Assembly: GCA_025655595.1 (NCBI GenBank) | Contig: JAHXIO010000010.1 | Span: forward strand, 62,001-126,000 | Direction of reading: 5' to 3' | Source of the DNA: Candidatus Thiodiazotropha sp. (ex Monitilora ramsayi) | GTDB taxonomy: Bacteria > Pseudomonadota > Gammaproteobacteria > Chromatiales > Chromatiaceae | Length of the DNA: 64,000 nucleotides | Shown here: one piece after another, positions 1 to 64,000 of the stretch | Layout: the number at the start of each line of letters is the position of its first letter | Position numbering within the stretch: position 1 is the first letter of the stretch | Notes under the pieces: generated by a model | Database searches by the model: none | What the model was told of the DNA's origin: nothing | Seen by the model: only the letters and a program-made list of their open reading frames with translations | Position numbers and translations under genes: made by a program

Positions 1-663
1 ACGTTCTCTGGCAATACTTCCCAGCACATAGGCGCACAACAGCAACTCCTGGAACCGCGTCAGTCCCCGGTACTCGATGCCGTGCACAAACAGGCTTGAA
101 CCGTCATCCCGCGTCACCTCACGTATATTGCGGATAACACCCATGACCTTGAGCAGGTCCTGTCCACCGCAGACCATGAGTGGATGGGTCACCTGGATTG
201 AGGTTCCCAGCTCCCCCAGTTTCTGTCTGTCCATCACGCGGGCGCCCGTGCTGCTGATGTCCGATATCAAAACAGGCCGCTGGTCTTCCGCCTCACCTTC
301 GCCTGACGTTATGTTGACGATCGCTTGAATTTCAGTGGCGACTCGCGGTGCATTCCTCACCACAGCGCTCTCCACGTCAGCAGGATAGGCCAGATGAAGA
401 TGGGGATAGGGTTTGGCTGAGGCGCTTAATACCCTGGCGACAAATCCGAACACATTGCTTCCGTGGAGCATGCGGACGGTAAAAGCCTGCCCCTCCCTCA
501 CAATAATCGGGTTGCCCTGTTTGCGTGGCGTGGTAATGATCAGACTCTGCCCAGGCAGATACCCCACCAGAGTGGCAGCAAAGCGATCCTGGTTCTCGCT
601 GGGCGGTGCAAATTGCAATTGCAGTAGATCACCAATCTGCAGCGTTTTGACAGTGTCTGTCAA
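1..663 (-). CDS. YcgR-like PilZ domain protein, c-di-GMP receptor (partial, 3' end off window)
   Basis: This gene is absent from the ORF track because it runs off the left edge. I translated 221 codons on the minus strand. The PilZ domain is in the second half: RNAPR fits the RxxxR motif and DISSTG fits the [D/N]xSxxG motif, the two c-di-GMP binding elements of PilZ. The N-terminal about 100 residues fit the beta-barrel PilZN domain of YcgR-type flagellar brake proteins. Start: no ATG fits, but a TTG (LTDTVKTLQ) lies 6 bases after GGAG, so TTG is preferred. It is transcribed divergently from aat. Likely role: a cytoplasmic c-di-GMP effector acting on motility or envelope functions; the target is not visible. 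Confidence 0.75.
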   Translation of the reverse strand, partial: MTDTVKTLQIGDLLQLQFAPPSENQDRFAATLVGYLPGQSLIITTPRKQGNPIIVREGQAFTVRMLHGSNVFGFVARVLSASAKPYPHLHLAYPADVESAVVRNAPRVATEIQAIVNITSGEGEAEDQRPVLISDISSTGARVMDRQKLGELGTSIQVTHPLMVCGGQDLLKVMGVIRNIREVTRDDGSSLFVHGIEYRGLTRFQELLLCAYVLGSIARER

Positions 664-851
664 TGATATCTCCAATCCTTATCTGTTCAGGTCTCAGCTG
701 TGCGACTCTGTACAATTCTTATATGCTTAAGTTAATGGGATTCTATGTTTGAAACCGCATATCAACGGTGTGAATGATGCGAACTTTTTTCCGTTAAAAC
801 AAGTGCCTGTTAGGATAATCTAATAATACAGACACCAGACTAAGAAAAAAG

Positions 852-1571
852 ATGATTTTCCTGTTAGACGATGAGCCTGCTGCCCCCTTTCCGGATGTCA
901 CATTGGCCGAGCGAGAACCCAATGGTCTTCTCGCCGTCGGCGGTGATCTCTCGCCCCAGCGTCTAATCAACGCCTATATGCAGGGTATTTTTCCCTGGTT
1001 CAGCGAGGATGAACCGATTCTCTGGTGGTCTCCCGATCCCCGGACAATACTCTACCCAGAAAAGATAAGAATCAGTAGAAGCCTCCGCAAGACATTGAAA
1101 AAAAAGCAGTTTCAAGTCAGCTTTGACCAGGATTTCGCCGCTGTAATCGAAGGTTGTGCCGCCCCCCGGAACAACTCACCAGGTACCTGGCTGCTGCCGG
1201 AAATGATCGAGGCCTACCACCAGCAACATGCGCTGGGACTGGCCCACTCCGTGGAGGTCTGGCAGGATGGAAATCTCGTGGGCGGCCTCTATGGTATGGC
1301 TATAGGGGCGGTGTTTTTCGGTGAGTCGATGTTCAGCCTGGTACCAGACAGTTCCAAGATCGCCCTGGTGCATTTGAGCCGTTCACTCTCCGAGTGGGGA
1401 TTTAGAATGATCGATTGTCAGGTCTATACACAACACCTTGCCAGCCTGGGTGCCGAAGAGATTCCACGTCAGCGCTTTTGTCGCAATCTATCCGACTGGA
1501 CACGCCTGAAAGGTCGTGTGGGCAGCTGGTCCGAACGCCAAGCCGTCTACCCGGAGGCCGGTCCATGCTGA
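852..1571 (+). CDS. aat: Leucyl/phenylalanyl-tRNA--protein transferase
   Basis: Aat transfers Leu or Phe from charged tRNA to the N-terminal Arg or Lys of proteins, creating N-degrons read by ClpS. The 239-residue length is normal. The family core is plain: REPNGLLAVGGDLS, GIFPWFS and ILWWSPDPR near residues 20-65, then GGLYG and FFGESMFS. It is the first gene of a pair with bpt, overlapping it by 7 bases, so the two are probably co-translated. The ATG start matches the family N-terminus. In related genomes infA, clpA and clpS follow closely; here they are 7.5 kb away behind a TonB operon. Confidence 0.97.
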   Translation: MIFLLDDEPAAPFPDVTLAEREPNGLLAVGGDLSPQRLINAYMQGIFPWFSEDEPILWWSPDPRTILYPEKIRISRSLRKTLKKKQFQVSFDQDFAAVIEGCAAPRNNSPGTWLLPEMIEAYHQQHALGLAHSVEVWQDGNLVGGLYGMAIGAVFFGESMFSLVPDSSKIALVHLSRSLSEWGFRMIDCQVYTQHLASLGAEEIPRQRFCRNLSDWTRLKGRVGSWSERQAVYPEAGPC

Positions 1572-2296
1572 GTGGATCCGGATTCAGTCAGGACTCGGCC
1601 TATGCGCTCTATATCAGCCAGGCGCACGACTGTTCCTATCTCTCCGACAGGGAGGCCCGCAGCCTTTTCCTCGATCCATCCGCTAAAGTCACGGCAGAGA
1701 TCTACCAACAGTTGATAGACCGGGGATTTCGACGTAGCGGCTGCTATCTCTATCAACCGGCTTGTACAGCATGCAATGCCTGCGTATCACTTCGCATTCC
1801 AGTGGCTAAGTTCAGACCCTCTCGCAGCCAGCGTCGCAACTGGAAACACAATCTTCCCCTATATCAGGTCACGCCGGTAGCAGCCGAGTTTCAGGAAGCC
1901 CATTTTCAACTCTATAAACGCTATTTGATGCAACGCCATCCAGATGGCGCCATGAGCTGCAACAGCCCGGGACAGTACATCCAGTTTCTCACCTGTGACT
2001 GGTCAGAGACTCAGTTCATTGAGTTTCGCAGAGAGGGGAAGCTGGCAGCGGTTGCCGTCAGCGATATCCTGCCTAACGGCACCTCATCGATCTACACCTT
2101 CTACGATACCGATTACAGTCATGACGGACTGGGGGTATTCGCCCTGCTTTGGCAGATACACCACGCGCAAGCGCTTGGAAAAGAGTGGGTCTATCCCGGA
2201 TTTTGGGTCAAGGATTGCGCCAAAATGAATTACAAAACCCGCTTCCGCCCCTACGAGGCATGGACAGGCCACAACTGGGTCATGCCTCAGACCTGA
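1565..2296 (+). CDS. bpt: Aspartate/glutamate leucyltransferase (arginyltransferase-like)
   Basis: Bpt transfers Leu from Leu-tRNA to N-terminal Asp or Glu, making secondary N-degron substrates into ClpS ligands. The 243-residue protein has the N-terminal Cys region (CSYLSDREARSLFLDP, then CTACNAC) typical of bacterial Ate/Bpt proteins, and a GNAT-like second half (YTFYDTDYSHDGLGVFALL). The ORF track starts at 1415, but that stretch lies inside aat; the ATG at 1565 (MLSGSGFSQD) overlaps the aat stop by 7 bases and matches the family start. Bpt rather than eukaryotic-type Ate is inferred from length and the aat partnership. Confidence 0.93.
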   Translation: MLSGSGFSQDSAYALYISQAHDCSYLSDREARSLFLDPSAKVTAEIYQQLIDRGFRRSGCYLYQPACTACNACVSLRIPVAKFRPSRSQRRNWKHNLPLYQVTPVAAEFQEAHFQLYKRYLMQRHPDGAMSCNSPGQYIQFLTCDWSETQFIEFRREGKLAAVAVSDILPNGTSSIYTFYDTDYSHDGLGVFALLWQIHHAQALGKEWVYPGFWVKDCAKMNYKTRFRPYEAWTGHNWVMPQT

Positions 2297-2410
2297 TATC
2301 CGGCATCCGCCCATCAGCTGCACTGCGGGATATGCCCCACAAAATGTAGTGAAATCCCTCACTCACTCTGATCTTGAATTTTTTTTACAGATATTTCAAT
2401 AAGATAAATC

Positions 2411-2426
2411 TGGCCCGCCAATTGCT
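2411..2426 (+). promoter_or_regulatory. Sigma-54-type -24/-12 promoter candidate for the TonB operon
   Basis: TGGCCCGCCAATTGCT matches the consensus TGGCACG-N4-TTGCW except for C in place of A at the fifth base. GG and GC are separated by exactly 10 bases as required. It lies 89 bases before the ATG of the TonB-dependent receptor gene in a 218-base gap with no other gene, and its orientation fits. An AT-rich tract lies just upstream. The activator protein and its binding sites are not identified. Confidence 0.55.
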
Positions 2427-2514
2427 CTCTGTCGACAGGTAATCATTGATAGAAATCGATCTCTACGCAATGAACCCAACCGATAGACTTAAAATAAATT
2501 GGCGGTAGCATTGA

Positions 2515-4683
2515 ATGAAGTACCCTAAAACTAGAAAACAGCTGATTCTCAGCATTACTCTCCTCAACACTCTCATCCCCACATCCATCCTTGCTGAAGA
2601 AACAAGCACTGGCAACCTTGAGGAGACCTCTGACTACGACGTCATCAGTGTCACCGCAACCCGTATTGAACGAGGTACCAAAGAGGTCGCGGGTGCTATC
2701 GATGTGATCGACTCGGAACGCATCGAAAGCGAAAAGATGTTCAACATCAAGGATGCCATTCAAGGCACACCCGGCGTGCTCATCGACTCCAAGAACTCCG
2801 CATACGACAGTCGTTTGATCATTCGCGGCGCAGGGCAGAAAGCCAACTACGGCGTGCGTGAGATCATGGTGATTCGGGATGGTGTCCCCATGACCGATCC
2901 CGACAGTTTCTCACGCTTCGACTTTATCGATACCCAGGATATAGAGCGCATTGAAATCACCAAGGGTCCGGGTTCTCTTTACGGTGCCGGGTCATCCGGC
3001 GGCACCATTCAGATCATCTCCAAGTCAGTCTTCGATACCGACAGCAACCGGGTCAAGGTCGGTGCCGGTGAGTATGGTCAGTCCAATCTTCACGGTCGGG
3101 TTGCCGGCGACATCAACGACAGCAACGCCTTTTCCCTGACCGCCTCATATCGTAAGAGCGACAACGACTGGCGCGACTGGAATGAGTTTGAGTCGAGCCA
3201 GGTCAGTTTCAAACACGGGCTCCTGCTCGACAATGAGGCCACACTGGAATCGGAGCTGAGTTATCACAAAGCCGACCTGCAGATCCCCGGCTCAATGGAT
3301 GAAAACGACTTCGAGAGATACCTCGACAGCGGAGAACAACGCGACACCAGCAGCCAATGGCAGCACAGTGGGCGCTACTCCACCATCTGGTTCTTCAACT
3401 CCCGCTATGAGCAGGAGATCGGTGATCTGACACTCAAACCGCGCATCTACGCCAACTACTGGGATCACTACCATCCGGTTACCGGCGCCATCAACGACAA
3501 CCCGGGTACTATGGTCATCGGGACAGATTTGGAATTTGCCTACCAACATCATCTATGGGGGAAAAGTACACTGGTAAGCGGTATTACCGCACGCCGGGAT
3601 GAGACCAAAGATTCCAAGAAATTTGCCTATGCAGATCTGGAGACGAATCCCCCACCCCCTTGGAACCCGATGGGACCCGATACCATTGTTCGCACGCTCT
3701 CTGACCGTCCAGGTGATCTGCTGGAAGTGGAGGATGCGACCAACACCCTCTACGGTATATTTCTTCAGGAGACCTTGCGTCCCACGGAAAGGACAACATT
3801 GGATATCGGCTTCCGCTACGACCGTACCAGCTTCGATATCGACAATACCGCTTTCGGTGAATACGACTGGGGCAGCTCCAGTTACGTCTTTTTCCCTACA
3901 CCTGTCACCACTCTGACCGACAAGACCTTCAACCTTTTCTCTCCCAAACTGGGCATCACCTATGCCCTGAATGAGGTTTTCAATGTCTATGGTGTAGCCG
4001 CCCAATCCGGTCAAGTTCCCTCCGAGTCTGAGATTCAGGGTAATCCAAAGCTGGATGCAGCAACCGCCCGAAATATCGAGGTGGGCCTGAAGGGACGTTC
4101 CCGGGACTGGTCGCTGGATCTCTCCATCTACAACACAAGAGTTACCGATGAGATCGTCTCTGTGCTCAATCCCGATTTGACTACCGAGCATCAGAATGCC
4201 GGAAAGACATCCAAGAAGGGCGTGGAGATAAGCGGACGATACAACCTGACGAACCGGTTCTGGACTGAGGCTGGATTCGCCTACAGCGATTATACCTTCG
4301 AGGAATTCATTGAGTTGGTTCGCGCAGGTCCGGTGCAGATTCCGCACGACCGATCAGGCAACCGGCTACCATTTGTACCCAGACAGCAATACAGCCTCGG
4401 ATTGGGTTACAGCCACCCATCAGGCTTTAAGGCCGTAGTCCGCAGCAATAGCTGGGGAAGTTACTACATGGATAACGCCAACACGGAGAAATATGAGGGT
4501 TATGAGTTCCTCACCAACCTTATGTTGGGTTATTTCACCGGTCCCCATAGCCTGCAGTTGAATGTCTCGAACCTGTTTGACAAACGCTATGCCACTGAAG
4601 TGAAGAAAAGTACCAATGGTGACAAGACTTACTCCGCAGGCGCCCCCCGCACTGCCATGCTGAGCTATGCCTACAGCTTTTAA
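2515..4683 (+). CDS. TonB-dependent outer-membrane receptor
   Basis: A 722-residue outer-membrane receptor and first gene of a seven-gene operon. The N-terminus is a signal peptide ending near SILA-EE. A TonB-box-like segment DVISVTATR follows around residue 43, then a plug domain (RGTKEVAGAIDVID, LIIRGAG, IERIEITKGPGSLYG) up to about residue 170. The rest is beta-barrel, with a C-terminal NLFDKRYAT motif and terminal aromatic residue (AYSF). It binds an unknown ligand and imports it using TonB. The operon carries its own ExbB, ExbD and TonB plus two redox membrane proteins, which hints at a metal or metal complex rather than vitamin B12 or sugar. No ligand-specific motif was recognised. Confidence 0.93.
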   Translation: MKYPKTRKQLILSITLLNTLIPTSILAEETSTGNLEETSDYDVISVTATRIERGTKEVAGAIDVIDSERIESEKMFNIKDAIQGTPGVLIDSKNSAYDSRLIIRGAGQKANYGVREIMVIRDGVPMTDPDSFSRFDFIDTQDIERIEITKGPGSLYGAGSSGGTIQIISKSVFDTDSNRVKVGAGEYGQSNLHGRVAGDINDSNAFSLTASYRKSDNDWRDWNEFESSQVSFKHGLLLDNEATLESELSYHKADLQIPGSMDENDFERYLDSGEQRDTSSQWQHSGRYSTIWFFNSRYEQEIGDLTLKPRIYANYWDHYHPVTGAINDNPGTMVIGTDLEFAYQHHLWGKSTLVSGITARRDETKDSKKFAYADLETNPPPPWNPMGPDTIVRTLSDRPGDLLEVEDATNTLYGIFLQETLRPTERTTLDIGFRYDRTSFDIDNTAFGEYDWGSSSYVFFPTPVTTLTDKTFNLFSPKLGITYALNEVFNVYGVAAQSGQVPSESEIQGNPKLDAATARNIEVGLKGRSRDWSLDLSIYNTRVTDEIVSVLNPDLTTEHQNAGKTSKKGVEISGRYNLTNRFWTEAGFAYSDYTFEEFIELVRAGPVQIPHDRSGNRLPFVPRQQYSLGLGYSHPSGFKAVVRSNSWGSYYMDNANTEKYEGYEFLTNLMLGYFTGPHSLQLNVSNLFDKRYATEVKKSTNGDKTYSAGAPRTAMLSYAYSF

Positions 4684-4692
4684 GGATCTCCT

Positions 4693-5496
4693 ATGAATAG
4701 ACATATGCCTATACCGATACTGGCCGTCTCTATGCTATTGACTCTCCCGGTTGCTCTGGGCGCTGTAGAGACGGGCACTCAAGCGAGTGAGCCACAACCC
4801 CAAGCACACAACAATCACCGAGGGCCGAAGCAACTCGTACTGGAAAATGGCCTTGGCGCCAAGGTCACCTTATGGAAACCGGATCTTACCACCCAGCCTG
4901 TCACCCCTGAGCACGGCATGTTCACCATGCCCAAGACCGGCATGGACAATTACCACGCCGTTATCGCCGAAAGAGATTGGGGTAACTTGAAAGAGACGGT
5001 CATCCGGTACGAATATCAGTTCGGCAAACCAAGCAAGCGTAGCCCGAGCGAACTGGCCGGGACGGTCAAGACCGACTTTGAGATCATTCCCGACCCGATT
5101 CCCCGCGAACACTATCGGTACCACTCAAACGAAACCTGGGGCTTCTTGCTTCGTCTGCACGGCGAACCCGCCCAGAACATCCCGGTTAGCTTCGAAAGTG
5201 AGAACGGCAGCCAAATGAAGTCCGTGACCGATGAGAGAGGGTATGTATCATTCAGATTACCGGATGATTTCCCCGATATTGTTCCCGGAGAACGGGATCG
5301 ACGCAGTGCAGGATTCACAATCACTGCGGAAACTGAGAATGCCGGAATCACCTATCAAACCATGCTCACTGCTGACTACAGGGTCGCCCCTGAGCATTGG
5401 CAGTCGACTCAATTAGGGTTGCTCGTTGCAGGCATAGGTCTCATCACAGGCGGTTTAATCGGTAGAGTAAAGCTGCAGGGGGGTAAGAAAAAATGA
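4693..5496 (+). CDS. Periplasmic DUF4198-like protein with C-terminal membrane anchor
   Basis: A 267-residue exported protein. It has a signal peptide (LTLPVALGAVE), a beta-rich periplasmic part and a single C-terminal membrane helix (LGLLVAGIGLITGGLIG) followed by a short basic tail. The segment RLHGEPAQNIPVSFES...DERGYVSFRLPD resembles the DUF4198/NikM-like fold found in accessory proteins of metal uptake systems. This is recognition by eye, not a profile hit. A His/Met-rich stretch HGMFTMPKTGMDNYH near residues 74-88 could be a metal site (inference). AAGGAT precedes the ATG. It lies 9 bases after the receptor gene and overlaps the polyferredoxin gene by ATGA. Confidence 0.6.
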   Translation: MNRHMPIPILAVSMLLTLPVALGAVETGTQASEPQPQAHNNHRGPKQLVLENGLGAKVTLWKPDLTTQPVTPEHGMFTMPKTGMDNYHAVIAERDWGNLKETVIRYEYQFGKPSKRSPSELAGTVKTDFEIIPDPIPREHYRYHSNETWGFLLRLHGEPAQNIPVSFESENGSQMKSVTDERGYVSFRLPDDFPDIVPGERDRRSAGFTITAETENAGITYQTMLTADYRVAPEHWQSTQLGLLVAGIGLITGGLIGRVKLQGGKKK

Positions 5497-6548
5497 GCAG
5501 TATCGCCAACCTCAGCGTCATCCGAAAACTGGTTCAGATCGCCACCTTCGTCTTCTTTGTTTATGGTGGTCTCATTACCGGTTACTACCTCGAAGACAAG
5601 ATCAGTAACGCCCTGCCTGCATTGAGCTGCGCCTACGATAAAAATGGAGCCGACCTCTGCACACTGATCCCCATTCAGCACCAGATGGATCATCGATTGG
5701 GTGAAGCCATTGCCAAAGGCGGTAACCTGATGATGGGCATCATGCCCACGCTCATCACATTGGGAACCTTCCTGCTGTTCTTCGTCTTTCTCAACAAGGC
5801 ATTCTGCGGCTGGGTCTGCCCTCTGGGCACCTTCCAGGAATTTCTGCACATGATTGGCCAAAAGATTGGCCTTAACCGAAGGGAGTCGCTGGATAACGGT
5901 CTGGTCAATCGAATTCGCCCGGTGAAATGGTTCATCCTGCTGGTACTGGTCTTTGGTTTTCCCCTCCTGACCGGTATGGGTATGGTGAACCACGATCTGG
6001 GCGATCCCTTCTGCCGCATCTGTCCCAGCCGGATACTCACCACACTGGCCACCGGCGACAGTTCGCAGGTTTTCGTGGACACTGCCAACTCCACCACCAT
6101 CTTTTTCTCTCTGCTGGCCGATTTTCTTTTCGGCTTGATGGTGGCACTGGCTCTCACAGTCAGACAACCTTTCTGTCGCATCTGCCCCATGCTGGCGATG
6201 CATGCGATATTTCGCAAAATCGGCCTGCTCAAACTGGTGAAAAGCGGTACTCCCAGATGTGACCGCTGCGGCCTCTGCGCCAAGGCATGTCCAATGGACA
6301 TCCGTGAAATCCATACCGATATGGAGCGACGGGATGTGACCTTTGAGGACTGTACCCTCTGTGGCCGGTGTGTCGAATTTTGTCCCGACAAGGACGTTCT
6401 GAAGCTGAAATACACCTTTTTTCCTGTCTTCACTTCGAGTCCGGAGTATTTTAAATCCCGTAAAAAAGCGCAGACAAAATGGGAAAAAGCCAACCTCATC
6501 GACTGGCTGAAGAAAGGGAGAGGCAAACCTCAGGTAGAAAACCCATGA
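5493..6548 (+). CDS. Membrane-bound 4Fe-4S polyferredoxin (NapH/NosR/CcoG-like)
   Basis: A 351-residue inner-membrane iron-sulfur protein with about four membrane helices in the first 225 residues. It has CxxxCP at C105/C109 (FCGWVCP), paired FCRICP motifs at C174/C177 and C228/C231, and two classical ferredoxin clusters, C256-C266 (CDRCGLCAKACP) and C287-C297 (CTLCGRCVEFCP). This is the architecture of NapH, NosR C-terminal and FtrD-type proteins, which carry electrons across or at the membrane. In this operon it could reduce imported ligand or metal, or drive the neighbouring CcdA-like protein. The start overlaps the previous stop (ATGA). Confidence 0.82.
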   Translation: MSSIANLSVIRKLVQIATFVFFVYGGLITGYYLEDKISNALPALSCAYDKNGADLCTLIPIQHQMDHRLGEAIAKGGNLMMGIMPTLITLGTFLLFFVFLNKAFCGWVCPLGTFQEFLHMIGQKIGLNRRESLDNGLVNRIRPVKWFILLVLVFGFPLLTGMGMVNHDLGDPFCRICPSRILTTLATGDSSQVFVDTANSTTIFFSLLADFLFGLMVALALTVRQPFCRICPMLAMHAIFRKIGLLKLVKSGTPRCDRCGLCAKACPMDIREIHTDMERRDVTFEDCTLCGRCVEFCPDKDVLKLKYTFFPVFTSSPEYFKSRKKAQTKWEKANLIDWLKKGRGKPQVENP

Positions 6549-7255
6549 TGCCTATCGAACCCGTCGCCCTGAGCTTCGGTGCTGCCCTCCTGCTGGGCCT
6601 GGGTTATGGCAGCGGGCCCTGCAATATCGCATGCCTGCCCTATCTCGGTCCGGTATTTGCGGCAACCGGAGGTGGTATCCAGGGTGCCTGGCGCACATTA
6701 CTACCCTTCACAATGGGCCGTCTCAGCGGCTACACCCTGCTGGGGGGACTGGCAGGTGGGCTCGGCCTGCTGATCGAGGATTGGTTGGCGTCGCCCTGGG
6801 TACACTGGCTGTTGGGTGCGGCGACACTGATGGTCGGCCTTTCGATCTTAGTCCGTCGCAACCAATCGACCTGCACGGCAGCTTGCGGACAAACAGCTTC
6901 AGTGACCCTGGAAACCGGACCAGGTGAGCCTGCAACATCGACACGACAGAAGATGCTGCCGGGAGGGCTCTACCTGATGGGCTTCGGCATGGCACTCAAT
7001 CCATGCGCTCCCCTGATGACCGTCGTACTTGCATCGGCCACCAGTGCCAGTATGATCAGCGGCATCTCATTGGGGGCCGGTTTCGCATTGGGCGCCGTCT
7101 TTGTGCCGACAATCGTCTTTGCTTTCGGTGTGGCGCATTTCGGACAGCAGATAAGGCACCATTTGTCGCGACACCGTATCGCCCTGGAAAATACCAGCAT
7201 CGCATTGCTGATGATGACCGGCGCAGCCACTGCGCTGGGATGGATAACGCCATGA
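6545..7255 (+). CDS. CcdA/DsbD-like thiol-disulfide membrane protein (annotated as TauE/SafE-like in relatives)
   Basis: A 236-residue polytopic membrane protein with about six helices. It resembles the DsbD transmembrane/CcdA family: GPCNIACLPYLGP (C26 and C30) in the first helix and NPCAPL (C153) in the fourth, the pair that moves reducing power from cytoplasmic thioredoxin to the periplasm. A second CxxxC (C110/C114) lies in the central loop. The ORF track starts at 6479 inside the upstream gene; ATG at 6545 overlaps its stop (ATGA). No thioredoxin-like partner is encoded in the operon. Sulfite export is unlikely given the cysteine motifs and context. Confidence 0.72.
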   Translation: MMPIEPVALSFGAALLLGLGYGSGPCNIACLPYLGPVFAATGGGIQGAWRTLLPFTMGRLSGYTLLGGLAGGLGLLIEDWLASPWVHWLLGAATLMVGLSILVRRNQSTCTAACGQTASVTLETGPGEPATSTRQKMLPGGLYLMGFGMALNPCAPLMTVVLASATSASMISGISLGAGFALGAVFVPTIVFAFGVAHFGQQIRHHLSRHRIALENTSIALLMMTGAATALGWITP

Positions 7256-7911
7256 ACATTGCAGAACTATTTGCCAAAGGGGGTCCAGTCGTTTGGATTC
7301 TCGCCGCCTACTCCTCGATCGGTCTCGCGATCGTACTGGAAAGAAATATCCTCTTTCTGCGTTTGCGGCAGCTGCCCAAGCAGTGGCTCGGTAAGTTGGA
7401 TCGATTACTGGAGCAAAAGGACGCTTCCGACCTTGTGGGGCAACTGAAGGGACCTGAAGCACGCATCATTCAGGCTGTCGTTGAGGCCGACCGAGACGGT
7501 GTCAAGGACTTGCAGGGGGTAGGACAGCGTATCCGTTCCCAGGAGATTCAGCGTATGGAATTCGGCCTGCGAACCCTTGGCATTCTGGGCAATACTGCAC
7601 CACTCCTCGGCCTGCTGGGTACGATTACCGGAATGATCAAAGCATTCATGGTCATTGAGCAGGCTGGAGGCAAGGTGGATGCCCAGGCATTGGCCGGCGG
7701 CATCTGGGAGGCCATGATTACCACCGGTGTCGGTCTCGCCGTAGCCATTCCGCTTCTGCTTTTACTGCATTTCCTCGAAGGCAGTGTCGAGCGACGAGCC
7801 CAATCGATGAGCCGGTGCATTGCCCTGCTGCTGGAACGCCGCTCCAGTTCAAATAGTGAAGAGCAAGCCGATCAGCCCCACAGCTGGGAACAAGTCACCG
7901 ATGGCGTCTGA
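7252..7911 (+). CDS. exbB: ExbB/MotA/TolQ family proton channel protein
   Basis: A 219-residue inner-membrane protein of the ExbB-ExbD-TonB motor. The N-terminal helix follows GGPVVWILAAYSSIGLAIVLERN; the conserved core is GILGNTAPLLGLLGTITGMI and the third helix TTGVGLAVAIPLLLLLHF. The ATG at 7252 overlaps the previous stop (ATGA); the track start at 7003 is inside the CcdA-like gene. It forms the proton channel with ExbD and energises the TonB encoded two genes on, for the receptor at 2515. Confidence 0.92.
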   Translation: MNIAELFAKGGPVVWILAAYSSIGLAIVLERNILFLRLRQLPKQWLGKLDRLLEQKDASDLVGQLKGPEARIIQAVVEADRDGVKDLQGVGQRIRSQEIQRMEFGLRTLGILGNTAPLLGLLGTITGMIKAFMVIEQAGGKVDAQALAGGIWEAMITTGVGLAVAIPLLLLLHFLEGSVERRAQSMSRCIALLLERRSSSNSEEQADQPHSWEQVTDGV

Positions 7912-8302
7912 ACGTAGACGACACTCGTCGATGGTGCTCAATCTGACACCTCTGATCGACATTGTCTTCCTGCTACTGGTCTTTTTCATGCTAACGGCTC
8001 ACTTCATCGAAGATGAGGCGATTCCAATAGACCTGCCGGAGGCGGCAAACAGCGCGGTCAGTGAAGAGAAGGGATTTGTCGAGATCTCCATGACACCGGA
8101 TGGTCAGCTGCGGGTGGATGGCCATCCTGTCGAAATTGAGGAGCTGGAAGAGTCTCTGAGGGGTGCTCTGCACGCTCCCGAGAAACGATTTGTCCGATTA
8201 AAGGGAGACCATAAGGCGCAATTTGGTCTTGGCGTAAAAATAATCGACGCCGCCAGGGCTGCCGGCGCTGAATCATTGGATATTCTGACTGAAAGACCAT
8301 GA
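7901..8302 (+). CDS. exbD: ExbD/TolR family biopolymer transport protein
   Basis: A 133-residue protein with one membrane helix and a periplasmic domain. The helix LTPLIDIVFLLLVFFML carries D20, the conserved proton-path aspartate of the family. The ATG at 7901 (MASERRRHSS) gives the usual short basic cytoplasmic tail and overlaps exbB by 11 bases; the track start at 7820 lies inside exbB. It works with ExbB to power TonB. Confidence 0.93.
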   Translation: MASERRRHSSMVLNLTPLIDIVFLLLVFFMLTAHFIEDEAIPIDLPEAANSAVSEEKGFVEISMTPDGQLRVDGHPVEIEELEESLRGALHAPEKRFVRLKGDHKAQFGLGVKIIDAARAAGAESLDILTERP

Positions 8303-8997
8303 ACCGGTGGGATGTTAGCTGGCGAATGACAGCCATCGTCGTTTCGTTGTCATTGCATCTCCTGGTGGCTGTCAAATGGTCAGATCGCATCCTGGTCTCA
8401 GCAGCGGAGAATGAGAAAAATCAAAAGCCACTTTTTGTACAACTTAATTTCCCACAACCCAAACCGGAGAGTGTGATGCCGGTGGTTGAGCCACCGCCAC
8501 CAGTCGTTGAAAAGAAACTCGAGCCTAAACCCATACCTAAACCGAAGCCTAAGCCTAAGCCCAAACCGAAGCCGAAACCCAAGCCGAAGCCTGTTATCCA
8601 ACCCAAGCCGGAACCGCCACCCCAGGTTACGCCTGAGGAGGAACCGGAGATCATAGAAGAGGTCGTCGCCAGTACACCCCCACCACCACCGCCCAGCAGC
8701 ATGCAGACGGACCGGATTCGTGAGGAATATCTAGCCAGACTGATGGCCAAGATCGAAAAAAACAAGTTCTATCCTACGATAGCAAGACGCAGACAACTTC
8801 AGGGCAGGATCCGTGTTCGCTTCACACTGGGCTGCGATGGCAAAGTGGAAGGACTGGATGTCAGTGGAAAGCACAATCTACTCCGTAAAGCGGCCAGTAA
8901 AGCAGTCGAGGCCTCTCTTCCGCTACCCAGTTTACCGCCTGAGATCGACTGCCCTATGCTGGTCGACTATGCAATGGCCTATACGCTTGAAAAATAG
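8299..8997 (+). CDS. tonB: TonB energy-transducing protein
   Basis: A 232-residue TonB. The N-terminal helix ([17 protein letters not shown]) contains the SxxxH motif (SLSLH) used to engage ExbB-ExbD. A long Pro-rich spacer has nine Pro-Lys units and EEEPEIIEE. The C-terminal domain ([25 protein letters not shown]) binds TonB boxes. The ATG overlaps the exbD stop. As last gene of the operon it is presumably dedicated to the receptor encoded first. Confidence 0.93.
8536..8589 (+). repeat. In-frame Pro-Lys codon repeat in tonB (9 units)
   Basis: Nine CCN-AAR codon pairs encode (PK)9 in the periplasm-spanning rod of TonB. Codons vary between CCT, CCG, CCC and AAA, AAG, so the repeat is kept at protein level rather than as recent slippage. 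Confidence 0.85.
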
Positions 8998-9021
8998 TGG
9001 CCATCTACTGAATGCAAAAAC

Positions 9022-9049
9022 TTGCCATATGGATAAATATGCTGATAAT
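9022..9049 (+). promoter_or_regulatory. Sigma-70-like promoter upstream of infA
   Basis: TTGCCA and GATAAT are separated by 16 bases, in the 121-base gap between tonB and infA. A second candidate is an extended -10 (TG-G-TACACT, 9073-9081) about 38 bases before the ATG. Either would let infA be expressed apart from the TonB operon. Confidence 0.4.
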
Positions 9050-9118
9050 GGCGCTCTTCAGCATTCTAGCTGTGGTACACTTGTCTGCTGTTTTGGCGCG
9101 AATCAGGAATTAAACTCT

Positions 9119-9337
9119 ATGGCAAAAGAAGATTTTATTGAAATGGAAGGGACAGTGGTTGAGACCCTGCCGAACACCATGTTCCGTGTGGAGCTGGAAA
9201 ACGGCCATGTGGTCACCGCCCATATCTCAGGAAAGATGCGTAAGCACTACATTCGCATCCTCACCGGCGACAAAGTCACTGTACAACTGACGCCTTATGA
9301 TCTGACCAAAGGCCGCATCACCTACCGGGCCCGATAA
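9119..9337 (+). CDS. infA: Translation initiation factor IF-1
   Basis: IF-1 is an S1/OB-fold protein that binds the ribosomal A site during initiation. The 72-residue length is exact for the family, and the sequence [36 protein letters not shown] and [10 protein letters not shown] is diagnostic. The track ORF begins at 8813 inside tonB; the ATG at 9119 is the true start. It converges on clpA with six bases between them. Confidence 0.98.
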
Positions 9338-9343
9338 CTCCCT

Positions 9344-11632
9344 CTATCCATCCTCCGCAGTTGTATCGGCCACCGACTCACCCATGATATCGAATTGAAG
9401 CTTGTCGTCTGAAACGTCCACCCTGACCGTCCCTCCTCCGGCGAGCTTTCCGAATAGCAGCTCTTCAGCCAATGGCTTTTTGATCTCTTCCTGAATCAGG
9501 CGAGACATCGGACGTGCGCCCATGCTTGGATCATAACCATGTTCCGCCAGCCATACCCGGGCTTCCGGTTCTACCACCAGGCTGACATGCTTCTCCTGCA
9601 GCTGACCTTCCAGCTCAAAGATGAATTTATCCACCACCTTGGCAATATGTTCTGGCGAGAGACCCGAGAATTGAATAATGGCATCCAGACGATTTCTGAA
9701 TTCCGGACTGAACATCCGCTTGATCACTTCCATACCATCGCTGCTGTGATCCTGGCTAGTGAAACCGATGGATGATCGACTCATCTCCTGGGCGCCGGCA
9801 TTGGTGGTCATAACGATCACTACATTTCGGAAATCCGCCTTACGCCCATTGTTGTCCGTCAGGGTGCCGTGATCCATCACCTGCAACAGCAGATTGAACA
9901 CATCCGGATGGGCCTTTTCGATCTCATCCAGCAACAATACGCAGTGCGGGTGCTTGGCGATCTGCTCGGTCAACAATCCACCCTGGTCAAAGCCGACATA
10001 TCCCGGGGGTGCACCGATAAGACGGGACACCGTATGACGCTCCATATACTCAGACATATCGAATCGGATAATCTCCATGCTCAGGATCCGTGCCAACTGG
10101 CGTGTAATCTCGGTCTTACCCACACCCGTGGGACCGGCAAAGAGAAAAGATCCAACCGGTCTGCCTTCGTTGACCAGGCCGGAACGGTTCATCCGAATTG
10201 ACGCAGAAAGCGCTTCTATCGCTTCATCCTGCCCAAAAACCACCAGTTTCAAATCACGAGAGAGGTTGAGTAACGACTCGGTATCTGTCGTGGAGACCTT
10301 TTTCGGAGGGATACGGGCAATCTTGGCCACGATTGCCTCAATCTCTTCCACATCGATGACTTTCAGTCGCTCTGTCTCCGGCTGTAGCTGGACATTCGCA
10401 CCTGCTTCATCGATCACATCGATCGCCTTGTCGGGGAGATGACGGTCATTGAGGTATTTATCGGACAATTCGGCAGCACTGCGAAGCGCTTCGGAGGTGT
10501 ACTCGATACTATGGTGTTCCTCAAAGCGGGATTTAAGACCATTGAGAATCTCCACCGTCTCTTCAACGGTCGGCTCTTCCACATCGATCTTCTGAAAACG
10601 GCGTGCCAGTGCCCTGTCTTTTTCAAAGATTCCGCGAAACTCCTGATAGGTGGTGGAACCGATACAACGCAGTTCACCGGAGGCCAGAACAGGTTTAATC
10701 AGGTTGGATGCATCCATCACACCGCCGGAGGCCGCACCGGCGCCAATAACCGTGTGGATCTCATCAATGAAGAGCACCACATCGGGCTGTCGCTTCAGCT
10801 GAGCCAGTACGGCTTTTAGACGTTTTTCGAAATCACCCCGGTACTTCGTACCTGCCACGAGCGCACCGAGATCCAGGGCATAGATAGTGGCATCCGAAAG
10901 CACTTCAGGCACTTCCTGATCGACTATCTTTTTCGCCAACCCTTCAGCAATAGCGGTCTTGCCCACACCAGCTTCACCAACCAGCAATGGATTGTTCTTT
11001 CTGCGGCGACAAAGTGTCTGTATTGTTCTCTCCACCTCAGCCCGCCGCCCGATCAGAGGATCGATCTTTCCCTGTTCGGCCAGTTGATTCAAGTTTGACG
11101 CATAGGTCTCTAATGGGCTCTCCTGGGACTCCCCTCCCTTGGCCTCATTATTGAAATCGGCCCCGCCGACTGCATCCTGCTCATCATTCTCAATTTTTGA
11201 GATGCCATGGGAGATATAGTTAACTACATCGAGCCGGCTGACTTTCTGTTGTCCCAAGAAAAATACGGCCTGGGAATCCTGCTCATTAAAGATCGCCACC
11301 AAGACATTGGCCCCGGTCACCTCGTTCTTGCCAGAAGACTGGACATGAAAAACCGCTCGCTGCAGCACCCGTTGAAATCCCAGGGTCGGCTGAATCTCCC
11401 TGTCATCACCGTCGGGGATCAGTGGTGTTGTCTGATCGACAAACTCCCTCACCTGCCTGCGCAGTTTTTCGATATCGGCACTGCAGGCATGGAGTACGGC
11501 AACTGCCGCAGGATTATCCAGTAGCGCCAGCAACAAGTGATCGACCGTCATGAATTCATGATGTCTCTCTTTGGCGTCCTTGAAGGCTTGGTTCAAGGTA
11601 AATTCTAGCTCTTTGTTCAACATCTGATTCAA
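9344..11632 (-). CDS. clpA: ATP-dependent Clp protease ATP-binding subunit ClpA
   Basis: ClpA is the AAA+ unfoldase that threads proteins into ClpP. At 762 residues it matches the E. coli length. It has the N-terminal Clp-N repeat (FKDAKERHHEFMTVDHLLLALL), D1 Walker A GEAGVGKTA, D2 Walker A GPTGVGKTE and the IGF loop (SSIGFTSQ) that docks on ClpP. It lies 15 bases downstream of clpS, forming a clpS-clpA operon. clpP is not in the window. Confidence 0.98.
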   Translation of the reverse strand: MNQMLNKELEFTLNQAFKDAKERHHEFMTVDHLLLALLDNPAAVAVLHACSADIEKLRRQVREFVDQTTPLIPDGDDREIQPTLGFQRVLQRAVFHVQSSGKNEVTGANVLVAIFNEQDSQAVFFLGQQKVSRLDVVNYISHGISKIENDEQDAVGGADFNNEAKGGESQESPLETYASNLNQLAEQGKIDPLIGRRAEVERTIQTLCRRRKNNPLLVGEAGVGKTAIAEGLAKKIVDQEVPEVLSDATIYALDLGALVAGTKYRGDFEKRLKAVLAQLKRQPDVVLFIDEIHTVIGAGAASGGVMDASNLIKPVLASGELRCIGSTTYQEFRGIFEKDRALARRFQKIDVEEPTVEETVEILNGLKSRFEEHHSIEYTSEALRSAAELSDKYLNDRHLPDKAIDVIDEAGANVQLQPETERLKVIDVEEIEAIVAKIARIPPKKVSTTDTESLLNLSRDLKLVVFGQDEAIEALSASIRMNRSGLVNEGRPVGSFLFAGPTGVGKTEITRQLARILSMEIIRFDMSEYMERHTVSRLIGAPPGYVGFDQGGLLTEQIAKHPHCVLLLDEIEKAHPDVFNLLLQVMDHGTLTDNNGRKADFRNVVIVMTTNAGAQEMSRSSIGFTSQDHSSDGMEVIKRMFSPEFRNRLDAIIQFSGLSPEHIAKVVDKFIFELEGQLQEKHVSLVVEPEARVWLAEHGYDPSMGARPMSRLIQEEIKKPLAEELLFGKLAGGGTVRVDVSDDKLQFDIMGESVADTTAEDG

Positions 11633-11647
11633 ACTCCAGGGAGGCTG

Positions 11648-11968
11648 TCAGGACTCCTCCATCGTACAAAGTAGTGGATGCTGGTTACTGCGAGAGAAAT
11701 CGTTGACGAGCGATACCTTTGTCTCGGCAACATCCTTGGTGAAGACACCGCAGACTCCAACGCCCCGGGTATGGACATGGAGCATCACTCTCGTTGCCTT
11801 CTCCCTGTCCATGCCGAAAAAAGACTCCAGCACCTGTACTACGAATTCCATTGGGGTGAAGTCGTCATTGAGGATCATGACCTTGTAAAGAGGTGGCTTT
11901 TTGAGTTTTGGCGCCGCCTCCTGTAGGGCCAGTCCATCATCATGTGAGGTTTGATCTTTACTGCTCAT
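11648..11968 (-). CDS. clpS: ATP-dependent Clp protease adaptor ClpS
   Basis: ClpS binds N-terminal Leu, Phe, Tyr or Trp and delivers N-degron substrates to ClpA. The 106-residue protein shows the core [20 protein letters not shown], the metal-like [13 protein letters not shown] helix-turn and the C-terminal substrate-pocket region. Together with aat and bpt at 852-2296 it completes the recognition side of the pathway. First gene of clpS-clpA, divergent from the cold-shock gene. Confidence 0.97.
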
Positions 11969-12011
11969 ACTTGGTGATTCTAGCAGGCCTGGAAGGCCTG
12001 AAAAGCGGAAT

Positions 12012-12027
12012 TATTTTCCGGAAAATA
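12012..12027. repeat. Perfect 16-base palindrome upstream of clpS
   Basis: TATTTTCCGGAAAATA reads the same on both strands. It lies 44 bases upstream of the clpS ATG, so it could be an operator or a fold in the clpS leader. No known regulator site was recognised. Confidence 0.5.
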
Positions 12028-12104
12028 TACTGGTATTACCCCGTCTTAATTAGGGATGTTACTAATTGACTTATACAATCCCAAGGAAAGACCTGGGTTT
12101 AGTG

Positions 12105-12132
12105 TTGACCCACAACATTACCACACTATACT
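12105..12132 (+). promoter_or_regulatory. Sigma-70-like promoter for the cold-shock gene
   Basis: TTGACC and TATACT are separated by 16 bases, oriented toward the cold-shock gene at 12471. Confidence 0.45.
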
Positions 12133-12187
12133 TCACCCTACAGTGTTGACAAATCGCTCCGTTAGAGAGTTCCGGCACTGTTTTTGA

Positions 12188-12204
12188 GGCGTCATTGTGA
12201 CGCC
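12188..12204 (+). other. Hairpin in the putative csp leader
   Basis: GGCGTCA-TTG-TGACGCC is a perfect 7-bp stem with a 3-base loop. It is not followed by a T-run, so it is a leader structure candidate rather than a terminator. Confidence 0.4.
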
Positions 12205-12470
12205 CGTTAAGTATCACCAATGTAATTTTGCTTGAGTGAGTGGATGGAGTGATTTTCACTCTTAACAATAAAACGTAGCATTCTGCCGTTGAGCGGACCT
12301 CGAAAGGAAATTGGCGTTTGAGGTTGCATTACCATTTCCGGGCTGGTGTTCCACATGGGCCCATTGTAATGGCGAGGCAAACTTACGCACTTCTTTCTGG
12401 CTCACTCGATCCAGCCGACTACGACAATATCCCCGCACTCCGGCAGTGGATAGCTGAGGAGTAATTAGCA

Positions 12471-12683
12471 ATGGCGACTGGAGTCGTAAAGTGGTTTAAC
12501 AACGCCAAGGGCTATGGTTTCGTAACACCGGAAGATGGCGATCAGGATGTCTTTGTACATTTCTCGTCAATCGAGATGGATGGTTACAAAACGCTGAAAG
12601 AGGGTCAAAAAGTACAGTTCGATATCAGCCAGGGCCCAAAAGGCCTGCACGCAACCAATATCCAACGGGTATCGAACGAATAA
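12471..12683 (+). CDS. Cold-shock domain protein (CspA/CspD family)
   Basis: A 70-residue single cold-shock domain protein that binds single-stranded RNA or DNA. Both nucleic-acid motifs are intact: [10 protein letters not shown] (RNP1-like) and DVFVHFSSI (RNP2). GAGGAG lies about 9 bases before the ATG. Position beside clpS matches the cspD-clpS arrangement of other gammaproteobacteria, so CspD is the likeliest member, but the family is too uniform to be sure. Confidence 0.93.
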
Positions 12684-13059
12684 GCATTGTCTCGACTTTT
12701 TTGTCGATAACATAAACCACATGGCCGGTGGGTGAACAACACATCGGCCATGTGACCTCAATCCGTCACATCTGGGTGATTTACTATCCGAGTTGCCCAA
12801 GTGTACTGGTATGCCAAAAGTCTCCGCCAGAACGAGATTATTCGTTTTGCCTCTATACCTGTAATCTGCACAGTCACTTCGTGGAAACGGTTATATCTGA
12901 CACCACCCATCAGATAAACACTCCCTAGGAATTCTGTCGATTTCCACAACCGTGTTTTTCAATTTCTCCGTTTAGTAAGAATTCGTCTAGGACACACAGT
13001 ATTTATCTATGCAGCTATAGTTAAAACGATCGAATAAGGATAAATACTTTTTCATTTTA
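12684..13059. other. 376-base gap between csp and the diguanylate cyclase gene
   Basis: No gene is supported. It holds a short TCGAC-T6-GTCGA dyad (12692-12707) and a perfect 10-bp inverted repeat (12718-12754). The remainder is AT-rich toward 13059 and probably carries the promoter of the next gene, but I could not fix one. Confidence 0.5.
12718..12754 (+). repeat. 10-bp perfect inverted repeat downstream of csp
   Basis: CACATGGCCG and CGGCCATGTG are separated by 17 bases, 35 bases after the csp stop. No T-run follows, so it may stabilise the 3' end or be a protein site rather than an intrinsic terminator. Confidence 0.45.
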
Positions 13060-14262
13060 ATGGATAATCAAATAATACAGTCTACTGACATCGATGAGCT
13101 CGCAAATAAGGAGCTACTCGATCTTCTATATAAAAACGCACCCATCACCCTGTTCTCATCCATGGCAGTTACTGTACTCCTGTTGAGTACACTCTACGGC
13201 CCCTCCGCTGAAAACCAACTGATTCTCAGTTGGGCACTGGCGCAGATACTGGTCAGCATCGCCAGGCTGATTCTGCGCAGTGCCAGAGAGAGTTCATTCA
13301 CACAAAACCGATACTCACCGATTTGGTTGGTGATCTATACGCTGCTTACTCTACTTGCAGGCATACTCTGGTCACTCCTTATCGTCATTCTGCAAGAGAA
13401 CTTTTCTCTTTACGATAATGTGATTACCCTGGTCACAATGATCGGTATTCCCCTGGCCGCACTACCCAATAACGCTCTCAAACTTCCCGTCTATTACGCG
13501 TTTACCACTCCGATCCTATTTGCGCTGCAATATTGGTCCTTCTTTGTCAGCCATGAATCCAATGTTGAATTCAGTATTCTGGCGCTTGCCTACAGCGCGA
13601 TCATTATTATTACCGGACATATCTACCACAACAGCTTTAAGAGCGGATTGCGTGTGAAGTACGAAAATCAGCACTTGGTAGATGAGCTATCGATGGCGAA
13701 CCGGCGTCTTGAGGAGTTTGCATACACCGATCCGCTAACTGGCCTGACCAATCGCCGCTGGTTCAGTGAGCAGGCGGAAAATGCATTGGACCGATGTATG
13801 AGACGCGACCGGCGCCTCGCAGTACTGTTAGTCGATCTGGACAATTTCAAAGAGGTCAATGACACTCTCGGACATTCCGTAGGTGACGAAATACTCATCG
13901 TGATCGCAAAGCGATTGAAATCGGCCCTGCGCCAATCAGATACGCTTTCACTAGCAAAGAGCGATACCGCGAGATACGGCGGGGATGAATTCGTTATCCT
14001 GCTCGAGGACTTTGCCGATATCTCAGACGTAAAAAGGGCCGCTGAGCGCGTTCTGCAAGAGATGAATGAGACAGTTGTTCTCAATAATAAAAGATTCACA
14101 CCCGGGTGCAGTATCGGTGTCTCCATTTTTCCCGACGATGCCGATTCCATCTCCAATCTCGTTCGACAGGCTGACATCGCACTCTATCAGGCCAAGCAGT
14201 CGGGCAAAGGTTGCACTCGCTTTTTTAATTCTCACCTGATCGATGTTCTAAGCCAAAAGTAG
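13060..14262 (+). CDS. Membrane-anchored diguanylate cyclase (GGDEF)
   Basis: A 400-residue protein that should make c-di-GMP from two GTP. Residues about 28-190 form six or so membrane helices; a short coiled linker (ENQHLVDELSMANRRLEEF) leads to a GGDEF domain starting at DPLTGLTNRR. The active-site GGDEF is intact at 307-311. Odd: the RxxD (RQSD, 291-294) is separated from GGDEF by seven more residues than usual (TLSLAKSDTARY), so the inhibitory I-site may be displaced. No EAL domain. It stands alone between csp and rluE. Confidence 0.93.
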   Translation: MDNQIIQSTDIDELANKELLDLLYKNAPITLFSSMAVTVLLLSTLYGPSAENQLILSWALAQILVSIARLILRSARESSFTQNRYSPIWLVIYTLLTLLAGILWSLLIVILQENFSLYDNVITLVTMIGIPLAALPNNALKLPVYYAFTTPILFALQYWSFFVSHESNVEFSILALAYSAIIIITGHIYHNSFKSGLRVKYENQHLVDELSMANRRLEEFAYTDPLTGLTNRRWFSEQAENALDRCMRRDRRLAVLLVDLDNFKEVNDTLGHSVGDEILIVIAKRLKSALRQSDTLSLAKSDTARYGGDEFVILLEDFADISDVKRAAERVLQEMNETVVLNNKRFTPGCSIGVSIFPDDADSISNLVRQADIALYQAKQSGKGCTRFFNSHLIDVLSQK

Positions 14263-14495
14263 CCTGGCTTCTAAATCGGATTTCTTTGTAATAGAAACAT
14301 TATCAAGCAGCAGCCGGCTTCCCTGGGTCTGACGACAATACCGTTTTCATGGAATCGATGAGTACTGCCAGTAACCGGCAACAGTATTCTGATCACTGTC
14401 AATCTTAACTATCCTGTGTAAATCAAGCATAATATCCGACTTTCTTACAACTCCACCCGTATCGGACGCACAGCCGAACATATCTTCGCGCTTAC

Positions 14496-15077
14496 ATGCT
14501 GATTCTCTTCAACAAACCCTACGGTGTACTTACGCAATTTACCGACAGCGACCGGCGGGAGACGCTGGCTGACTATATTCCGATTAAGAGTGTCTATCCC
14601 GCTGGCCGCCTCGATCGAGACAGCGAAGGACTCTTACTGCTTACAGATGACGGCACCTTACAGCACAAACTGACCGATCCAAGACACAAGACCTGGAAGA
14701 CCTATTGGGTACAGGTCGAGGGTGAGCCTCATCCTGATGCTCTCGATCATCTGCGTACGGGTGTGGCACTGAAGGACGGTGTAACGCTTCCAGCCCAGGT
14801 CGATCGTATGGCTGAGCCCGATCTGTGGCCGAGAACGCCGCCGATACGCTATCGCGCGGCCATCCCTACATGCTGGCTCGAATTGAAGATCCGTGAAGGA
14901 CGAAACCGGCAGGTGAGGCGTATGACGGCTGCAGTCGGGCATCCTACATTACGCCTGGTTCGAATGCAGGTGGGCCGGTGGAAATTACGTGACTTGGCTC
15001 CAGGCGATTGGTGCAAAATCCAACATCCTGTCAGAACCCAGTCATCCGCGCGAGGGAGGCAACGGGATGCCCGCTAA
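14496..15077 (+). CDS. rluE: 23S rRNA pseudouridine synthase RluE-like
   Basis: A 193-residue RsuA/RluB/E/F-family pseudouridine synthase lacking an S4 domain. The catalytic motif [17 protein letters not shown] carries D40. The C-terminal [23 protein letters not shown] is the second family signature. RluE modifies U2457 of 23S rRNA in E. coli; this specificity is inferred from the short form. The end overlaps mnmA by 11 bases, so rluE-mnmA-hflD form one operon of RNA modification genes. Confidence 0.9.
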
Positions 15078-16167
15078 AGAAAAAGTAATCGTAGGCCTGT
15101 CCGGTGGCGTGGACTCTTCGGTTGCAGCACTGTTACTGAAACAGCAGGGCTACGAGGTCGAAGGCCTCTTCATGAAGAACTGGGAGGAAGATGACACGGC
15201 CGAATACTGTTCTGCCACTGAAGATCTCAACGATGCCCAAGCTGTCGCTGACCTGATTGGGATTCCGCTGCATACGGTCAACTTTTCCGCTGAGTATTGG
15301 GATCGGGTATTTGCCTATTTTCTGGACGAGTATCGCGCAGGTAGAACACCCAATCCCGATGTACTGTGTAATAGAGAGATAAAATTCAGGGCCTTTCTTG
15401 ACTATGCGATGGAGTCTCTGGATGCGAGCCATATTGCAACGGGTCACTACGCATCACTGGGAACCACCGAAGGTATTTGCCGACTGTTAAGAGCTGCGGA
15501 TGAAGGTAAGGATCAGACCTACTTTCTCTATATGCTCGACCAGTCTCAGCTACGCAATGCACTGTTTCCTCTTGGTGAACTGGAGAAGCACCAAGTCAGG
15601 GAAATTGCCGCCCAAGCGGGTTTCCCCAATCATAAAAAGAAGGACAGCACCGGTATCTGTTTTATCGGTGAGCGCAAGTTCCGGGATTTTCTCCAGCGTT
15701 ATCTCCCGGCAAAGCAGGGAAAGATAGAAGACCCCAATGGCGAAGTCATCGGCAATCATCAAGGACTAATGTACTACACATTGGGCCAACGACAGGGACT
15801 CGGTATCGGCGGCAGACAGGATGCCGACGAGGCTCCATGGTATGTCGTGGGAAAAGACCTGCAACGAAACCGCCTGATAGCCGCACAGGGACACGACCAT
15901 CCTTTGATGATGCACAATAGCCTGGAAACGAGCCAGCTTCACTGGGTATCGGGTAACCCGCCCGATACACCGTTCACATGTTTCGCCCGTATCCGTCATC
16001 GCCAACCCTTACAGACATGTACGATTGAACGGAGATCGGAAGACCGCCTGACAGTCATTTTTCATCAGGCACAGAGAGCCGTCACACCCGGACAGTCGAT
16101 CGTTATCTATCGTGAGAACGAATGTCTCGGTGGCGGCATAATCGAAACGGCATACAATACAGCATGA
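15067..16167 (+). CDS. mnmA: tRNA-specific 2-thiouridylase MnmA
   Basis: MnmA adds sulfur to U34 of tRNA-Lys, -Glu and -Gln using ATP and a persulfide relayed from IscS. The 366-residue protein has the PP-loop SGGVDSS at 12-18, the first catalytic Cys in [11 protein letters not shown] and the second in [16 protein letters not shown] at 15067 ([14 protein letters not shown]) matches the family; the track start at 14989 is inside rluE. It overlaps hflD by ATGA. Confidence 0.97.
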
Positions 16168-16784
16168 AATACAGTGATAATGACCGGGCAACCGCCCTGG
16201 CAGGACTCTTTCAGGCCTGTCATCTGGCACAGCAAGTGGCGCATAAAGGCCTGGCCGATGCACAGGCATTGAGTGCAAACATCCACAGCCTGTTTCAGAT
16301 CGAGACACAACAAACCCTCGACGCATTCGGCACACTACAGAATCTCGCCCCTGGATTGCGTCTTGCCCACAGACAACTGAGCGGTAACGAACCGCGTGAC
16401 AACGAGTTGACGAGGTATCTTCTCGGTCTGGTGCAACTGGAGCGCAAGCTTAAAGCTGACGGGACACGGCTGGAACGGATCCGTCAGGGTATTGAGAATA
16501 CGACAGCGAAACTGACACACTTCCCCGAGACCCACAGCAATATCCTCGCCTCCCTGGCGGAGATCTATGCTGAAAATATCAGTACGTTACAACCCCGAAT
16601 CATGGTCAGCGGGGAACCCGTCTACCTGCAAAATGCAGATAACGTCAACCGAATCCGTGCCCTGCTGCTCTCCGGCATCCGGGCGGCGATGTTGTGGCGG
16701 CAGACCGGTGGCCGCAGACGACAGCTCCTCTTCAACCGCAAGCCAGTGATCGCAGCCCTGGAGAGACTGCTCGACACCCTCTGA
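16164..16784 (+). CDS. hflD: High frequency lysogenization protein HflD homologue
   Basis: A 206-residue, mostly helical protein matching HflD (formerly YcfC), always found between mnmA and purB. Characteristic segments are [18 protein letters not shown], the LERKL region, and [24 protein letters not shown] near the C-terminus. In E. coli HflD is membrane-associated and antagonises lambda CII; its housekeeping role is unclear. Start at 16164 overlaps the mnmA stop. The usual next gene, purB, comes after two small inserted genes. Confidence 0.93.
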
Positions 16785-16912
16785 TTCTGTTTGTGAACAT
16801 TGGTCAATATCGCAATGCAGGTCACAGCCAAGCCAGTATAAATCGTACTATAAAGGCCACCTCCAGTGACTCACGCTGGATCTACAATATTCCAAAATTC
16901 GAGGATTGAAAG

Positions 16913-17335
16913 ATGAAGAGATTGATTGCCACATTTGGCCTATGCAGCCTGATAGCCCTGGCAGCCTGCGGTAAGTCGGGTGAAAATGAAGCCAAAGCTC
17001 CCGCCACCAGTGCCGCACCTGTCACTGAACAAGAAGCTGGCAGTATCACCGACAAAACCGTCGAGGTGGGTAAGGAGACCTGGGAAAAGACCAAAGAGAT
17101 GACAACAGATGCTGCTGATGCTGTTGCCACCAAAAGCAAAGAGGTTTATGAGGACACCAAGGATGCGGTATCAGAGGCTGGCACTGCAGTAAAAGATAAA
17201 GCGGTAGAAATGGGAACTACCGTCAGTGATGCGACCAGTGACGCCTATAACTCGGCTAAAAAGTCTACCAGTGAGATGATCGACGTCACCAAGGAGAAAG
17301 GTGCAGAAATGCTGCAAGACGCGACAAAAGAGTAG
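16913..17335 (+). CDS. Small lipoprotein with LEA/apolipoprotein-like repeats
   Basis: A 140-residue secreted lipoprotein. The signal peptide ends in the lipobox LAAC with C19. The mature part is low in hydrophobics and rich in K, E, D, T and A, with repeated segments such as KTVEVGKETWEKTKEM, AVKDKAVEMGTTVSDA and EMIDVTKEKGAEM, which suggest amphipathic helices as in LEA-like stress proteins. The function is not recognised. GAGGATTGAAAG precedes the ATG. It lies between hflD and purB on the same strand. Confidence 0.75.
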   Translation: MKRLIATFGLCSLIALAACGKSGENEAKAPATSAAPVTEQEAGSITDKTVEVGKETWEKTKEMTTDAADAVATKSKEVYEDTKDAVSEAGTAVKDKAVEMGTTVSDATSDAYNSAKKSTSEMIDVTKEKGAEMLQDATKE

Positions 17336-17368
17336 TGAAGGACTGATCCTGATAAAAGGCTTCATATG

Positions 17369-17384
17369 TGCTTCCACGGAAGCA
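17369..17384 (+). repeat. Short dyad after the lipoprotein gene
   Basis: TGCTTCC-AC-GGAAGCA is a 7-bp dyad with a 2-base centre, 34 bases after the stop. No T-run follows; it could be a 3' fold or a protein site. Confidence 0.3.
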
Positions 17385-17486
17385 GGAGGCGCATGGAAGT
17401 CCATTCGGGGTCAGCAGTTACTCTAAAATCCACAATCAGGCAGATTGATCGCCATACTCGATCTATTCGGCCCCTCGTGAACCAAT

Positions 17487-19373
<1,887 letters not shown>

Positions 19374-19524
19374 CGCATTTCTAGTACTCAGCCAATCTGA
19401 TAGTTTATGATCAAAAGAGAATGGTGCGGCCCTGCTGCACCATGCGGTTCTTAACACCGAATTTTCGCATGGAATCAACCTTCACTTGAGCGAAATTCCT
19501 GTACAGATACCCCACAGGCGAGCC

Positions 19525-20700
19525 ATGCACCAACTCCAGTTCCCCCAAGGATTGAATGCGGAAAAATTCCTCAAGCACTATTGGCAGCGCAAACCCCTGC
19601 TGATCAGACAGGCCCTGCCCGGTTTTCGATGCGGCTTGCAACCCGACGAACTGGCGGGCATGGCCTGCGAGGAAGGCATAGAATCCCGCCTAGTGCTGGA
19701 GAGGCATGGGGCTTCCCCCTGGGAGGCACGCTACGGCCCCTTTGATGAAGAGATATTCAGCCAACTGCCCGCTAGCCATTGGACCCTTCTGGTACAGGAC
19801 GTTGACAAACATCTGCCCCTGGTTGCCGGCCTGCTCGACCATTTCCGTTTTATACCAGACTGGCGCCTGGACGATGTCATGGTGAGCTATGCCACTGACC
19901 AGGGTTCGGTAGGCCCCCACATCGACGACTACGACGTCTTCCTCTATCAGGCAAAAGGCCGGCGACGTTGGAAGATCCACTATCAAAGCGTATCTGAAGA
20001 GGATTACATCCCCGGTCTCGACCTGCGCATCCTGCCCGATTTCGCGGCGGAGGATGAGTGGGTGCTGGAGCCGGGTGATATGCTCTATCTACCGCCCAAT
20101 GTGGCTCACTGGGGTATCGCAGAGGGCGAGTGTATGACCTGCTCAGTGGGTTTCCGTGCCCCTACCCTGCGTGAGATGGCAACCGCCTGGTTCGAAAGCA
20201 CGATCGAGCATCACCTGCCACAACAGCGATATCGCGATCCACTGCTCAGACCCCAGGAGTCTCCCGGAGAGATCCTGCCTAGCGCACTGGCCGACTTCAG
20301 AGAGGAACTTGCCCGATATCTGGAAAATCCGACCAATAACAATCGCTGGTTCGGCAGCTTCATCACTGAGCCAAAAGAAAATCTGCAGGTTGTACCCCGA
20401 GATCAGCCTTTGCAGGAGACTGATTTTCTGAATCGTTTCCGGCAGGCGGCGGTTATTCATCGACATGGATATTCCCGCATGGCTTTCAGCCGAGAAGACG
20501 GTGATGGCCACGACACACTCTATGTGAATGGCCAGCAATACACTCTGCCAAGCGAGTCCGGGGATTTTCTCCCGGTGATCACACACTACCGGGAGCTCCA
20601 CTTCGGTTATCTGCAGGACTGGCTGATCCAACCCGATTACCTTTCACTACTCTGCCGACTCTACAACGACGGCCACCTTGAGTTCGATCATGACGTATGA
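19525..20700 (+). CDS. roxA: Ribosomal protein arginine hydroxylase (JmjC/cupin, RoxA/YcfD)
   Basis: A 391-residue Fe(II)/2-oxoglutarate oxygenase of the YcfD family, which hydroxylates an arginine of ribosomal protein L16. The iron site fits: HxD in GPHIDDYDVFLYQ and the distal His in PPNVAHWG. The JmjC fold is followed by a helical and winged-helix-like C-terminal region as in YcfD. The track start (19486) is a TTG; I prefer the ATG at 19525 (MHQLQFPQGLNAEKF), which aligns with the family start. The end overlaps the GNAT gene by 11 bases. Confidence 0.93.
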   Translation: MHQLQFPQGLNAEKFLKHYWQRKPLLIRQALPGFRCGLQPDELAGMACEEGIESRLVLERHGASPWEARYGPFDEEIFSQLPASHWTLLVQDVDKHLPLVAGLLDHFRFIPDWRLDDVMVSYATDQGSVGPHIDDYDVFLYQAKGRRRWKIHYQSVSEEDYIPGLDLRILPDFAAEDEWVLEPGDMLYLPPNVAHWGIAEGECMTCSVGFRAPTLREMATAWFESTIEHHLPQQRYRDPLLRPQESPGEILPSALADFREELARYLENPTNNNRWFGSFITEPKENLQVVPRDQPLQETDFLNRFRQAAVIHRHGYSRMAFSREDGDGHDTLYVNGQQYTLPSESGDFLPVITHYRELHFGYLQDWLIQPDYLSLLCRLYNDGHLEFDHDV

Positions 20701-21646
20701 CGATTTCACTATCCTCGAGGCGGTTTGGCCGAAAGACCGCCCCTATCTGCAAGCGGTTCGGGAACCGGTCTTCGTGCAGGAACAAGGGGTTCCGCTGGAG
20801 ATGGAGTGGGATGATGACGATCTTATGGCCTACCACCTGCTGGCTATCGATAGTGAGCAACATCCTATCGGGACTGCCCGACTGCTGGGCAACGGCCAGA
20901 TCGGCCGCATGGCGGTTCTGCCCGAATGGCGTGGCCGGGGGGTAGGAAGGGCTCTCCTGGAAGGTCTTCTGGCCCGCGCAGAAGCCAGCGGCATAAAAAA
21001 ACTCTTTCTCCATGCACAGACCAGTGCCGAACCATTTTATGCCAAAGCCGGATTCAGCCCAGTCGGTAAAGTCTTCTACGAAGCCGATATTCCCCATCGA
21101 AAGATGGTGCTGAAAACGTCAGATACTGCACCCTTCGTGGATCTGAGCTTACCCGTCCTGTGTGAAACCACCGATCTCTACCATCTACACGATGAGAATG
21201 AGAACCTGATCCATGCCGCCTCACTACTGCGACAGGCCAGGCGAGAACTGGCGGTTCTGACTTTCAATCTTGATCCTCCCGTGTATGACCAATTGGCCTT
21301 TCTTGAGGGTTTCAAAGCACTGGCGTTACGCTCTCGCTTCAGTCGCATCCGTATCATCTTGCAGGACAACACGTTGGTACTGCAGCGGGGACACCGTCTG
21401 ATTGAGTTGGCTCAGCGCCTGCCGTCCGTCGTGGAGATCCGCAAACCCAACGAAGACTTTATCGACCTGCCGGAGAACTTCCTGCTTGCAGATGACTGCG
21501 GTTACCTTCACCGCAAACAGTCTGAGAGTTATCTCGGTATCGCCTGTTACCACAACCGCCATCGGGTCAATCGACTGCAGGCGCTGTTCGACGATGCTTG
21601 GGAATCCGCTACGCCCGACCGGGATCTTGCCCGGTTGCATCTCTGA
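20690..21646 (+). CDS. GNAT acetyltransferase with extra C-terminal domain
   Basis: A 318-residue two-part protein. Residues about 1-145 are a GNAT N-acetyltransferase of the ElaA/YjcF type, with acetyl-CoA motif A IGRMAVLPEWRGRGVGRALLEGLL and FYAKAGF. Residues about 165-310 form a separate domain (LLRQARRELAVLTFNL, FSRIRIILQDNTLVLQRGHRLIELAQRLP) resembling half of a phospholipase-D-like fold but lacking a visible HxK motif; this is likely the DUF7931 type. Substrate unknown. ATG at 20690 overlaps roxA; the track start is an upstream TTG. Confidence 0.8.
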   Translation: MTYDDFTILEAVWPKDRPYLQAVREPVFVQEQGVPLEMEWDDDDLMAYHLLAIDSEQHPIGTARLLGNGQIGRMAVLPEWRGRGVGRALLEGLLARAEASGIKKLFLHAQTSAEPFYAKAGFSPVGKVFYEADIPHRKMVLKTSDTAPFVDLSLPVLCETTDLYHLHDENENLIHAASLLRQARRELAVLTFNLDPPVYDQLAFLEGFKALALRSRFSRIRIILQDNTLVLQRGHRLIELAQRLPSVVEIRKPNEDFIDLPENFLLADDCGYLHRKQSESYLGIACYHNRHRVNRLQALFDDAWESATPDRDLARLHL

Positions 21647-21682
21647 ATAAATCATCACCGGTGGGTAGCGAATAGTAGGATA

Positions 21683-22297
21683 TTACCCCTTTGTATCTGA
21701 AGATTGCCATCGCTCCCGTAAGACAGTCCGGTTCAATGCAAGCCACTGCAGGGCAATGGTGATACTGGTGGAATTTGCACGCCCATCGTAGAGCTCGCCG
21801 ATGGCTTCATCTGCATCCATCACCACAACCCGAATATCCTCACCCTCATGATCCAGACCATGGACACCCCCGGCATGGGATGCGTCAACCTCTCCGCAAA
21901 AGAGCGCGATACGGTCGACAGAAATCCCCGGGCTGACCACGAACTCACAAATACGCTCAAGTCTCCCGACCGGACAATTCGCCTCCTCCACAGCCTCCCG
22001 CCTGGCAACCGACTCATCACTCTCATTGTCCGGTACGAAACCGCCGACGATCTCCAGCATCCAGGGCGCAGGCTCCAAGCCCACTGCACCGATTCGGAAC
22101 TGTTCCACCAACACAACCCGATCCAGCTTTGGATCGTAGAGCAGAACAGAGGCGGCACGGAGACCCTCCAGTCGTTCTCGTATCAGCTCTTCACTCTCTC
22201 CTCCCATGAACAGTTCATGTCGCAGACGGTATCGATTGACCTTGAGAAAGCCGCAATAGGCTTCATCATTTTGCAAAATCTCATATTGATAATTCAT
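21683..22297 (-). CDS. nudF: ADP-ribose pyrophosphatase (Nudix hydrolase)
   Basis: A 204-residue Nudix protein resembling NudF, which splits ADP-ribose to AMP and ribose 5-phosphate. N-terminal RYRLRHELFMGGESEELIRE and VEQFRIGA match the family. The Nudix box GFVPDNESDESVARREAVEEANC follows GX5EX7REUXEEXGU, except that Asn replaces the late Gly. The catalytic REXXEE residues are intact. The track ORF runs on to 22450, but ATG at 22297 (MNYQYEILQNDEAY) matches the family N-terminus. Confidence 0.9.
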   Translation of the reverse strand: MNYQYEILQNDEAYCGFLKVNRYRLRHELFMGGESEELIRERLEGLRAASVLLYDPKLDRVVLVEQFRIGAVGLEPAPWMLEIVGGFVPDNESDESVARREAVEEANCPVGRLERICEFVVSPGISVDRIALFCGEVDASHAGGVHGLDHEGEDIRVVVMDADEAIGELYDGRANSTSITIALQWLALNRTVLRERWQSSDTKG

Positions 22298-22449
22298 GCC
22301 GGCCCTTTTTTGTAGTAAGTAATCTCGAAGATCATAAACCGAACCTGCATCATCTTGTACAGGCTGACTACTAAGCACCAGTGAATGAGCCTTCGACTGG
22401 CTATAGTGAGTGGTTGCTGGATTAAGGCATTCAGTGGGATGTATATTCA

Positions 22450-23181
22450 ATGTTGAAGGAGAATCCGGTACTTGAAATGCCTGCAGCAGAACTGAAAAAA
22501 ATCCTGAAAGATATTGCCGATCCCGCGATTGCCGCCCATTCGCAGAAATTCTTCAAAACGGCGCCAGGAGAGTATGGGGAGGGGGATATATTCCTCGGCA
22601 TTCGAGTACCCATACTCAGACATCAGGCGAAAAGATTCAAACAGATCCCCCTCAAAGAGACGGAGCAACTGTTAACCTCCCCCTATCACGAGGTTCGACT
22701 TTGTGCACTCCTCATACTGGTTGAAAAATACGAACATGGTGATTCAAACGAAAGAGAGGACATATACCGCCTCTATATGAAAAATATCAGATACGTTAAT
22801 AACTGGGATCTGGTGGACAGTTCCGCACCGCAAATCGTCGGCGCCCATCTATATCACACAGGAAAGCAGACCCTATTCAAACTCGCCGCCTCCTCTTGCA
22901 TTTGGGAGAAAAGAATCTCCATTATGTCGACACTGTATTTCATCCGCCATAAGCAGTTTGATATCACACTCGATCTCTCTGAGAAGTTACTCAACGACAA
23001 GGAGGACCTGATACACAAAGCGGTTGGATGGATGTTGCGGGAGATCGGCAATCGTGATGGCCGGGTAAAGAGAGCGTTTCTTAAAAAACACTATACAGCT
23101 ATGCCTCGAACCATGCTTCGTTATGCCATCGAGAAATTTCCGGAGAAAGAGAGAAAGCGATACCTAAAGGGTGAAATTTAG
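22450..23181 (+). CDS. DNA alkylation repair protein (AlkD family)
   Basis: A 243-residue all-helical HEAT-like repeat protein of the AlkD DNA glycosylase family, which removes alkylated bases such as 3-methyladenine. Recognisable segments are KFFKTAPGEYGEGDIFLGIRVP near residue 35, VNNWDLVDSSAPQIVG near 120, and KAVGWMLREIGNRD near 200; the Trp and Asp of NNWDLVD and the late Arg fit active-site positions of AlkD. Divergent from nudF, sharing a 152-base gap. A second in-frame ATG (MPAAEL) is possible. Confidence 0.9.
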   Translation: MLKENPVLEMPAAELKKILKDIADPAIAAHSQKFFKTAPGEYGEGDIFLGIRVPILRHQAKRFKQIPLKETEQLLTSPYHEVRLCALLILVEKYEHGDSNEREDIYRLYMKNIRYVNNWDLVDSSAPQIVGAHLYHTGKQTLFKLAASSCIWEKRISIMSTLYFIRHKQFDITLDLSEKLLNDKEDLIHKAVGWMLREIGNRDGRVKRAFLKKHYTAMPRTMLRYAIEKFPEKERKRYLKGEI

Positions 23182-23340
23182 CGTGATGATTTTAAAACTA
23201 CCATTTATCACTATATTTCATCGCAACTCTGGCTAAACAGTGATCCTAGATATACACACAACATGAATTTATCCTGATCGCTTTGTCATAACCTTCGGCA
23301 CACAACTTACTTTCATGACTGAGTTCAGGGAACTATACAG

Positions 23341-23715
23341 ATGAGTGAGGAAAACACGAACAGAAATACCACGCCTGCAAAGGACGACTATGAACATATA
23401 AGATCACTAAAAACGCTTACTGCAGTCGTCTATGCACTGCAGGCCGCGTCCATCTTTGTGGGTATTACCTTTCTGATTGCCATCATTGTTAACTATGTCA
23501 AACGATCAGATGTGGAAGGAACCTATTTGGCATCCCATTTTACCTGGCAGATCCGAACATTCTGGTACGGCCTTCTTTGGGGTATCGCTGGTTTCGTTTT
23601 GGTTTTCATTGTCGTTGGATATTTTATCCTTCTCGCCAATACCGTCTGGATTATCTATCGGATCGGCAAAGGCTGGTTGCGTCTGTCGGATGATAAATCC
23701 GCATATGAAAAATGA
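23341..23715 (+). CDS. Small membrane protein, DUF4870-like
   Basis: A 124-residue protein with three predicted membrane helices: ALQAASIFVGITFLIAIIV, FWYGLLWGIAGFVLVFIVV-GYFILL and the following TVWIIYRIGKG. The sequence SHFTWQIRTFWYGLLW and the C-terminal IYRIGKGWLRLSD resemble small DUF4870-type membrane proteins common in proteobacteria. Function is unknown. The N-terminus is polar and cytoplasmic. It is a single gene between the alkD-like gene and the carbonic anhydrase. Confidence 0.78.
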   Translation: MSEENTNRNTTPAKDDYEHIRSLKTLTAVVYALQAASIFVGITFLIAIIVNYVKRSDVEGTYLASHFTWQIRTFWYGLLWGIAGFVLVFIVVGYFILLANTVWIIYRIGKGWLRLSDDKSAYEK

Positions 23716-23977
23716 CTCGGTTGTCTCAAGGTTAAACACAAGTCACCAGACGGACATCGCGGCCGACACCAATACTCAGGATTGATCGGCAGATCCACCA
23801 CTCTGCATCCTCAATCCTTGTTGCAAGTACCCTCACTTTTCATGGTTGTCCGCTAATGGGGCCAAAAAATCGCAGCCGAGCGGGTTATTCCGTTACTTTT
23901 TACCGAGTTTCTCTCCCTTATGATGTAGAGTCGCGACTGCTATATACCCATGGTGACATTCACCATAGGAGAGCATC

Positions 23978-24580
23978 ATGAGCCAGATACTCAAAGAAGT
24001 TCTCGACGCGAATAAGGCCTACTCGAAGAATTTTGGAGACAAAGGCGATCTACCCATGCCACCGGGACGCCATTTCGCAATCCTCACCTGCATGGATGCC
24101 CGACTCGATCCCGCCAAATATGCAGGCTTGGCCGAAGGTGACGCCCATGTAATCCGTAATGCAGGCGGGCGTGCCAGCGACGATGCCATACGCTCCCTGG
24201 TCATCTCATACAAACTGCTGGGTACCAGAGAGTGGTTCGTCATCCACCATACCCACTGTGGTATGGAGACCTTCACAGACGAAATCATGCGCGACCTGTT
24301 GGCTAGCAGTCTGAGGACTGCCTCAGTCGATGAAAACGGCTGGCATGACTCCGGTGAAGGCCCAGGTTCCACTGAAGGTGATTTCATTGACTGGCTGACC
24401 ATATCCGATAACGCAAAAAGTGTCGTTGAGGATGTCCGGCGCATCAAGGAACACCCGCTGGTACCGCCAGAGATACCGGTATACGGCTATATTTATGATG
24501 TAAAATCGGGGCAACTCATCGAGGTTCCTGAAGCCACGGAAGCCGGCAGAGGCCGACATAAAACCTCTGCAGCCGCTTAA
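23978..24580 (+). CDS. Beta-class carbonic anhydrase
   Basis: A 200-residue zinc enzyme converting CO2 and bicarbonate. The zinc ligands C38 (in CMDAR, with D40-R42 dyad), H91 and C94 (HTHC) are all present. There is no signal peptide, so it acts in the cytoplasm. AGGAG lies before the ATG. In a chemoautotroph it would supply CO2 or bicarbonate for fixation, but no carboxysome or RuBisCO genes are in the window. A stable hairpin follows the stop by 14 bases. Confidence 0.94.
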
Positions 24581-24916
24581 ATTTCAATAGAAAGGGGGGC
24601 GGAGAAGTCCGTCCCCAAATACATTTGAGAAAGATCGCCTGGAACCTTCCCCCACTATCAACTCTACAACCAGAGAAGCACCCACCGGCAGCCACCTTGG
24701 ATATCTGAAGCAATAAAAATCAGTCTGAGTAACATTGTCTTACAATTAGATACAAGCTTAAAAATATTTAATTAAAACAATAAGTAAAGATAATATACAC
24801 GCCACAGCCGCTCTCAATTCTGGGCAACAGATTTCACAGCGCTGAACGATTGCCCTTGATTAATCCTGATCAAACCACTATATAAGCATTTAATTATTTT
24901 CTATTTGGTGGTAGTT
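24581..24916. other. 336-base gap before the 42-residue ORF
   Basis: No larger gene is seen. It begins with the hairpin after the carbonic anhydrase gene, then becomes strongly AT-rich (about 24710-24800, including AAGATAATATACAC, a possible -10). A GGGCAA...TTGCCC dyad (24822-24855) lies upstream of the small ORF. Probably a promoter and leader region. Confidence 0.4.
24595..24616 (+). terminator. GC-rich hairpin after carbonic anhydrase gene
   Basis: GGGGGCGGA-GAAG-TCCGTCCCC forms a 9-bp stem with one G-U pair and a GAAG tetraloop, 14 bases after the stop. There is no T-run, so it may be a Rho-type or RNA-stabilising end rather than an intrinsic terminator. Confidence 0.4.
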
Positions 24917-25045
24917 ATGAAAGAGATGCTACAAATCACATGCGCCGAGCTTCGCGAGATGGCGGATAGCAATCCGGATGAATTGGAGGTTATTGTCGAG
25001 ATGATGATCGAGGCCGAAGCCGAACTCTGTACAGATATGACATAA
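24917..25045 (+). CDS. Small acidic protein of 42 residues, unknown function
   Basis: Too short for the ORF track. The ORF MKEMLQITCAELREM...EAELCTDMT has GGTGGTAG just upstream, and ends 18 bases before a strong terminator. It is acidic and probably helical: repeated E, L and M (ELREMADSNPDELEVIVEMMIEAEAEL), two Cys, no membrane segment. The composition is not that of random sequence, the ORF has its own AT-rich upstream region, and the gap would otherwise be empty; these argue that it is a real gene. No family is recognised. Confidence 0.5.
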   Translation: MKEMLQITCAELREMADSNPDELEVIVEMMIEAEAELCTDMT

Positions 25046-25063
25046 GCCTGACTGGGTTTTACG

Positions 25064-25096
25064 AAAAAAAAAGCCCGCCTGATGGCGGGCTTTTTT
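25064..25096. terminator. Bidirectional intrinsic terminator
   Basis: GCCCGCC-TGAT-GGCGGGC is flanked by nine A on the left and six T on the right. It can end the plus-strand transcript of the 42-residue ORF and the minus-strand transcript of sat. Confidence 0.9.
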
Positions 25097-25114
25097 CATT
25101 CTGCCGATAACCGA

Positions 25115-26302
25115 TTATTTGATCGACTGATAGTAGTCCATAAGAATCTGAGCCACTTCCGGACGAGAAAACTCTTTCGGCGGCGCTATTCCCTGGCCCA
25201 GCATCTCCCGCACCTTTGTGCCTGAGAGCAGAACAAAATCCTCTTTTGTATGGTCAGGTGCTTCACACATCATAACCACCTTATTCAGCTTCTTCGAATA
25301 GGCGGTATGATCCGCTTTGAAGATCTCGATCTCAAGCGCACCCTCCGGTACCTCGTCATCGAAAATGGTCTGCGCGTCGAATGCACCATAGTAGTCGCCC
25401 ACACCGGCGTGATCACGTCCGATGATGAAATGGGTCGCTCCCATGTTCTGACGGAAATAGGCGTGCAGAACCGCCTCGCGGGGTCCGGCATAGAGCATGT
25501 CGAATCCGTAGCCGGTCACCATGGCGCTGTTGGGTGGGAAGTAGAGCTCCACCATCTTACGGATGGCATCGTCACGAACCGGTGCAGGGATATCGCCTGG
25601 CTTCAACTTGCCGAGCAGCATGTGAATGACCAGTCCGTCACAGTCGAGACGGTCCATTGCCATATGGCACAGCTCTTCATGGGCCAGATGCATGGGATTA
25701 CGGGTCTGGAAGGCTACGATACGGCTCCAGCCGCGCTCTTTGATCTCATTGCGGATTTCCACAGCTGTGCGGAAGGTATCCGGAAAATCGGCCTGGAAGT
25801 AAGAGAAGTTGAGTACCTGAATCGGACCTGAGACAGCCACACGCCCCTGACCGTTGAAAGCTGCCACACCAGGATGTTCTATGTCGTTGGTGCGATAGAC
25901 CTTATCGGTCATCACCGCCATCTGCTCGTCACTGACCGTTTCGATAGACTCGATGTCCATGATGGCCAACACCGGATTGCCTTCCATGTTGGGATCACGC
26001 AGTGCGATCCGCTTGGCGTCACCGATGGCATCCGTATTCTCCAACAGACAGAGCACAGGCACTGGAAAGAAACTACCGTCGGTCAGGGTCATCTTCTCGG
26101 CTGCACCCATGGCATCCGCAAGAGTCATGAAACCCTTCAGCGGGTTGAAATAACCGGCGCCCATCATGACGGCATTTCCGGCAGCCTGAGAACTGATCAC
26201 CACTGACGGTAAAGATTCCGCCTCGTGGGAGAGTTGATGGTGCAGTTCCGAGTCGTAGACAAACAAAGGTTGCAGTTCAGCTGAACCTACTGGGTTGATC
26301 AT
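25115..26302 (-). CDS. sat: Sulfate adenylyltransferase (ATP sulfurylase), dissimilatory type
   Basis: Sat interconverts ATP plus sulfate with APS plus pyrophosphate. The 395-residue single-chain form is the one used in sulfur oxidisers, where it makes ATP from APS. The nucleotide site QTRNPMH is at 199-205 and GRDHAGVGDYYG is intact. There is no APS kinase domain. ATG at 26302 (MINPVGSAELQ) has AAGGAG nine bases upstream; the track start at 26416 is too early. No aprBA gene is adjacent, unlike some relatives. Confidence 0.95.
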   Translation of the reverse strand: MINPVGSAELQPLFVYDSELHHQLSHEAESLPSVVISSQAAGNAVMMGAGYFNPLKGFMTLADAMGAAEKMTLTDGSFFPVPVLCLLENTDAIGDAKRIALRDPNMEGNPVLAIMDIESIETVSDEQMAVMTDKVYRTNDIEHPGVAAFNGQGRVAVSGPIQVLNFSYFQADFPDTFRTAVEIRNEIKERGWSRIVAFQTRNPMHLAHEELCHMAMDRLDCDGLVIHMLLGKLKPGDIPAPVRDDAIRKMVELYFPPNSAMVTGYGFDMLYAGPREAVLHAYFRQNMGATHFIIGRDHAGVGDYYGAFDAQTIFDDEVPEGALEIEIFKADHTAYSKKLNKVVMMCEAPDHTKEDFVLLSGTKVREMLGQGIAPPKEFSRPEVAQILMDYYQSIK

Positions 26303-26614
26303 GACGTTTCGTCTCCTTCGTTTTTTTATGATCGCTGGATGTGGATTACGCCTGGTTACTCTGTTGATGACCTGGCCTTCGATACCCGAATCCATGGCAG
26401 TTCTATGCTGTGCCACGCTTCAATCAGGATTAATCCAATCTCTTTATAATGACACCTAACTTAATGTTTTATATTAAAATATTAAGATTACTGTGTCGCG
26501 AATAAATTTCAAACAGCCCATACCCTATCACAACCTGGAATTATCCAACCCCAGTTTATTTTTATGCACTCAGAAAATATTTACTCAGAATAATATTTGT
26601 TGCAGAGCAGCACT
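26303..26614. other. 312-base gap between recD and sat
   Basis: No gene is supported. It carries the sat promoter region: very AT-rich around 26440-26500 and an AAGGAG ribosome site at its sat end. I could not identify a convincing -35/-10 pair or a recD terminator. Confidence 0.4.
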
Positions 26615-28441
26615 TCAGACCTCAGATTGCAGCAGATCGGACAAGCCGCTGTGCCTCTCCAGACGACGTTCAATCGCCTGTTGAAATATCTCTGCTGACC
26701 CGATCAATGTGAAGGCGGATTTCGCTCTAGTAATCGCGGTATAGATCAGTTCCCGGCACAACACACGGCTTGTCGCATCGGGCAGACTGAGCACAACCTC
26801 ATCGAACTCAGATCCCTGACTTTTATGTACCGTCATGGCGAACACTGTTTCGCAATCCGGCAATCTGGCAGTCGGAATCCAGCGAGGATTACCATCAGCT
26901 CCAGGAAACACAACCGCCACTCTTTTCGGATCATCCGGCAAGGGTAAGGCGATACCGGTATCACCGTTGTAGAGTTCGAGTTGATAGTCGTTACGCGTAA
27001 CCATGACCGGTCGGCCAGGGAACCACTCGTTGTCACTTACCACCAATCCCCGATGCATCAGATCTTGCGTGACTTCTGCGTTGATCTGCTCTGCGCCGGA
27101 TGGTCCCGTACGCAAAGCACATAGCACCCGAAACTTCTGTAATGCGTTGAACAGCTGCTCGACAGATGCACCTTCGGCTATCAGCCGCAGTATGAAGGCA
27201 AAGCGCTCGGTTGCCAGGCTAGCGACAGAGACATGACTATCTATCCAGTGGATACCTGAATCTGCATCTTGCATATGCTTCACCGCGGCAATGGCATCCC
27301 CCCGATTGACCGCTACGGCAAGACGACCGATTGCACTCTCTTCACCAAACCGGTAGCTATGTTTCAATAGCACGGTATTGTCACTTAGATAGTTCCGATC
27401 CGGTTGATTGTCCGGGATCGACTCCCGGGTACACACACGTAATCTGGCAGCAAAAGCGCCGTGCGCCCCACCACTACCTTCGCAGATATCGCCCAGCACG
27501 GCGCCCGCCTCCACCGAAGCCAACTGATCTTTATCGCCGAGAAGAATCACTCGGGAGGATTCGGGCAGCGCGTCGAACAGTTTCGCCATCAGCGCCACAT
27601 CCACCATTGAGGCCTCATCCAGTACCAGTAAATCCACAGGCAGGGGGTGATCTCTGTCATGACGAAACTGGGTGCCAAGCCGTTTCACACCCAGCAGTCT
27701 ATGCAGTGTGGTGGCTTTCTCAGGCACAGTATCAACGAGTTCCGGGGGTAGCGGAAGACTGCTTTTCGAGGCCTGTATCGATTGTTGGAGACGTGATGCC
27801 GCCATACCGGTTGGCGCCGCCAGTGTAATGCGTAACGACTCCCCTCCCGGTTGCAGGCGCAGCAAAGCCAGTATCCTCACCACAGTGGAGGTCTTACCCG
27901 TACCGGGCCCACCGGATATCACAGTCAGATGTCTTAATAGCGCAGTGGCCGAGGCCACCTTTTGCCAGTCGATCTGTTCATCGTTGGTTTGAGTGAAGAG
28001 CCGAGCAATATCTTTTCCCAGCTGTGCCTCGTCAATTCCGGTGACCATGGCATCCGCCTTTTGGCGGATAGCCTGACCGAGTCGTTGTTCATAGTCCCAG
28101 TATCGGTGAAGATAGAGCCGGTCAGCGCTATCGAGTATCAGGGGTTGGTATTCGCCAGCGCTGCCAACTACACCACTCTCCATCAATGCATCACGCCATA
28201 CCGTCATCGACGGTGTATCAATCGCCATCGGCGAACTCTCAAACAGACGCTGTCCTGCCTGAGTCGGTAATGCAAGACAGACATGCCCTTCTCCGGTGGC
28301 GCGGCAGGTCAAAGCTGCCGCCAGTGCCAACGATTCAGTAGGCCGCTGGGCCGACTCGAGTATGAACAGGGCAAAGTGTAGATCCAGATCACTGATGAGC
28401 TGGAGCCCCCTAAGCTGACGCAGCAGGCTCTCAGGCGACAT
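26615..28441 (-). CDS. recD: Exodeoxyribonuclease V subunit alpha, RecD helicase
   Basis: RecD is the fast 5'-3' helicase of RecBCD, which processes double-strand breaks. The 608-residue protein has Walker A GGPGTGKTSTV near residue 180, LLVLDEASMVDVAL (Walker B), GDKDQLASVEAGAVLGD (motif III) and the C-terminal VHKSQGSEFDEV and YTAITRAK motifs. Its ATG overlaps the recB stop by 11 bases. It is the last gene of recC-recB-recD. Confidence 0.96.
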   Translation of the reverse strand: MSPESLLRQLRGLQLISDLDLHFALFILESAQRPTESLALAAALTCRATGEGHVCLALPTQAGQRLFESSPMAIDTPSMTVWRDALMESGVVGSAGEYQPLILDSADRLYLHRYWDYEQRLGQAIRQKADAMVTGIDEAQLGKDIARLFTQTNDEQIDWQKVASATALLRHLTVISGGPGTGKTSTVVRILALLRLQPGGESLRITLAAPTGMAASRLQQSIQASKSSLPLPPELVDTVPEKATTLHRLLGVKRLGTQFRHDRDHPLPVDLLVLDEASMVDVALMAKLFDALPESSRVILLGDKDQLASVEAGAVLGDICEGSGGAHGAFAARLRVCTRESIPDNQPDRNYLSDNTVLLKHSYRFGEESAIGRLAVAVNRGDAIAAVKHMQDADSGIHWIDSHVSVASLATERFAFILRLIAEGASVEQLFNALQKFRVLCALRTGPSGAEQINAEVTQDLMHRGLVVSDNEWFPGRPVMVTRNDYQLELYNGDTGIALPLPDDPKRVAVVFPGADGNPRWIPTARLPDCETVFAMTVHKSQGSEFDEVVLSLPDATSRVLCRELIYTAITRAKSAFTLIGSAEIFQQAIERRLERHSGLSDLLQSEV

Positions 28442-31400
28442 CGTGCTCGGCCTCCATCATCAGACGATCCAGAGCGGTAACGAATGCCGCAGACGGCCTT
28501 TCGGCAACAACACCGAACTCAGGACCGCGACGGGGTGTCATCCCACGGAGAAAAAGATAGTAGATACCGCCGAAATGGCGTTCATAGTCATAACCGGGCA
28601 GACGAATCGACAAGTATCGATGCAACGCCAATGTATAGATGGTGTACTGCAGCGGGTAGTTGTGCTTCACCATTGCGTTCTGCAGTGCCGCCTGGTGGTA
28701 ATCCTCTATCGAATTGCCCAGCCAGTTCGATTTGTAGTCCGCAAGGTAGTAGCGTCCATCTACCTCGAAGACCAGATCGATGAAGCCCTTCATAAAACCC
28801 GTGATTTGTGAATTTTCAGGCACAGCAAGCCCCGCTGCCATGGCAGGCACTTGACTGAACTCATAACGGTCAGCCAACCGACGAATGCCGTCAGATGCCA
28901 GATGGTGGACAGGAAAGTGAAATGCCATCTCATTAAGACGCTGCCCACCACCGACCACTCCCAGACACATCCCCTGTGAATCGAGGGGAGTCTCTACCAG
29001 ATCCTTCAGCATCTGCCTGATCACAGGCACCCAACGTTCATCGATGGCGTGCAGACTCAGTTGCTGTCTGATCGGGAGATCAAGTGACGCCATATCAGTC
29101 ATGGTGAAATCGAATTGCTCAAGAATCCCATGCAGGCATGTGCCAGGACCGGCGCCACGCGGGAAACCATGGATATCATCGCGTCCCGATAACGCCGGCA
29201 ACACTGGCTCCCACCCTGTCTGAGCGTCATAATCCGGCTGATCCTCCTGGTGGCCGGCAATGACCGAAGAGAAGCTGGTGACTTTGCGGGCCATCTCTAT
29301 CCTGCCCCTGAACTGACGCGCCGGCGCCAGCGGTGGCGGCATCACGAGTGACATCTGGCTGGTCGCGCCGTCCACCGGCATTGGCTTCAAGAGAATGCTC
29401 CCATCTGACGCCAGCAGCAGTTTCTCCATATTCTGCGCCAGATCATCCTGGGTCAGCGCCTTCGCATGCGTCTCCCAGGCTGCCAGCGGTGAGTCTGTCA
29501 AAGTGATTGATCCGCTATTCAACAACCAGCCAAGTGCCGATTGCTCGCGTTGCTTTATCAAGCCCCAGGGCAGATAGCAGCGCTGCTTCGCCCGGGTCAG
29601 CGCAACATAGAGCAGACGTAGATTTTCTGCCAGCACCTCTTCACGCTCATAGTGCCTGTCTGCTGAATAATCTGTGGAGCCAAGCTCCAGCACTGCCTGA
29701 TAGTTGGATCTCGGATCGTGAAAAAGATAGGGTCTGTCGTCCTCTCTGCCAACAACTTCATCCCACAAATAGGGGCATAAAACGATGGGATATTCCAACC
29801 CCTTGCTACCGTGTAATGTGGTGATCTGCACCAGATGGCTATCGCTCTCCAGGCGCAACAACCGCTCTTCACCCTTATCCGCTGACTGACGCTGACGGCT
29901 CAGCCACTTCACCAGCCCCTCCATACCCGGCTTGGCTTCCCGCTCATGTTGATGCATCAATTCCAGCAAATGGTAGAGGTTGGTCAAGCGCCTTTCACCG
30001 TCCCGATTGGCCAGCAGACGGTTTTCGACTGACTCTTCCAGTAGCAGTCGACGTATCATCACCATGAAACCCCGGCTGCGCCATACCCGGTGATATTCGA
30101 AAAAGCGATCAAAATAGCCGTCCAGTACCGGGTCGCCCTGATTGAAATCATCGATGCGATGCCCATCCCACCCCAGCAGCGGTGTCACCAGCGCAGCCCG
30201 TAACAGGTTTCCACGCTGAGGTTCGAGCAGCGCCATCAAGAGTCGCTCCAAACTTTCCGCCTCACCACTCCAAAAGACACTTTCCTGACTGCTGCGGACA
30301 GAGTTGATCCCTCGCTCCCGTAGTGCAGAGGCGATTTGCTCCGCCTGGTGATGGGTTCTTACCAAAACAGCAAAATCCCCACCACAAAGCGGCTGATTTC
30401 CGATCTTGGCTCTGCCATGGGAAGCGGTCAGAAGCAGTCGTGCAATCTCTTCTGCAGTTGCATCCGCCACAGACTGACGAACCGTTTCAATGGGTGTCTG
30501 GGCATCGAAGGGCAGCTGCCATATCCAGATCCCGGCAGTCGGATCCCCCTTTACTCTCAATGAATCCACGCGGTCCTCTACAGGTACCGCAGGTTGAAAA
30601 TCGATCCAATCGTGATAGAAAGGCCGTTTCGGTTGACTGAAGAGTGTGTTGACCCCTTTTACCAACTCCGGCGTCGACCGCCAGTTTTTATCCAGGCGGT
30701 GAATAGCCGATGCCGTCGCTTCACGGGCAGTGAGATAGGCGAACACATCGGCACCACGAAAGCTGTAGATAGCCTGTTTGGGATCACCAACGAGAAATAG
30801 TGACAGCCCGCTCTCATGGTAGATTCTGTGCAAAATCTCATATTGGATGGGATCCGTATCCTGGAACTCATCGACAAGCGCAGCAGGATAACGCCGACGC
30901 AACAGGCCTGCGAGAACAGCCCCCTTTCTTCCCTGCAGGGCCTGGTGGAGCTGTAGCAGCAAGTCGTCGTATGACCATTCGCCGGCATCAGACTGGCGCT
31001 TCGGCAGTTCGGTTAAAAGATAATCATAGAAGCGCTTCTGCAGTGCCACCACACCCTGTTCACCCGTAACCGCACAGTGCCCTGCCTGTTGCAGATAGTG
31101 GGCAAACTGAGAAAAAAACGGGTGCTGGGGGGGCTTTTGTCCAGCCTTGACGGCGCTGCCAATCACCTCGGGAGTAAACCGGTCCGCTTTTTCAAATGCC
31201 GGTATATACGGAGACAGAGAGAGCCACTCATCCATTTGCCGACACCAGCCCGCAACCCAGGTCGATCGATAGAAGTTGCCCTTCAATATCTGGTTATCAC
31301 TCAACAGTTCCCGAATCTCTTCGCGAGTTTCCTTCCATAGTTCTCTCACCTGGATCTGCAGGCGAATCGCCTCCTTCTCCAAGCGGCCCAATCCCTCTGG

Positions 31401-32000
31401 CCAGTCAGCAGCCTTTATCTGCAGATAAGGCTTGCCGTGTGCCAACCGAAACCGGTCCAAAAGGGCGTCCGGCGTGGGTATACGATGTCTGAACGCAGCA
31501 ATAAAGGCAGCCGGCAGGTACGCCACTTCAGATCGCCAGAAATCATCGGCAATCTGCTGCAGACGCTGCGACTGGTCAGGTATCAACTCGACCTGAAATC
31601 CCTGCCCCGTCTCGAACGCATTCTCGGTCAATACCCGCTGACAAAAACCGTGAATCGTGAAGATGGATGCCTGATCAAATCCGGCAATCGCCACATCGAG
31701 CTGATTCCGGGCTGTCCCTCTATCAGGCAGGGCCCCGATCAACGCTGAGAGTTCGGACTCTCCTTCACAATCGCCCTCAATCATCTCTCTGGCCATGAGC
31801 AGCCGTTGTCTGATCCTGCTTTTGAGTTCCGCCGTGGCTGCCTGGGTGTATGTCACAACCAGGATCTGCTCAGGCCTCAGTTGCCTCTCCAGCACAAATC
31901 TCAGATAGAGGGTGGTCAGCGTATAGGTCTTACCGGTACCGGCACTGGCCTCCACCAGGTGGGTACCCTGCAGCCCTACCGATGTGGCATCCATCCCCAT
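28431..32000 (-). CDS. recB: Exodeoxyribonuclease V subunit beta, RecB
   Basis: RecB is the 3'-5' helicase and nuclease of RecBCD. About 1189 residues. Helicase motifs are EASAGTGKTYTL (Walker A), VDEFQDTDPIQYEI (Walker B), GDPKQAIYSFRGADVFAY, HGSKGLEYPIV and VALTRAKQRCY. The C-terminal nuclease domain has FIDLVFEVDGRYYLADYKSNWLG with the metal-binding Asp and the D-x-K. The track begins at a GTG (32009); I prefer ATG at 32000, which overlaps the recC stop (TGATG) and follows GGAG. Confidence 0.96.
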   Translation of the reverse strand: MGMDATSVGLQGTHLVEASAGTGKTYTLTTLYLRFVLERQLRPEQILVVTYTQAATAELKSRIRQRLLMAREMIEGDCEGESELSALIGALPDRGTARNQLDVAIAGFDQASIFTIHGFCQRVLTENAFETGQGFQVELIPDQSQRLQQIADDFWRSEVAYLPAAFIAAFRHRIPTPDALLDRFRLAHGKPYLQIKAADWPEGLGRLEKEAIRLQIQVRELWKETREEIRELLSDNQILKGNFYRSTWVAGWCRQMDEWLSLSPYIPAFEKADRFTPEVIGSAVKAGQKPPQHPFFSQFAHYLQQAGHCAVTGEQGVVALQKRFYDYLLTELPKRQSDAGEWSYDDLLLQLHQALQGRKGAVLAGLLRRRYPAALVDEFQDTDPIQYEILHRIYHESGLSLFLVGDPKQAIYSFRGADVFAYLTAREATASAIHRLDKNWRSTPELVKGVNTLFSQPKRPFYHDWIDFQPAVPVEDRVDSLRVKGDPTAGIWIWQLPFDAQTPIETVRQSVADATAEEIARLLLTASHGRAKIGNQPLCGGDFAVLVRTHHQAEQIASALRERGINSVRSSQESVFWSGEAESLERLLMALLEPQRGNLLRAALVTPLLGWDGHRIDDFNQGDPVLDGYFDRFFEYHRVWRSRGFMVMIRRLLLEESVENRLLANRDGERRLTNLYHLLELMHQHEREAKPGMEGLVKWLSRQRQSADKGEERLLRLESDSHLVQITTLHGSKGLEYPIVLCPYLWDEVVGREDDRPYLFHDPRSNYQAVLELGSTDYSADRHYEREEVLAENLRLLYVALTRAKQRCYLPWGLIKQREQSALGWLLNSGSITLTDSPLAAWETHAKALTQDDLAQNMEKLLLASDGSILLKPMPVDGATSQMSLVMPPPLAPARQFRGRIEMARKVTSFSSVIAGHQEDQPDYDAQTGWEPVLPALSGRDDIHGFPRGAGPGTCLHGILEQFDFTMTDMASLDLPIRQQLSLHAIDERWVPVIRQMLKDLVETPLDSQGMCLGVVGGGQRLNEMAFHFPVHHLASDGIRRLADRYEFSQVPAMAAGLAVPENSQITGFMKGFIDLVFEVDGRYYLADYKSNWLGNSIEDYHQAALQNAMVKHNYPLQYTIYTLALHRYLSIRLPGYDYERHFGGIYYLFLRGMTPRRGPEFGVVAERPSAAFVTALDRLMMEAEHDVA

Positions 32001-35000
32001 CAACTCCACTCCAGGTGGTCGATCAACGGCTGCAGTATCTCGACGGCAGTGGCGCTGAAATCGGGTCCGAAAAAGCTGTCATCCGACCAGAGAAGTCGGT
32101 TATACGGCTTACTGCCGTCACCCGGCATGCCCCTGTTGCCGAACCACTTATCCTGAGCCCGTGCCATGGCTTTCTCCTCGCCTCCCCGTTGCAGCGTCTC
32201 GACAAAGGCCCATGAGGTGGCTGGATAGAACAGCAGCGGCATATCGTGCCCCCTTCGATAGCGTTCCACTAACGCATGGAGGTGATACCGTGGATCTTCT
32301 ACAGGTCGGAAAGATCCGTTTCTGCCTCTCTCGAGTAATTGTGTCGTCAGTTCGAAACCCTCAGGAGATGCGAGATTGATCGCCAGGTGACGGATCCAAT
32401 GCCGAACCATTTGATAGGGGTAAAACCGCTCTGTGCTGTAGGCAAGCAGACCTCGCTGGTTTACGCCGCTCAATTGACCGGTGAGGCGGACGCCTTCAAA
32501 TTCATATTCGATGTCAATCACACCAGGCGCCTTCTCGCCCTGAAGCCGACTCAACCGCTCGGACATGGGTAGCGCACGGGACATCATTTGCCGGAAGTCG
32601 GCTTCACCTGCCTCACCATGAGGCAGGCTGCCTGCAGCATCGAGATTGGCAAACAGCGCTTCTGACTCTCTCCCCTGCAGCAAAGACTCCACTAACCAGC
32701 GTTCAAGATCGAGGCGCGCAAACCTCTCCAGAACAAAGGGCTCTCGCTCATCCGGCAGCCTTTCTGCAGCCTCCAGGCTGAGTTGCAATCGTTCGCGAAT
32801 GAATGCCCTCGGAGGGTTGATGAAGAAATTGATCAGTGCCTCCAGGGAGACGGCCGCTTCAGCTTCACCTGTGCGCAACGGTGTCGCCTGTAGAGGACTC
32901 TCCCCTTTGCTCCCCTGCCCCACCTGCATTGCAGCCTCCCGGCGCTGTCGGGAAAAGCTGAAAAGACCTGACTTTTCTGAAAAATAGTCTGGGCTGAAAG
33001 GCTGTAGCGGATGGTGATGGGTGATTGCATCAAGCCCCGATTCTCCGATCACACGCCGCAGGGTGTCCCGCAGCTCATCCACCACCACGGAAGGCGGCAG
33101 GGCTGCATTATCCCTCTGATTGCGGCCGACATAACTGATATAGAGTCTATCCCGTGCAGAAATCAGGGTCTCGAGAAAGAGATAGCGATCATCGACACGG
33201 CGCGATCTGTCACCGAGACGAAAATCCCGATTCATCAAATCGAATCCCAGCTCCGGCTGCCGGCGGGGAAAGGCACCGTCATTCATCCCCAGCAGACAGA
33301 CCACGCGAAAAGGCAGACTTCGCATGGGTGCCAACGAACAAAAGTTAACGCCCCCGCCCAGGAAACCCCGACTATCCGAAGATGCCAACAAGTCCTGCAG
33401 ACAGTAACTGATCAGGCCCAACCCGACCTCACCGTCGAAGCCTGCCTCTCCAGCCACGGAAGAGATCTGATGAATCATCTCCCTGAGCCTGTCGGCATCG
33501 AGCTGGTTCTCCTCATCAGGCAGAAAAAAACGGTCCATCAAATGGAGTAAAATGGCCTCCCATTCACTCACAGGCCGACGACCAAGCTCCCCCTCAAGTG
33601 CAAATAACGCGTCACAGAAAGAGAGCAGCCCCCCCAGCCTCTCTGCAGAACCGCCTTCCACACAATCCAGAGGCAATATCTCGTGCCAGGTCGTATCACT
33701 TTCCCCGGGCATGGCATATCCCAGCAGCAATCGTCGCAGTCCAGCCTGCCAGGTATGCCGCTCCTCCTCCGGCAATCCCAAGGAGGATTTACTCTTTCCG
33801 TCCCTTCCCCAGCGGATAGATGCCATCTGCAGCCACTCGGTCAATTCATCCAGCGCCAATTGGTCTAGATTGAAGCGGCGCTGTACCGCGGGACTCTCCA
33901 ATAACGATAGAACGGCACCCACTCCGTAACGCGATCCCGGCAACTGCAGCAACTGCATAAAAACCGTGGCTAGCGGATTAGTCTGTTGAAGACTGCGGTC
34001 GCTGATTCGAAACGGAATGCCCGGCCTGTCGCCCGGTTCGCTGAACACCGCTTCGATCAATGGCGCATAACGATCGATATCCGGAGTCATGACCAAGATA
34101 TCTGAAGGTGTCAGGCCGGGAATCTCTTCGAACATCGCCAGTAACTGGTCGTAGAGTACCTCAGCCTCCCGCATGGGACTGTGGCAGAGATGAAAGGCAA
34201 TGGAGCCATCACATTGAGCATCCTCGTAGGGCATCTCCAGCCAGAGGATCTGATTCTGCATCCGTTGCAGCAAAGTGTCTCCCGAAGCGGGCTGGTAGTC
34301 GCTGTCACTCCCAGGGTCCAACTCGTTAATCGCAGCGAAAAAATCCCGGCCCTGACGCCCCATACTAGCCAATAGAGGGTGCCCCACTTCCAGATAGAGC
34401 TGCTCTTCACGGAGAGATGCCTCCATCCGTGTTCGGGTCTTTTCCGAGACGATCTCTGCCCAGTGAGCCTCACAAGGATTGAGTAAGAAAAGATGGACAT
34501 CGGTCATCGTCGATACGTGGTGAATAATATCGAGATATCCTGGAGAGAGCGTGGGCACGCCGAATACAAAGACCCTGGGGGGCAGGTCCATCGCCTCTAT
34601 GCGCCCTGCCAGGTCAAAAAAAACCTGTTGCTGCCTGACCCAGTGCGTCGGCTCCTCCTGATTGAGTCGGCGCCAAAGATCCGCCTGCCATTCATCACCG
34701 GAAAGAACCGGCTGGCCGGCTTGCCAGGCAAGTATCCAATCGGGACGGTAGACCAGATATCGGTCATAAAGAAGTGCGAGCTGATGCGCTAGCTGGAAAC
34801 GTTTCACCTCATCGTCGTCCGAGAGATACTCATTGACCGGCCGATAGAGATCCGAAACCTCAACCTGTCCCAATTGATGATAGATACGCCACGCCAACCG
34901 GTCGGGTTGGTAGCGATCAAGCGGAGGGGACTCAGGCAGCAATGTGTGAAAAATCTGCCAGATAAAGCCGGCAGGCAGTGGAAACTGAAGATTCGCACAG

Positions 35001-35164
35001 ATGCCGAGGCGGTCAGCAATCTCCAGGGACAACCACCGGGCCATGCCGGGATGCTGCACCACCACAGTCTCGACCGTCATGGGCGATCCAACAGGCTGGC
35101 TCAACAGCGAAGATAGCCGTTGTGACAGACGCTCCAGTCGATTGGATTGGTGAAGGATCAGCAT
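32000..35164 (-). CDS. recC: Exodeoxyribonuclease V subunit gamma, RecC
   Basis: RecC recognises Chi and splits the DNA strands in RecBCD. About 1054 residues. N-terminal LILHQSNRLERLSQRLSSLL and VVVQHPGMARWLSLEIADRLGICANLQFPLP are diagnostic, as are PMREAEVLYDQLL and PFRVVCLLGMNDGAFPRR. The ORF begins with MPTGLECCS; ATG at 35164 (MLILHQSNRL) matches the usual start. First gene of the operon. Chi sequence for this organism cannot be read from the window. Confidence 0.95.
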   Translation of the reverse strand: MLILHQSNRLERLSQRLSSLLSQPVGSPMTVETVVVQHPGMARWLSLEIADRLGICANLQFPLPAGFIWQIFHTLLPESPPLDRYQPDRLAWRIYHQLGQVEVSDLYRPVNEYLSDDDEVKRFQLAHQLALLYDRYLVYRPDWILAWQAGQPVLSGDEWQADLWRRLNQEEPTHWVRQQQVFFDLAGRIEAMDLPPRVFVFGVPTLSPGYLDIIHHVSTMTDVHLFLLNPCEAHWAEIVSEKTRTRMEASLREEQLYLEVGHPLLASMGRQGRDFFAAINELDPGSDSDYQPASGDTLLQRMQNQILWLEMPYEDAQCDGSIAFHLCHSPMREAEVLYDQLLAMFEEIPGLTPSDILVMTPDIDRYAPLIEAVFSEPGDRPGIPFRISDRSLQQTNPLATVFMQLLQLPGSRYGVGAVLSLLESPAVQRRFNLDQLALDELTEWLQMASIRWGRDGKSKSSLGLPEEERHTWQAGLRRLLLGYAMPGESDTTWHEILPLDCVEGGSAERLGGLLSFCDALFALEGELGRRPVSEWEAILLHLMDRFFLPDEENQLDADRLREMIHQISSVAGEAGFDGEVGLGLISYCLQDLLASSDSRGFLGGGVNFCSLAPMRSLPFRVVCLLGMNDGAFPRRQPELGFDLMNRDFRLGDRSRRVDDRYLFLETLISARDRLYISYVGRNQRDNAALPPSVVVDELRDTLRRVIGESGLDAITHHHPLQPFSPDYFSEKSGLFSFSRQRREAAMQVGQGSKGESPLQATPLRTGEAEAAVSLEALINFFINPPRAFIRERLQLSLEAAERLPDEREPFVLERFARLDLERWLVESLLQGRESEALFANLDAAGSLPHGEAGEADFRQMMSRALPMSERLSRLQGEKAPGVIDIEYEFEGVRLTGQLSGVNQRGLLAYSTERFYPYQMVRHWIRHLAINLASPEGFELTTQLLERGRNGSFRPVEDPRYHLHALVERYRRGHDMPLLFYPATSWAFVETLQRGGEEKAMARAQDKWFGNRGMPGDGSKPYNRLLWSDDSFFGPDFSATAVEILQPLIDHLEWS

Positions 35165-35346
35165 GCTGCAGCATTCTAACCCGGTTGGCACTTAAATCCT
35201 GAGTCTGTGTTACAGGAGAGGCGGCAGAGGAATGCATACCGATACTGCGGCGTTTAAACAAAGACTGAGGAATACCAGCCTATTTCATCAGATAACGTCC
35301 CTGCGACAATTGATCATTGCGACTCAAAAACCCGGTCGGGGTGATG

Positions 35347-36222
35347 TCAATTCGACTGGTTTCGTCTGGCGCTCAGTTTCGGAGACAAGACCACATCGAT
35401 AATCTCATTCACCTTCTGCGGTACAGTTTCCATAACTCCAGGGATAGAATCCGGACTCAAACCCGTAATTTCCCAGGCCATGGGATCGATCTGCTCACAG
35501 CTATCTTCAAGCTCCGCCCCACTCATCTCGCCGACGGATATTACCGATGCCATGTGCATCAGGGCAGATTCCAGTTGGTAGGATCTTGCCTGAGCAGGCC
35601 GGTGGTGGTGAGCCACGACCGTGATGATACTCTCCGGCAGGCTCCACTGCCGTAAAAGCGCCTCACCCACATCCATATGGGTAAATCCCATCATATCAGC
35701 CTCCACATCAGGAAGCAGCCGATCATCCCCCCCCGTCACCAGAAGAATGTCCCGGGACATATCCGGGAGTTCAAGATAGATCACCAGACGCCCGATATCG
35801 TGTAATACACCCATGACAAAGAGACGCTCGGTGTGCAACACACGGCAGCGTGCGGCCAACTCTCCGCCAACGACACCCGTGGTCATCGAATAGCGCCAGA
35901 ATTCGTTCATGTCTACAAGGTCACCTGGAATCCCGGTAAAGACCCTGGCAGCTGAGGTGGCCAATACCAGATTTCGCAACTCATTAGTCCCAATCACTGT
36001 AATGGCTCTAGATATCGTATCCACAGGTGCCTGCAGATTGAAGAAGGCACTATTGACCAATCGCAACAGCCGGGCAGAAAGATCGGTATCCTGCACGATC
36101 AGATCACCCAGGGTTTTGGCTGAGTAGTTCGGGGCGTCTATCAGACGATTGACCTTGATGCATACATCGGGAAGCGCCACCAGTTTTTCAACATTCTCGA
36201 CCAGTTCTTGCGGGGTCATCAT
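35347..36222 (-). CDS. HDOD domain protein
   Basis: A 291-residue signalling protein. The HDOD domain spans about residues 10-210: LPDVCIKVNRLIDAPNYSAKTLGDLIVQDTDLSARLLRLVNSAFF, then ISRAITVIGTNELRNLVLATSA and GVLHDIGRLVIY. HDOD proteins are HD-like regulators, often linked to chemotaxis, c-di-GMP or stress; enzymatic activity is usually absent. Two start ATGs lie in tandem. The gene stands alone; target unknown. Confidence 0.88.
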   Translation of the reverse strand: MMTPQELVENVEKLVALPDVCIKVNRLIDAPNYSAKTLGDLIVQDTDLSARLLRLVNSAFFNLQAPVDTISRAITVIGTNELRNLVLATSAARVFTGIPGDLVDMNEFWRYSMTTGVVGGELAARCRVLHTERLFVMGVLHDIGRLVIYLELPDMSRDILLVTGGDDRLLPDVEADMMGFTHMDVGEALLRQWSLPESIITVVAHHHRPAQARSYQLESALMHMASVISVGEMSGAELEDSCEQIDPMAWEITGLSPDSIPGVMETVPQKVNEIIDVVLSPKLSARRNQSN

Positions 36223-36400
36223 GCCAGCCTCTAAAAAATCGTTGGAGATCAGTTTCCTGTCTGCTCGTTAATACACTGATAGACAAGGGATATTATGATT
36301 TTCAGCAAAGAATGCATTCGGTTAGAATCCCCCTTATCAACTATTTGTATCGGCACGTATGGCCTGTTCTTGACGGGCCACCGCGATCAAGGAGAACTAA

Positions 36401-36622
36401 ATGCCTTTCTTCATCTTCAAGATTACTGCAGCCCATGACCTTGAATACCTGGGTGAGGAGGAAAAATACCGTCCCGCCAGGGAGAAAGTCCGCAAATTGA
36501 GGGCATCCAACGTAGCCGATGACGGTGCAACCTTCCGAATGGTTTTTGCCAAGAGTGTGGGACAAGGAGAAAAGCTACTGACTGCCAGTGAACCCGACGA
36601 CAAAATCATCGGGGACGATTAA
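36401..36622 (+). CDS. Conserved small hypothetical protein
   Basis: A 73-residue soluble protein I do not recognise as a named family. It starts MPFFIFKITAAHDLEYLG and contains KYRPAREKVRKLRASNVADDG and FRMVFAKSVGQGEKLL, with an acidic tail. AAGGAG lies before the ATG. The pattern of charged residues and the good ribosome site suggest a real gene. It is divergent from the HDOD gene. Confidence 0.68.
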   Translation: MPFFIFKITAAHDLEYLGEEEKYRPAREKVRKLRASNVADDGATFRMVFAKSVGQGEKLLTASEPDDKIIGDD

Positions 36623-36820
36623 CTGTCGGTATTTTGTCGATTTCTTCTGCTACCTGTCACAAAATTTAAAGAATATCTTTTACATAATCTGAGAATTTAG
36701 CACTAAGATTCTGTTCCTATTGGGTATTCTTCGTGCTAATCTCTATTCGGGAACTGTATTTCCCAGAAAACGACTTGACCTACAAAAAGCCAGTGTTGCC
36801 AGGCCCAGGCAGTTGATGAA

Positions 36821-39238
36821 TTGGCTCCGCTGAAGGACCACAAACCAGTGTCGACCCTGAATAGCAGAAGAAATAAGTACCAGAGTCAGTTTCAGCCCTT
36901 ACTCAATCGATGTAAGGACACGACCATTGTTTATATCAATGCCCTGCTGACTGAACTCTTCAACAACTCCGATAAAGCACTCACCGATTTCGCACAGAAA
37001 GCGGATACCAACGAGATGCAGAATCGCTTTTTCGAAGCCATGGCGATGATCCGTAATCGTCACGGCTTGGTTGAACATGAATTCAGAGAACTGATCAGTG
37101 AGGGTTTTGACCAGTTTTGGAAAGATGAGCGGGAAGTTAATCCCTTCGATAATCCAGAAGAGGATTCTGAGCTGGAGCTGATCGACCACGAATCGATGGA
37201 TATCAATACGGCGCTGGAAAACATGATCAGCAAGACCGTCGGTAACCATCGTTCCCAACTCTACGCGCTGGGACAAAGACTCAGCGTGGTACAGGGCGGT
37301 CAAAGCGTCAAGCACAAACAGATCCCGGCTGGCCCACATCATCTTACTACTGCCTTCAATGAAGCCATTGATGCTCTAGGACTCGAGACGCGGATCAAAC
37401 TGATCGTCCTGGCGCTGTTCGAGAAGTACGTCCTGAAACAGCTCGGCTCCATCTATGAAGATTTTAACAACAGTCTGAAAGAGGCTGGTGTACTGCCTCA
37501 CCTGAGACCCACCATACAGAAATCCCCGGATACCGGTGTAGGCGATTCCGATAGAGTGGACGAGGATACCGAACCTGTAGAGCAAACCCAGGAAGAGCTT
37601 GGTGAAGAGCTGTTTACCAACATCCTCGACATGATGGCCCATCAGCGGCGGAATTCTCCAGAGAAGATGAGAGCCAAGGCCGCAGCCGCTGCCAAGGCTG
37701 GTCGCCAGCCGGGTTCCGCACCACCGGCCACACCCGCCAATCTGGTCGATGCACTGAACGACATCCAACCCCCAAAACGGGCGGACTACATACCGGATGT
37801 CAACAGCCCGGGCGCTGTTATTCCCAATATCGAGATCGACGAACAATTTCTGGTCAGGGTCAAACACACCCTCGCCGAAGAGCGGCATAAACTTTACGAC
37901 GAGGTTGGCGCCGATCGCCTGGATGCAGCTGATGAAGACACCATCGACCTGGTCGGCATGCTGTTCGAATACATGCTGAACGATCCGGTTCTACCCGCCG
38001 TAGCCAAGGCACTGATCAGCCATCTGCACACCCCCTATCTGAAGGTAGCCATCATCGACCGTAAACTGTTGACAGACAGTAACCACGATGCCAGACAGCT
38101 ATTGGATTCACTGGTCGAGGCGGGAAGTCACTGGATCGATGAGCGTAACCTCAAACGGGGCATCTATCCGGATATGCAGAACGTCATCGACAGGGTGTTG
38201 AAAGAGTTCTCGGATAATGTCGATCTCTTCAGCAGCTTGCTGGCCACTTTCAAAAAACGCATGGATGAGTTCCGGCGTAAGTCCGATATCCTTGAGAAAC
38301 GGGCACAGGACTCTCTCAAGGGTCGCGAAAAGCTGAATATCGCCCGACAACGTGCTTCTCAGGAGATGAAAGCCCGCTCTTTCAGCGATCGTCTGCCCAA
38401 AGCCGCCAAAGATTTTCTTGAACAGACATGGGTCGACAAACTCATTTTCGTCCTCCTGCGCCACCCTGACGGCGAGATGAGCGACGACTGGAAAGAGGCG
38501 CTACGCATCTCCGATGAGATCGCCTGGGCCTTCGAACCAAAGAGCGAAAGTGAAACCAAGGACATGGTTGCGTCCTTACCGGATCTGCGAAAAGCCATTG
38601 AAGACGGCCTCGCCTCACTTGGCGGTTTCCACCAAGAGAAGAGCAAGGCACTTTTTGAACTCCTGACTCAGGAGCAACTTGCCAAGGCCGCATCAGAGCA
38701 AGCGAGACCCGAGGTAACCAAGGAAAAGCCAGTCGCGGAAGCCACACCAGAATCAGCACCGGCTCCCGCTGCCGAAGAGAAACCAAAACTGGTGGCTGTC
38801 CCCGGCTCAGCGCCGGCAGAGGCAACACCTGCGGAACCGGATAAGCAAGAAGAGGAAGAGATTCCGGAAGAAGAAGAGGCCATGATGGAGAAGCTGCGCA
38901 AGATCCAGTTTGGCACGTGGTTCGAAATTGTTGATAGCCGCGGCGGCGAGCCACGGAAAGTCAAACTCTCCTGGCTCAGTCCCTTGACTGCATCCTGCAT
39001 GTTCGTCGATAGAGCGGGTGTACAGACCGCCATAAAACCCCTCAGGACGCTTGCCCAGGAGATACTCTCGGGAGACTCGAAGATTCTCGAAGACAGCAGC
39101 GATCCCTTTGTGGAAAGAACATTGCATGCCATCCGCCGTATGTTGCAGCGATCTCTGAAGACGACTGAGGATATCGCCGACGAAATCGTCAATGAGGACA
39201 AGCAAGGAACAAAAACAAATAGCGATAAGGCTCAGTAG
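36821..39238 (+). CDS. DUF1631 family protein
   Basis: An about 805-residue cytoplasmic protein of the DUF1631 family of gammaproteobacteria, of unknown function. It is largely helical with a Pro/Glu-rich low-complexity linker (residues about 625-690) before a C-terminal domain FGTWFEIVDSRGGEPRKVKLSWLSPL that looks PilZ-like or beta-rich. No ATG fits the start: TTG at 36821 is used by the track, but GTG at 36848 has GAAGGA 10 bases upstream and may be the true start. Next gene, two bases after its stop, encodes a PilZ protein, so the pair is an operon. Confidence 0.85.
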   Translation: MAPLKDHKPVSTLNSRRNKYQSQFQPLLNRCKDTTIVYINALLTELFNNSDKALTDFAQKADTNEMQNRFFEAMAMIRNRHGLVEHEFRELISEGFDQFWKDEREVNPFDNPEEDSELELIDHESMDINTALENMISKTVGNHRSQLYALGQRLSVVQGGQSVKHKQIPAGPHHLTTAFNEAIDALGLETRIKLIVLALFEKYVLKQLGSIYEDFNNSLKEAGVLPHLRPTIQKSPDTGVGDSDRVDEDTEPVEQTQEELGEELFTNILDMMAHQRRNSPEKMRAKAAAAAKAGRQPGSAPPATPANLVDALNDIQPPKRADYIPDVNSPGAVIPNIEIDEQFLVRVKHTLAEERHKLYDEVGADRLDAADEDTIDLVGMLFEYMLNDPVLPAVAKALISHLHTPYLKVAIIDRKLLTDSNHDARQLLDSLVEAGSHWIDERNLKRGIYPDMQNVIDRVLKEFSDNVDLFSSLLATFKKRMDEFRRKSDILEKRAQDSLKGREKLNIARQRASQEMKARSFSDRLPKAAKDFLEQTWVDKLIFVLLRHPDGEMSDDWKEALRISDEIAWAFEPKSESETKDMVASLPDLRKAIEDGLASLGGFHQEKSKALFELLTQEQLAKAASEQARPEVTKEKPVAEATPESAPAPAAEEKPKLVAVPGSAPAEATPAEPDKQEEEEIPEEEEAMMEKLRKIQFGTWFEIVDSRGGEPRKVKLSWLSPLTASCMFVDRAGVQTAIKPLRTLAQEILSGDSKILEDSSDPFVERTLHAIRRMLQRSLKTTEDIADEIVNEDKQGTKTNSDKAQ

Positions 39239-39240
39239 TA

Positions 39241-39573
39241 ATGAAAGAACAACGAAAATCCCCCCGCAAGATCGCCGATGAGGTTCTTGAGGTCACCGAT
39301 CAGATTACGGGTATACAGATCGGTAGAGTCGTCAATATCAGTGCAGATGGATTGATGCTGCTGAGTGAGGAACCTGTCGTTGCAGGATCGGTTTTCAAGA
39401 TGAACATGGTACTGCCTGGTGAAGGGAAAAAGGTCTCATTCCGGGCAGAGGCCGTCTGGAGCACCGAGGCAACCCAGCCCAACAGCTACTGGACAGGCCT
39501 ACATATCATAGATATCTCGCCGGAAGATGTGCTGGAAATCGACAAACTGATTCTCGATTGGAATGACAACTAG
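39241..39573 (+). CDS. Single-domain PilZ protein
   Basis: A 110-residue PilZ protein that likely binds c-di-GMP: RKSPRK fits RxxxR at residues 5-9 and NISADG fits [D/N]xSxxG. The rest has the expected WTGLHIIDIS strand. It starts two bases after the DUF1631 stop, so it is co-transcribed and may act with that protein. Confidence 0.9.
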   Translation: MKEQRKSPRKIADEVLEVTDQITGIQIGRVVNISADGLMLLSEEPVVAGSVFKMNMVLPGEGKKVSFRAEAVWSTEATQPNSYWTGLHIIDISPEDVLEIDKLILDWNDN

Positions 39574-39576
39574 GGA

Positions 39577-40206
39577 CTATTCGAGCATTGCCAGGCGATT
39601 GCGCTCATATTCGCCCATCACCTTATCTACGTAGTTAATCGTCTCGGGGAATGGGGGAATTTTATTACCATACTTTTTGACGGCATTCTCACCTGCGTTA
39701 TAGGCTGCCAGCGCCAAACGTATATCATATTCGAATAGTATCAACAGATCGCTGAGGTATTGTGCCCCTCCCTCCAGATTCTGTTTCGGATCATAGCTGT
39801 TTTTCACCCCGTAACGGCTGGCCGTTGCCGGCATCAGCTGCATCAGGCCCTGCGCCCCTTTTTTCGAGACCGCCTTGGGATTATAAGCCGATTCGACCCT
39901 GACCATGGCGTGTAACAGGCCTGGATGCAGGCGAAGATCCTTTGCCACGCTTTCTATGATGGGCGTTAATTTCGTTTTATTCTCGCGCATCTTAGCCAGG
40001 CTATAGTTGCCCCTACGCGACTTGGTTTTACCACTGCGCCAGATGAGACGATAGTTTCTGCTCATGGGACGGTCTGTAAAATGATAGCTACCGTCTTTCG
40101 CACGATATTTGTAGATCTCGGCGTGGACCGATAATGGTGCAAACGACACGACTACCGCCAAAGTGAGGCAGTAAAAAATCATCGTCTTTGCATGTCCTGA
40201 TATCAT
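39577..40206 (-). CDS. Lytic transglycosylase with N-terminal DUF4124 domain
   Basis: A 209-residue exported cell-wall enzyme that cleaves peptidoglycan. It has a signal peptide ending near SVHA-EI, a DUF4124 segment ([18 protein letters not shown], residues 30-47) and an SLT domain. The catalytic Glu is E105 in [12 protein letters not shown], followed by [12 protein letters not shown] and [10 protein letters not shown]. It lies convergent with the PilZ gene, three bases apart. Confidence 0.93.
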
Positions 40207-40294
40207 TAGCTCAATCTTGATCCAATACGGGATAAATGTTCGGCATATTTATACTCGGCATTTCTCTCCGTTACTTGAACATCAATAGTCTCAA

Positions 40295-40783
40295 TTACGC
40301 ACCACAGCATTTTTTATATTTTTTACCACTGCCGCAGGGACAGGGTTCATTTCTACCGACTTTCGGTTGCGCTCTCGTGCTTGTTTTTGGCACGGATAAC
40401 TGACCGTCAACATAGTACCAGTCACCGTCTTGCCTGCTGAATCGGCTGATTTCATGATGCGGCTTGGTAATCCCGGCTTCTTTGTACGTCGCGATAAACT
40501 CTACCCGTCCCTCCTGATCGGCCGCTCCTCCTCCACTCACTTCAACCACTTTCAGCCCCATCCATTGAGCAGTTTCCGCCCAACGTCGGGTTGCTGCCAC
40601 ATCGTGGTCCTGCCGATGGTCCGGGTGTAGGGATTCATGTAAAAAATCGGTCTGCTTTGTGACGAAGGCCGCGTAGCGGGCCCGCATGAGCGCTTCTGCC
40701 GTTTCCGCCTTTGTTGCACCGGAAATAATGGGACCGCAGCATTGATCATAGTCACTGCCGGATCCACAACAACATGCGCCCAT
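40295..40783 (-). CDS. YchJ-like SEC-C motif protein
   Basis: A 162-residue protein of the YchJ/UPF0225 family. It has an N-terminal Cys-rich motif ([13 protein letters not shown]) and a C-terminal SEC-C zinc motif ([14 protein letters not shown]). The middle, [20 protein letters not shown] and FIATYKE, is NTF2-like. The function is unknown; SEC-C motifs bind zinc in SecA. GGGAGAG precedes the ATG. Confidence 0.92.
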
Positions 40784-41107
40784 TCGTCTCTCCCAAAGTT
40801 ATTTCTCACATGCGAACAATAACATAAGGGACTAAATCCGCCCAAAAGCGTCTTCGGCCTTCCACATAGGGGGAGAGAAAAAAGGTGGGCTACCCCACCT
40901 TGAGAATCCCAATACCTGGGATGGAAAGACTGGAAGTTCGGAGTGCTTCCCTGTCGGATCAGGCGCTCTTCAAAAAACCGTATCGGCCTAACCCGGAAAC
41001 CACTCCACGCCAGGCAATATAACCCATTCATATGACATTATGATGTCAGTTTGGAGGAATCGACACCTCGCAGGTAACGGCAGTAAACCAGCAATTCTCA
41101 ACCACTA
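40784..41107. other. 324-base gap downstream of hrpA
   Basis: No gene is supported; the track ORF at 40552-41031 (minus) has no family features. It holds a hairpin terminator for hrpA (40878-40901) and the promoter region of the YchJ-like gene, where I see no strong consensus. Confidence 0.5.
40878..40901 (-). terminator. Intrinsic terminator for hrpA transcript
   Basis: On the minus strand AAGGTGGG-GTAG-CCCACCTT is followed by TTTT and CTCTC. It lies about 206 bases after the hrpA stop. Confidence 0.7.
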
Positions 41108-44100
41108 TCAAAGACCCAGCGCCTGCCAGCGTTTCTCCACCCGCTTGACAGATACTGGGAATGCCGTTCCTAGTTCCTGTGCAAATAGCGAGATCCTCAG
41201 TTCCTCAATTTGCCAGCGGATCTCCTCGATTCGCTCATCAATCCGGCCAATCTGCGTGCACTGCTCATTCCAGTCAGTCCAGCGTCTTAACAGATCGGCC
41301 ATTTCGCCCATTCGTTGCCTGTCCCTGACAGCCGAATGGGGGAGCTTTTCCAAGCGTTTGGCTATCCCTTGCAGATATCGGGGATAGTCTATCAGTCTCG
41401 ATTCGGGAATCCGGGAGAGGAACCCCCTGAATATCAATCGATTCAACTGCTGCTGCATATCCTCCACCGAGGCCATCCAGTTTTTTTGCGTGATAGCCGC
41501 CATCGCCTGGCGAACCTGATGATAGCTTTCGAGAATCATTGCCATCTGCTCACTGACCCGGTTTGACTGTTGCAGCATCCCCCCTTTGTATTTCTCGATT
41601 CGCTGCTGAAACTCAGCCGGATCTCTAATCTCCGATTGGCCATTCAGGAAGGTAGAATCCACCACGAAGCAGACCAATTCATCCTCAAGGCTGGGTTGTA
41701 TCTCGGCCACTGCTTCACCCACCGGGTCCGGTACCTTGGCATACAGAAGACGCATTCTTTCCAAGTACGGAAGATGCTTACGCAGATAACGGATCTCTTT
41801 CGCAAGTTTGAGCATTATCAGTCGCCTGACACCACATTTATGCAAGCTTTCTGCGTTCGCCTCTGCATCGATGAGTCGGATGGCGACACTGTCCCCTTCA
41901 TCCACCAGGGATGGGTATCCCATCAACCTTATTCCTCCCTGTTCAATGGGCAGTTTCGATGGCAGCACATCAAAATCCCAATCCCGAATTCCACCCCGCT
42001 CCAGCTTGGGCGCAGAGAGCTGTCTGTGCGTTGTACCAGCGTGTCCGGCGAACTCTTGCTTCAAACGGGGTAGATTCCGGCTCTCCTGCAACGTCATACC
42101 TTCGCTGTCCACCACGCGAATCCGCATGCGCAAATGTTTCGGCAGTTCGTTTTCAGACCACGCAGATTCAGGAATATGCACGCCTGTCATGGATTTCAAC
42201 CGCTCACCCAGTACCTGCACCAGTGGACGTTCGGTTTGTCCCAACTCCATGAGACAGGCATCGGCATAGTCCGGGACAGGTACGAAGGCACGCCGGAGTG
42301 ATTTGGGCAGTCCTCTTATCAGAGCAATGACCCGCTCACGCAACAGGCCCGGCACAAGCCACTGAAGTCTTGCCTCAGTCACCTGGTTGAGGACATCCTG
42401 GGGAACAATCAAGGTAACCCCATCCGAAGACATTCCCGGTTCGAAGTGGTAGGCGAGAGGGAGTTTCACCCCATTTAAGTTGAGTTGATCGGGGAAAGCC
42501 TTCTCATCCATAGAGGTGGCCTCATCGCGAATCAGATCAGCTTCGCTCATATAGAGCTTTTTGGGGGCAATCTTGGATTCACTGCGCAACCACTTCTCGA
42601 AATCCGGAGAAGTGGAGATACCGGGCGGTAAACGCTCATCATAAAAATGATAGATGCGTTCTTCGTCGACCAATATATCCCTTCGCCTGGCTTTTGCCTC
42701 TCTATCCCTCACGTCGGCTATCAGACTCTGATTGTGCCGCCAGAATGGTGCTCGGGTGTGGAAATCCCCATCCACCAGGGCCGAACGAATGAAGATTTCT
42801 CTGGCCACTACGGGATCGACAGGACTGAAATTGATCTTGCGCCGATGGACCAATACCAGACCAAATAGCGTGACTTTCTCATAACCTGCAACCTGGCCTC
42901 TCTTTTTCTCCCAATGGGGTTCGGAATAGCTGCGTTTGACCAGGTGTCCGGCAGCCTGCTCGACCCATTTCGGATCGATCTGTGCAACACTGCGGGCATA
43001 TCTTTTTGTCGTCTCCACCAGCTCAGCGGCAACCACCCATTTCGGTTGTGCCTTGAATAACCCGGAACCGGGATAGATATGAAAACGACTGTTTCTGGCG
43101 CCCAAGTAGTCACGCTCCTTGCTTCTGAGACCGATATGGCTGAGTAAACCGCTCAATAAGGCGCGGTGGACAGACTCGAATCCCCCCTCTTTCACATTCT
43201 CCTTGAAGCCCATGTCATGAAGCTGCATGCGCAGTTGGGTGTGGATATCATGCCACTCCTGAATCCGGTTCCAGGAGAGAAACTCATTGCGGCACCATTG
43301 GTGAAATTTCCGCTTTGAGAGATGTCGCTTTTGCGCTTCCATCACCTCCCAAAGATTGAGATAGGTAAGGAAATCGGACTGTTCGTTACGATATTGGGCA
43401 TGCGCCTGATCGGCCTGCTGCTGCTTATCCATCGGCCTGTCACGGGGATCCTGTACGCTCAGTGCAGCGGCGATAACCATGACCTCTTTGAGACAGTGAC
43501 TTTTGGCCGCCGACAAGAGCATTCGCCCGATACGGGGATCGACTGGCAGTCGGGCGAGTTGCTGACCGGTCCGTGTCACCCGCTGCTCTCCATCAACGGC
43601 ACCGATCTCCTCCAGAACCCGATAACCGTCTTTAATCAATCTTTGATCCGGTGGATCGATGAAGGGAAAATGACCGATCTCACCAAATCCCATCACCTTC
43701 ATCTGCAGAATCACTGATGCAAGGTTGGTACGCTGGATCTCAGGTTCGGTAAATGCCCGGCGTGCGTCGAAATCTTCCTCAGAATAGAGACGGACACAGA
43801 TACCGGAGGCAACACGCCCGCATCGCCCCTTGCGTTGATCCGCCGAAGCCTGAGAGACACGTTCGACAGGCAGACGTTGAATCTTGCTGCGATGACTGTA
43901 TCGACTGATTCGGGCATACCCCGTGTCGATGACATATCGAATACCCGGAACGGTCAGAGAGGTCTCCGCCACATTGGTCGAAAGAATGATACGACGACCG
44001 CCATGGGGCTTGAATACTCTACCCTGTTCCGCCGGACTGAGCCGTGCGAAGAGCGGCAGCACTTCTGTCAGCGGCAGTTTGTGCTTGCGCAATGTCTCAG

Positions 44101-44968
44101 CCGATTCGCGGATCTCCCGCTCACCGCTGAGGAATACGAGGATATCGCCGCGATCAATCTTCGAAAGCTCGTCCACCGCATCGACGAGCGCTTGTTGTAC
44201 CGCATCGCTACGTTCGTAATCGGAATCTTCATCGGGTGGGCGATATCGCAGCTCGACCGGGTAGGTTCTACCGGACACCTCAATCACCGGTGCTCCGTCG
44301 AAATGCTCGGAGAAGCGTTGAGGATCAATCGTGGCTGAGGTGATGATCACCTTGAGGTCGGGCCGCTTTGGCAATAACTGCTTGATGTAGCCCAGGAGAA
44401 AATCGATATTCAGGCTGCGTTCGTGCGCCTCGTCGATGATCAGAGTATCGTACTGTTCGAGTCTGGGATCCTGTTGGATCTCAGCCAACAGGATCCCATC
44501 CGTCATCAGTTTGACCAGGGTTTGGGGTGCGATCCTGTCATTGAATCGCACTTTATAACCCACAAGATCGCCAGTATCACTCGCCAGCTCCTTTGCCACC
44601 CTGGAGGCAAGGCTGCGTGCTGCAATTCGCCGTGGCTGCGTATGTCCGATATACCCCGAAATGCCGCGGCCCAGGCTCAGACAAATTTTGGGTAACTGGG
44701 TCGATTTTCCTGAACCCGTTTCACCACAGAGAATGACCACCTGATGCTTCACAATCAGATCCTGGATCTCCTGCAAGCGCTGGGTGATGGGAAGTTCTTG
44801 AGGGAATACCGGACTTGGCTGTCTCGCATTTCGCAGCTTCAACCTCTCCTGGGAAGCAGCAATGGATTGCCATAGTTTATGCAGTCCCTCTTCGTAGGGC
44901 TGACGACTCCGCCGCCGCTTTTTCAGTCCTTTCAGACGGCGCTGCAGCAGATCCCTGTCCCCCGACAT
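41108..44968 (-). CDS. hrpA: ATP-dependent RNA helicase HrpA
   Basis: HrpA is a DEAH-box helicase that rescues stalled ribosomes and processes RNA. The protein is about 1286 residues (E. coli 1300). It has GETGSGKSTQLPK (motif I), DEAHERS (motif II), SAT (motif III), and QRKGRCGR (motif VI), then winged-helix, ratchet, OB and the long DUF3418 C-terminal part. The track starts with TTG at 45049 without a ribosome site; ATG at 44968 (MSGDRDLLQRRL) is a better codon and lies at the start of the aligned region, but neither has a clear ribosome site. Confidence 0.95.
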   Translation of the reverse strand: MSGDRDLLQRRLKGLKKRRRSRQPYEEGLHKLWQSIAASQERLKLRNARQPSPVFPQELPITQRLQEIQDLIVKHQVVILCGETGSGKSTQLPKICLSLGRGISGYIGHTQPRRIAARSLASRVAKELASDTGDLVGYKVRFNDRIAPQTLVKLMTDGILLAEIQQDPRLEQYDTLIIDEAHERSLNIDFLLGYIKQLLPKRPDLKVIITSATIDPQRFSEHFDGAPVIEVSGRTYPVELRYRPPDEDSDYERSDAVQQALVDAVDELSKIDRGDILVFLSGEREIRESAETLRKHKLPLTEVLPLFARLSPAEQGRVFKPHGGRRIILSTNVAETSLTVPGIRYVIDTGYARISRYSHRSKIQRLPVERVSQASADQRKGRCGRVASGICVRLYSEEDFDARRAFTEPEIQRTNLASVILQMKVMGFGEIGHFPFIDPPDQRLIKDGYRVLEEIGAVDGEQRVTRTGQQLARLPVDPRIGRMLLSAAKSHCLKEVMVIAAALSVQDPRDRPMDKQQQADQAHAQYRNEQSDFLTYLNLWEVMEAQKRHLSKRKFHQWCRNEFLSWNRIQEWHDIHTQLRMQLHDMGFKENVKEGGFESVHRALLSGLLSHIGLRSKERDYLGARNSRFHIYPGSGLFKAQPKWVVAAELVETTKRYARSVAQIDPKWVEQAAGHLVKRSYSEPHWEKKRGQVAGYEKVTLFGLVLVHRRKINFSPVDPVVAREIFIRSALVDGDFHTRAPFWRHNQSLIADVRDREAKARRRDILVDEERIYHFYDERLPPGISTSPDFEKWLRSESKIAPKKLYMSEADLIRDEATSMDEKAFPDQLNLNGVKLPLAYHFEPGMSSDGVTLIVPQDVLNQVTEARLQWLVPGLLRERVIALIRGLPKSLRRAFVPVPDYADACLMELGQTERPLVQVLGERLKSMTGVHIPESAWSENELPKHLRMRIRVVDSEGMTLQESRNLPRLKQEFAGHAGTTHRQLSAPKLERGGIRDWDFDVLPSKLPIEQGGIRLMGYPSLVDEGDSVAIRLIDAEANAESLHKCGVRRLIMLKLAKEIRYLRKHLPYLERMRLLYAKVPDPVGEAVAEIQPSLEDELVCFVVDSTFLNGQSEIRDPAEFQQRIEKYKGGMLQQSNRVSEQMAMILESYHQVRQAMAAITQKNWMASVEDMQQQLNRLIFRGFLSRIPESRLIDYPRYLQGIAKRLEKLPHSAVRDRQRMGEMADLLRRWTDWNEQCTQIGRIDERIEEIRWQIEELRISLFAQELGTAFPVSVKRVEKRWQALGL

Positions 44969-45212
44969 ACAGCCATCTATTTCGGCTGCTGCAGGGAAAT
45001 CAGAATCCGTCGGATTCACAGATTGCTTATATGGAGCCTTAGGTCGCAAGAGAGGATGGTGTCCGCAAAAATCGCTGATACTGGCGAATAGCTGCGGATT
45101 CTACCACATTGGCAGTAATAACCTGTGTAGCGTCGGCCAGGCGATTGGTAAAGCGATTCAGTCCTTTGAAAAGACGCTTAAACCGATAGTCAGAAACCAC
45201 TGATTTTGAAAT

Positions 45213-46613
45213 TCAGTGTCCTCCACCTTTGAGCGCAGTAACCATACCTTCGATCGTCTCCTTGGCGTCACCGAAGATCAGTGATGTATTGTCCTGGTAG
45301 AACAGAAGATTATCTACACCAGAGTAACCCGGATTCATCGATCGCTTGAGGAAGTAGATCTGCCGCGACTTGGCAGCTTCGAGTATCGGCATGCCATAGA
45401 TCGGGCTGGATGAATCGGACTTGGCTGCCGGATTGACCACGTCATTGGCGCCTACAACCAGCGTGACATCGGCAGTAGGGAATTCAGAATTGATTTCATC
45501 CATCTCAATCACATGATCGTAAGGAATATCGGCCTCGGCAAGCAGGACATTCATGTGCCCAGGCATGCGGCCTGCAACCGGATGTATGGCGAATTTTACT
45601 GAGACGTCACGCGCTTCCAATAAGTCCATCACCTCTTTCAGGGCATGCTGTGCCTGGGCCACTGCCATACCGTAACCGGGCACGATAATGACCTTATTGG
45701 CATCCTCCATCCAGTAAATGGCGTCATCCACCGAAGCGGATTTCACCCCTTTTTGAGCGGCTTGTCCCGCAGCGCTCACATCACCGCCACTTTCGCTACC
45801 GAAACCGCCAAAGACCACATTGATAATGGAGCGATTCATGGCTCGGCACATAATGTAGGAGAGTATCGCACCCGAAAAGCCGACCAGTGCGCCAACGATG
45901 ATCAGCAGGAGGTTACCCAGGGTAAAACCGGTAGCCGCCGCTGCCCACCCAGAATAGCTGTTGAGCATGGAGATAATGACCGGCATATCGGCGCCGCCAA
46001 TTGGGATGATGAGCGTGAACCCCAGTACGAAGGCGATCAGCGTCATCAGCACCAGTGAGGTCATACTCTCAGTCATGCCGAAGTGGATGCCCAACAGGAC
46101 GGTAGCCACCGCCATGGCGGCATTCAGCATATGCTGGCCTTTAAATTTGACGGGGGCGCCACTGACCAATCCCTGCAGCTTGGCGAATGCCACGACTGAA
46201 CCGGAGAAGGTGATGGCACCGATGATGATGCCGGCGGAGAGCTCTCCCATCATGACAGGATTCAGGGTACCGGCGGCATCGTGATTCAGATAGGTCCCTA
46301 TTGCCACCAATACTGCGGCCATACCGACAAAACTGTGTAGAGCGGCAACCAATTGCGGCATGGCTGTCATTTGTACTCTGGCAGCGATGACGGTGCCGAT
46401 CACCGCACCGGGAAGGACACCAGCGATGATAAAGCCGTAGGATTGCACCTGGTTACCCAGCAGGGTGGCGAAGATAGCAAGCGCCATACCCGCCATGCCG
46501 AGATAATTTCCGCGCCTGGCCGATGCCGGATGGGTAAGACCTTTCAGCGCGAGAATAAACAGAATCGCAGAAATGAGGTAGGCGACAGCCTGAGTGTTTG
46601 CAGAGATCTCCAT
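45213..46613 (-). CDS. pntB: NAD(P) transhydrogenase subunit beta
   Basis: PntB holds the NADP(H)-binding domain and most of the proton-pumping membrane helices of transhydrogenase. 466 residues. Many membrane helices cover residues 1-260, then the dIII domain with NKVIIVPGYGMAVAQAQH, FAIHPVAGRMPGHMNVLLAEADIPYD and VVGANDVVNPAA. Last gene of pntAa-pntAb-pntB. It makes NADPH from NADH at the expense of the proton gradient. Confidence 0.97.
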   Translation of the reverse strand: MEISANTQAVAYLISAILFILALKGLTHPASARRGNYLGMAGMALAIFATLLGNQVQSYGFIIAGVLPGAVIGTVIAARVQMTAMPQLVAALHSFVGMAAVLVAIGTYLNHDAAGTLNPVMMGELSAGIIIGAITFSGSVVAFAKLQGLVSGAPVKFKGQHMLNAAMAVATVLLGIHFGMTESMTSLVLMTLIAFVLGFTLIIPIGGADMPVIISMLNSYSGWAAAATGFTLGNLLLIIVGALVGFSGAILSYIMCRAMNRSIINVVFGGFGSESGGDVSAAGQAAQKGVKSASVDDAIYWMEDANKVIIVPGYGMAVAQAQHALKEVMDLLEARDVSVKFAIHPVAGRMPGHMNVLLAEADIPYDHVIEMDEINSEFPTADVTLVVGANDVVNPAAKSDSSSPIYGMPILEAAKSRQIYFLKRSMNPGYSGVDNLLFYQDNTSLIFGDAKETIEGMVTALKGGGH

Positions 46614-46625
46614 GGAAGCGACCCT

Positions 46626-46913
46626 TTATTTATCTTTCTTCTTGAACATGGCGAGCATACGGTTGGTCACCAGGAAACCGCCAAAAACATTGATAGATGC
46701 CAGCAGGACTGCGACAAAGCCGAACAGCTCCGCTGCGGTGCCAGCTGATTCAAGCCCAGTTACCAGTAACGCCCCGACAATGATGATGCCGGATATCGCA
46801 TTGGTGAGTGCTACCAGCGGCGTATGCAGGGAGGGTGTAACACCCCAGATAACCCAATACCCGATGAAACAGGAAAGGACAAAGACATAGAGAGCAACCA
46901 GTGTATCAGGCAT
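46626..46913 (-). CDS. pntAb: NAD(P) transhydrogenase subunit alpha part 2
   Basis: A 95-residue membrane subunit with about three helices ([48 protein letters not shown]). Split pntA, with alpha-1 soluble and alpha-2 membrane, is known from Rhodospirillum and many other bacteria. ATG at 46913 ([10 protein letters not shown]) is preferred to the track start at 47018. It lies 12 bases upstream of pntB. Confidence 0.95.
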
Positions 46914-46971
46914 CGGTTTATCCTTTGTATAACAAGTTCTGCATGTAAATGAAGAGTGAAATAAATAAGAT

Positions 46972-48069
46972 CTACGCCTCAGGCTTGACCTGCATGGCAG
47001 CTGTGATCTCATCTTCATCCAGATCTTTAAGCACCAGACCCTCGTCTGTTTTATCCACCATGATATTAAGCAGATTCATTATGTTGCCAGCGTAAAAGGC
47101 ACTGGCATCCGAGGGCACCATCGACGGATAGTTGGTGTGACCGACGATAATCACACCGTGTTTGGTCACAACCTTATCCGGCTCAGTCAGCGGACAGTTA
47201 CCGCCATTGGCAGCGGCGAGATCGATGATTACGGAACCCTCTCGCATATTTTTTACAACCTCTTCTGTGACAAGCACAGGAGCAGGACGGCAAGGGATCA
47301 GAGCCGTAGTGATGATGACATGCGCCTTACTCAGCTCTTCCGCCAGCAACGCCTGCTGTTTAGCCTTGGCCTCTTCCGACAGCTCCTTGGCATAACCACC
47401 TTCACCGGCGCCACTTTCTCCAACATCTAGCTCGATGGCTTTGGCGCCGAGTGACTCAATCTGCTCTTTTGTCTCCGGCCGTACATCATATGCGGCAACA
47501 TCGGCACCTATACGGCGCGCTGTGGCAATGGCCTGAAGACCTGCGACACCGGCTCCGAGCACAATGACTTTAGCGGGCTTGGCAGAACCCGCAGATGTCA
47601 TCATCAAAGGCAGAAAGCGTCCATAGTGAACACCAGCTTCAATAACGGCGCGATATCCGGCGATATTACTTTGGGAAGAGAGGGCGTCCATCGATTGCGC
47701 CCTAGAGATACGGGGTATCCTCTCCATGGCAAGATAAGTGATCCCATTGTCCAGGATCGCTTTTAACGTCTCATCGGTTTCGCAGGACTCCACGTGAGCA
47801 ATTAATATCTTATTTGCTGGCAGTCTGCTGACCTCATCAGCAGTTGGCTTACGGACCTTGAGCAGGATATCCGCCTGCCCTGTCTGCTCCTCGCTGACTA
47901 GTGTTGCACCCGCTGAGAGATAGAGATCATCGCTATAGTGAGCCTTGTCACCAGCGCCAGACAACAAGGTGATTTCAAAACCTTTTGCGATAAGCTTTTT
48001 TGCAATTTCCGGTGAGAGCGCCACCCGGTTCTCACCAGGAATGGTCTCTTTCAATAGGCATAGTTTCAT
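46972..48069 (-). CDS. pntAa: NAD(P) transhydrogenase subunit alpha part 1
   Basis: The 365-residue NAD(H)-binding dI domain. It has [20 protein letters not shown] at the N-terminus, the [23 protein letters not shown] signature and the dinucleotide fold [22 protein letters not shown], followed by [14 protein letters not shown]. First gene of pntAa-pntAb-pntB. Related to alanine dehydrogenase but with transhydrogenase partner genes, so the call is firm. Confidence 0.97.
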
Positions 48070-48424
48070 CTTTTTTTGTTACCCACCAAGGGCGAGCCTT
48101 TATTGGCCACACGATTGAGTTGCGCATTATCCAGACTCGACCCAGCTTTCACAAGTCGGTGCCAAACGGCCATCGGGTTGCGGAATCCAAGCCCGGCACC
48201 CCACCCAACAATGACTGGAGTGTCAGATAAATGCCTTTATTTACAATAAGATACGATCTTGTTATTTATGATTAATGGCTTATAGGATTACAGAAAAAAT
48301 ACACTTATCAAGGTTAAAAATTAAAATAAACTTAATAAGTTTTTGGGAAATATTTCACATTTAAAAAGACTGCAAACCCAGACTACTCTATGCTCAAGCT
48401 ACCAAAACCAAGAGAGAACTTGAG
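48070..48424. other. 355-base gap upstream of pntAa with a composition break
   Basis: No gene is supported. The 150 bases next to pntAa (48070-48220) are GC-rich with possible folding, and the next 150 are strongly AT-rich. The layout fits a minus-strand promoter in the AT-rich part and a long pnt leader, which is not proven. A dyad GCTCAAG...CTTGAGC (48392-48425) overlaps the tyrosine kinase stop. Confidence 0.4.
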
Positions 48425-49357
48425 CTAATAGTAGGTACCAAAATAATTCCCGACTTTAGAACTTCTGGATTTATTCAGCACCAGCCCGATGGCCTTTTCA
48501 TCGTCCAGCCGAGAGAGAGAGTCCTTAACTGCACCGACCGGCGTCTGCCCAGCCTCAACAACAAGTAAGACCTGCCCCATCAAATGATTCAACACCCGCG
48601 CCTCACTGGTTGCCAATATCGGAGGGGAATCAAAAATGATGATTCGATCCTGATATCTTTCCGCAAGTTCAGTCAGTAGTCTTTCCATTGCCTGACTGGC
48701 GAGCAATTCTGTAGATTTAGCCGAACTGGTACCAGCCGGAATCATTTTTAATTTTGGATTTTGCGTATCGAGAATGACATCGCCGACGGCACAATTGGGA
48801 TCTTCCAGCAGGTCAATCAACCCACGACGGCTTTCAGCCTTGAGTAGCTTTGAGAGCGATGCCTTGATGACATCACCATCAATCAGCAGTACAGTCGCAT
48901 CCATTTCAGTGGCGATACTGAGCCCAAGATTCAACGCGGTAAAAGATTTCCCCTCTGAAGGGAGGGAACTGGCAATTGACACAAGATTACCGTGTGGAAT
49001 CGGCGCTGCTCCCTTGCCGAAGGCATTCATCACGACAGGACGCTTGATAATTCGATACTCTTCCAAGAGTTGTTTGTTTTCCGAATCAGGCACAGCATAT
49101 CCCAGCTCTGCAAGCGCTTGATAGTCTAATGTGATCTTCGAATTCTCAGCTCTCTTTGCTGCCTGGGTAGCCTGTTCAGTAGGAACATCTGTCGTATGCT
49201 TGGGCTTCTGTGCTTTGTCGGTGGTGCGATTCTGTGCATGAGCAATCACCCCTCCAGCAGCCTCTTCGGAGTGAACGGGCTTTCCTGTAGCCTCAACACC
49301 CGCATTTGCCACTTTCGATTTCGCCAGGCGTTCGATCGCTTTTTCAATACTGCTCAT
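48425..49357 (-). CDS. XrtA-associated tyrosine autokinase (CpsD/BY-kinase type)
   Basis: A 310-residue bacterial tyrosine kinase of exopolysaccharide loci. The N-terminal about 75 residues are a polar disordered region. The kinase core has Walker A SLPSEGKSFTALNLG (131-145), Walker A' VLLIDGDVIKASLS and Walker B IIIFDSPPILATSEA. The C-terminus ends NYFGTYY, the tyrosine cluster for autophosphorylation. No Wzz-type co-polymerase gene is beside it, which such kinases normally need. Confidence 0.88.
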   Translation of the reverse strand: MSSIEKAIERLAKSKVANAGVEATGKPVHSEEAAGGVIAHAQNRTTDKAQKPKHTTDVPTEQATQAAKRAENSKITLDYQALAELGYAVPDSENKQLLEEYRIIKRPVVMNAFGKGAAPIPHGNLVSIASSLPSEGKSFTALNLGLSIATEMDATVLLIDGDVIKASLSKLLKAESRRGLIDLLEDPNCAVGDVILDTQNPKLKMIPAGTSSAKSTELLASQAMERLLTELAERYQDRIIIFDSPPILATSEARVLNHLMGQVLLVVEAGQTPVGAVKDSLSRLDDEKAIGLVLNKSRSSKVGNYFGTYY

Positions 49358-49408
49358 TGATTACCCACTCTACCTATCTACTGGAATCCACACGGAACAA
49401 CTCTGCTA

Positions 49409-50047
49409 TTAAAACCATGTCTCCGGGATAATGAGTACATCACCGGGCATCATTTTGGCATTAGCGGAGATGTCTCCATCGCGAATCAGATCATCCAACC
49501 TTACACGAAACTGTTGCGTTTGGCCCTTCACTTTCCTCACGACAGTTGCTTTGTTTCCTGCGGCGAACTCAGTAAGCCCTCCTACAGAGATAATGACATC
49601 CAACAATGTCATCCCATCACGATAAGGCAAAGACTGGGGTTGTGCCGCTTGTCCGACAACCCGAACCTGTTCAGTATAACGACCAACGAAATCAGTCACA
49701 CTGACGGTCACTTTAGGGTTCTTCACGAACTCGGAGAGTTTGGCCTCCAGTGTTCGGGCAAGTTTAGTGGGAGTCATCCCGCTTGCCTGCAGGTCTTCCA
49801 CCAGTGGCGTAGTGATCAAACCATCAGGTCTCACAACAACCTCGGTCGAGAGCTCGCTGTCTCCCCACACAAACACGTTGAGCGTATCTCCTGGCCCAAT
49901 CACATAGAGTGGCGAGGAGGGTTCAGCCCCACCCGCTTTATGATCAATATCGCCCTGAATCGGAATAGAAGCCGATTGACTGCACCCCGCCAGCACAAAA
50001 AAAGTGGACAAAAGTAAAACCACTAAATATAACCTTGACTGTTTCAT
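49409..50047 (-). CDS. Polysaccharide export lipoprotein (Wza family, PEP-CTERM-associated)
   Basis: A 212-residue outer-membrane lipoprotein for exopolysaccharide export. The signal peptide ends in the lipobox LAGC. The core YVIGPGDTLNVFVWGDSELSTEVVVRPDG and a second SLBB-like part (QVRVVGQAAQPQSLPYRDGMTLLDVI) match the short Wza-like protein of XrtA loci. The usual glycosyltransferase genes are not present in the window. Confidence 0.9.
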   Translation of the reverse strand: MKQSRLYLVVLLLSTFFVLAGCSQSASIPIQGDIDHKAGGAEPSSPLYVIGPGDTLNVFVWGDSELSTEVVVRPDGLITTPLVEDLQASGMTPTKLARTLEAKLSEFVKNPKVTVSVTDFVGRYTEQVRVVGQAAQPQSLPYRDGMTLLDVIISVGGLTEFAAGNKATVVRKVKGQTQQFRVRLDDLIRDGDISANAKMMPGDVLIIPETWF

Positions 50048-50131
50048 ACAATTACCATCAGTGATTGATCTATTAGGAATGCGAAAACTAAATTTAAAAA
50101 ACTACGCCTCACAAAATCGATGGGGCGCAGA

Positions 50132-51661
50132 TTACCCAAAACTATTTCTATCACCTACTAAGGTCAGATAGTCGCGGACAAAATCCGCGAGTACGCCTGA
50201 TGCATGTTCTTCGCCCCTGACAATTTCCTTACTGAGAATATAAACAGTAATATCCGGCTGACCCCGTATTACACCTATCAGGTTGTTAAGTTTAGCCTCG
50301 GCATTGCTTTGTACAAGCTTGTCGTTTGTCCGATACCATAGCCAAACGAGACGCTTTTTGTTGCCGGGAGATTTCAGGAGCGTCTCCTCTACAGCCATTT
50401 CCGTCTTATCGCTAATTTTGACGACTTTAGCAGATCTGGAAATTCGTGACCATTTCTCGATATTGTACACCCGATGGCTAAGATTCACCGCTTCACGCCC
50501 ATGACGCTGCTTCAGAAATTGTGTCGCAAACAGATCAATCTCATTACTGCCTTCGCGAAATCTCCCTTCAAGCGTCCTATCGCCAACTGTCCACAGGGGC
50601 TCCCATTCACCCAGTCCCGTGGAAAATTGATGCCAATCACCCATGACATTGTTTACGCTGACACGATCAGGCTGATTTCCTAAATCGACTCTATTGAAGT
50701 AGGCAGATAATCCAGGCCCTAAAGAGAATGCAAAAATAACAAGCGATACACTTAATATGCGACGATTCAGTGACAGCTTTGCAGGTTCTTTTTCATTCTT
50801 GATTTCTACGCTTATTTTTCTCTTTTGGAACTGCTTTTCACCGAGCAAGAGGAACGGAAAGAAGAGTACTGTGAAGATAACCCAGCCGATACTATTATGA
50901 TCATGTACCAACTCGTGATCCATCCCATATGCATAACCAATTAAAACGACCACATATATCCTGATGACATTGGAAATCAGCGCCAATCCGGAAGCGGCAA
51001 GCATGTATAGCAGTACGGACCCGAGACCCACCCTGCTTAGTTGAGTATGTATCAAGGCAAGGGTGATTCCGATAACCTGAAACTTCAAACCACTGCACTC
51101 ATCTGCCACTTCAAAAGTTCCATTTGGAATAATCAGCAGAAATCCCTCCCTGGTGGATGTCACACCTGATAGATCCAGCATGAGAGAAGATAAAACCGCA
51201 GACAACGTCTGTAAGTACGGCACGAATACATTCCATACCGGCAACAGGGTCAACAACAATAAAATAGGTACAATATATCTACGCCCATCACTGACGCCAA
51301 ACAGTGACAGCACCACCAAAACAAACATCAATATCAGGGAGACCTGTTGACCCGCCTCCACAAATACCAGACCAGCTGCCAGCCAAACCAATGACACTCC
51401 TGCCAATAGGAGCACAAAGGCCAAATTCGCATGAATCCTGATATTTTTATGTCCCGACGACCAAGCCCGATGGATCAGAAAAAGGGAGACAAGCACTAGG
51501 AGAGGCGCGTGAGACTGATCAGATCCTTCCTCTGAAAACACGTTATAAAAGCTTACGACCGTACCAGAGTAGACAACAGCCAGAACAAGGATGGAGATTG
51601 CCACAAGCAATCCATCAATGGGTCTCCCGGCAGACAGTTTCAAGCTTTCACTTGAGACCAT
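50132..51661 (-). CDS. xrtA: Exosortase A fused to EpsI domain
   Basis: A 509-residue membrane cysteine transpeptidase-like enzyme that processes PEP-CTERM sorting signals. About eight helices cover residues 15-275. The catalytic triad is visible: C189 in DECSGLK, R234 in SNVIRIY and H255 in HDHNSIGW. The C-terminal 180 residues (VMGDWHQFSTGLGEWEP) are an EpsI (DUF3485) domain. Overlaps the PrsR gene by 14 bases. Confidence 0.94.
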   Translation of the reverse strand: MVSSESLKLSAGRPIDGLLVAISILVLAVVYSGTVVSFYNVFSEEGSDQSHAPLLVLVSLFLIHRAWSSGHKNIRIHANLAFVLLLAGVSLVWLAAGLVFVEAGQQVSLILMFVLVVLSLFGVSDGRRYIVPILLLLTLLPVWNVFVPYLQTLSAVLSSLMLDLSGVTSTREGFLLIIPNGTFEVADECSGLKFQVIGITLALIHTQLSRVGLGSVLLYMLAASGLALISNVIRIYVVVLIGYAYGMDHELVHDHNSIGWVIFTVLFFPFLLLGEKQFQKRKISVEIKNEKEPAKLSLNRRILSVSLVIFAFSLGPGLSAYFNRVDLGNQPDRVSVNNVMGDWHQFSTGLGEWEPLWTVGDRTLEGRFREGSNEIDLFATQFLKQRHGREAVNLSHRVYNIEKWSRISRSAKVVKISDKTEMAVEETLLKSPGNKKRLVWLWYRTNDKLVQSNAEAKLNNLIGVIRGQPDITVYILSKEIVRGEEHASGVLADFVRDYLTLVGDRNSFG

Positions 51662-53009
51662 ATTTGTTCACCAGGTCATAGAGTGTCGGACGGCTGACAC
51701 CCAAGAGCTCTGCAGCACGCGAAACATTCCCACCCACATAATTCATGGCGCGGAGAACAGCCGAAGCCTCGGCTTTTTCCCTCACCTCTCTAAGATTGAG
51801 TGGCATCGTATTTTTACTTTCCGTATTCAATTGTAGAGCATCCAGGGTAACCACCTGACCCTCTGTCATAATGACGGCTCTCTTGATCCTGTTTTCCAGC
51901 TCCCGGACATTCCCTGGCCAGTCGTATTCCTCTATAGACCGAAGTGCTTCATTCGTAAATCCGGTCAATCGACTTGAACTTAAGTCACTATACTTTTTCA
52001 AGAAAGACCATGCCAATAGCACAGTATCGCCGACACGCTCTCTCAATGCAGGGATATCGATCGTTATCTCGCTGATTCTGTAGAAAAGATCCTCCCTGAA
52101 TTCACCGAGTTTTATCTTTTCTTCCAGATCCTGATTGGTGGCACATATAACCCTGACATCAACAGGGATCTCCTCTCTGCCGCCAATTCTCTCAATCACA
52201 CGCTCCTGAAGAAACCTGAGCAGTTTAGCCTGCAGGCCCATGGGCATGTCTCCAATCTCATCCAGAAACAGCGTTCCCCCATTGGCTGTTTCGATTTTAC
52301 CAATGGTCCTTTTTGAAGCCCCGGTAAAAGCACCCTTCTCGTAGCCATACAATTCACTCTCCAGGAGATTCTCTGGTATTGAGGCACAATTGATAGCGAC
52401 AAACCGTTCATTTCGATGCTCACTCAAGCCGTGTATCGCCCTGGCCAGTACCTCTTTACCGGTCCCGCTCTCACCTAGCAGTAACGCGGTAATATCGGTT
52501 GGACTGATCTTTTCTATCACTCGGCAAACTTCCAGCATCTCAGGACTATTGGCAATGACACCGTCAAGAGGTGAATTATTCTGGCTCGCATTGAGAGCCA
52601 GGTTTTCCTGTTCCAGCAGATACAGATTGAATGCCCGCTCGATAATGATCTTCAAAACATCCGGATCAATCGGCTTGTGGTAGAAGTCATATGCACCCAT
52701 CTCGATGGCTTGTAGCGCATTCGCTCTGTCATCATTACCCGTTACGACTATCACTTTTGTTTGCGGTTGGAGATCAAGAATCTCCTGCAAAGCACTGAAC
52801 CCCTCCGACGCATTTGTCGGATCCGGTGGAAGTCCTAAATCCAGAGTAATAACCGGTGCGTTTGTTTTTCTCAGCAGATTGATTGCCTCGTTTCTGTCTC
52901 CGGCCACATGGACTTCGTAACCGTCGAAGCTCCATTTCAGCTGGCTCTGCAGCCCCGGATCGTCTTCGACTACGATGAGCGGTTTCAAATCACTTGTTGT
53001 TTTTGTCAC
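51648..53009 (-). CDS. prsR: PEP-CTERM-box response regulator PrsR (sigma-54 activator)
   Basis: A 453-residue NtrC-type activator. The receiver domain has D57 (VITLDLGLP) and the YHKPID lysine. The AAA+ domain has [12 protein letters not shown] and the sigma-54 contact loop GAFTGA; the C-terminal helix-turn-helix is [22 protein letters not shown]. It starts with GTG overlapping the PrsK stop by four bases, so the kinase and regulator are coupled. It should activate sigma-54 promoters of PEP-CTERM and exopolysaccharide genes. Confidence 0.94.
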
Positions 53010-55120
53010 AATACAGCCTCTGAGCCAGTTTCAATATTTTCTTCCAGATCAGCTTTATCCAAGCCCAATGGAACCTTAATTGTGAAGGTCGTCCCCTTGT
53101 GGAGTTGACTATTCACCGACATACTGCCGTTAAGCGATTTGATATACTCACGCGTTTCATACACCCCGATTCCCATACCCGCATTTCCTTTCGTTGTTTC
53201 AAACGGACGGAAGAGCCTGTTCTCAATAAAATCATCATCCATACCGACGCCATTGTCTTCGATCTCAATAACCGCATGTCCATCTATTTCCTCTACACAC
53301 ACATCAATCCGCCCATCGTCCGACTGCGCAGCCTCTTGAGAGTTCTTTATCAAGTGAACCATGATCGCAGTAAAGCGATCCTTATCCGCGACAATCTGCA
53401 TATAGTTCGACTTTATTTTCAGGTTGGGCTTGGGCTTGTAGTGATAAAGTTCGTTGACGGCCTGCGCGACAGCTTCCTCTATATAAAACTCCTTACTATT
53501 GCCAATTTCGAACCTGCCTGATCTCAATTGGGCCAACAGTTTGCTCATCTTATGGGTAGCATTGCCAACTGTTTTGACGGCATCATCCATAAATTCCGGA
53601 TTGTGTTTATGCTTCTCCGCATTTTTAACGACCAGTTCCAGCTGCGCAATCAAGTTTTTCAGATCGTGCACAACAAATGCAGAAAGTCGATTAAATGCCT
53701 CGAACTGATTGGCCTCTAACAGTGCGCGCGTTGTCTGCATTAAAGTCAGATAACTGCCTGCCTGTTGTGCTGCTGTTTTCAGCAGATCCCGATCTTCCCA
53801 ATTGATCATTCTCGGCGATCTGGGTCGGTTAAGCACAATGAATCCAAGCAGGTTGGAGTGGAAATTGATGGGCAGCACAAGCCAGGCATCTTGTAATGAG
53901 ACAATTGCCTCTGGTACATCCAAATTCTCGTAGAGTCCCGGCGATCTCGCATACTCGAACAAATCGATAATCCAATCCCTCTCACGCATGAACTCAATGA
54001 TTGAGCTGTTCTCGGTCAAAGCCTCTTTCGTCGTAGAAGATTGCCATTGAGAGACAGTCCGGTAAAGGGAAGCATCATCTTTCAACCACAAGTTACCGCC
54101 ACCGGAATCCACGATATCGGCAATTGCCTTGATTACTCTCTCACGTAGACGCTCATCCAACTCCCCATCGGACAATGTATTGATAAAACGCAGCCATTCA
54201 TCCCGGTAGTCATATTTATAATTAAAGAAGTGCTTGCTCACAAACACTCTGAGGCGTGAACGCAAATGAACTGAAAATAACAGTGCTATCAGTACCGCCA
54301 GTGCCGTAAAGAAAAAGATGACCTGCGCAGCCTTTCCCCAGGTGCCACCATAAAATTTTATGTAATAGCCTACCGCTGACATCACAAGTAGATAGGCTGC
54401 GGTAGCAAAAAGCACCGTGGCATGGAAGATGACTCTTCTTGAGACAAATACTCGGACTGACCAACTCGGATTTCTTGCAGCTGCGATGGCCGCCATCGGT
54501 ACCGCAAATGCCGTGATAAAACCTCGCGCCAACCAGAAATCCCTGTCGATCTCCTTATACAGAAGGCCATCGGCATAGAGGAAAAAGTCATATGAGAACA
54601 ACAGACCGATACCGAAATAGAGATATTTAACCGCCCAGCGCGACTCTGGGCGGGTATTTCTGAATAGCTGCTCGATCAGTGTCAGGCCTGCCACTGCAAA
54701 TCCGAGATGACCCGCCAGCTGCAAGCTGGCGATACCGCCCATTCCCCAAACCCCGGGGTAAAACAGTGATACCAGTTCCAGCACTATCAACCCGGCGGAA
54801 ACAACCAAGACCGTACCGGGTGCATAGATCAGCAATCCACTATCGTTTCCACCTGCTTCCTTTAACGATTTCAGCAGCTTATAGAGAAATGCAAACCAGG
54901 CGACATTCTTGGCTATCTCCAGGATCTGGTAGATGGCCATGGTTGTAACGGAATATTTCACTTCCAGGGCGACCGCTGACAACGCCCAGCATCCGGAAAC
55001 CACGGACGCCACAAGAAGGTAGGTGCCCTCTATTCTTCCCCGCCATGTAGTGAGAAGCAGGACACTGAAGAGCAGAAACAGGAATGCGGCAAAACTGTAG
55101 CCGATTATACCTATATACAA
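53006..55120 (-). CDS. prsK: XrtA-associated histidine kinase PrsK
   Basis: A 704-residue sensor kinase. About eight membrane helices (residues 5-290) are followed by a GAF-like domain (ERVIKAIADIVDSGGGNLWLKDD) and the kinase core. The phosphoacceptor is in FVVHDLKNLIAQ; ATPase motifs are LIKNSQEAAQ (N box), EIEDNGVGMD (G1) and GMGIGVYETREYI (G2). No ATG fits; TTG preceded by GAGGCGA is used, since an upstream in-frame stop excludes a longer form. Partner of PrsR. Confidence 0.93.
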   Translation of the reverse strand: MYIGIIGYSFAAFLFLLFSVLLLTTWRGRIEGTYLLVASVVSGCWALSAVALEVKYSVTTMAIYQILEIAKNVAWFAFLYKLLKSLKEAGGNDSGLLIYAPGTVLVVSAGLIVLELVSLFYPGVWGMGGIASLQLAGHLGFAVAGLTLIEQLFRNTRPESRWAVKYLYFGIGLLFSYDFFLYADGLLYKEIDRDFWLARGFITAFAVPMAAIAAARNPSWSVRVFVSRRVIFHATVLFATAAYLLVMSAVGYYIKFYGGTWGKAAQVIFFFTALAVLIALLFSVHLRSRLRVFVSKHFFNYKYDYRDEWLRFINTLSDGELDERLRERVIKAIADIVDSGGGNLWLKDDASLYRTVSQWQSSTTKEALTENSSIIEFMRERDWIIDLFEYARSPGLYENLDVPEAIVSLQDAWLVLPINFHSNLLGFIVLNRPRSPRMINWEDRDLLKTAAQQAGSYLTLMQTTRALLEANQFEAFNRLSAFVVHDLKNLIAQLELVVKNAEKHKHNPEFMDDAVKTVGNATHKMSKLLAQLRSGRFEIGNSKEFYIEEAVAQAVNELYHYKPKPNLKIKSNYMQIVADKDRFTAIMVHLIKNSQEAAQSDDGRIDVCVEEIDGHAVIEIEDNGVGMDDDFIENRLFRPFETTKGNAGMGIGVYETREYIKSLNGSMSVNSQLHKGTTFTIKVPLGLDKADLEENIETGSEAVL

Positions 55121-55431
55121 GTGGACTCGCCTCTATATGAACCGCTGGCAGAAAACCCGCCCCTGGAGTAATACATCGTCAAATCTCGATCTGTCTTGAG
55201 AAAATCCGATAAAACGGAAGATTGGTCACAGACGAGGCAATATTTTATTGTATTATAATCAGCAAGTTAACAGAATACATCTGATTGTTCACCCGGTCCT
55301 GAACGGTATACTATAGATTATGGCTGCGAGAATCATCTTCTTCGGGAATTCTAGATTCCAGCGCCTTTTGACCAGATAATACCCCTTCCCCATCTACGAC
55401 TACACGGACACACGTCACACTAGGTTTTAAT
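55121..55431. other. 311-base divergent region between prsK and gspG
   Basis: No gene is supported. It carries the promoters of both operons. A sigma-70-like promoter for gspG is at 55285-55312. I saw no -24/-12 element on either strand. Confidence 0.5.
55285..55312 (+). promoter_or_regulatory. Sigma-70-like promoter upstream of gspG
   Basis: TTGTTC and TATACT are separated by 16 bases, oriented toward gspG, about 120 bases before the ATG. Confidence 0.4.
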
Positions 55432-55920
55432 ATGCGACACAACAACCCAAATTCTGCCTCCAGGCTACCGATGCACCTCACACAATCTGATCTCAAAAAC
55501 CGAGCACAGAGACAATCTCTCGGTTTCACACTGATCGAGGTGATGGTGGTGGTGGTCATCCTGAGCATTCTGGCTGCTATCGTAGTACCAAAGATCATGG
55601 ACAGACCAGAACAGGCGCGAGTGACCAAGGCAAAAAGCGACATCCGGGCACTGGAGGCCGCTTTAAACCTCTACCGCCTGGATAACATGGTCTACCCTAC
55701 CACCGATCAGGGCTTGGAGGCATTGGTATCCCCCCCCACAGACTCACCAGAGCCGAAAAACTGGAAAGAGGGCGGGTATCTAGACAGGCTTCCCGCTGAT
55801 CCCTGGGGAAACGCCTATCTCTATCTCAGTCCAGGATCCCATGGCGCTATCGATATATACAGCGCCGGCCTCGACCCTCAATCAAGTGACGATGATATCG
55901 GCAACTGGAATCTGGAATAG
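55432..55920 (+). CDS. gspG: Type II secretion major pseudopilin GspG
   Basis: A 162-residue major pseudopilin. The prepilin peptidase site is QSLG-FTLIEVMVVVVILSILAAIVVP with Glu at +5. The C-terminal part has the GspG pattern YRLDNMVYPTTDQGLEALV and DPWGNAYLYLSPG, the calcium-binding region. The leader is long (about 31 residues); a shorter start at MHLTQSDL is possible. First gene of the gsp operon. Confidence 0.96.
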   Translation: MRHNNPNSASRLPMHLTQSDLKNRAQRQSLGFTLIEVMVVVVILSILAAIVVPKIMDRPEQARVTKAKSDIRALEAALNLYRLDNMVYPTTDQGLEALVSPPTDSPEPKNWKEGGYLDRLPADPWGNAYLYLSPGSHGAIDIYSAGLDPQSSDDDIGNWNLE

Positions 55921-55930
55921 CACTCCCCCG

Positions 55931-56455
55931 ATGACGAAATCCATAATCAGTTCCCACCGAGGCAGGGATGGATTCACCCTCATTGAACTGATGGTGGTCA
56001 TCGTCATCATCGGTATTGTGATCAATTATGCCGTCATCTCCTTCGGCAGAAACACCCCTGCAGACCACCTCAATGCCGAAACGACACGCCTCATGAGTCT
56101 GATCGGTATCGCAGGTGAGGAGGCATTGCTTAGGTCCTCATTCATCGGAGTGGATATTCTTCAGGACGGTTACGGTTTCCTGCGACTGGAGGAAGGCGAA
56201 TGGCATCCGGTTGATGACGACCTGTTCAGAGATCGCACCCTGCCTGATGATATAGAGATCACAGTAATCACTGCCCAGCCCAAAGGAGACAACGAAGATG
56301 ACGAGGAGAAACGAACCCCAGAGATTATTCTGCTGAACAGTGGTGAAATGACACCATTCGACATCAAAATCACCTCTATCCACATCGACGAATACTATCG
56401 GCTGAGCGGCAATGAGGTAGGCGCTCTAAAGCTTGATCGGGTTTCACCCTACTGA
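55931..56455 (+). CDS. gspH: Type II secretion minor pseudopilin GspH
   Basis: A 174-residue minor pseudopilin. The processing site is RGRDG-FTLIELMVVIVIIGIV. The ATG at 55931 (MTKSIISSHRGRDG) gives a normal short leader; the track start at 55841 is inside gspG. The GspH core (EEALLRSSFIGVDILQDGYGFLRLE) follows. It begins ten bases after the gspG stop. Confidence 0.9.
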   Translation: MTKSIISSHRGRDGFTLIELMVVIVIIGIVINYAVISFGRNTPADHLNAETTRLMSLIGIAGEEALLRSSFIGVDILQDGYGFLRLEEGEWHPVDDDLFRDRTLPDDIEITVITAQPKGDNEDDEEKRTPEIILLNSGEMTPFDIKITSIHIDEYYRLSGNEVGALKLDRVSPY

Positions 56456-56462
56456 ACCGCTC

Positions 56463-56843
56463 ATGAACACCACTCCAGCGCGTAACCAGGGATTTACACT
56501 CTTCGAAATCCTGATTGCCCTGACGATTCTGGCAATAGCTTTAGGTGCCATCATCTCACTGGCCTCCAATCAGTCACTCAATACTGCCCATCTTCGGGAT
56601 AAGACATTCGCCCACTGGCTGGCCATGAACAAGATCGCCGAACTTCAGCTCACAGCAGAATGGCCATCTAAAGGTAAACGGCAAGGTAACGAGGAGATGG
56701 GACTGCACGAATGGCACTGGGTCAGGACGGTCAGCGAAACACCCGATGATCGGGTAAGGCAGGTTGAAATCGCCATTTTTCGCGATAAAACGGACCAGAA
56801 TCCGGTAACCACCTTGGTTAGTTTCCTCTCCCAGCCTATATGA
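56463..56843 (+). CDS. gspI: Type II secretion minor pseudopilin GspI
   Basis: A 126-residue minor pseudopilin. The site is ARNQG-FTLFEILIALTILAIALGAI. The GspI pattern AMNKIAELQL and WHWVRTVSETPDDRVRQVEIAIF is visible. ATG at 56463 (MNTTPARNQG) is preferred to the track start at 56433. Overlaps gspJ by four bases. Confidence 0.92.
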   Translation: MNTTPARNQGFTLFEILIALTILAIALGAIISLASNQSLNTAHLRDKTFAHWLAMNKIAELQLTAEWPSKGKRQGNEEMGLHEWHWVRTVSETPDDRVRQVEIAIFRDKTDQNPVTTLVSFLSQPI

Positions 56844-57499
56844 GACGTCAGTACCGGAATACCAGGCAATCATCCCAGGGATTCACTCTGCTGGAACTGC
56901 TGATCGCCGTCACAATTTTCGCCATCATTGCCACCTTCGTCTATGCGGGTCTTGATATCGTGCTGGACACTAAACAGCAAACTGACCAGCACCTGGCTCG
57001 ACTGTCAAAACTACAACTGGGACTGCACCTGCTGCAGCGGGACATCGAACAGTCAGTTAACCGCCCCGTTCGAGATCAATATGGGGACTCCCAACCGGCA
57101 CTGAGAAGTGGTGGATTGTCCGATCTGCTGCTTGAGCTGACCCGGGGAGGTCACGCCAACCCATTGAACCAGGCGCGCAGCAGCCTACAGCGTGTCGCCT
57201 ATCAACTAGAGGATGAGGCACTCTACCGAATCATCTGGCCGACCCTGGATCGTGCACAGGAGAGCGAACCCCGACGACAGTTGCTCTTCGATGCCGTCAA
57301 AGGCATCGAATTTATCTATTACGACCAGACGATGAAGAAGAGCAAGACATGGCCCTCACTGGAGAGCGGCATAAAAAGCACAGACACACCTGCCCTGCCC
57401 AAGGCGATCGAAGTCATCATAGAGCTGGATAATTGGGGCAAAGTGCGCCGGTTGTTTCGAGTGGCGCAAACCTTACCGGTCAAATCTGGCGGATCCTGA
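56840..57499 (+). CDS. gspJ: Type II secretion minor pseudopilin GspJ
   Basis: A 219-residue minor pseudopilin. The site is SSQG-FTLLELLIAVTIFAIIATFVY. LQRDIEQSVNRPVRD and GIEFIYYDQ are GspJ features. The start overlaps gspI and the stop overlaps gspK by one base (TGATG). It forms the pseudopilus tip with GspI and GspK. Confidence 0.94.
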   Translation: MRRQYRNTRQSSQGFTLLELLIAVTIFAIIATFVYAGLDIVLDTKQQTDQHLARLSKLQLGLHLLQRDIEQSVNRPVRDQYGDSQPALRSGGLSDLLLELTRGGHANPLNQARSSLQRVAYQLEDEALYRIIWPTLDRAQESEPRRQLLFDAVKGIEFIYYDQTMKKSKTWPSLESGIKSTDTPALPKAIEVIIELDNWGKVRRLFRVAQTLPVKSGGS

Positions 57500-58488
57500 T
57501 GCACCGGCCCACTCAAAAGTACAGTAGACGTCAGCGCGGTGTCGCCCTGATCACCGCACTGGCTATCGCTTCACTGGCTTCCCTGGCGGCAGTCGCCATG
57601 GCCCACAGCCTGCAACTGAATATCAGACGCACTGGCAATATCCTCACTGCTGATCAAGGCTTCCTCTACACCCTGGGCAGTGAAGCCTGGTCACGCGGTA
57701 TGCTCATCCGCGACCTTCAGGACGCCGAACAGGCAAGCTACGACGGTCTGGATGAGGATTGGGCCAAAGAGCTGCCGCCGACTCCGGTCGAGGGCGGACA
57801 GGTACAGGCACTCACCACCGACTTGCAGGCCCGGTTCAATCTCAATAATCTCTATCTGCAGGAGGAGAGTACTGAGCAGGAGAAGCAGCAAGCAGCCTTG
57901 CAACTCGCCCTGTTCAAGCGCCTGCTGGTACTGCTTGAACTCGATGAGTCCATTGCCCAGGCTACCGCGGATTGGCTCGATCAGGATATTAACCTGCAAT
58001 TCCCCGATGGTGCGGAAGATAATGAATATCTCAGTGGAGAGCTCCCGTATCGTACCGGTAATAGCCGAATGGGACATCCTTCTGAAATACGCCTGGTCAA
58101 AGGTGTGACCGACGAGGTCTATGAGGCCCTGACACCATATATCACAGCACTGCCCGTAAACACGCCAGTCAACGTCAACACCACCCCCCCCCTGATGCTA
58201 CAGGCAGTCGTCAACACACTTGACGAACAAGGTGCCGAGCAGTTGCAAGATGAGCGCGAAGAGAACCCGTTCAAAAACAAACAAGGTTTTATGGACAGAC
58301 TGAAAGACCTTTTGGACGAAAATAAAGTAAAATCTCAAGACATTGATCCACTCATTTCAGTCACAAGCCGCTTTTATCGGCTGGAGACGACGGTAAAAAT
58401 GGAATTCGTCAGCCAAAAGTTGCACAGCACGCTCTATAAAGGTGATAAAGACGTCATCACGATCTCCCGCTCCATTGGTGCTTTCTGA
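57499..58488 (+). CDS. gspK: Type II secretion minor pseudopilin GspK
   Basis: A 329-residue protein of the pseudopilus tip. The processing site is RRQRG-VALITALAIASLASLAAVAM; position +5 is Thr, not Glu, as is usual for GspK. The large domain has LQARFNLNNLYLQEES and VNVNTTPPLMLQAVV. ATG at 57499 (MHRPTQKYSRR) overlaps gspJ; the track start at 57433 is inside gspJ. Confidence 0.94.
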   Translation: MHRPTQKYSRRQRGVALITALAIASLASLAAVAMAHSLQLNIRRTGNILTADQGFLYTLGSEAWSRGMLIRDLQDAEQASYDGLDEDWAKELPPTPVEGGQVQALTTDLQARFNLNNLYLQEESTEQEKQQAALQLALFKRLLVLLELDESIAQATADWLDQDINLQFPDGAEDNEYLSGELPYRTGNSRMGHPSEIRLVKGVTDEVYEALTPYITALPVNTPVNVNTTPPLMLQAVVNTLDEQGAEQLQDEREENPFKNKQGFMDRLKDLLDENKVKSQDIDPLISVTSRFYRLETTVKMEFVSQKLHSTLYKGDKDVITISRSIGAF

Positions 58489-59708
58489 TGGCCGAGACAC
58501 TGATCCTCTATTGCCCCGACATCACTTGCCATTCAGTGACCTGGGAAGTGCACGGGGGCCTGCAGACTCTGTCAGGTGAAGGCAGTCTGGAAGAGATAGC
58601 GGAACTAGCCAAAGGAAGGCGTACCCTGCTTCTGGTACCGGCCAATGAGGTCTCGATCACCAAGGTTCAGCTTCCCACAAAAAACCGACAACGGTTGGCA
58701 CAGGCGATTCCATTTGCCTTAGAGACCGAATTGACCCAGGAGATTGAACAGCTCCATTTCGCCATAGGTGCAACTGCAGGTGACAACACCACACCCGTCG
58801 TCGTTATCGGACGCAGTCGGCTTGATACCTGGCTCGCTCGATTGGATGAGGTCGGCATCGAGCCCTTGGGCATCTATGTCGATCTGCTTACTCTCCCCCT
58901 GATTCAGGATCATTGGAGCCTCTATCTCGATGATGACGCGCTGCTGGTACGAAGCGCGCTTTCTGAAGGATTCAGCGTTGACCGCAGCAGTGGAGATGAC
59001 CTGATCCGTCTAGCCCTGGCACAGTGCGAATCCCCCCCAGTACGAATCGATATCCACCATTTGGATGGGACAGAACCATTGCCTATCCTCGAATCGGCTG
59101 AGGTGGAGAGACACACCATCCCGCTGAAGAGTAGAATCGAGCTGATTGAATTGCTGGCGGGCAATTTCAAAGAGAAAGAGCAAATCAACCTGCTGCAGGG
59201 TGACTACAAGCGAGTTGATAAGGTGACGCTACAGTGGAAACGTTGGCTACCTGCTGCGATCCTTGCGACAGTCGCAATCGCATTGACCTTGATTCTGAAC
59301 GTGACTGACTACTATAGCTATCGGAATCAGAGCGCCGAGCTCGACACCAAAATCCGCCAGGTATTTCAGCAGGCCTTCCCAAATATCAAGCGTGTCGTCG
59401 ACCCAAAAGTACAGATGGAGCAACAGTTAAAGGCCATGCGCAGTGGTCAGCGTGGGGGCACGGCACAATTTGCCAGCCTATTCATTCCCGCCGCCGCTGT
59501 GATCCAGAACAGTCCCAATACCCGACTGGAGAACATCAGCTTCCGTGACGGCCAGCTCGACCTCCAATTGACTATCAAAGAGCTCCAGGCCCTGGAGAAT
59601 CTCAAGAAGATCATTGAGGAGAAGGCACTCAAAGTCGAAATACGCGCTGCCAACGCCTCCGGAAATCAAGTGACCTCCCACCTGCGTATCAGCGGAGGTG
59701 GAAAATGA
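58488..59708 (+). CDS. gspL: Type II secretion inner-membrane protein GspL
   Basis: A 406-residue protein with an actin-like cytoplasmic domain that binds GspE, one membrane helix (WLPAAILATVAIALTLILNV, about residue 250) and a periplasmic ferredoxin-like domain. RQRLAQAIPFALETELTQEIEQLHFAIG is a GspL feature. It overlaps gspK by one base (TGATG) and gspM by four. Confidence 0.92.
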   Translation: MAETLILYCPDITCHSVTWEVHGGLQTLSGEGSLEEIAELAKGRRTLLLVPANEVSITKVQLPTKNRQRLAQAIPFALETELTQEIEQLHFAIGATAGDNTTPVVVIGRSRLDTWLARLDEVGIEPLGIYVDLLTLPLIQDHWSLYLDDDALLVRSALSEGFSVDRSSGDDLIRLALAQCESPPVRIDIHHLDGTEPLPILESAEVERHTIPLKSRIELIELLAGNFKEKEQINLLQGDYKRVDKVTLQWKRWLPAAILATVAIALTLILNVTDYYSYRNQSAELDTKIRQVFQQAFPNIKRVVDPKVQMEQQLKAMRSGQRGGTAQFASLFIPAAAVIQNSPNTRLENISFRDGQLDLQLTIKELQALENLKKIIEEKALKVEIRAANASGNQVTSHLRISGGGK

Positions 59709-60196
59709 AGCGATGGTGGCTGACGAAAACCCCTCGGGAACAGCTGGCATTAACACTGGCTGCGGCCGCCCTGCTCCTCTTCCTTCTCTATCTGCTGGCC
59801 TGGCAACCCTTCAGCCAGGCGGTTGAACAGAAGCGTCTGCTGGTTAAAAGCCAACAGGCTACGCTCAATTGGATGCAGGACAATCTCCCCGAAATTCAGC
59901 GTCTGAGCGGAAGCGGTAGCAGTAAAAAGCGGGCCTCCAACGAAGCCCTGCTGACACTGGTCGATCGAACGGCCAAGCAACGACAACTGCGGCAACAGAT
60001 TCAGCGTATCAAACCCCAGGGAGACAAAACCGTTCAGCTCTGGATCGAGCAGGTGGCCTTCGACACGCTCCTTATGTGGCTGGGGGAACTGACGGATCAA
60101 CATGGAATTCAGATCGACACCCTCAACATCGACCGCCAGGAGCTGCCGGGAGTGGTCAATGCCCGACTGGTTCTGCAACGTGGAGGTGGTGCCTGA
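59705..60196 (+). CDS. gspM: Type II secretion inner-membrane protein GspM
   Basis: A 163-residue bitopic protein. A single helix (LTLAAAALLLFLLYLLAWQPF) follows a short cytoplasmic start; the periplasmic part ends LDTLNIDRQELPGVVNARLVL-type sequence (TLNIDRQELPGVVNARLVL), a GspM C-terminal pattern. Stabilises GspL. Overlaps gspL by four bases and gspN by one. Confidence 0.91.
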   Translation: MKRWWLTKTPREQLALTLAAAALLLFLLYLLAWQPFSQAVEQKRLLVKSQQATLNWMQDNLPEIQRLSGSGSSKKRASNEALLTLVDRTAKQRQLRQQIQRIKPQGDKTVQLWIEQVAFDTLLMWLGELTDQHGIQIDTLNIDRQELPGVVNARLVLQRGGGA

Positions 60197-60951
60197 TGCG
60201 AGTGTCTGCATGGATTACCCTGGGAATTGCCAGTTACCTGCTCTTTCTCATATTCAATTTCCCGGCACAACAGGCCATTGGCTGGGTTTCCGCCAGTGAC
60301 ATCAGGCCTCCTGTTGAGTTCATGGGTGCCAGTGGCACTGTATGGTCCGGCGGAGCAGACAGGGTCGTGTATCGTAAGATCCCTCTGGGCAAGGTCAAAT
60401 GGCATTTTAGACCGGCCAATCTTCTCCTGGGCAGACTGGCCTACGAGATAGAATTGACCGATGCCGGGCAAAAGATAACCGGTGTTGCAAAGGCGGGACT
60501 GGCTGGTGGTTACAGGCTGGAACAGGTGGAGGGCCTGCTGCTGGCCAACCGTATTCCCCAACTTATTGGGCAGAACCAGCTGAACATCAATGGCAAGGTG
60601 GATCTCAATGATCTTAGCCTTGACTACGAAGATGGTCGACTCACTTCAACGGAAGGTAGAATCCGTTGGCTGGATGCCTCAGTTGCCAGCCCGATCAATC
60701 TACAGGTTGGCGATCTGCAAGCCGATTTGAGCACGGATGACACCGGCTCAATCAATGCCCAGATCAAAGACCTGAAAGGCACGACTCGCATTAAAGCGGA
60801 AGTAAGTCTCAAGAATGACGGAAACTTCCAGGTGGACGGTACCGTCAAACCCGGCAGTCAGACCGATCCCGGATTAAATGCCGCACTCAGTGCGATTGCG
60901 CGCAGTAAGCCCGACGGCAGTTTCCAACTGAAATATTCGGGCAGAATTTGA
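60196..60951 (+). CDS. gspN: Type II secretion protein GspN
   Basis: A 251-residue protein with one N-terminal helix (ITLGIASYLLFLIFNFPAQ) and a periplasmic part rich in beta strands. SGTVWSGGADRVVYRKIPLGKVKWHFRP is the T2SS-N signature. ATG at 60196 (MRVSAWITLG) overlaps the gspM stop; the track start at 60076 is inside gspM. GspN is not essential in all systems. Confidence 0.88.
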   Translation: MRVSAWITLGIASYLLFLIFNFPAQQAIGWVSASDIRPPVEFMGASGTVWSGGADRVVYRKIPLGKVKWHFRPANLLLGRLAYEIELTDAGQKITGVAKAGLAGGYRLEQVEGLLLANRIPQLIGQNQLNINGKVDLNDLSLDYEDGRLTSTEGRIRWLDASVASPINLQVGDLQADLSTDDTGSINAQIKDLKGTTRIKAEVSLKNDGNFQVDGTVKPGSQTDPGLNAALSAIARSKPDGSFQLKYSGRI

Positions 60952-61160
60952 AATCATGGATGGCGTCATATCACATCAAGGAATGGGATATCGGAGTGTA
61001 TGCCGCTTGACAATCATCTGCTATCATAGAAAGCATTATATATGCAGCATAACCTTATGATGAATAAAGAAATTCATTCTAATCAACAAGTCTGGACCAA
61101 AAACGATCGACAGGCTGAAGCTGCATATTGCCGCGGTATGACAGGAGAAGATGCCAGATT

Positions 61161-63155
61161 ATGAGCGCTTTCACGGATTCCGCTGCAAGATTGTGTACAG
61201 GAGCAAACCGCCTCTCAAGGCATCTGTTTGCCAGCATATTGCTGATGCTTGGTCTGTTCACCACAACCCTGCAGGCCGAACAGATAACGCTAAACCTCAA
61301 CAATGCCGACATCGAGGCACTGATCAAGACCGTCTCGGAACACACCGGCAAGAATTTCGTCATCGATCCCCGTGTCAAAGGAAAAGTCACTGTCATTTCT
61401 GCCCACCCCATGGACCGGGATGAGTTCTATCAGGTCTTCCTCTCCATTCTCGAAGTTCACGGATTCTCCACAATTCCCAGCGGAGATCTGATCAAGATCG
61501 TACCTGACGTCAAGGCAAAACAGGCGGGTATCCCGACGATCAGTAATCTCAGCAAGCTCCCCGGCGATCAGGTGGTAACCCGTATCATTCAGGTTAAAAA
61601 CGTCACCGCGGCACAGCTTGTGCCAATTCTGCGCCCGTTGATTCCGCAAGAGGGACATCTTGCTGCCTACCCAGCGACCAATGTATTGATCATCTCCGAT
61701 CGCAGGCAGAATGTGGATCGTCTTCTCAAGATCATCAAAGAGATCGATCAGGTCAGCGACAGCACCATCGAAGTGGTGACGTTGCAGCATGCCTCTGCTG
61801 CCGAGGTCGTGCGCATCCTCAATAGCCTGCAGGATCCCGCTTCAGCTAAAGCCGGAGGGACCTCAGCTAATAAGCTGGTCGCAGATGAGCGCACCAACAG
61901 CGTCTTGCTCAGTGGCGACCCCACAGTAAGGCTACGCTTCAAGGTTCTCATCAGCCATCTGGACACCCCCTTTGATAATGCCGGTAACGCGCAGGTCATA
62001 TACCTTAAGTATGCCAATGCCAAGGAGCTGGTGTCGGTACTGACCGGTGTCAGCGAGACCATGGATGAGACCAAACAGGGAGGAAAAGCGGCCAGTAAAA
62101 CCAAGATACCGATCAACATTCAGGCAGACGAGGCCTCAAATGCATTGATCATTTCGGCGCCCCCTGACATTTTCCGCGCCCTAGAGGCGATTATCCGCAA
62201 ACTGGACATCCGTCGCGCACAGGTGTTGGTTGAAGCAATTATCGCTGAAGTCTCATACGACAAAGCGAAAAAACTGGGTGTGCAGTGGATTGTAGACGGC
62301 TCACCGGACGGCTCAGGTCCTGTCGGCGTGATCAATTTGGGAACACCTTCCATCAGTGACATCGCCACTGCTGCTGCAGCAGGTACCGCGGTGGATCTGG
62401 GATCAGGCACCTTGATCGGCGGCGGTAAATTCGACAGTACTTCCGTTAACTTTGCAGCCCTGGTCCAAGCCCTGGAGAGCGACAGTCAGTCTAATGTACT
62501 CTCCACACCGAGCCTGATGACACTGGACAATCAGGAAGCGGAGATCGTAATCGGTCAGAACGTCCCCTTTATCACCGGCTCATTCACATCCACCGGCGGC
62601 ACCAGTAGCTCCGTGAATCCGTTTCAGACCGTACAGCGGGAAGACGTAGGCCTGACGTTACGCGTCAAGCCCCAAATCAATGAAGGCAATGCCGTTCAGC
62701 TTGAAATCGAGCAGGAGGTTTCAAGTCTCGTCACTACAGCCATCGCCGGCGCCAGCGATATTGTCACCAATAAGCGCACCATAAAGACCGTGGTTATGGT
62801 GGAAGATGGCAATACTATCGTTTTAGGCGGCTTGATTGATGAGAACCTTCAGCAGGTTGAAGAGAAGGTACCTGTACTGGGTGATGTGCCATTGCTGGGC
62901 GCGCTTTTCCGCTCAACTTCCACAACCAAGCTGAAGCGTAACCTGATGGTCTTTCTGCGGCCGGTCATTTTACGAGATGCAGCGACCAATACTCAGATCG
63001 CCAGCTCCAAGTACAATTACTTCCGTGCAGAGCAGGTAGACATGAAGCAGAAAGGTGTCAAACTGATGGACGATGAGGAGACCCCGATACTCCCAGCTCG
63101 CTTTAACACGTTGTTGCCGCCATTCGACGACCTTCCAACAGGCAATGATCCCTGA
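61161..63155 (+). CDS. gspD: Type II secretion outer-membrane secretin GspD
   Basis: A 664-residue secretin. A signal peptide (ASILLMLGLFTTTLQA) precedes N0 (ITLNLNNADIEALIKTVSEHTGKNFVIDPRVKGKVTV), N1-N3 domains and the C-terminal secretin domain with VPVLGDVPLLGALFRSTS. Start ATG 61161 lies ten bases after GGAGAAG; the track start is a TTG at 61128. Preceded by a 209-base gap, so it may have its own promoter. No gspC partner is in the window. Confidence 0.96.
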   Translation: MSAFTDSAARLCTGANRLSRHLFASILLMLGLFTTTLQAEQITLNLNNADIEALIKTVSEHTGKNFVIDPRVKGKVTVISAHPMDRDEFYQVFLSILEVHGFSTIPSGDLIKIVPDVKAKQAGIPTISNLSKLPGDQVVTRIIQVKNVTAAQLVPILRPLIPQEGHLAAYPATNVLIISDRRQNVDRLLKIIKEIDQVSDSTIEVVTLQHASAAEVVRILNSLQDPASAKAGGTSANKLVADERTNSVLLSGDPTVRLRFKVLISHLDTPFDNAGNAQVIYLKYANAKELVSVLTGVSETMDETKQGGKAASKTKIPINIQADEASNALIISAPPDIFRALEAIIRKLDIRRAQVLVEAIIAEVSYDKAKKLGVQWIVDGSPDGSGPVGVINLGTPSISDIATAAAAGTAVDLGSGTLIGGGKFDSTSVNFAALVQALESDSQSNVLSTPSLMTLDNQEAEIVIGQNVPFITGSFTSTGGTSSSVNPFQTVQREDVGLTLRVKPQINEGNAVQLEIEQEVSSLVTTAIAGASDIVTNKRTIKTVVMVEDGNTIVLGGLIDENLQQVEEKVPVLGDVPLLGALFRSTSTTKLKRNLMVFLRPVILRDAATNTQIASSKYNYFRAEQVDMKQKGVKLMDDEETPILPARFNTLLPPFDDLPTGNDP

Positions 63156-63191
63156 TTTTTCCCGGATCAACAGAGACTGACGACGTCCGAT

Positions 63192-64000
63192 ATGACCGAC
63201 GCACCGGCATCCGACACAATTGAATCAGAGGATCAGCAGAGCAGTGATCAACTGCCCTATGCATTCGCCCGCCGGCATGGTGTTGTGGTACTGCATGATG
63301 AGGCGGAGGATGCCTACCAACTACTCTACAAACCCGGTGTTCCGCTGGCTGTATTTAGTGAGATACGACGCCTGATCTGCCAACCCATTCAACTCAAAGA
63401 GGTGGATGCCGAAACCCTCGAAAAGCAGCTCTCTCTCATCTATGAATCGGGATCGAAGCAGTCCTCCCAGATCATGGAGACCATGGGAGACGATATCGAC
63501 CTGGATAATGCAGCCCGAGCACTGAACCAACCGGAAGATCTGCTGGAAAGCGACGATGACGCGCCGATCATCCGCTTGATCAATGCACTTTTTACCGAGG
63601 CTATTAAGGAGCAGGCATCGGATATCCATATCGAGCCGTACGAAAACCGACTGGTTGTCCGTTTCCGAGTCGACGGTGTACTCAGGGAAGTCTTGACCCC
63701 ACCCAGAACCGTGGCGCCATTTCTGGTATCCCGTATCAAGGTCATGGCTCATCTCGATATTGCCGAAAAGCGAATCCCGCAGGACGGGCGCATTTCACTC
63801 AAAGTCGGTAACCGACCGGTTGATGTGCGCGTCTCCACCCTGCCTTCCAGCTATGGGGAAAGAGTGGTATTGCGCTTGTTGGACAAACAAGCAGGACGGC
63901 TCGATCTGGAGCAGCTCGGCATGTCAAAAGATCTGCGGGAGCAAGTCGACCCTGGTGTTATCAAGCGACCCCACGGCATCTTTCTGGTTACTGGACCAAC
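63192..64000 (+). CDS. gspE: Type II secretion ATPase GspE (partial, cut by window end)
   Basis: The first 269 codons of the secretion ATPase, not in the ORF track because it runs off the edge. The N1E-like domain is followed by the hallmark DDDAPIIRLINALFTEAIKEQASDIHIEPYE, RVDGVLREVL, RIKVMAHLDIAEKRIPQDGRI and VDVRVSTLPSSYGERVVLRLLDK. The window stops at FLVTGP, just before the Walker A residues. It follows gspD by 36 bases. It powers pseudopilus assembly. Confidence 0.95.
   Translation, partial: MTDAPASDTIESEDQQSSDQLPYAFARRHGVVVLHDEAEDAYQLLYKPGVPLAVFSEIRRLICQPIQLKEVDAETLEKQLSLIYESGSKQSSQIMETMGDDIDLDNAARALNQPEDLLESDDDAPIIRLINALFTEAIKEQASDIHIEPYENRLVVRFRVDGVLREVLTPPRTVAPFLVSRIKVMAHLDIAEKRIPQDGRISLKVGNRPVDVRVSTLPSSYGERVVLRLLDKQAGRLDLEQLGMSKDLREQVDPGVIKRPHGIFLVTGP

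Follow-up and report, generated by a model that had tools for sequence, protein, structure and literature searches.

Little is known of how bacteria turn on the copper importers of their outer membrane. Among characterised copper TonB receptors, OprC/NosA and CrtA come closest to the system described here. OprC/NosA (P. aeruginosa, P. stutzeri) carries out TonB-dependent outer-membrane copper uptake tied to denitrification, a role that the present operon may share, and how oprC is regulated is described as unknown (PMC8610252). CrtA/BfrG of Bordetella is a copper-repressed copper TonB transporter, accompanied by ExbBD/TonB in some operons; its control is post-transcriptional, by CruR, its partners are PepSY_TM proteins, and sigma-54 is not reported (PMC12914433). 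Our open-access text search returned no paper joining RpoN/sigma-54 either with TonB receptors and enhancer-binding proteins (EBPs) or with copper and N2O reductase, and no copper TonB importer with a sigma-54 promoter was met in the text searched.

The MmoR/sMMO copper switch of methanotrophs consists of a sigma-54 promoter under an EBP that responds, directly or not, to low copper. This switch controls an enzyme operon and is not known to control TonB importers, nosZ or NosL. Here we describe, for Thiodiazotropha, sulfur-oxidising bacterial symbionts whose hosts are lucinid clams, a defined promoter layout together with an operator motif and a candidate regulon. The candidate regulon covers copper import, NosL/PCuAC delivery and nosZ; since copper supply limits N2O reduction, the proposed switch would bear on greenhouse-gas release.

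Results

The window (the whole stretch analysed, 64,000 nucleotides, positions 62001-126000 of contig C6 of the Candidatus Thiodiazotropha genome G000) contains a seven-gene operon at 2515-8997, 5' of which lie genes that we read by eye as aat and ate (leucyl/phenylalanyl- and arginyl-tRNA-protein transferases). All seven genes are on the forward strand. They encode a TonB-dependent receptor of 722 aa (2515-4683; PF00593 and PF07715), an exported protein of 267 aa with a C-terminal membrane segment and without a family match (4693-5496), a NapH-like membrane polyferredoxin of 351 aa (5493-6548; Fer4_5, Fer4_10, TIGR02163 below cut-off), a SafE/DsbD_2 membrane protein (6479-7255, the true start being probably at about 6545; PF13386, E 2e-18), an ExbB-like proton channel subunit (7240-7911; PF01618), an ExbD-like subunit (7898-8302, start estimated; PF02472) and a TonB-like protein (8299-8997; PF03544). 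The closest solved structures to the receptor are those of YncD/PqqU; the copper receptor CrtA (9rvq) was also matched, weakly (E 1e-12); CrtA differs in its post-transcriptional, CruR-mediated regulation. A near-invariant HxH (H318, H320) and an invariant M118 in the receptor are candidate copper ligands. Siderophore-type receptor profiles were matched in a general way, below cut-off. The receptor is placed outside the OprC/NosA family, TIGR01778 not being among the best 25 profile matches listed, and it differs from that family also in having its own ExbB-ExbD-TonB, NapH-like and SafE proteins. A second related receptor operon (L188:9785-19076) encodes a receptor, a counterpart of the 267 aa protein with a weak DUF4198 match (below cut-off), NapH-like and SafE proteins and a MacB-like ABC protein; it carries the same copper repeat as described below.

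The predicted sigma-54 promoter, TGGCCCGCCAATTGCT (2411-2426, forward strand), was called by pattern match and conservation. In agreement with the earlier note, TGGCCCG-CCAA-TTGCT departs from TGGCACG-N4-TTGCW by a single change (A to C), with the correct GG-N10-GC spacing, and lies before the receptor ATG at 2515. Such a bare match is uninformative, because the whole genome holds 30 one-mismatch matches and the reversed control 27; within the window, 10 matches with two or fewer mismatches were found against 9.9 expected by chance. It is only through conservation that the element rises above chance. A search of 2200-2600 for a sigma-70-like promoter was negative. The earlier observation of a poor Fur box likewise holds, the best match in 2297-2514 reaching 10 of 19 positions, which is the chance level in shuffled sequence (mean 10.75; P 0.94).

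A scan of genome contigs yielded 50 related loci, in about 19 of which the site is present, 104-285 bp before the start codon. While this distance varies, the repeat, the IHF-like site and the -24/-12 element keep together as a block. Among 20 anchored promoters (75 columns) the flanks are variable and exactly five columns are invariant, the G of -24 and the TTGC of -12, all of them in the core; the chance that all five should fall in the seven core columns is 1e-6 if relatedness is ignored. Of the -24 GG pair, the first G is present in all but one of the 20 promoters, L010 having lost it. Absence of conservation in related genomes had been named in the earlier note as grounds for rejecting the promoter; the core is in fact conserved before orthologous receptors in Thiodiazotropha and one or two genera besides, namely that of G024 and, with weaker evidence, the more distant genus of G036 (CGGTTAGTCGCTTGCA at the matching place). 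It was not recognisable in the receptor promoters of Sedimenticola, G010, G046 and G050, although the repeat is kept there. In the receptor operon of G046 (upstream region L116) a perfect FNR box, TTGATTTCCATCAA, stands in place of the -24/-12 element, which suggests that the type of promoter was exchanged from one genus to another.

Beyond the earlier note, the analysis brought to light an upstream paired repeat, an IHF-like site and a link to copper. The repeat, a pair of 10-bp palindromic units and a probable upstream activator site (2327-2358, no strand assigned), was recognised by alignment of the 20 orthologous promoters, all of which contain paired GTGATATCAC-like units, 19-22 bp apart, about 85 bp upstream of the -24/-12 element. 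In the window the units are GGGATATGCC (2327) and GTGAAATCCC (2349), spaced by 22 bp; they form a degenerate version of the consensus GTGATATCACC-N7..11-GTGATTTGRC. Among relatives the repeat is kept more widely than the -24/-12 element. The IHF-like site TTTCAATAAGATA (2394-2406, forward strand) has two mismatches to WATCAANNNNTTR, which we take to be the IHF consensus; a site of this kind lies just 5' of the -24/-12 element in most orthologous promoters, and in many relatives it is perfect or has one mismatch. No conserved upstream block besides these was seen in the alignment of orthologous promoters. In order and spacing the elements correspond to a sigma-54 promoter driven by an enhancer, and the region may well work in this way. 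Core, IHF-like site and paired upstream palindromes stand in the same usual order in NifA-, NtrC- and NorR-type promoters; the repeat itself does not match the NifA site (TGT-N10-ACA) or the NtrC sites.

The search with a profile of the repeat (R2), built solely from this receptor promoter, covered 14 relatives and 22 genomes of the genus. The receptor itself aside, the matches of R2 lie mostly 5' of copper genes: the OprC/NosA-type TonB copper receptor, Sec-type nosZ, a NosL operon (encoding FtsX, SafE and two NosL proteins), PCuAC, SCO1 and a multicopper oxidase; the second receptor operon, with its NapH-like and SafE genes, is matched too. The genome from which the window comes has the repeat before its NosL operon at C5:7162, and R2 recovers the window repeat weakly (E 2). 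Some weaker matches are without a copper gene, at several unidentified places and at a ZnuA gene; this last is the ZnuA-type metal-binding protein gene of one genome (L276:815-1823). Across 147 genomes of the order, matches are confined to Thiodiazotropha and four genera of the family. In nosZ promoters an FNR box overlaps or abuts the repeat and there is no -24/-12 element; NosL promoters also have the repeat without this element, with FNR-like boxes seen by eye in several genomes; and PCuAC promoters bearing the repeat show no -24/-12 element and no exact FNR box. The window operon thus shares its repeat with copper genes, which points to co-regulation within a putative regulon, and it is because of this sharing that we read the operon as copper-related.

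The OprC promoters found in the scan provide an independent test. The receptor encoded at these loci is identified as OprC by TIGR01778 (600 bits against a cut-off of 472) and by the PDB structure of OprC (E 4e-100), and all nine promoters show the layout of the window operon, that is, repeat, IHF-like site and sigma-54 element. In each of them the strict pattern HTGG-N8-YTGCW lies 96-98 bp from where the repeat begins. The promoters belong to two diverged clades, TTGGCTCGAAAACTGCT and ATGGACCGATATTTGCT, whose sequences differ apart from the core. Because this pattern has a background of 1e-4 per base (one per 10,000 positions), its recurrence at OprC is not due to chance. Thus OprC in Thiodiazotropha and the window operon share a promoter layout, which, together with the conservation before orthologous receptors, bears out the sigma-54 promoter call of the earlier note.

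Discussion

The element at 2411-2426 is, with high confidence, a real sigma-54 promoter. That its -24/-12 match is a functionless chance near-consensus, as the equality of genome-wide one-mismatch counts with the control would allow, is very improbable, given a core that is invariant over 20 orthologs with variable flanks and recurs at OprC. The operon likely serves copper import, and the promoter and the copper assignment together are a somewhat less secure, though still likely, conclusion; copper as the ligand is suggested by association only, the receptor itself lying outside the OprC family. Almost every TonB receptor characterised so far serves iron, and the operon could import iron, a siderophore or heme under Fur control, the usual arrangement for such receptors, as the general siderophore-type profile matches would also allow. 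This alternative appears improbable, in view of the chance-level Fur box and of a regulatory repeat common to copper genes; the physiology probably concerns the acquisition of copper rather than of iron.

From evidence that is comparative throughout, we infer transcription by sigma-54, copper as the ligand, an EBP as the binder of the repeat and low copper as the signal. A copper-status activator would occupy the paired repeat at 2327-2358 and act as an enhancer, IHF would bend the DNA between repeat and promoter, and RNA polymerase-sigma-54 would initiate about 12 bases after the -12 element, so that the importer operon would be transcribed; the same binder would be present at further copper genes in Thiodiazotropha. 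The promoter likely has a dedicated activator, and the repeat points to a copper regulator, so far unnamed. That the binder of the repeat is the EBP itself is slightly favoured. A tentative and rather unlikely extension is that one copper-responsive EBP, upon copper shortage, turns on the TonB copper importers via sigma-54 and blocks FNR at nosZ, whose FNR box the repeat overlaps; on this single-EBP reading N2O reductase would therefore not be made without copper. The repeat occurs also at promoters without a -24/-12 element, and the binder may therefore be dual-acting or not an EBP. Promoter and copper operon could both be real while a separate copper regulator that is not an EBP binds the repeat, and another EBP activates from a site that we did not recognise. 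The greater age and wider distribution of the repeat relative to the -24/-12 element, and its presence at FNR-type and sigma-70-type promoters, are in keeping with such a separate regulator. It nevertheless seems doubtful, since in both kinds of TonB importer promoter the repeat keeps an almost constant, enhancer-like distance upstream and an IHF-like site lies in the interval, and since the alignment shows no further conserved upstream block.

The genome encodes one RpoN and 20 full-length EBPs. Family scores clearly identify NifA, NtrC and a PEP-CTERM-type regulator among them; one further EBP has its best match to NtrX, below the cut-off of that family. Three EBPs were considered as activator and rejected. 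L097 is present in 7 of 10 receptor genomes and in 18 of 47 others (Fisher p 0.09) and is missing in the repeat-bearing G046; L093, also in 7 of 10 receptor genomes, is missing in the repeat-bearing G010; L098 is present in only 2 of 57 genomes. The sensor part of the kinase paired with L097 (L194:2342-5547) contains a CxxCH (heme c-type) motif; orthologs of this kinase occur in 25 of 57 genomes of the family, and one of them sits 5 kb from an SCO1 repeat site. No EBP adjoins the receptor operon in relatives except in Sedimenticola selenatireducens, where a pair of histidine kinase and sigma-54 EBP (L021:35-2055) lies 6 kb upstream; despite this pair, the receptor promoter of that species is without a -24/-12 element.

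With a model of the whole promoter, the next match in the window's own genome (E 0.004) is at a VgrG-like gene, and was taken as chance. The window also contains, at about 52059-52556 on the reverse strand, the gene of a PEP-CTERM-box sigma-54 response regulator (L088; TIGR02915, 713 bits), and a one-mismatch -24/-12 site, TGGCCCGATATTTGCT, lies at G000:C4:345038, near a predicted PEP-CTERM protein gene.
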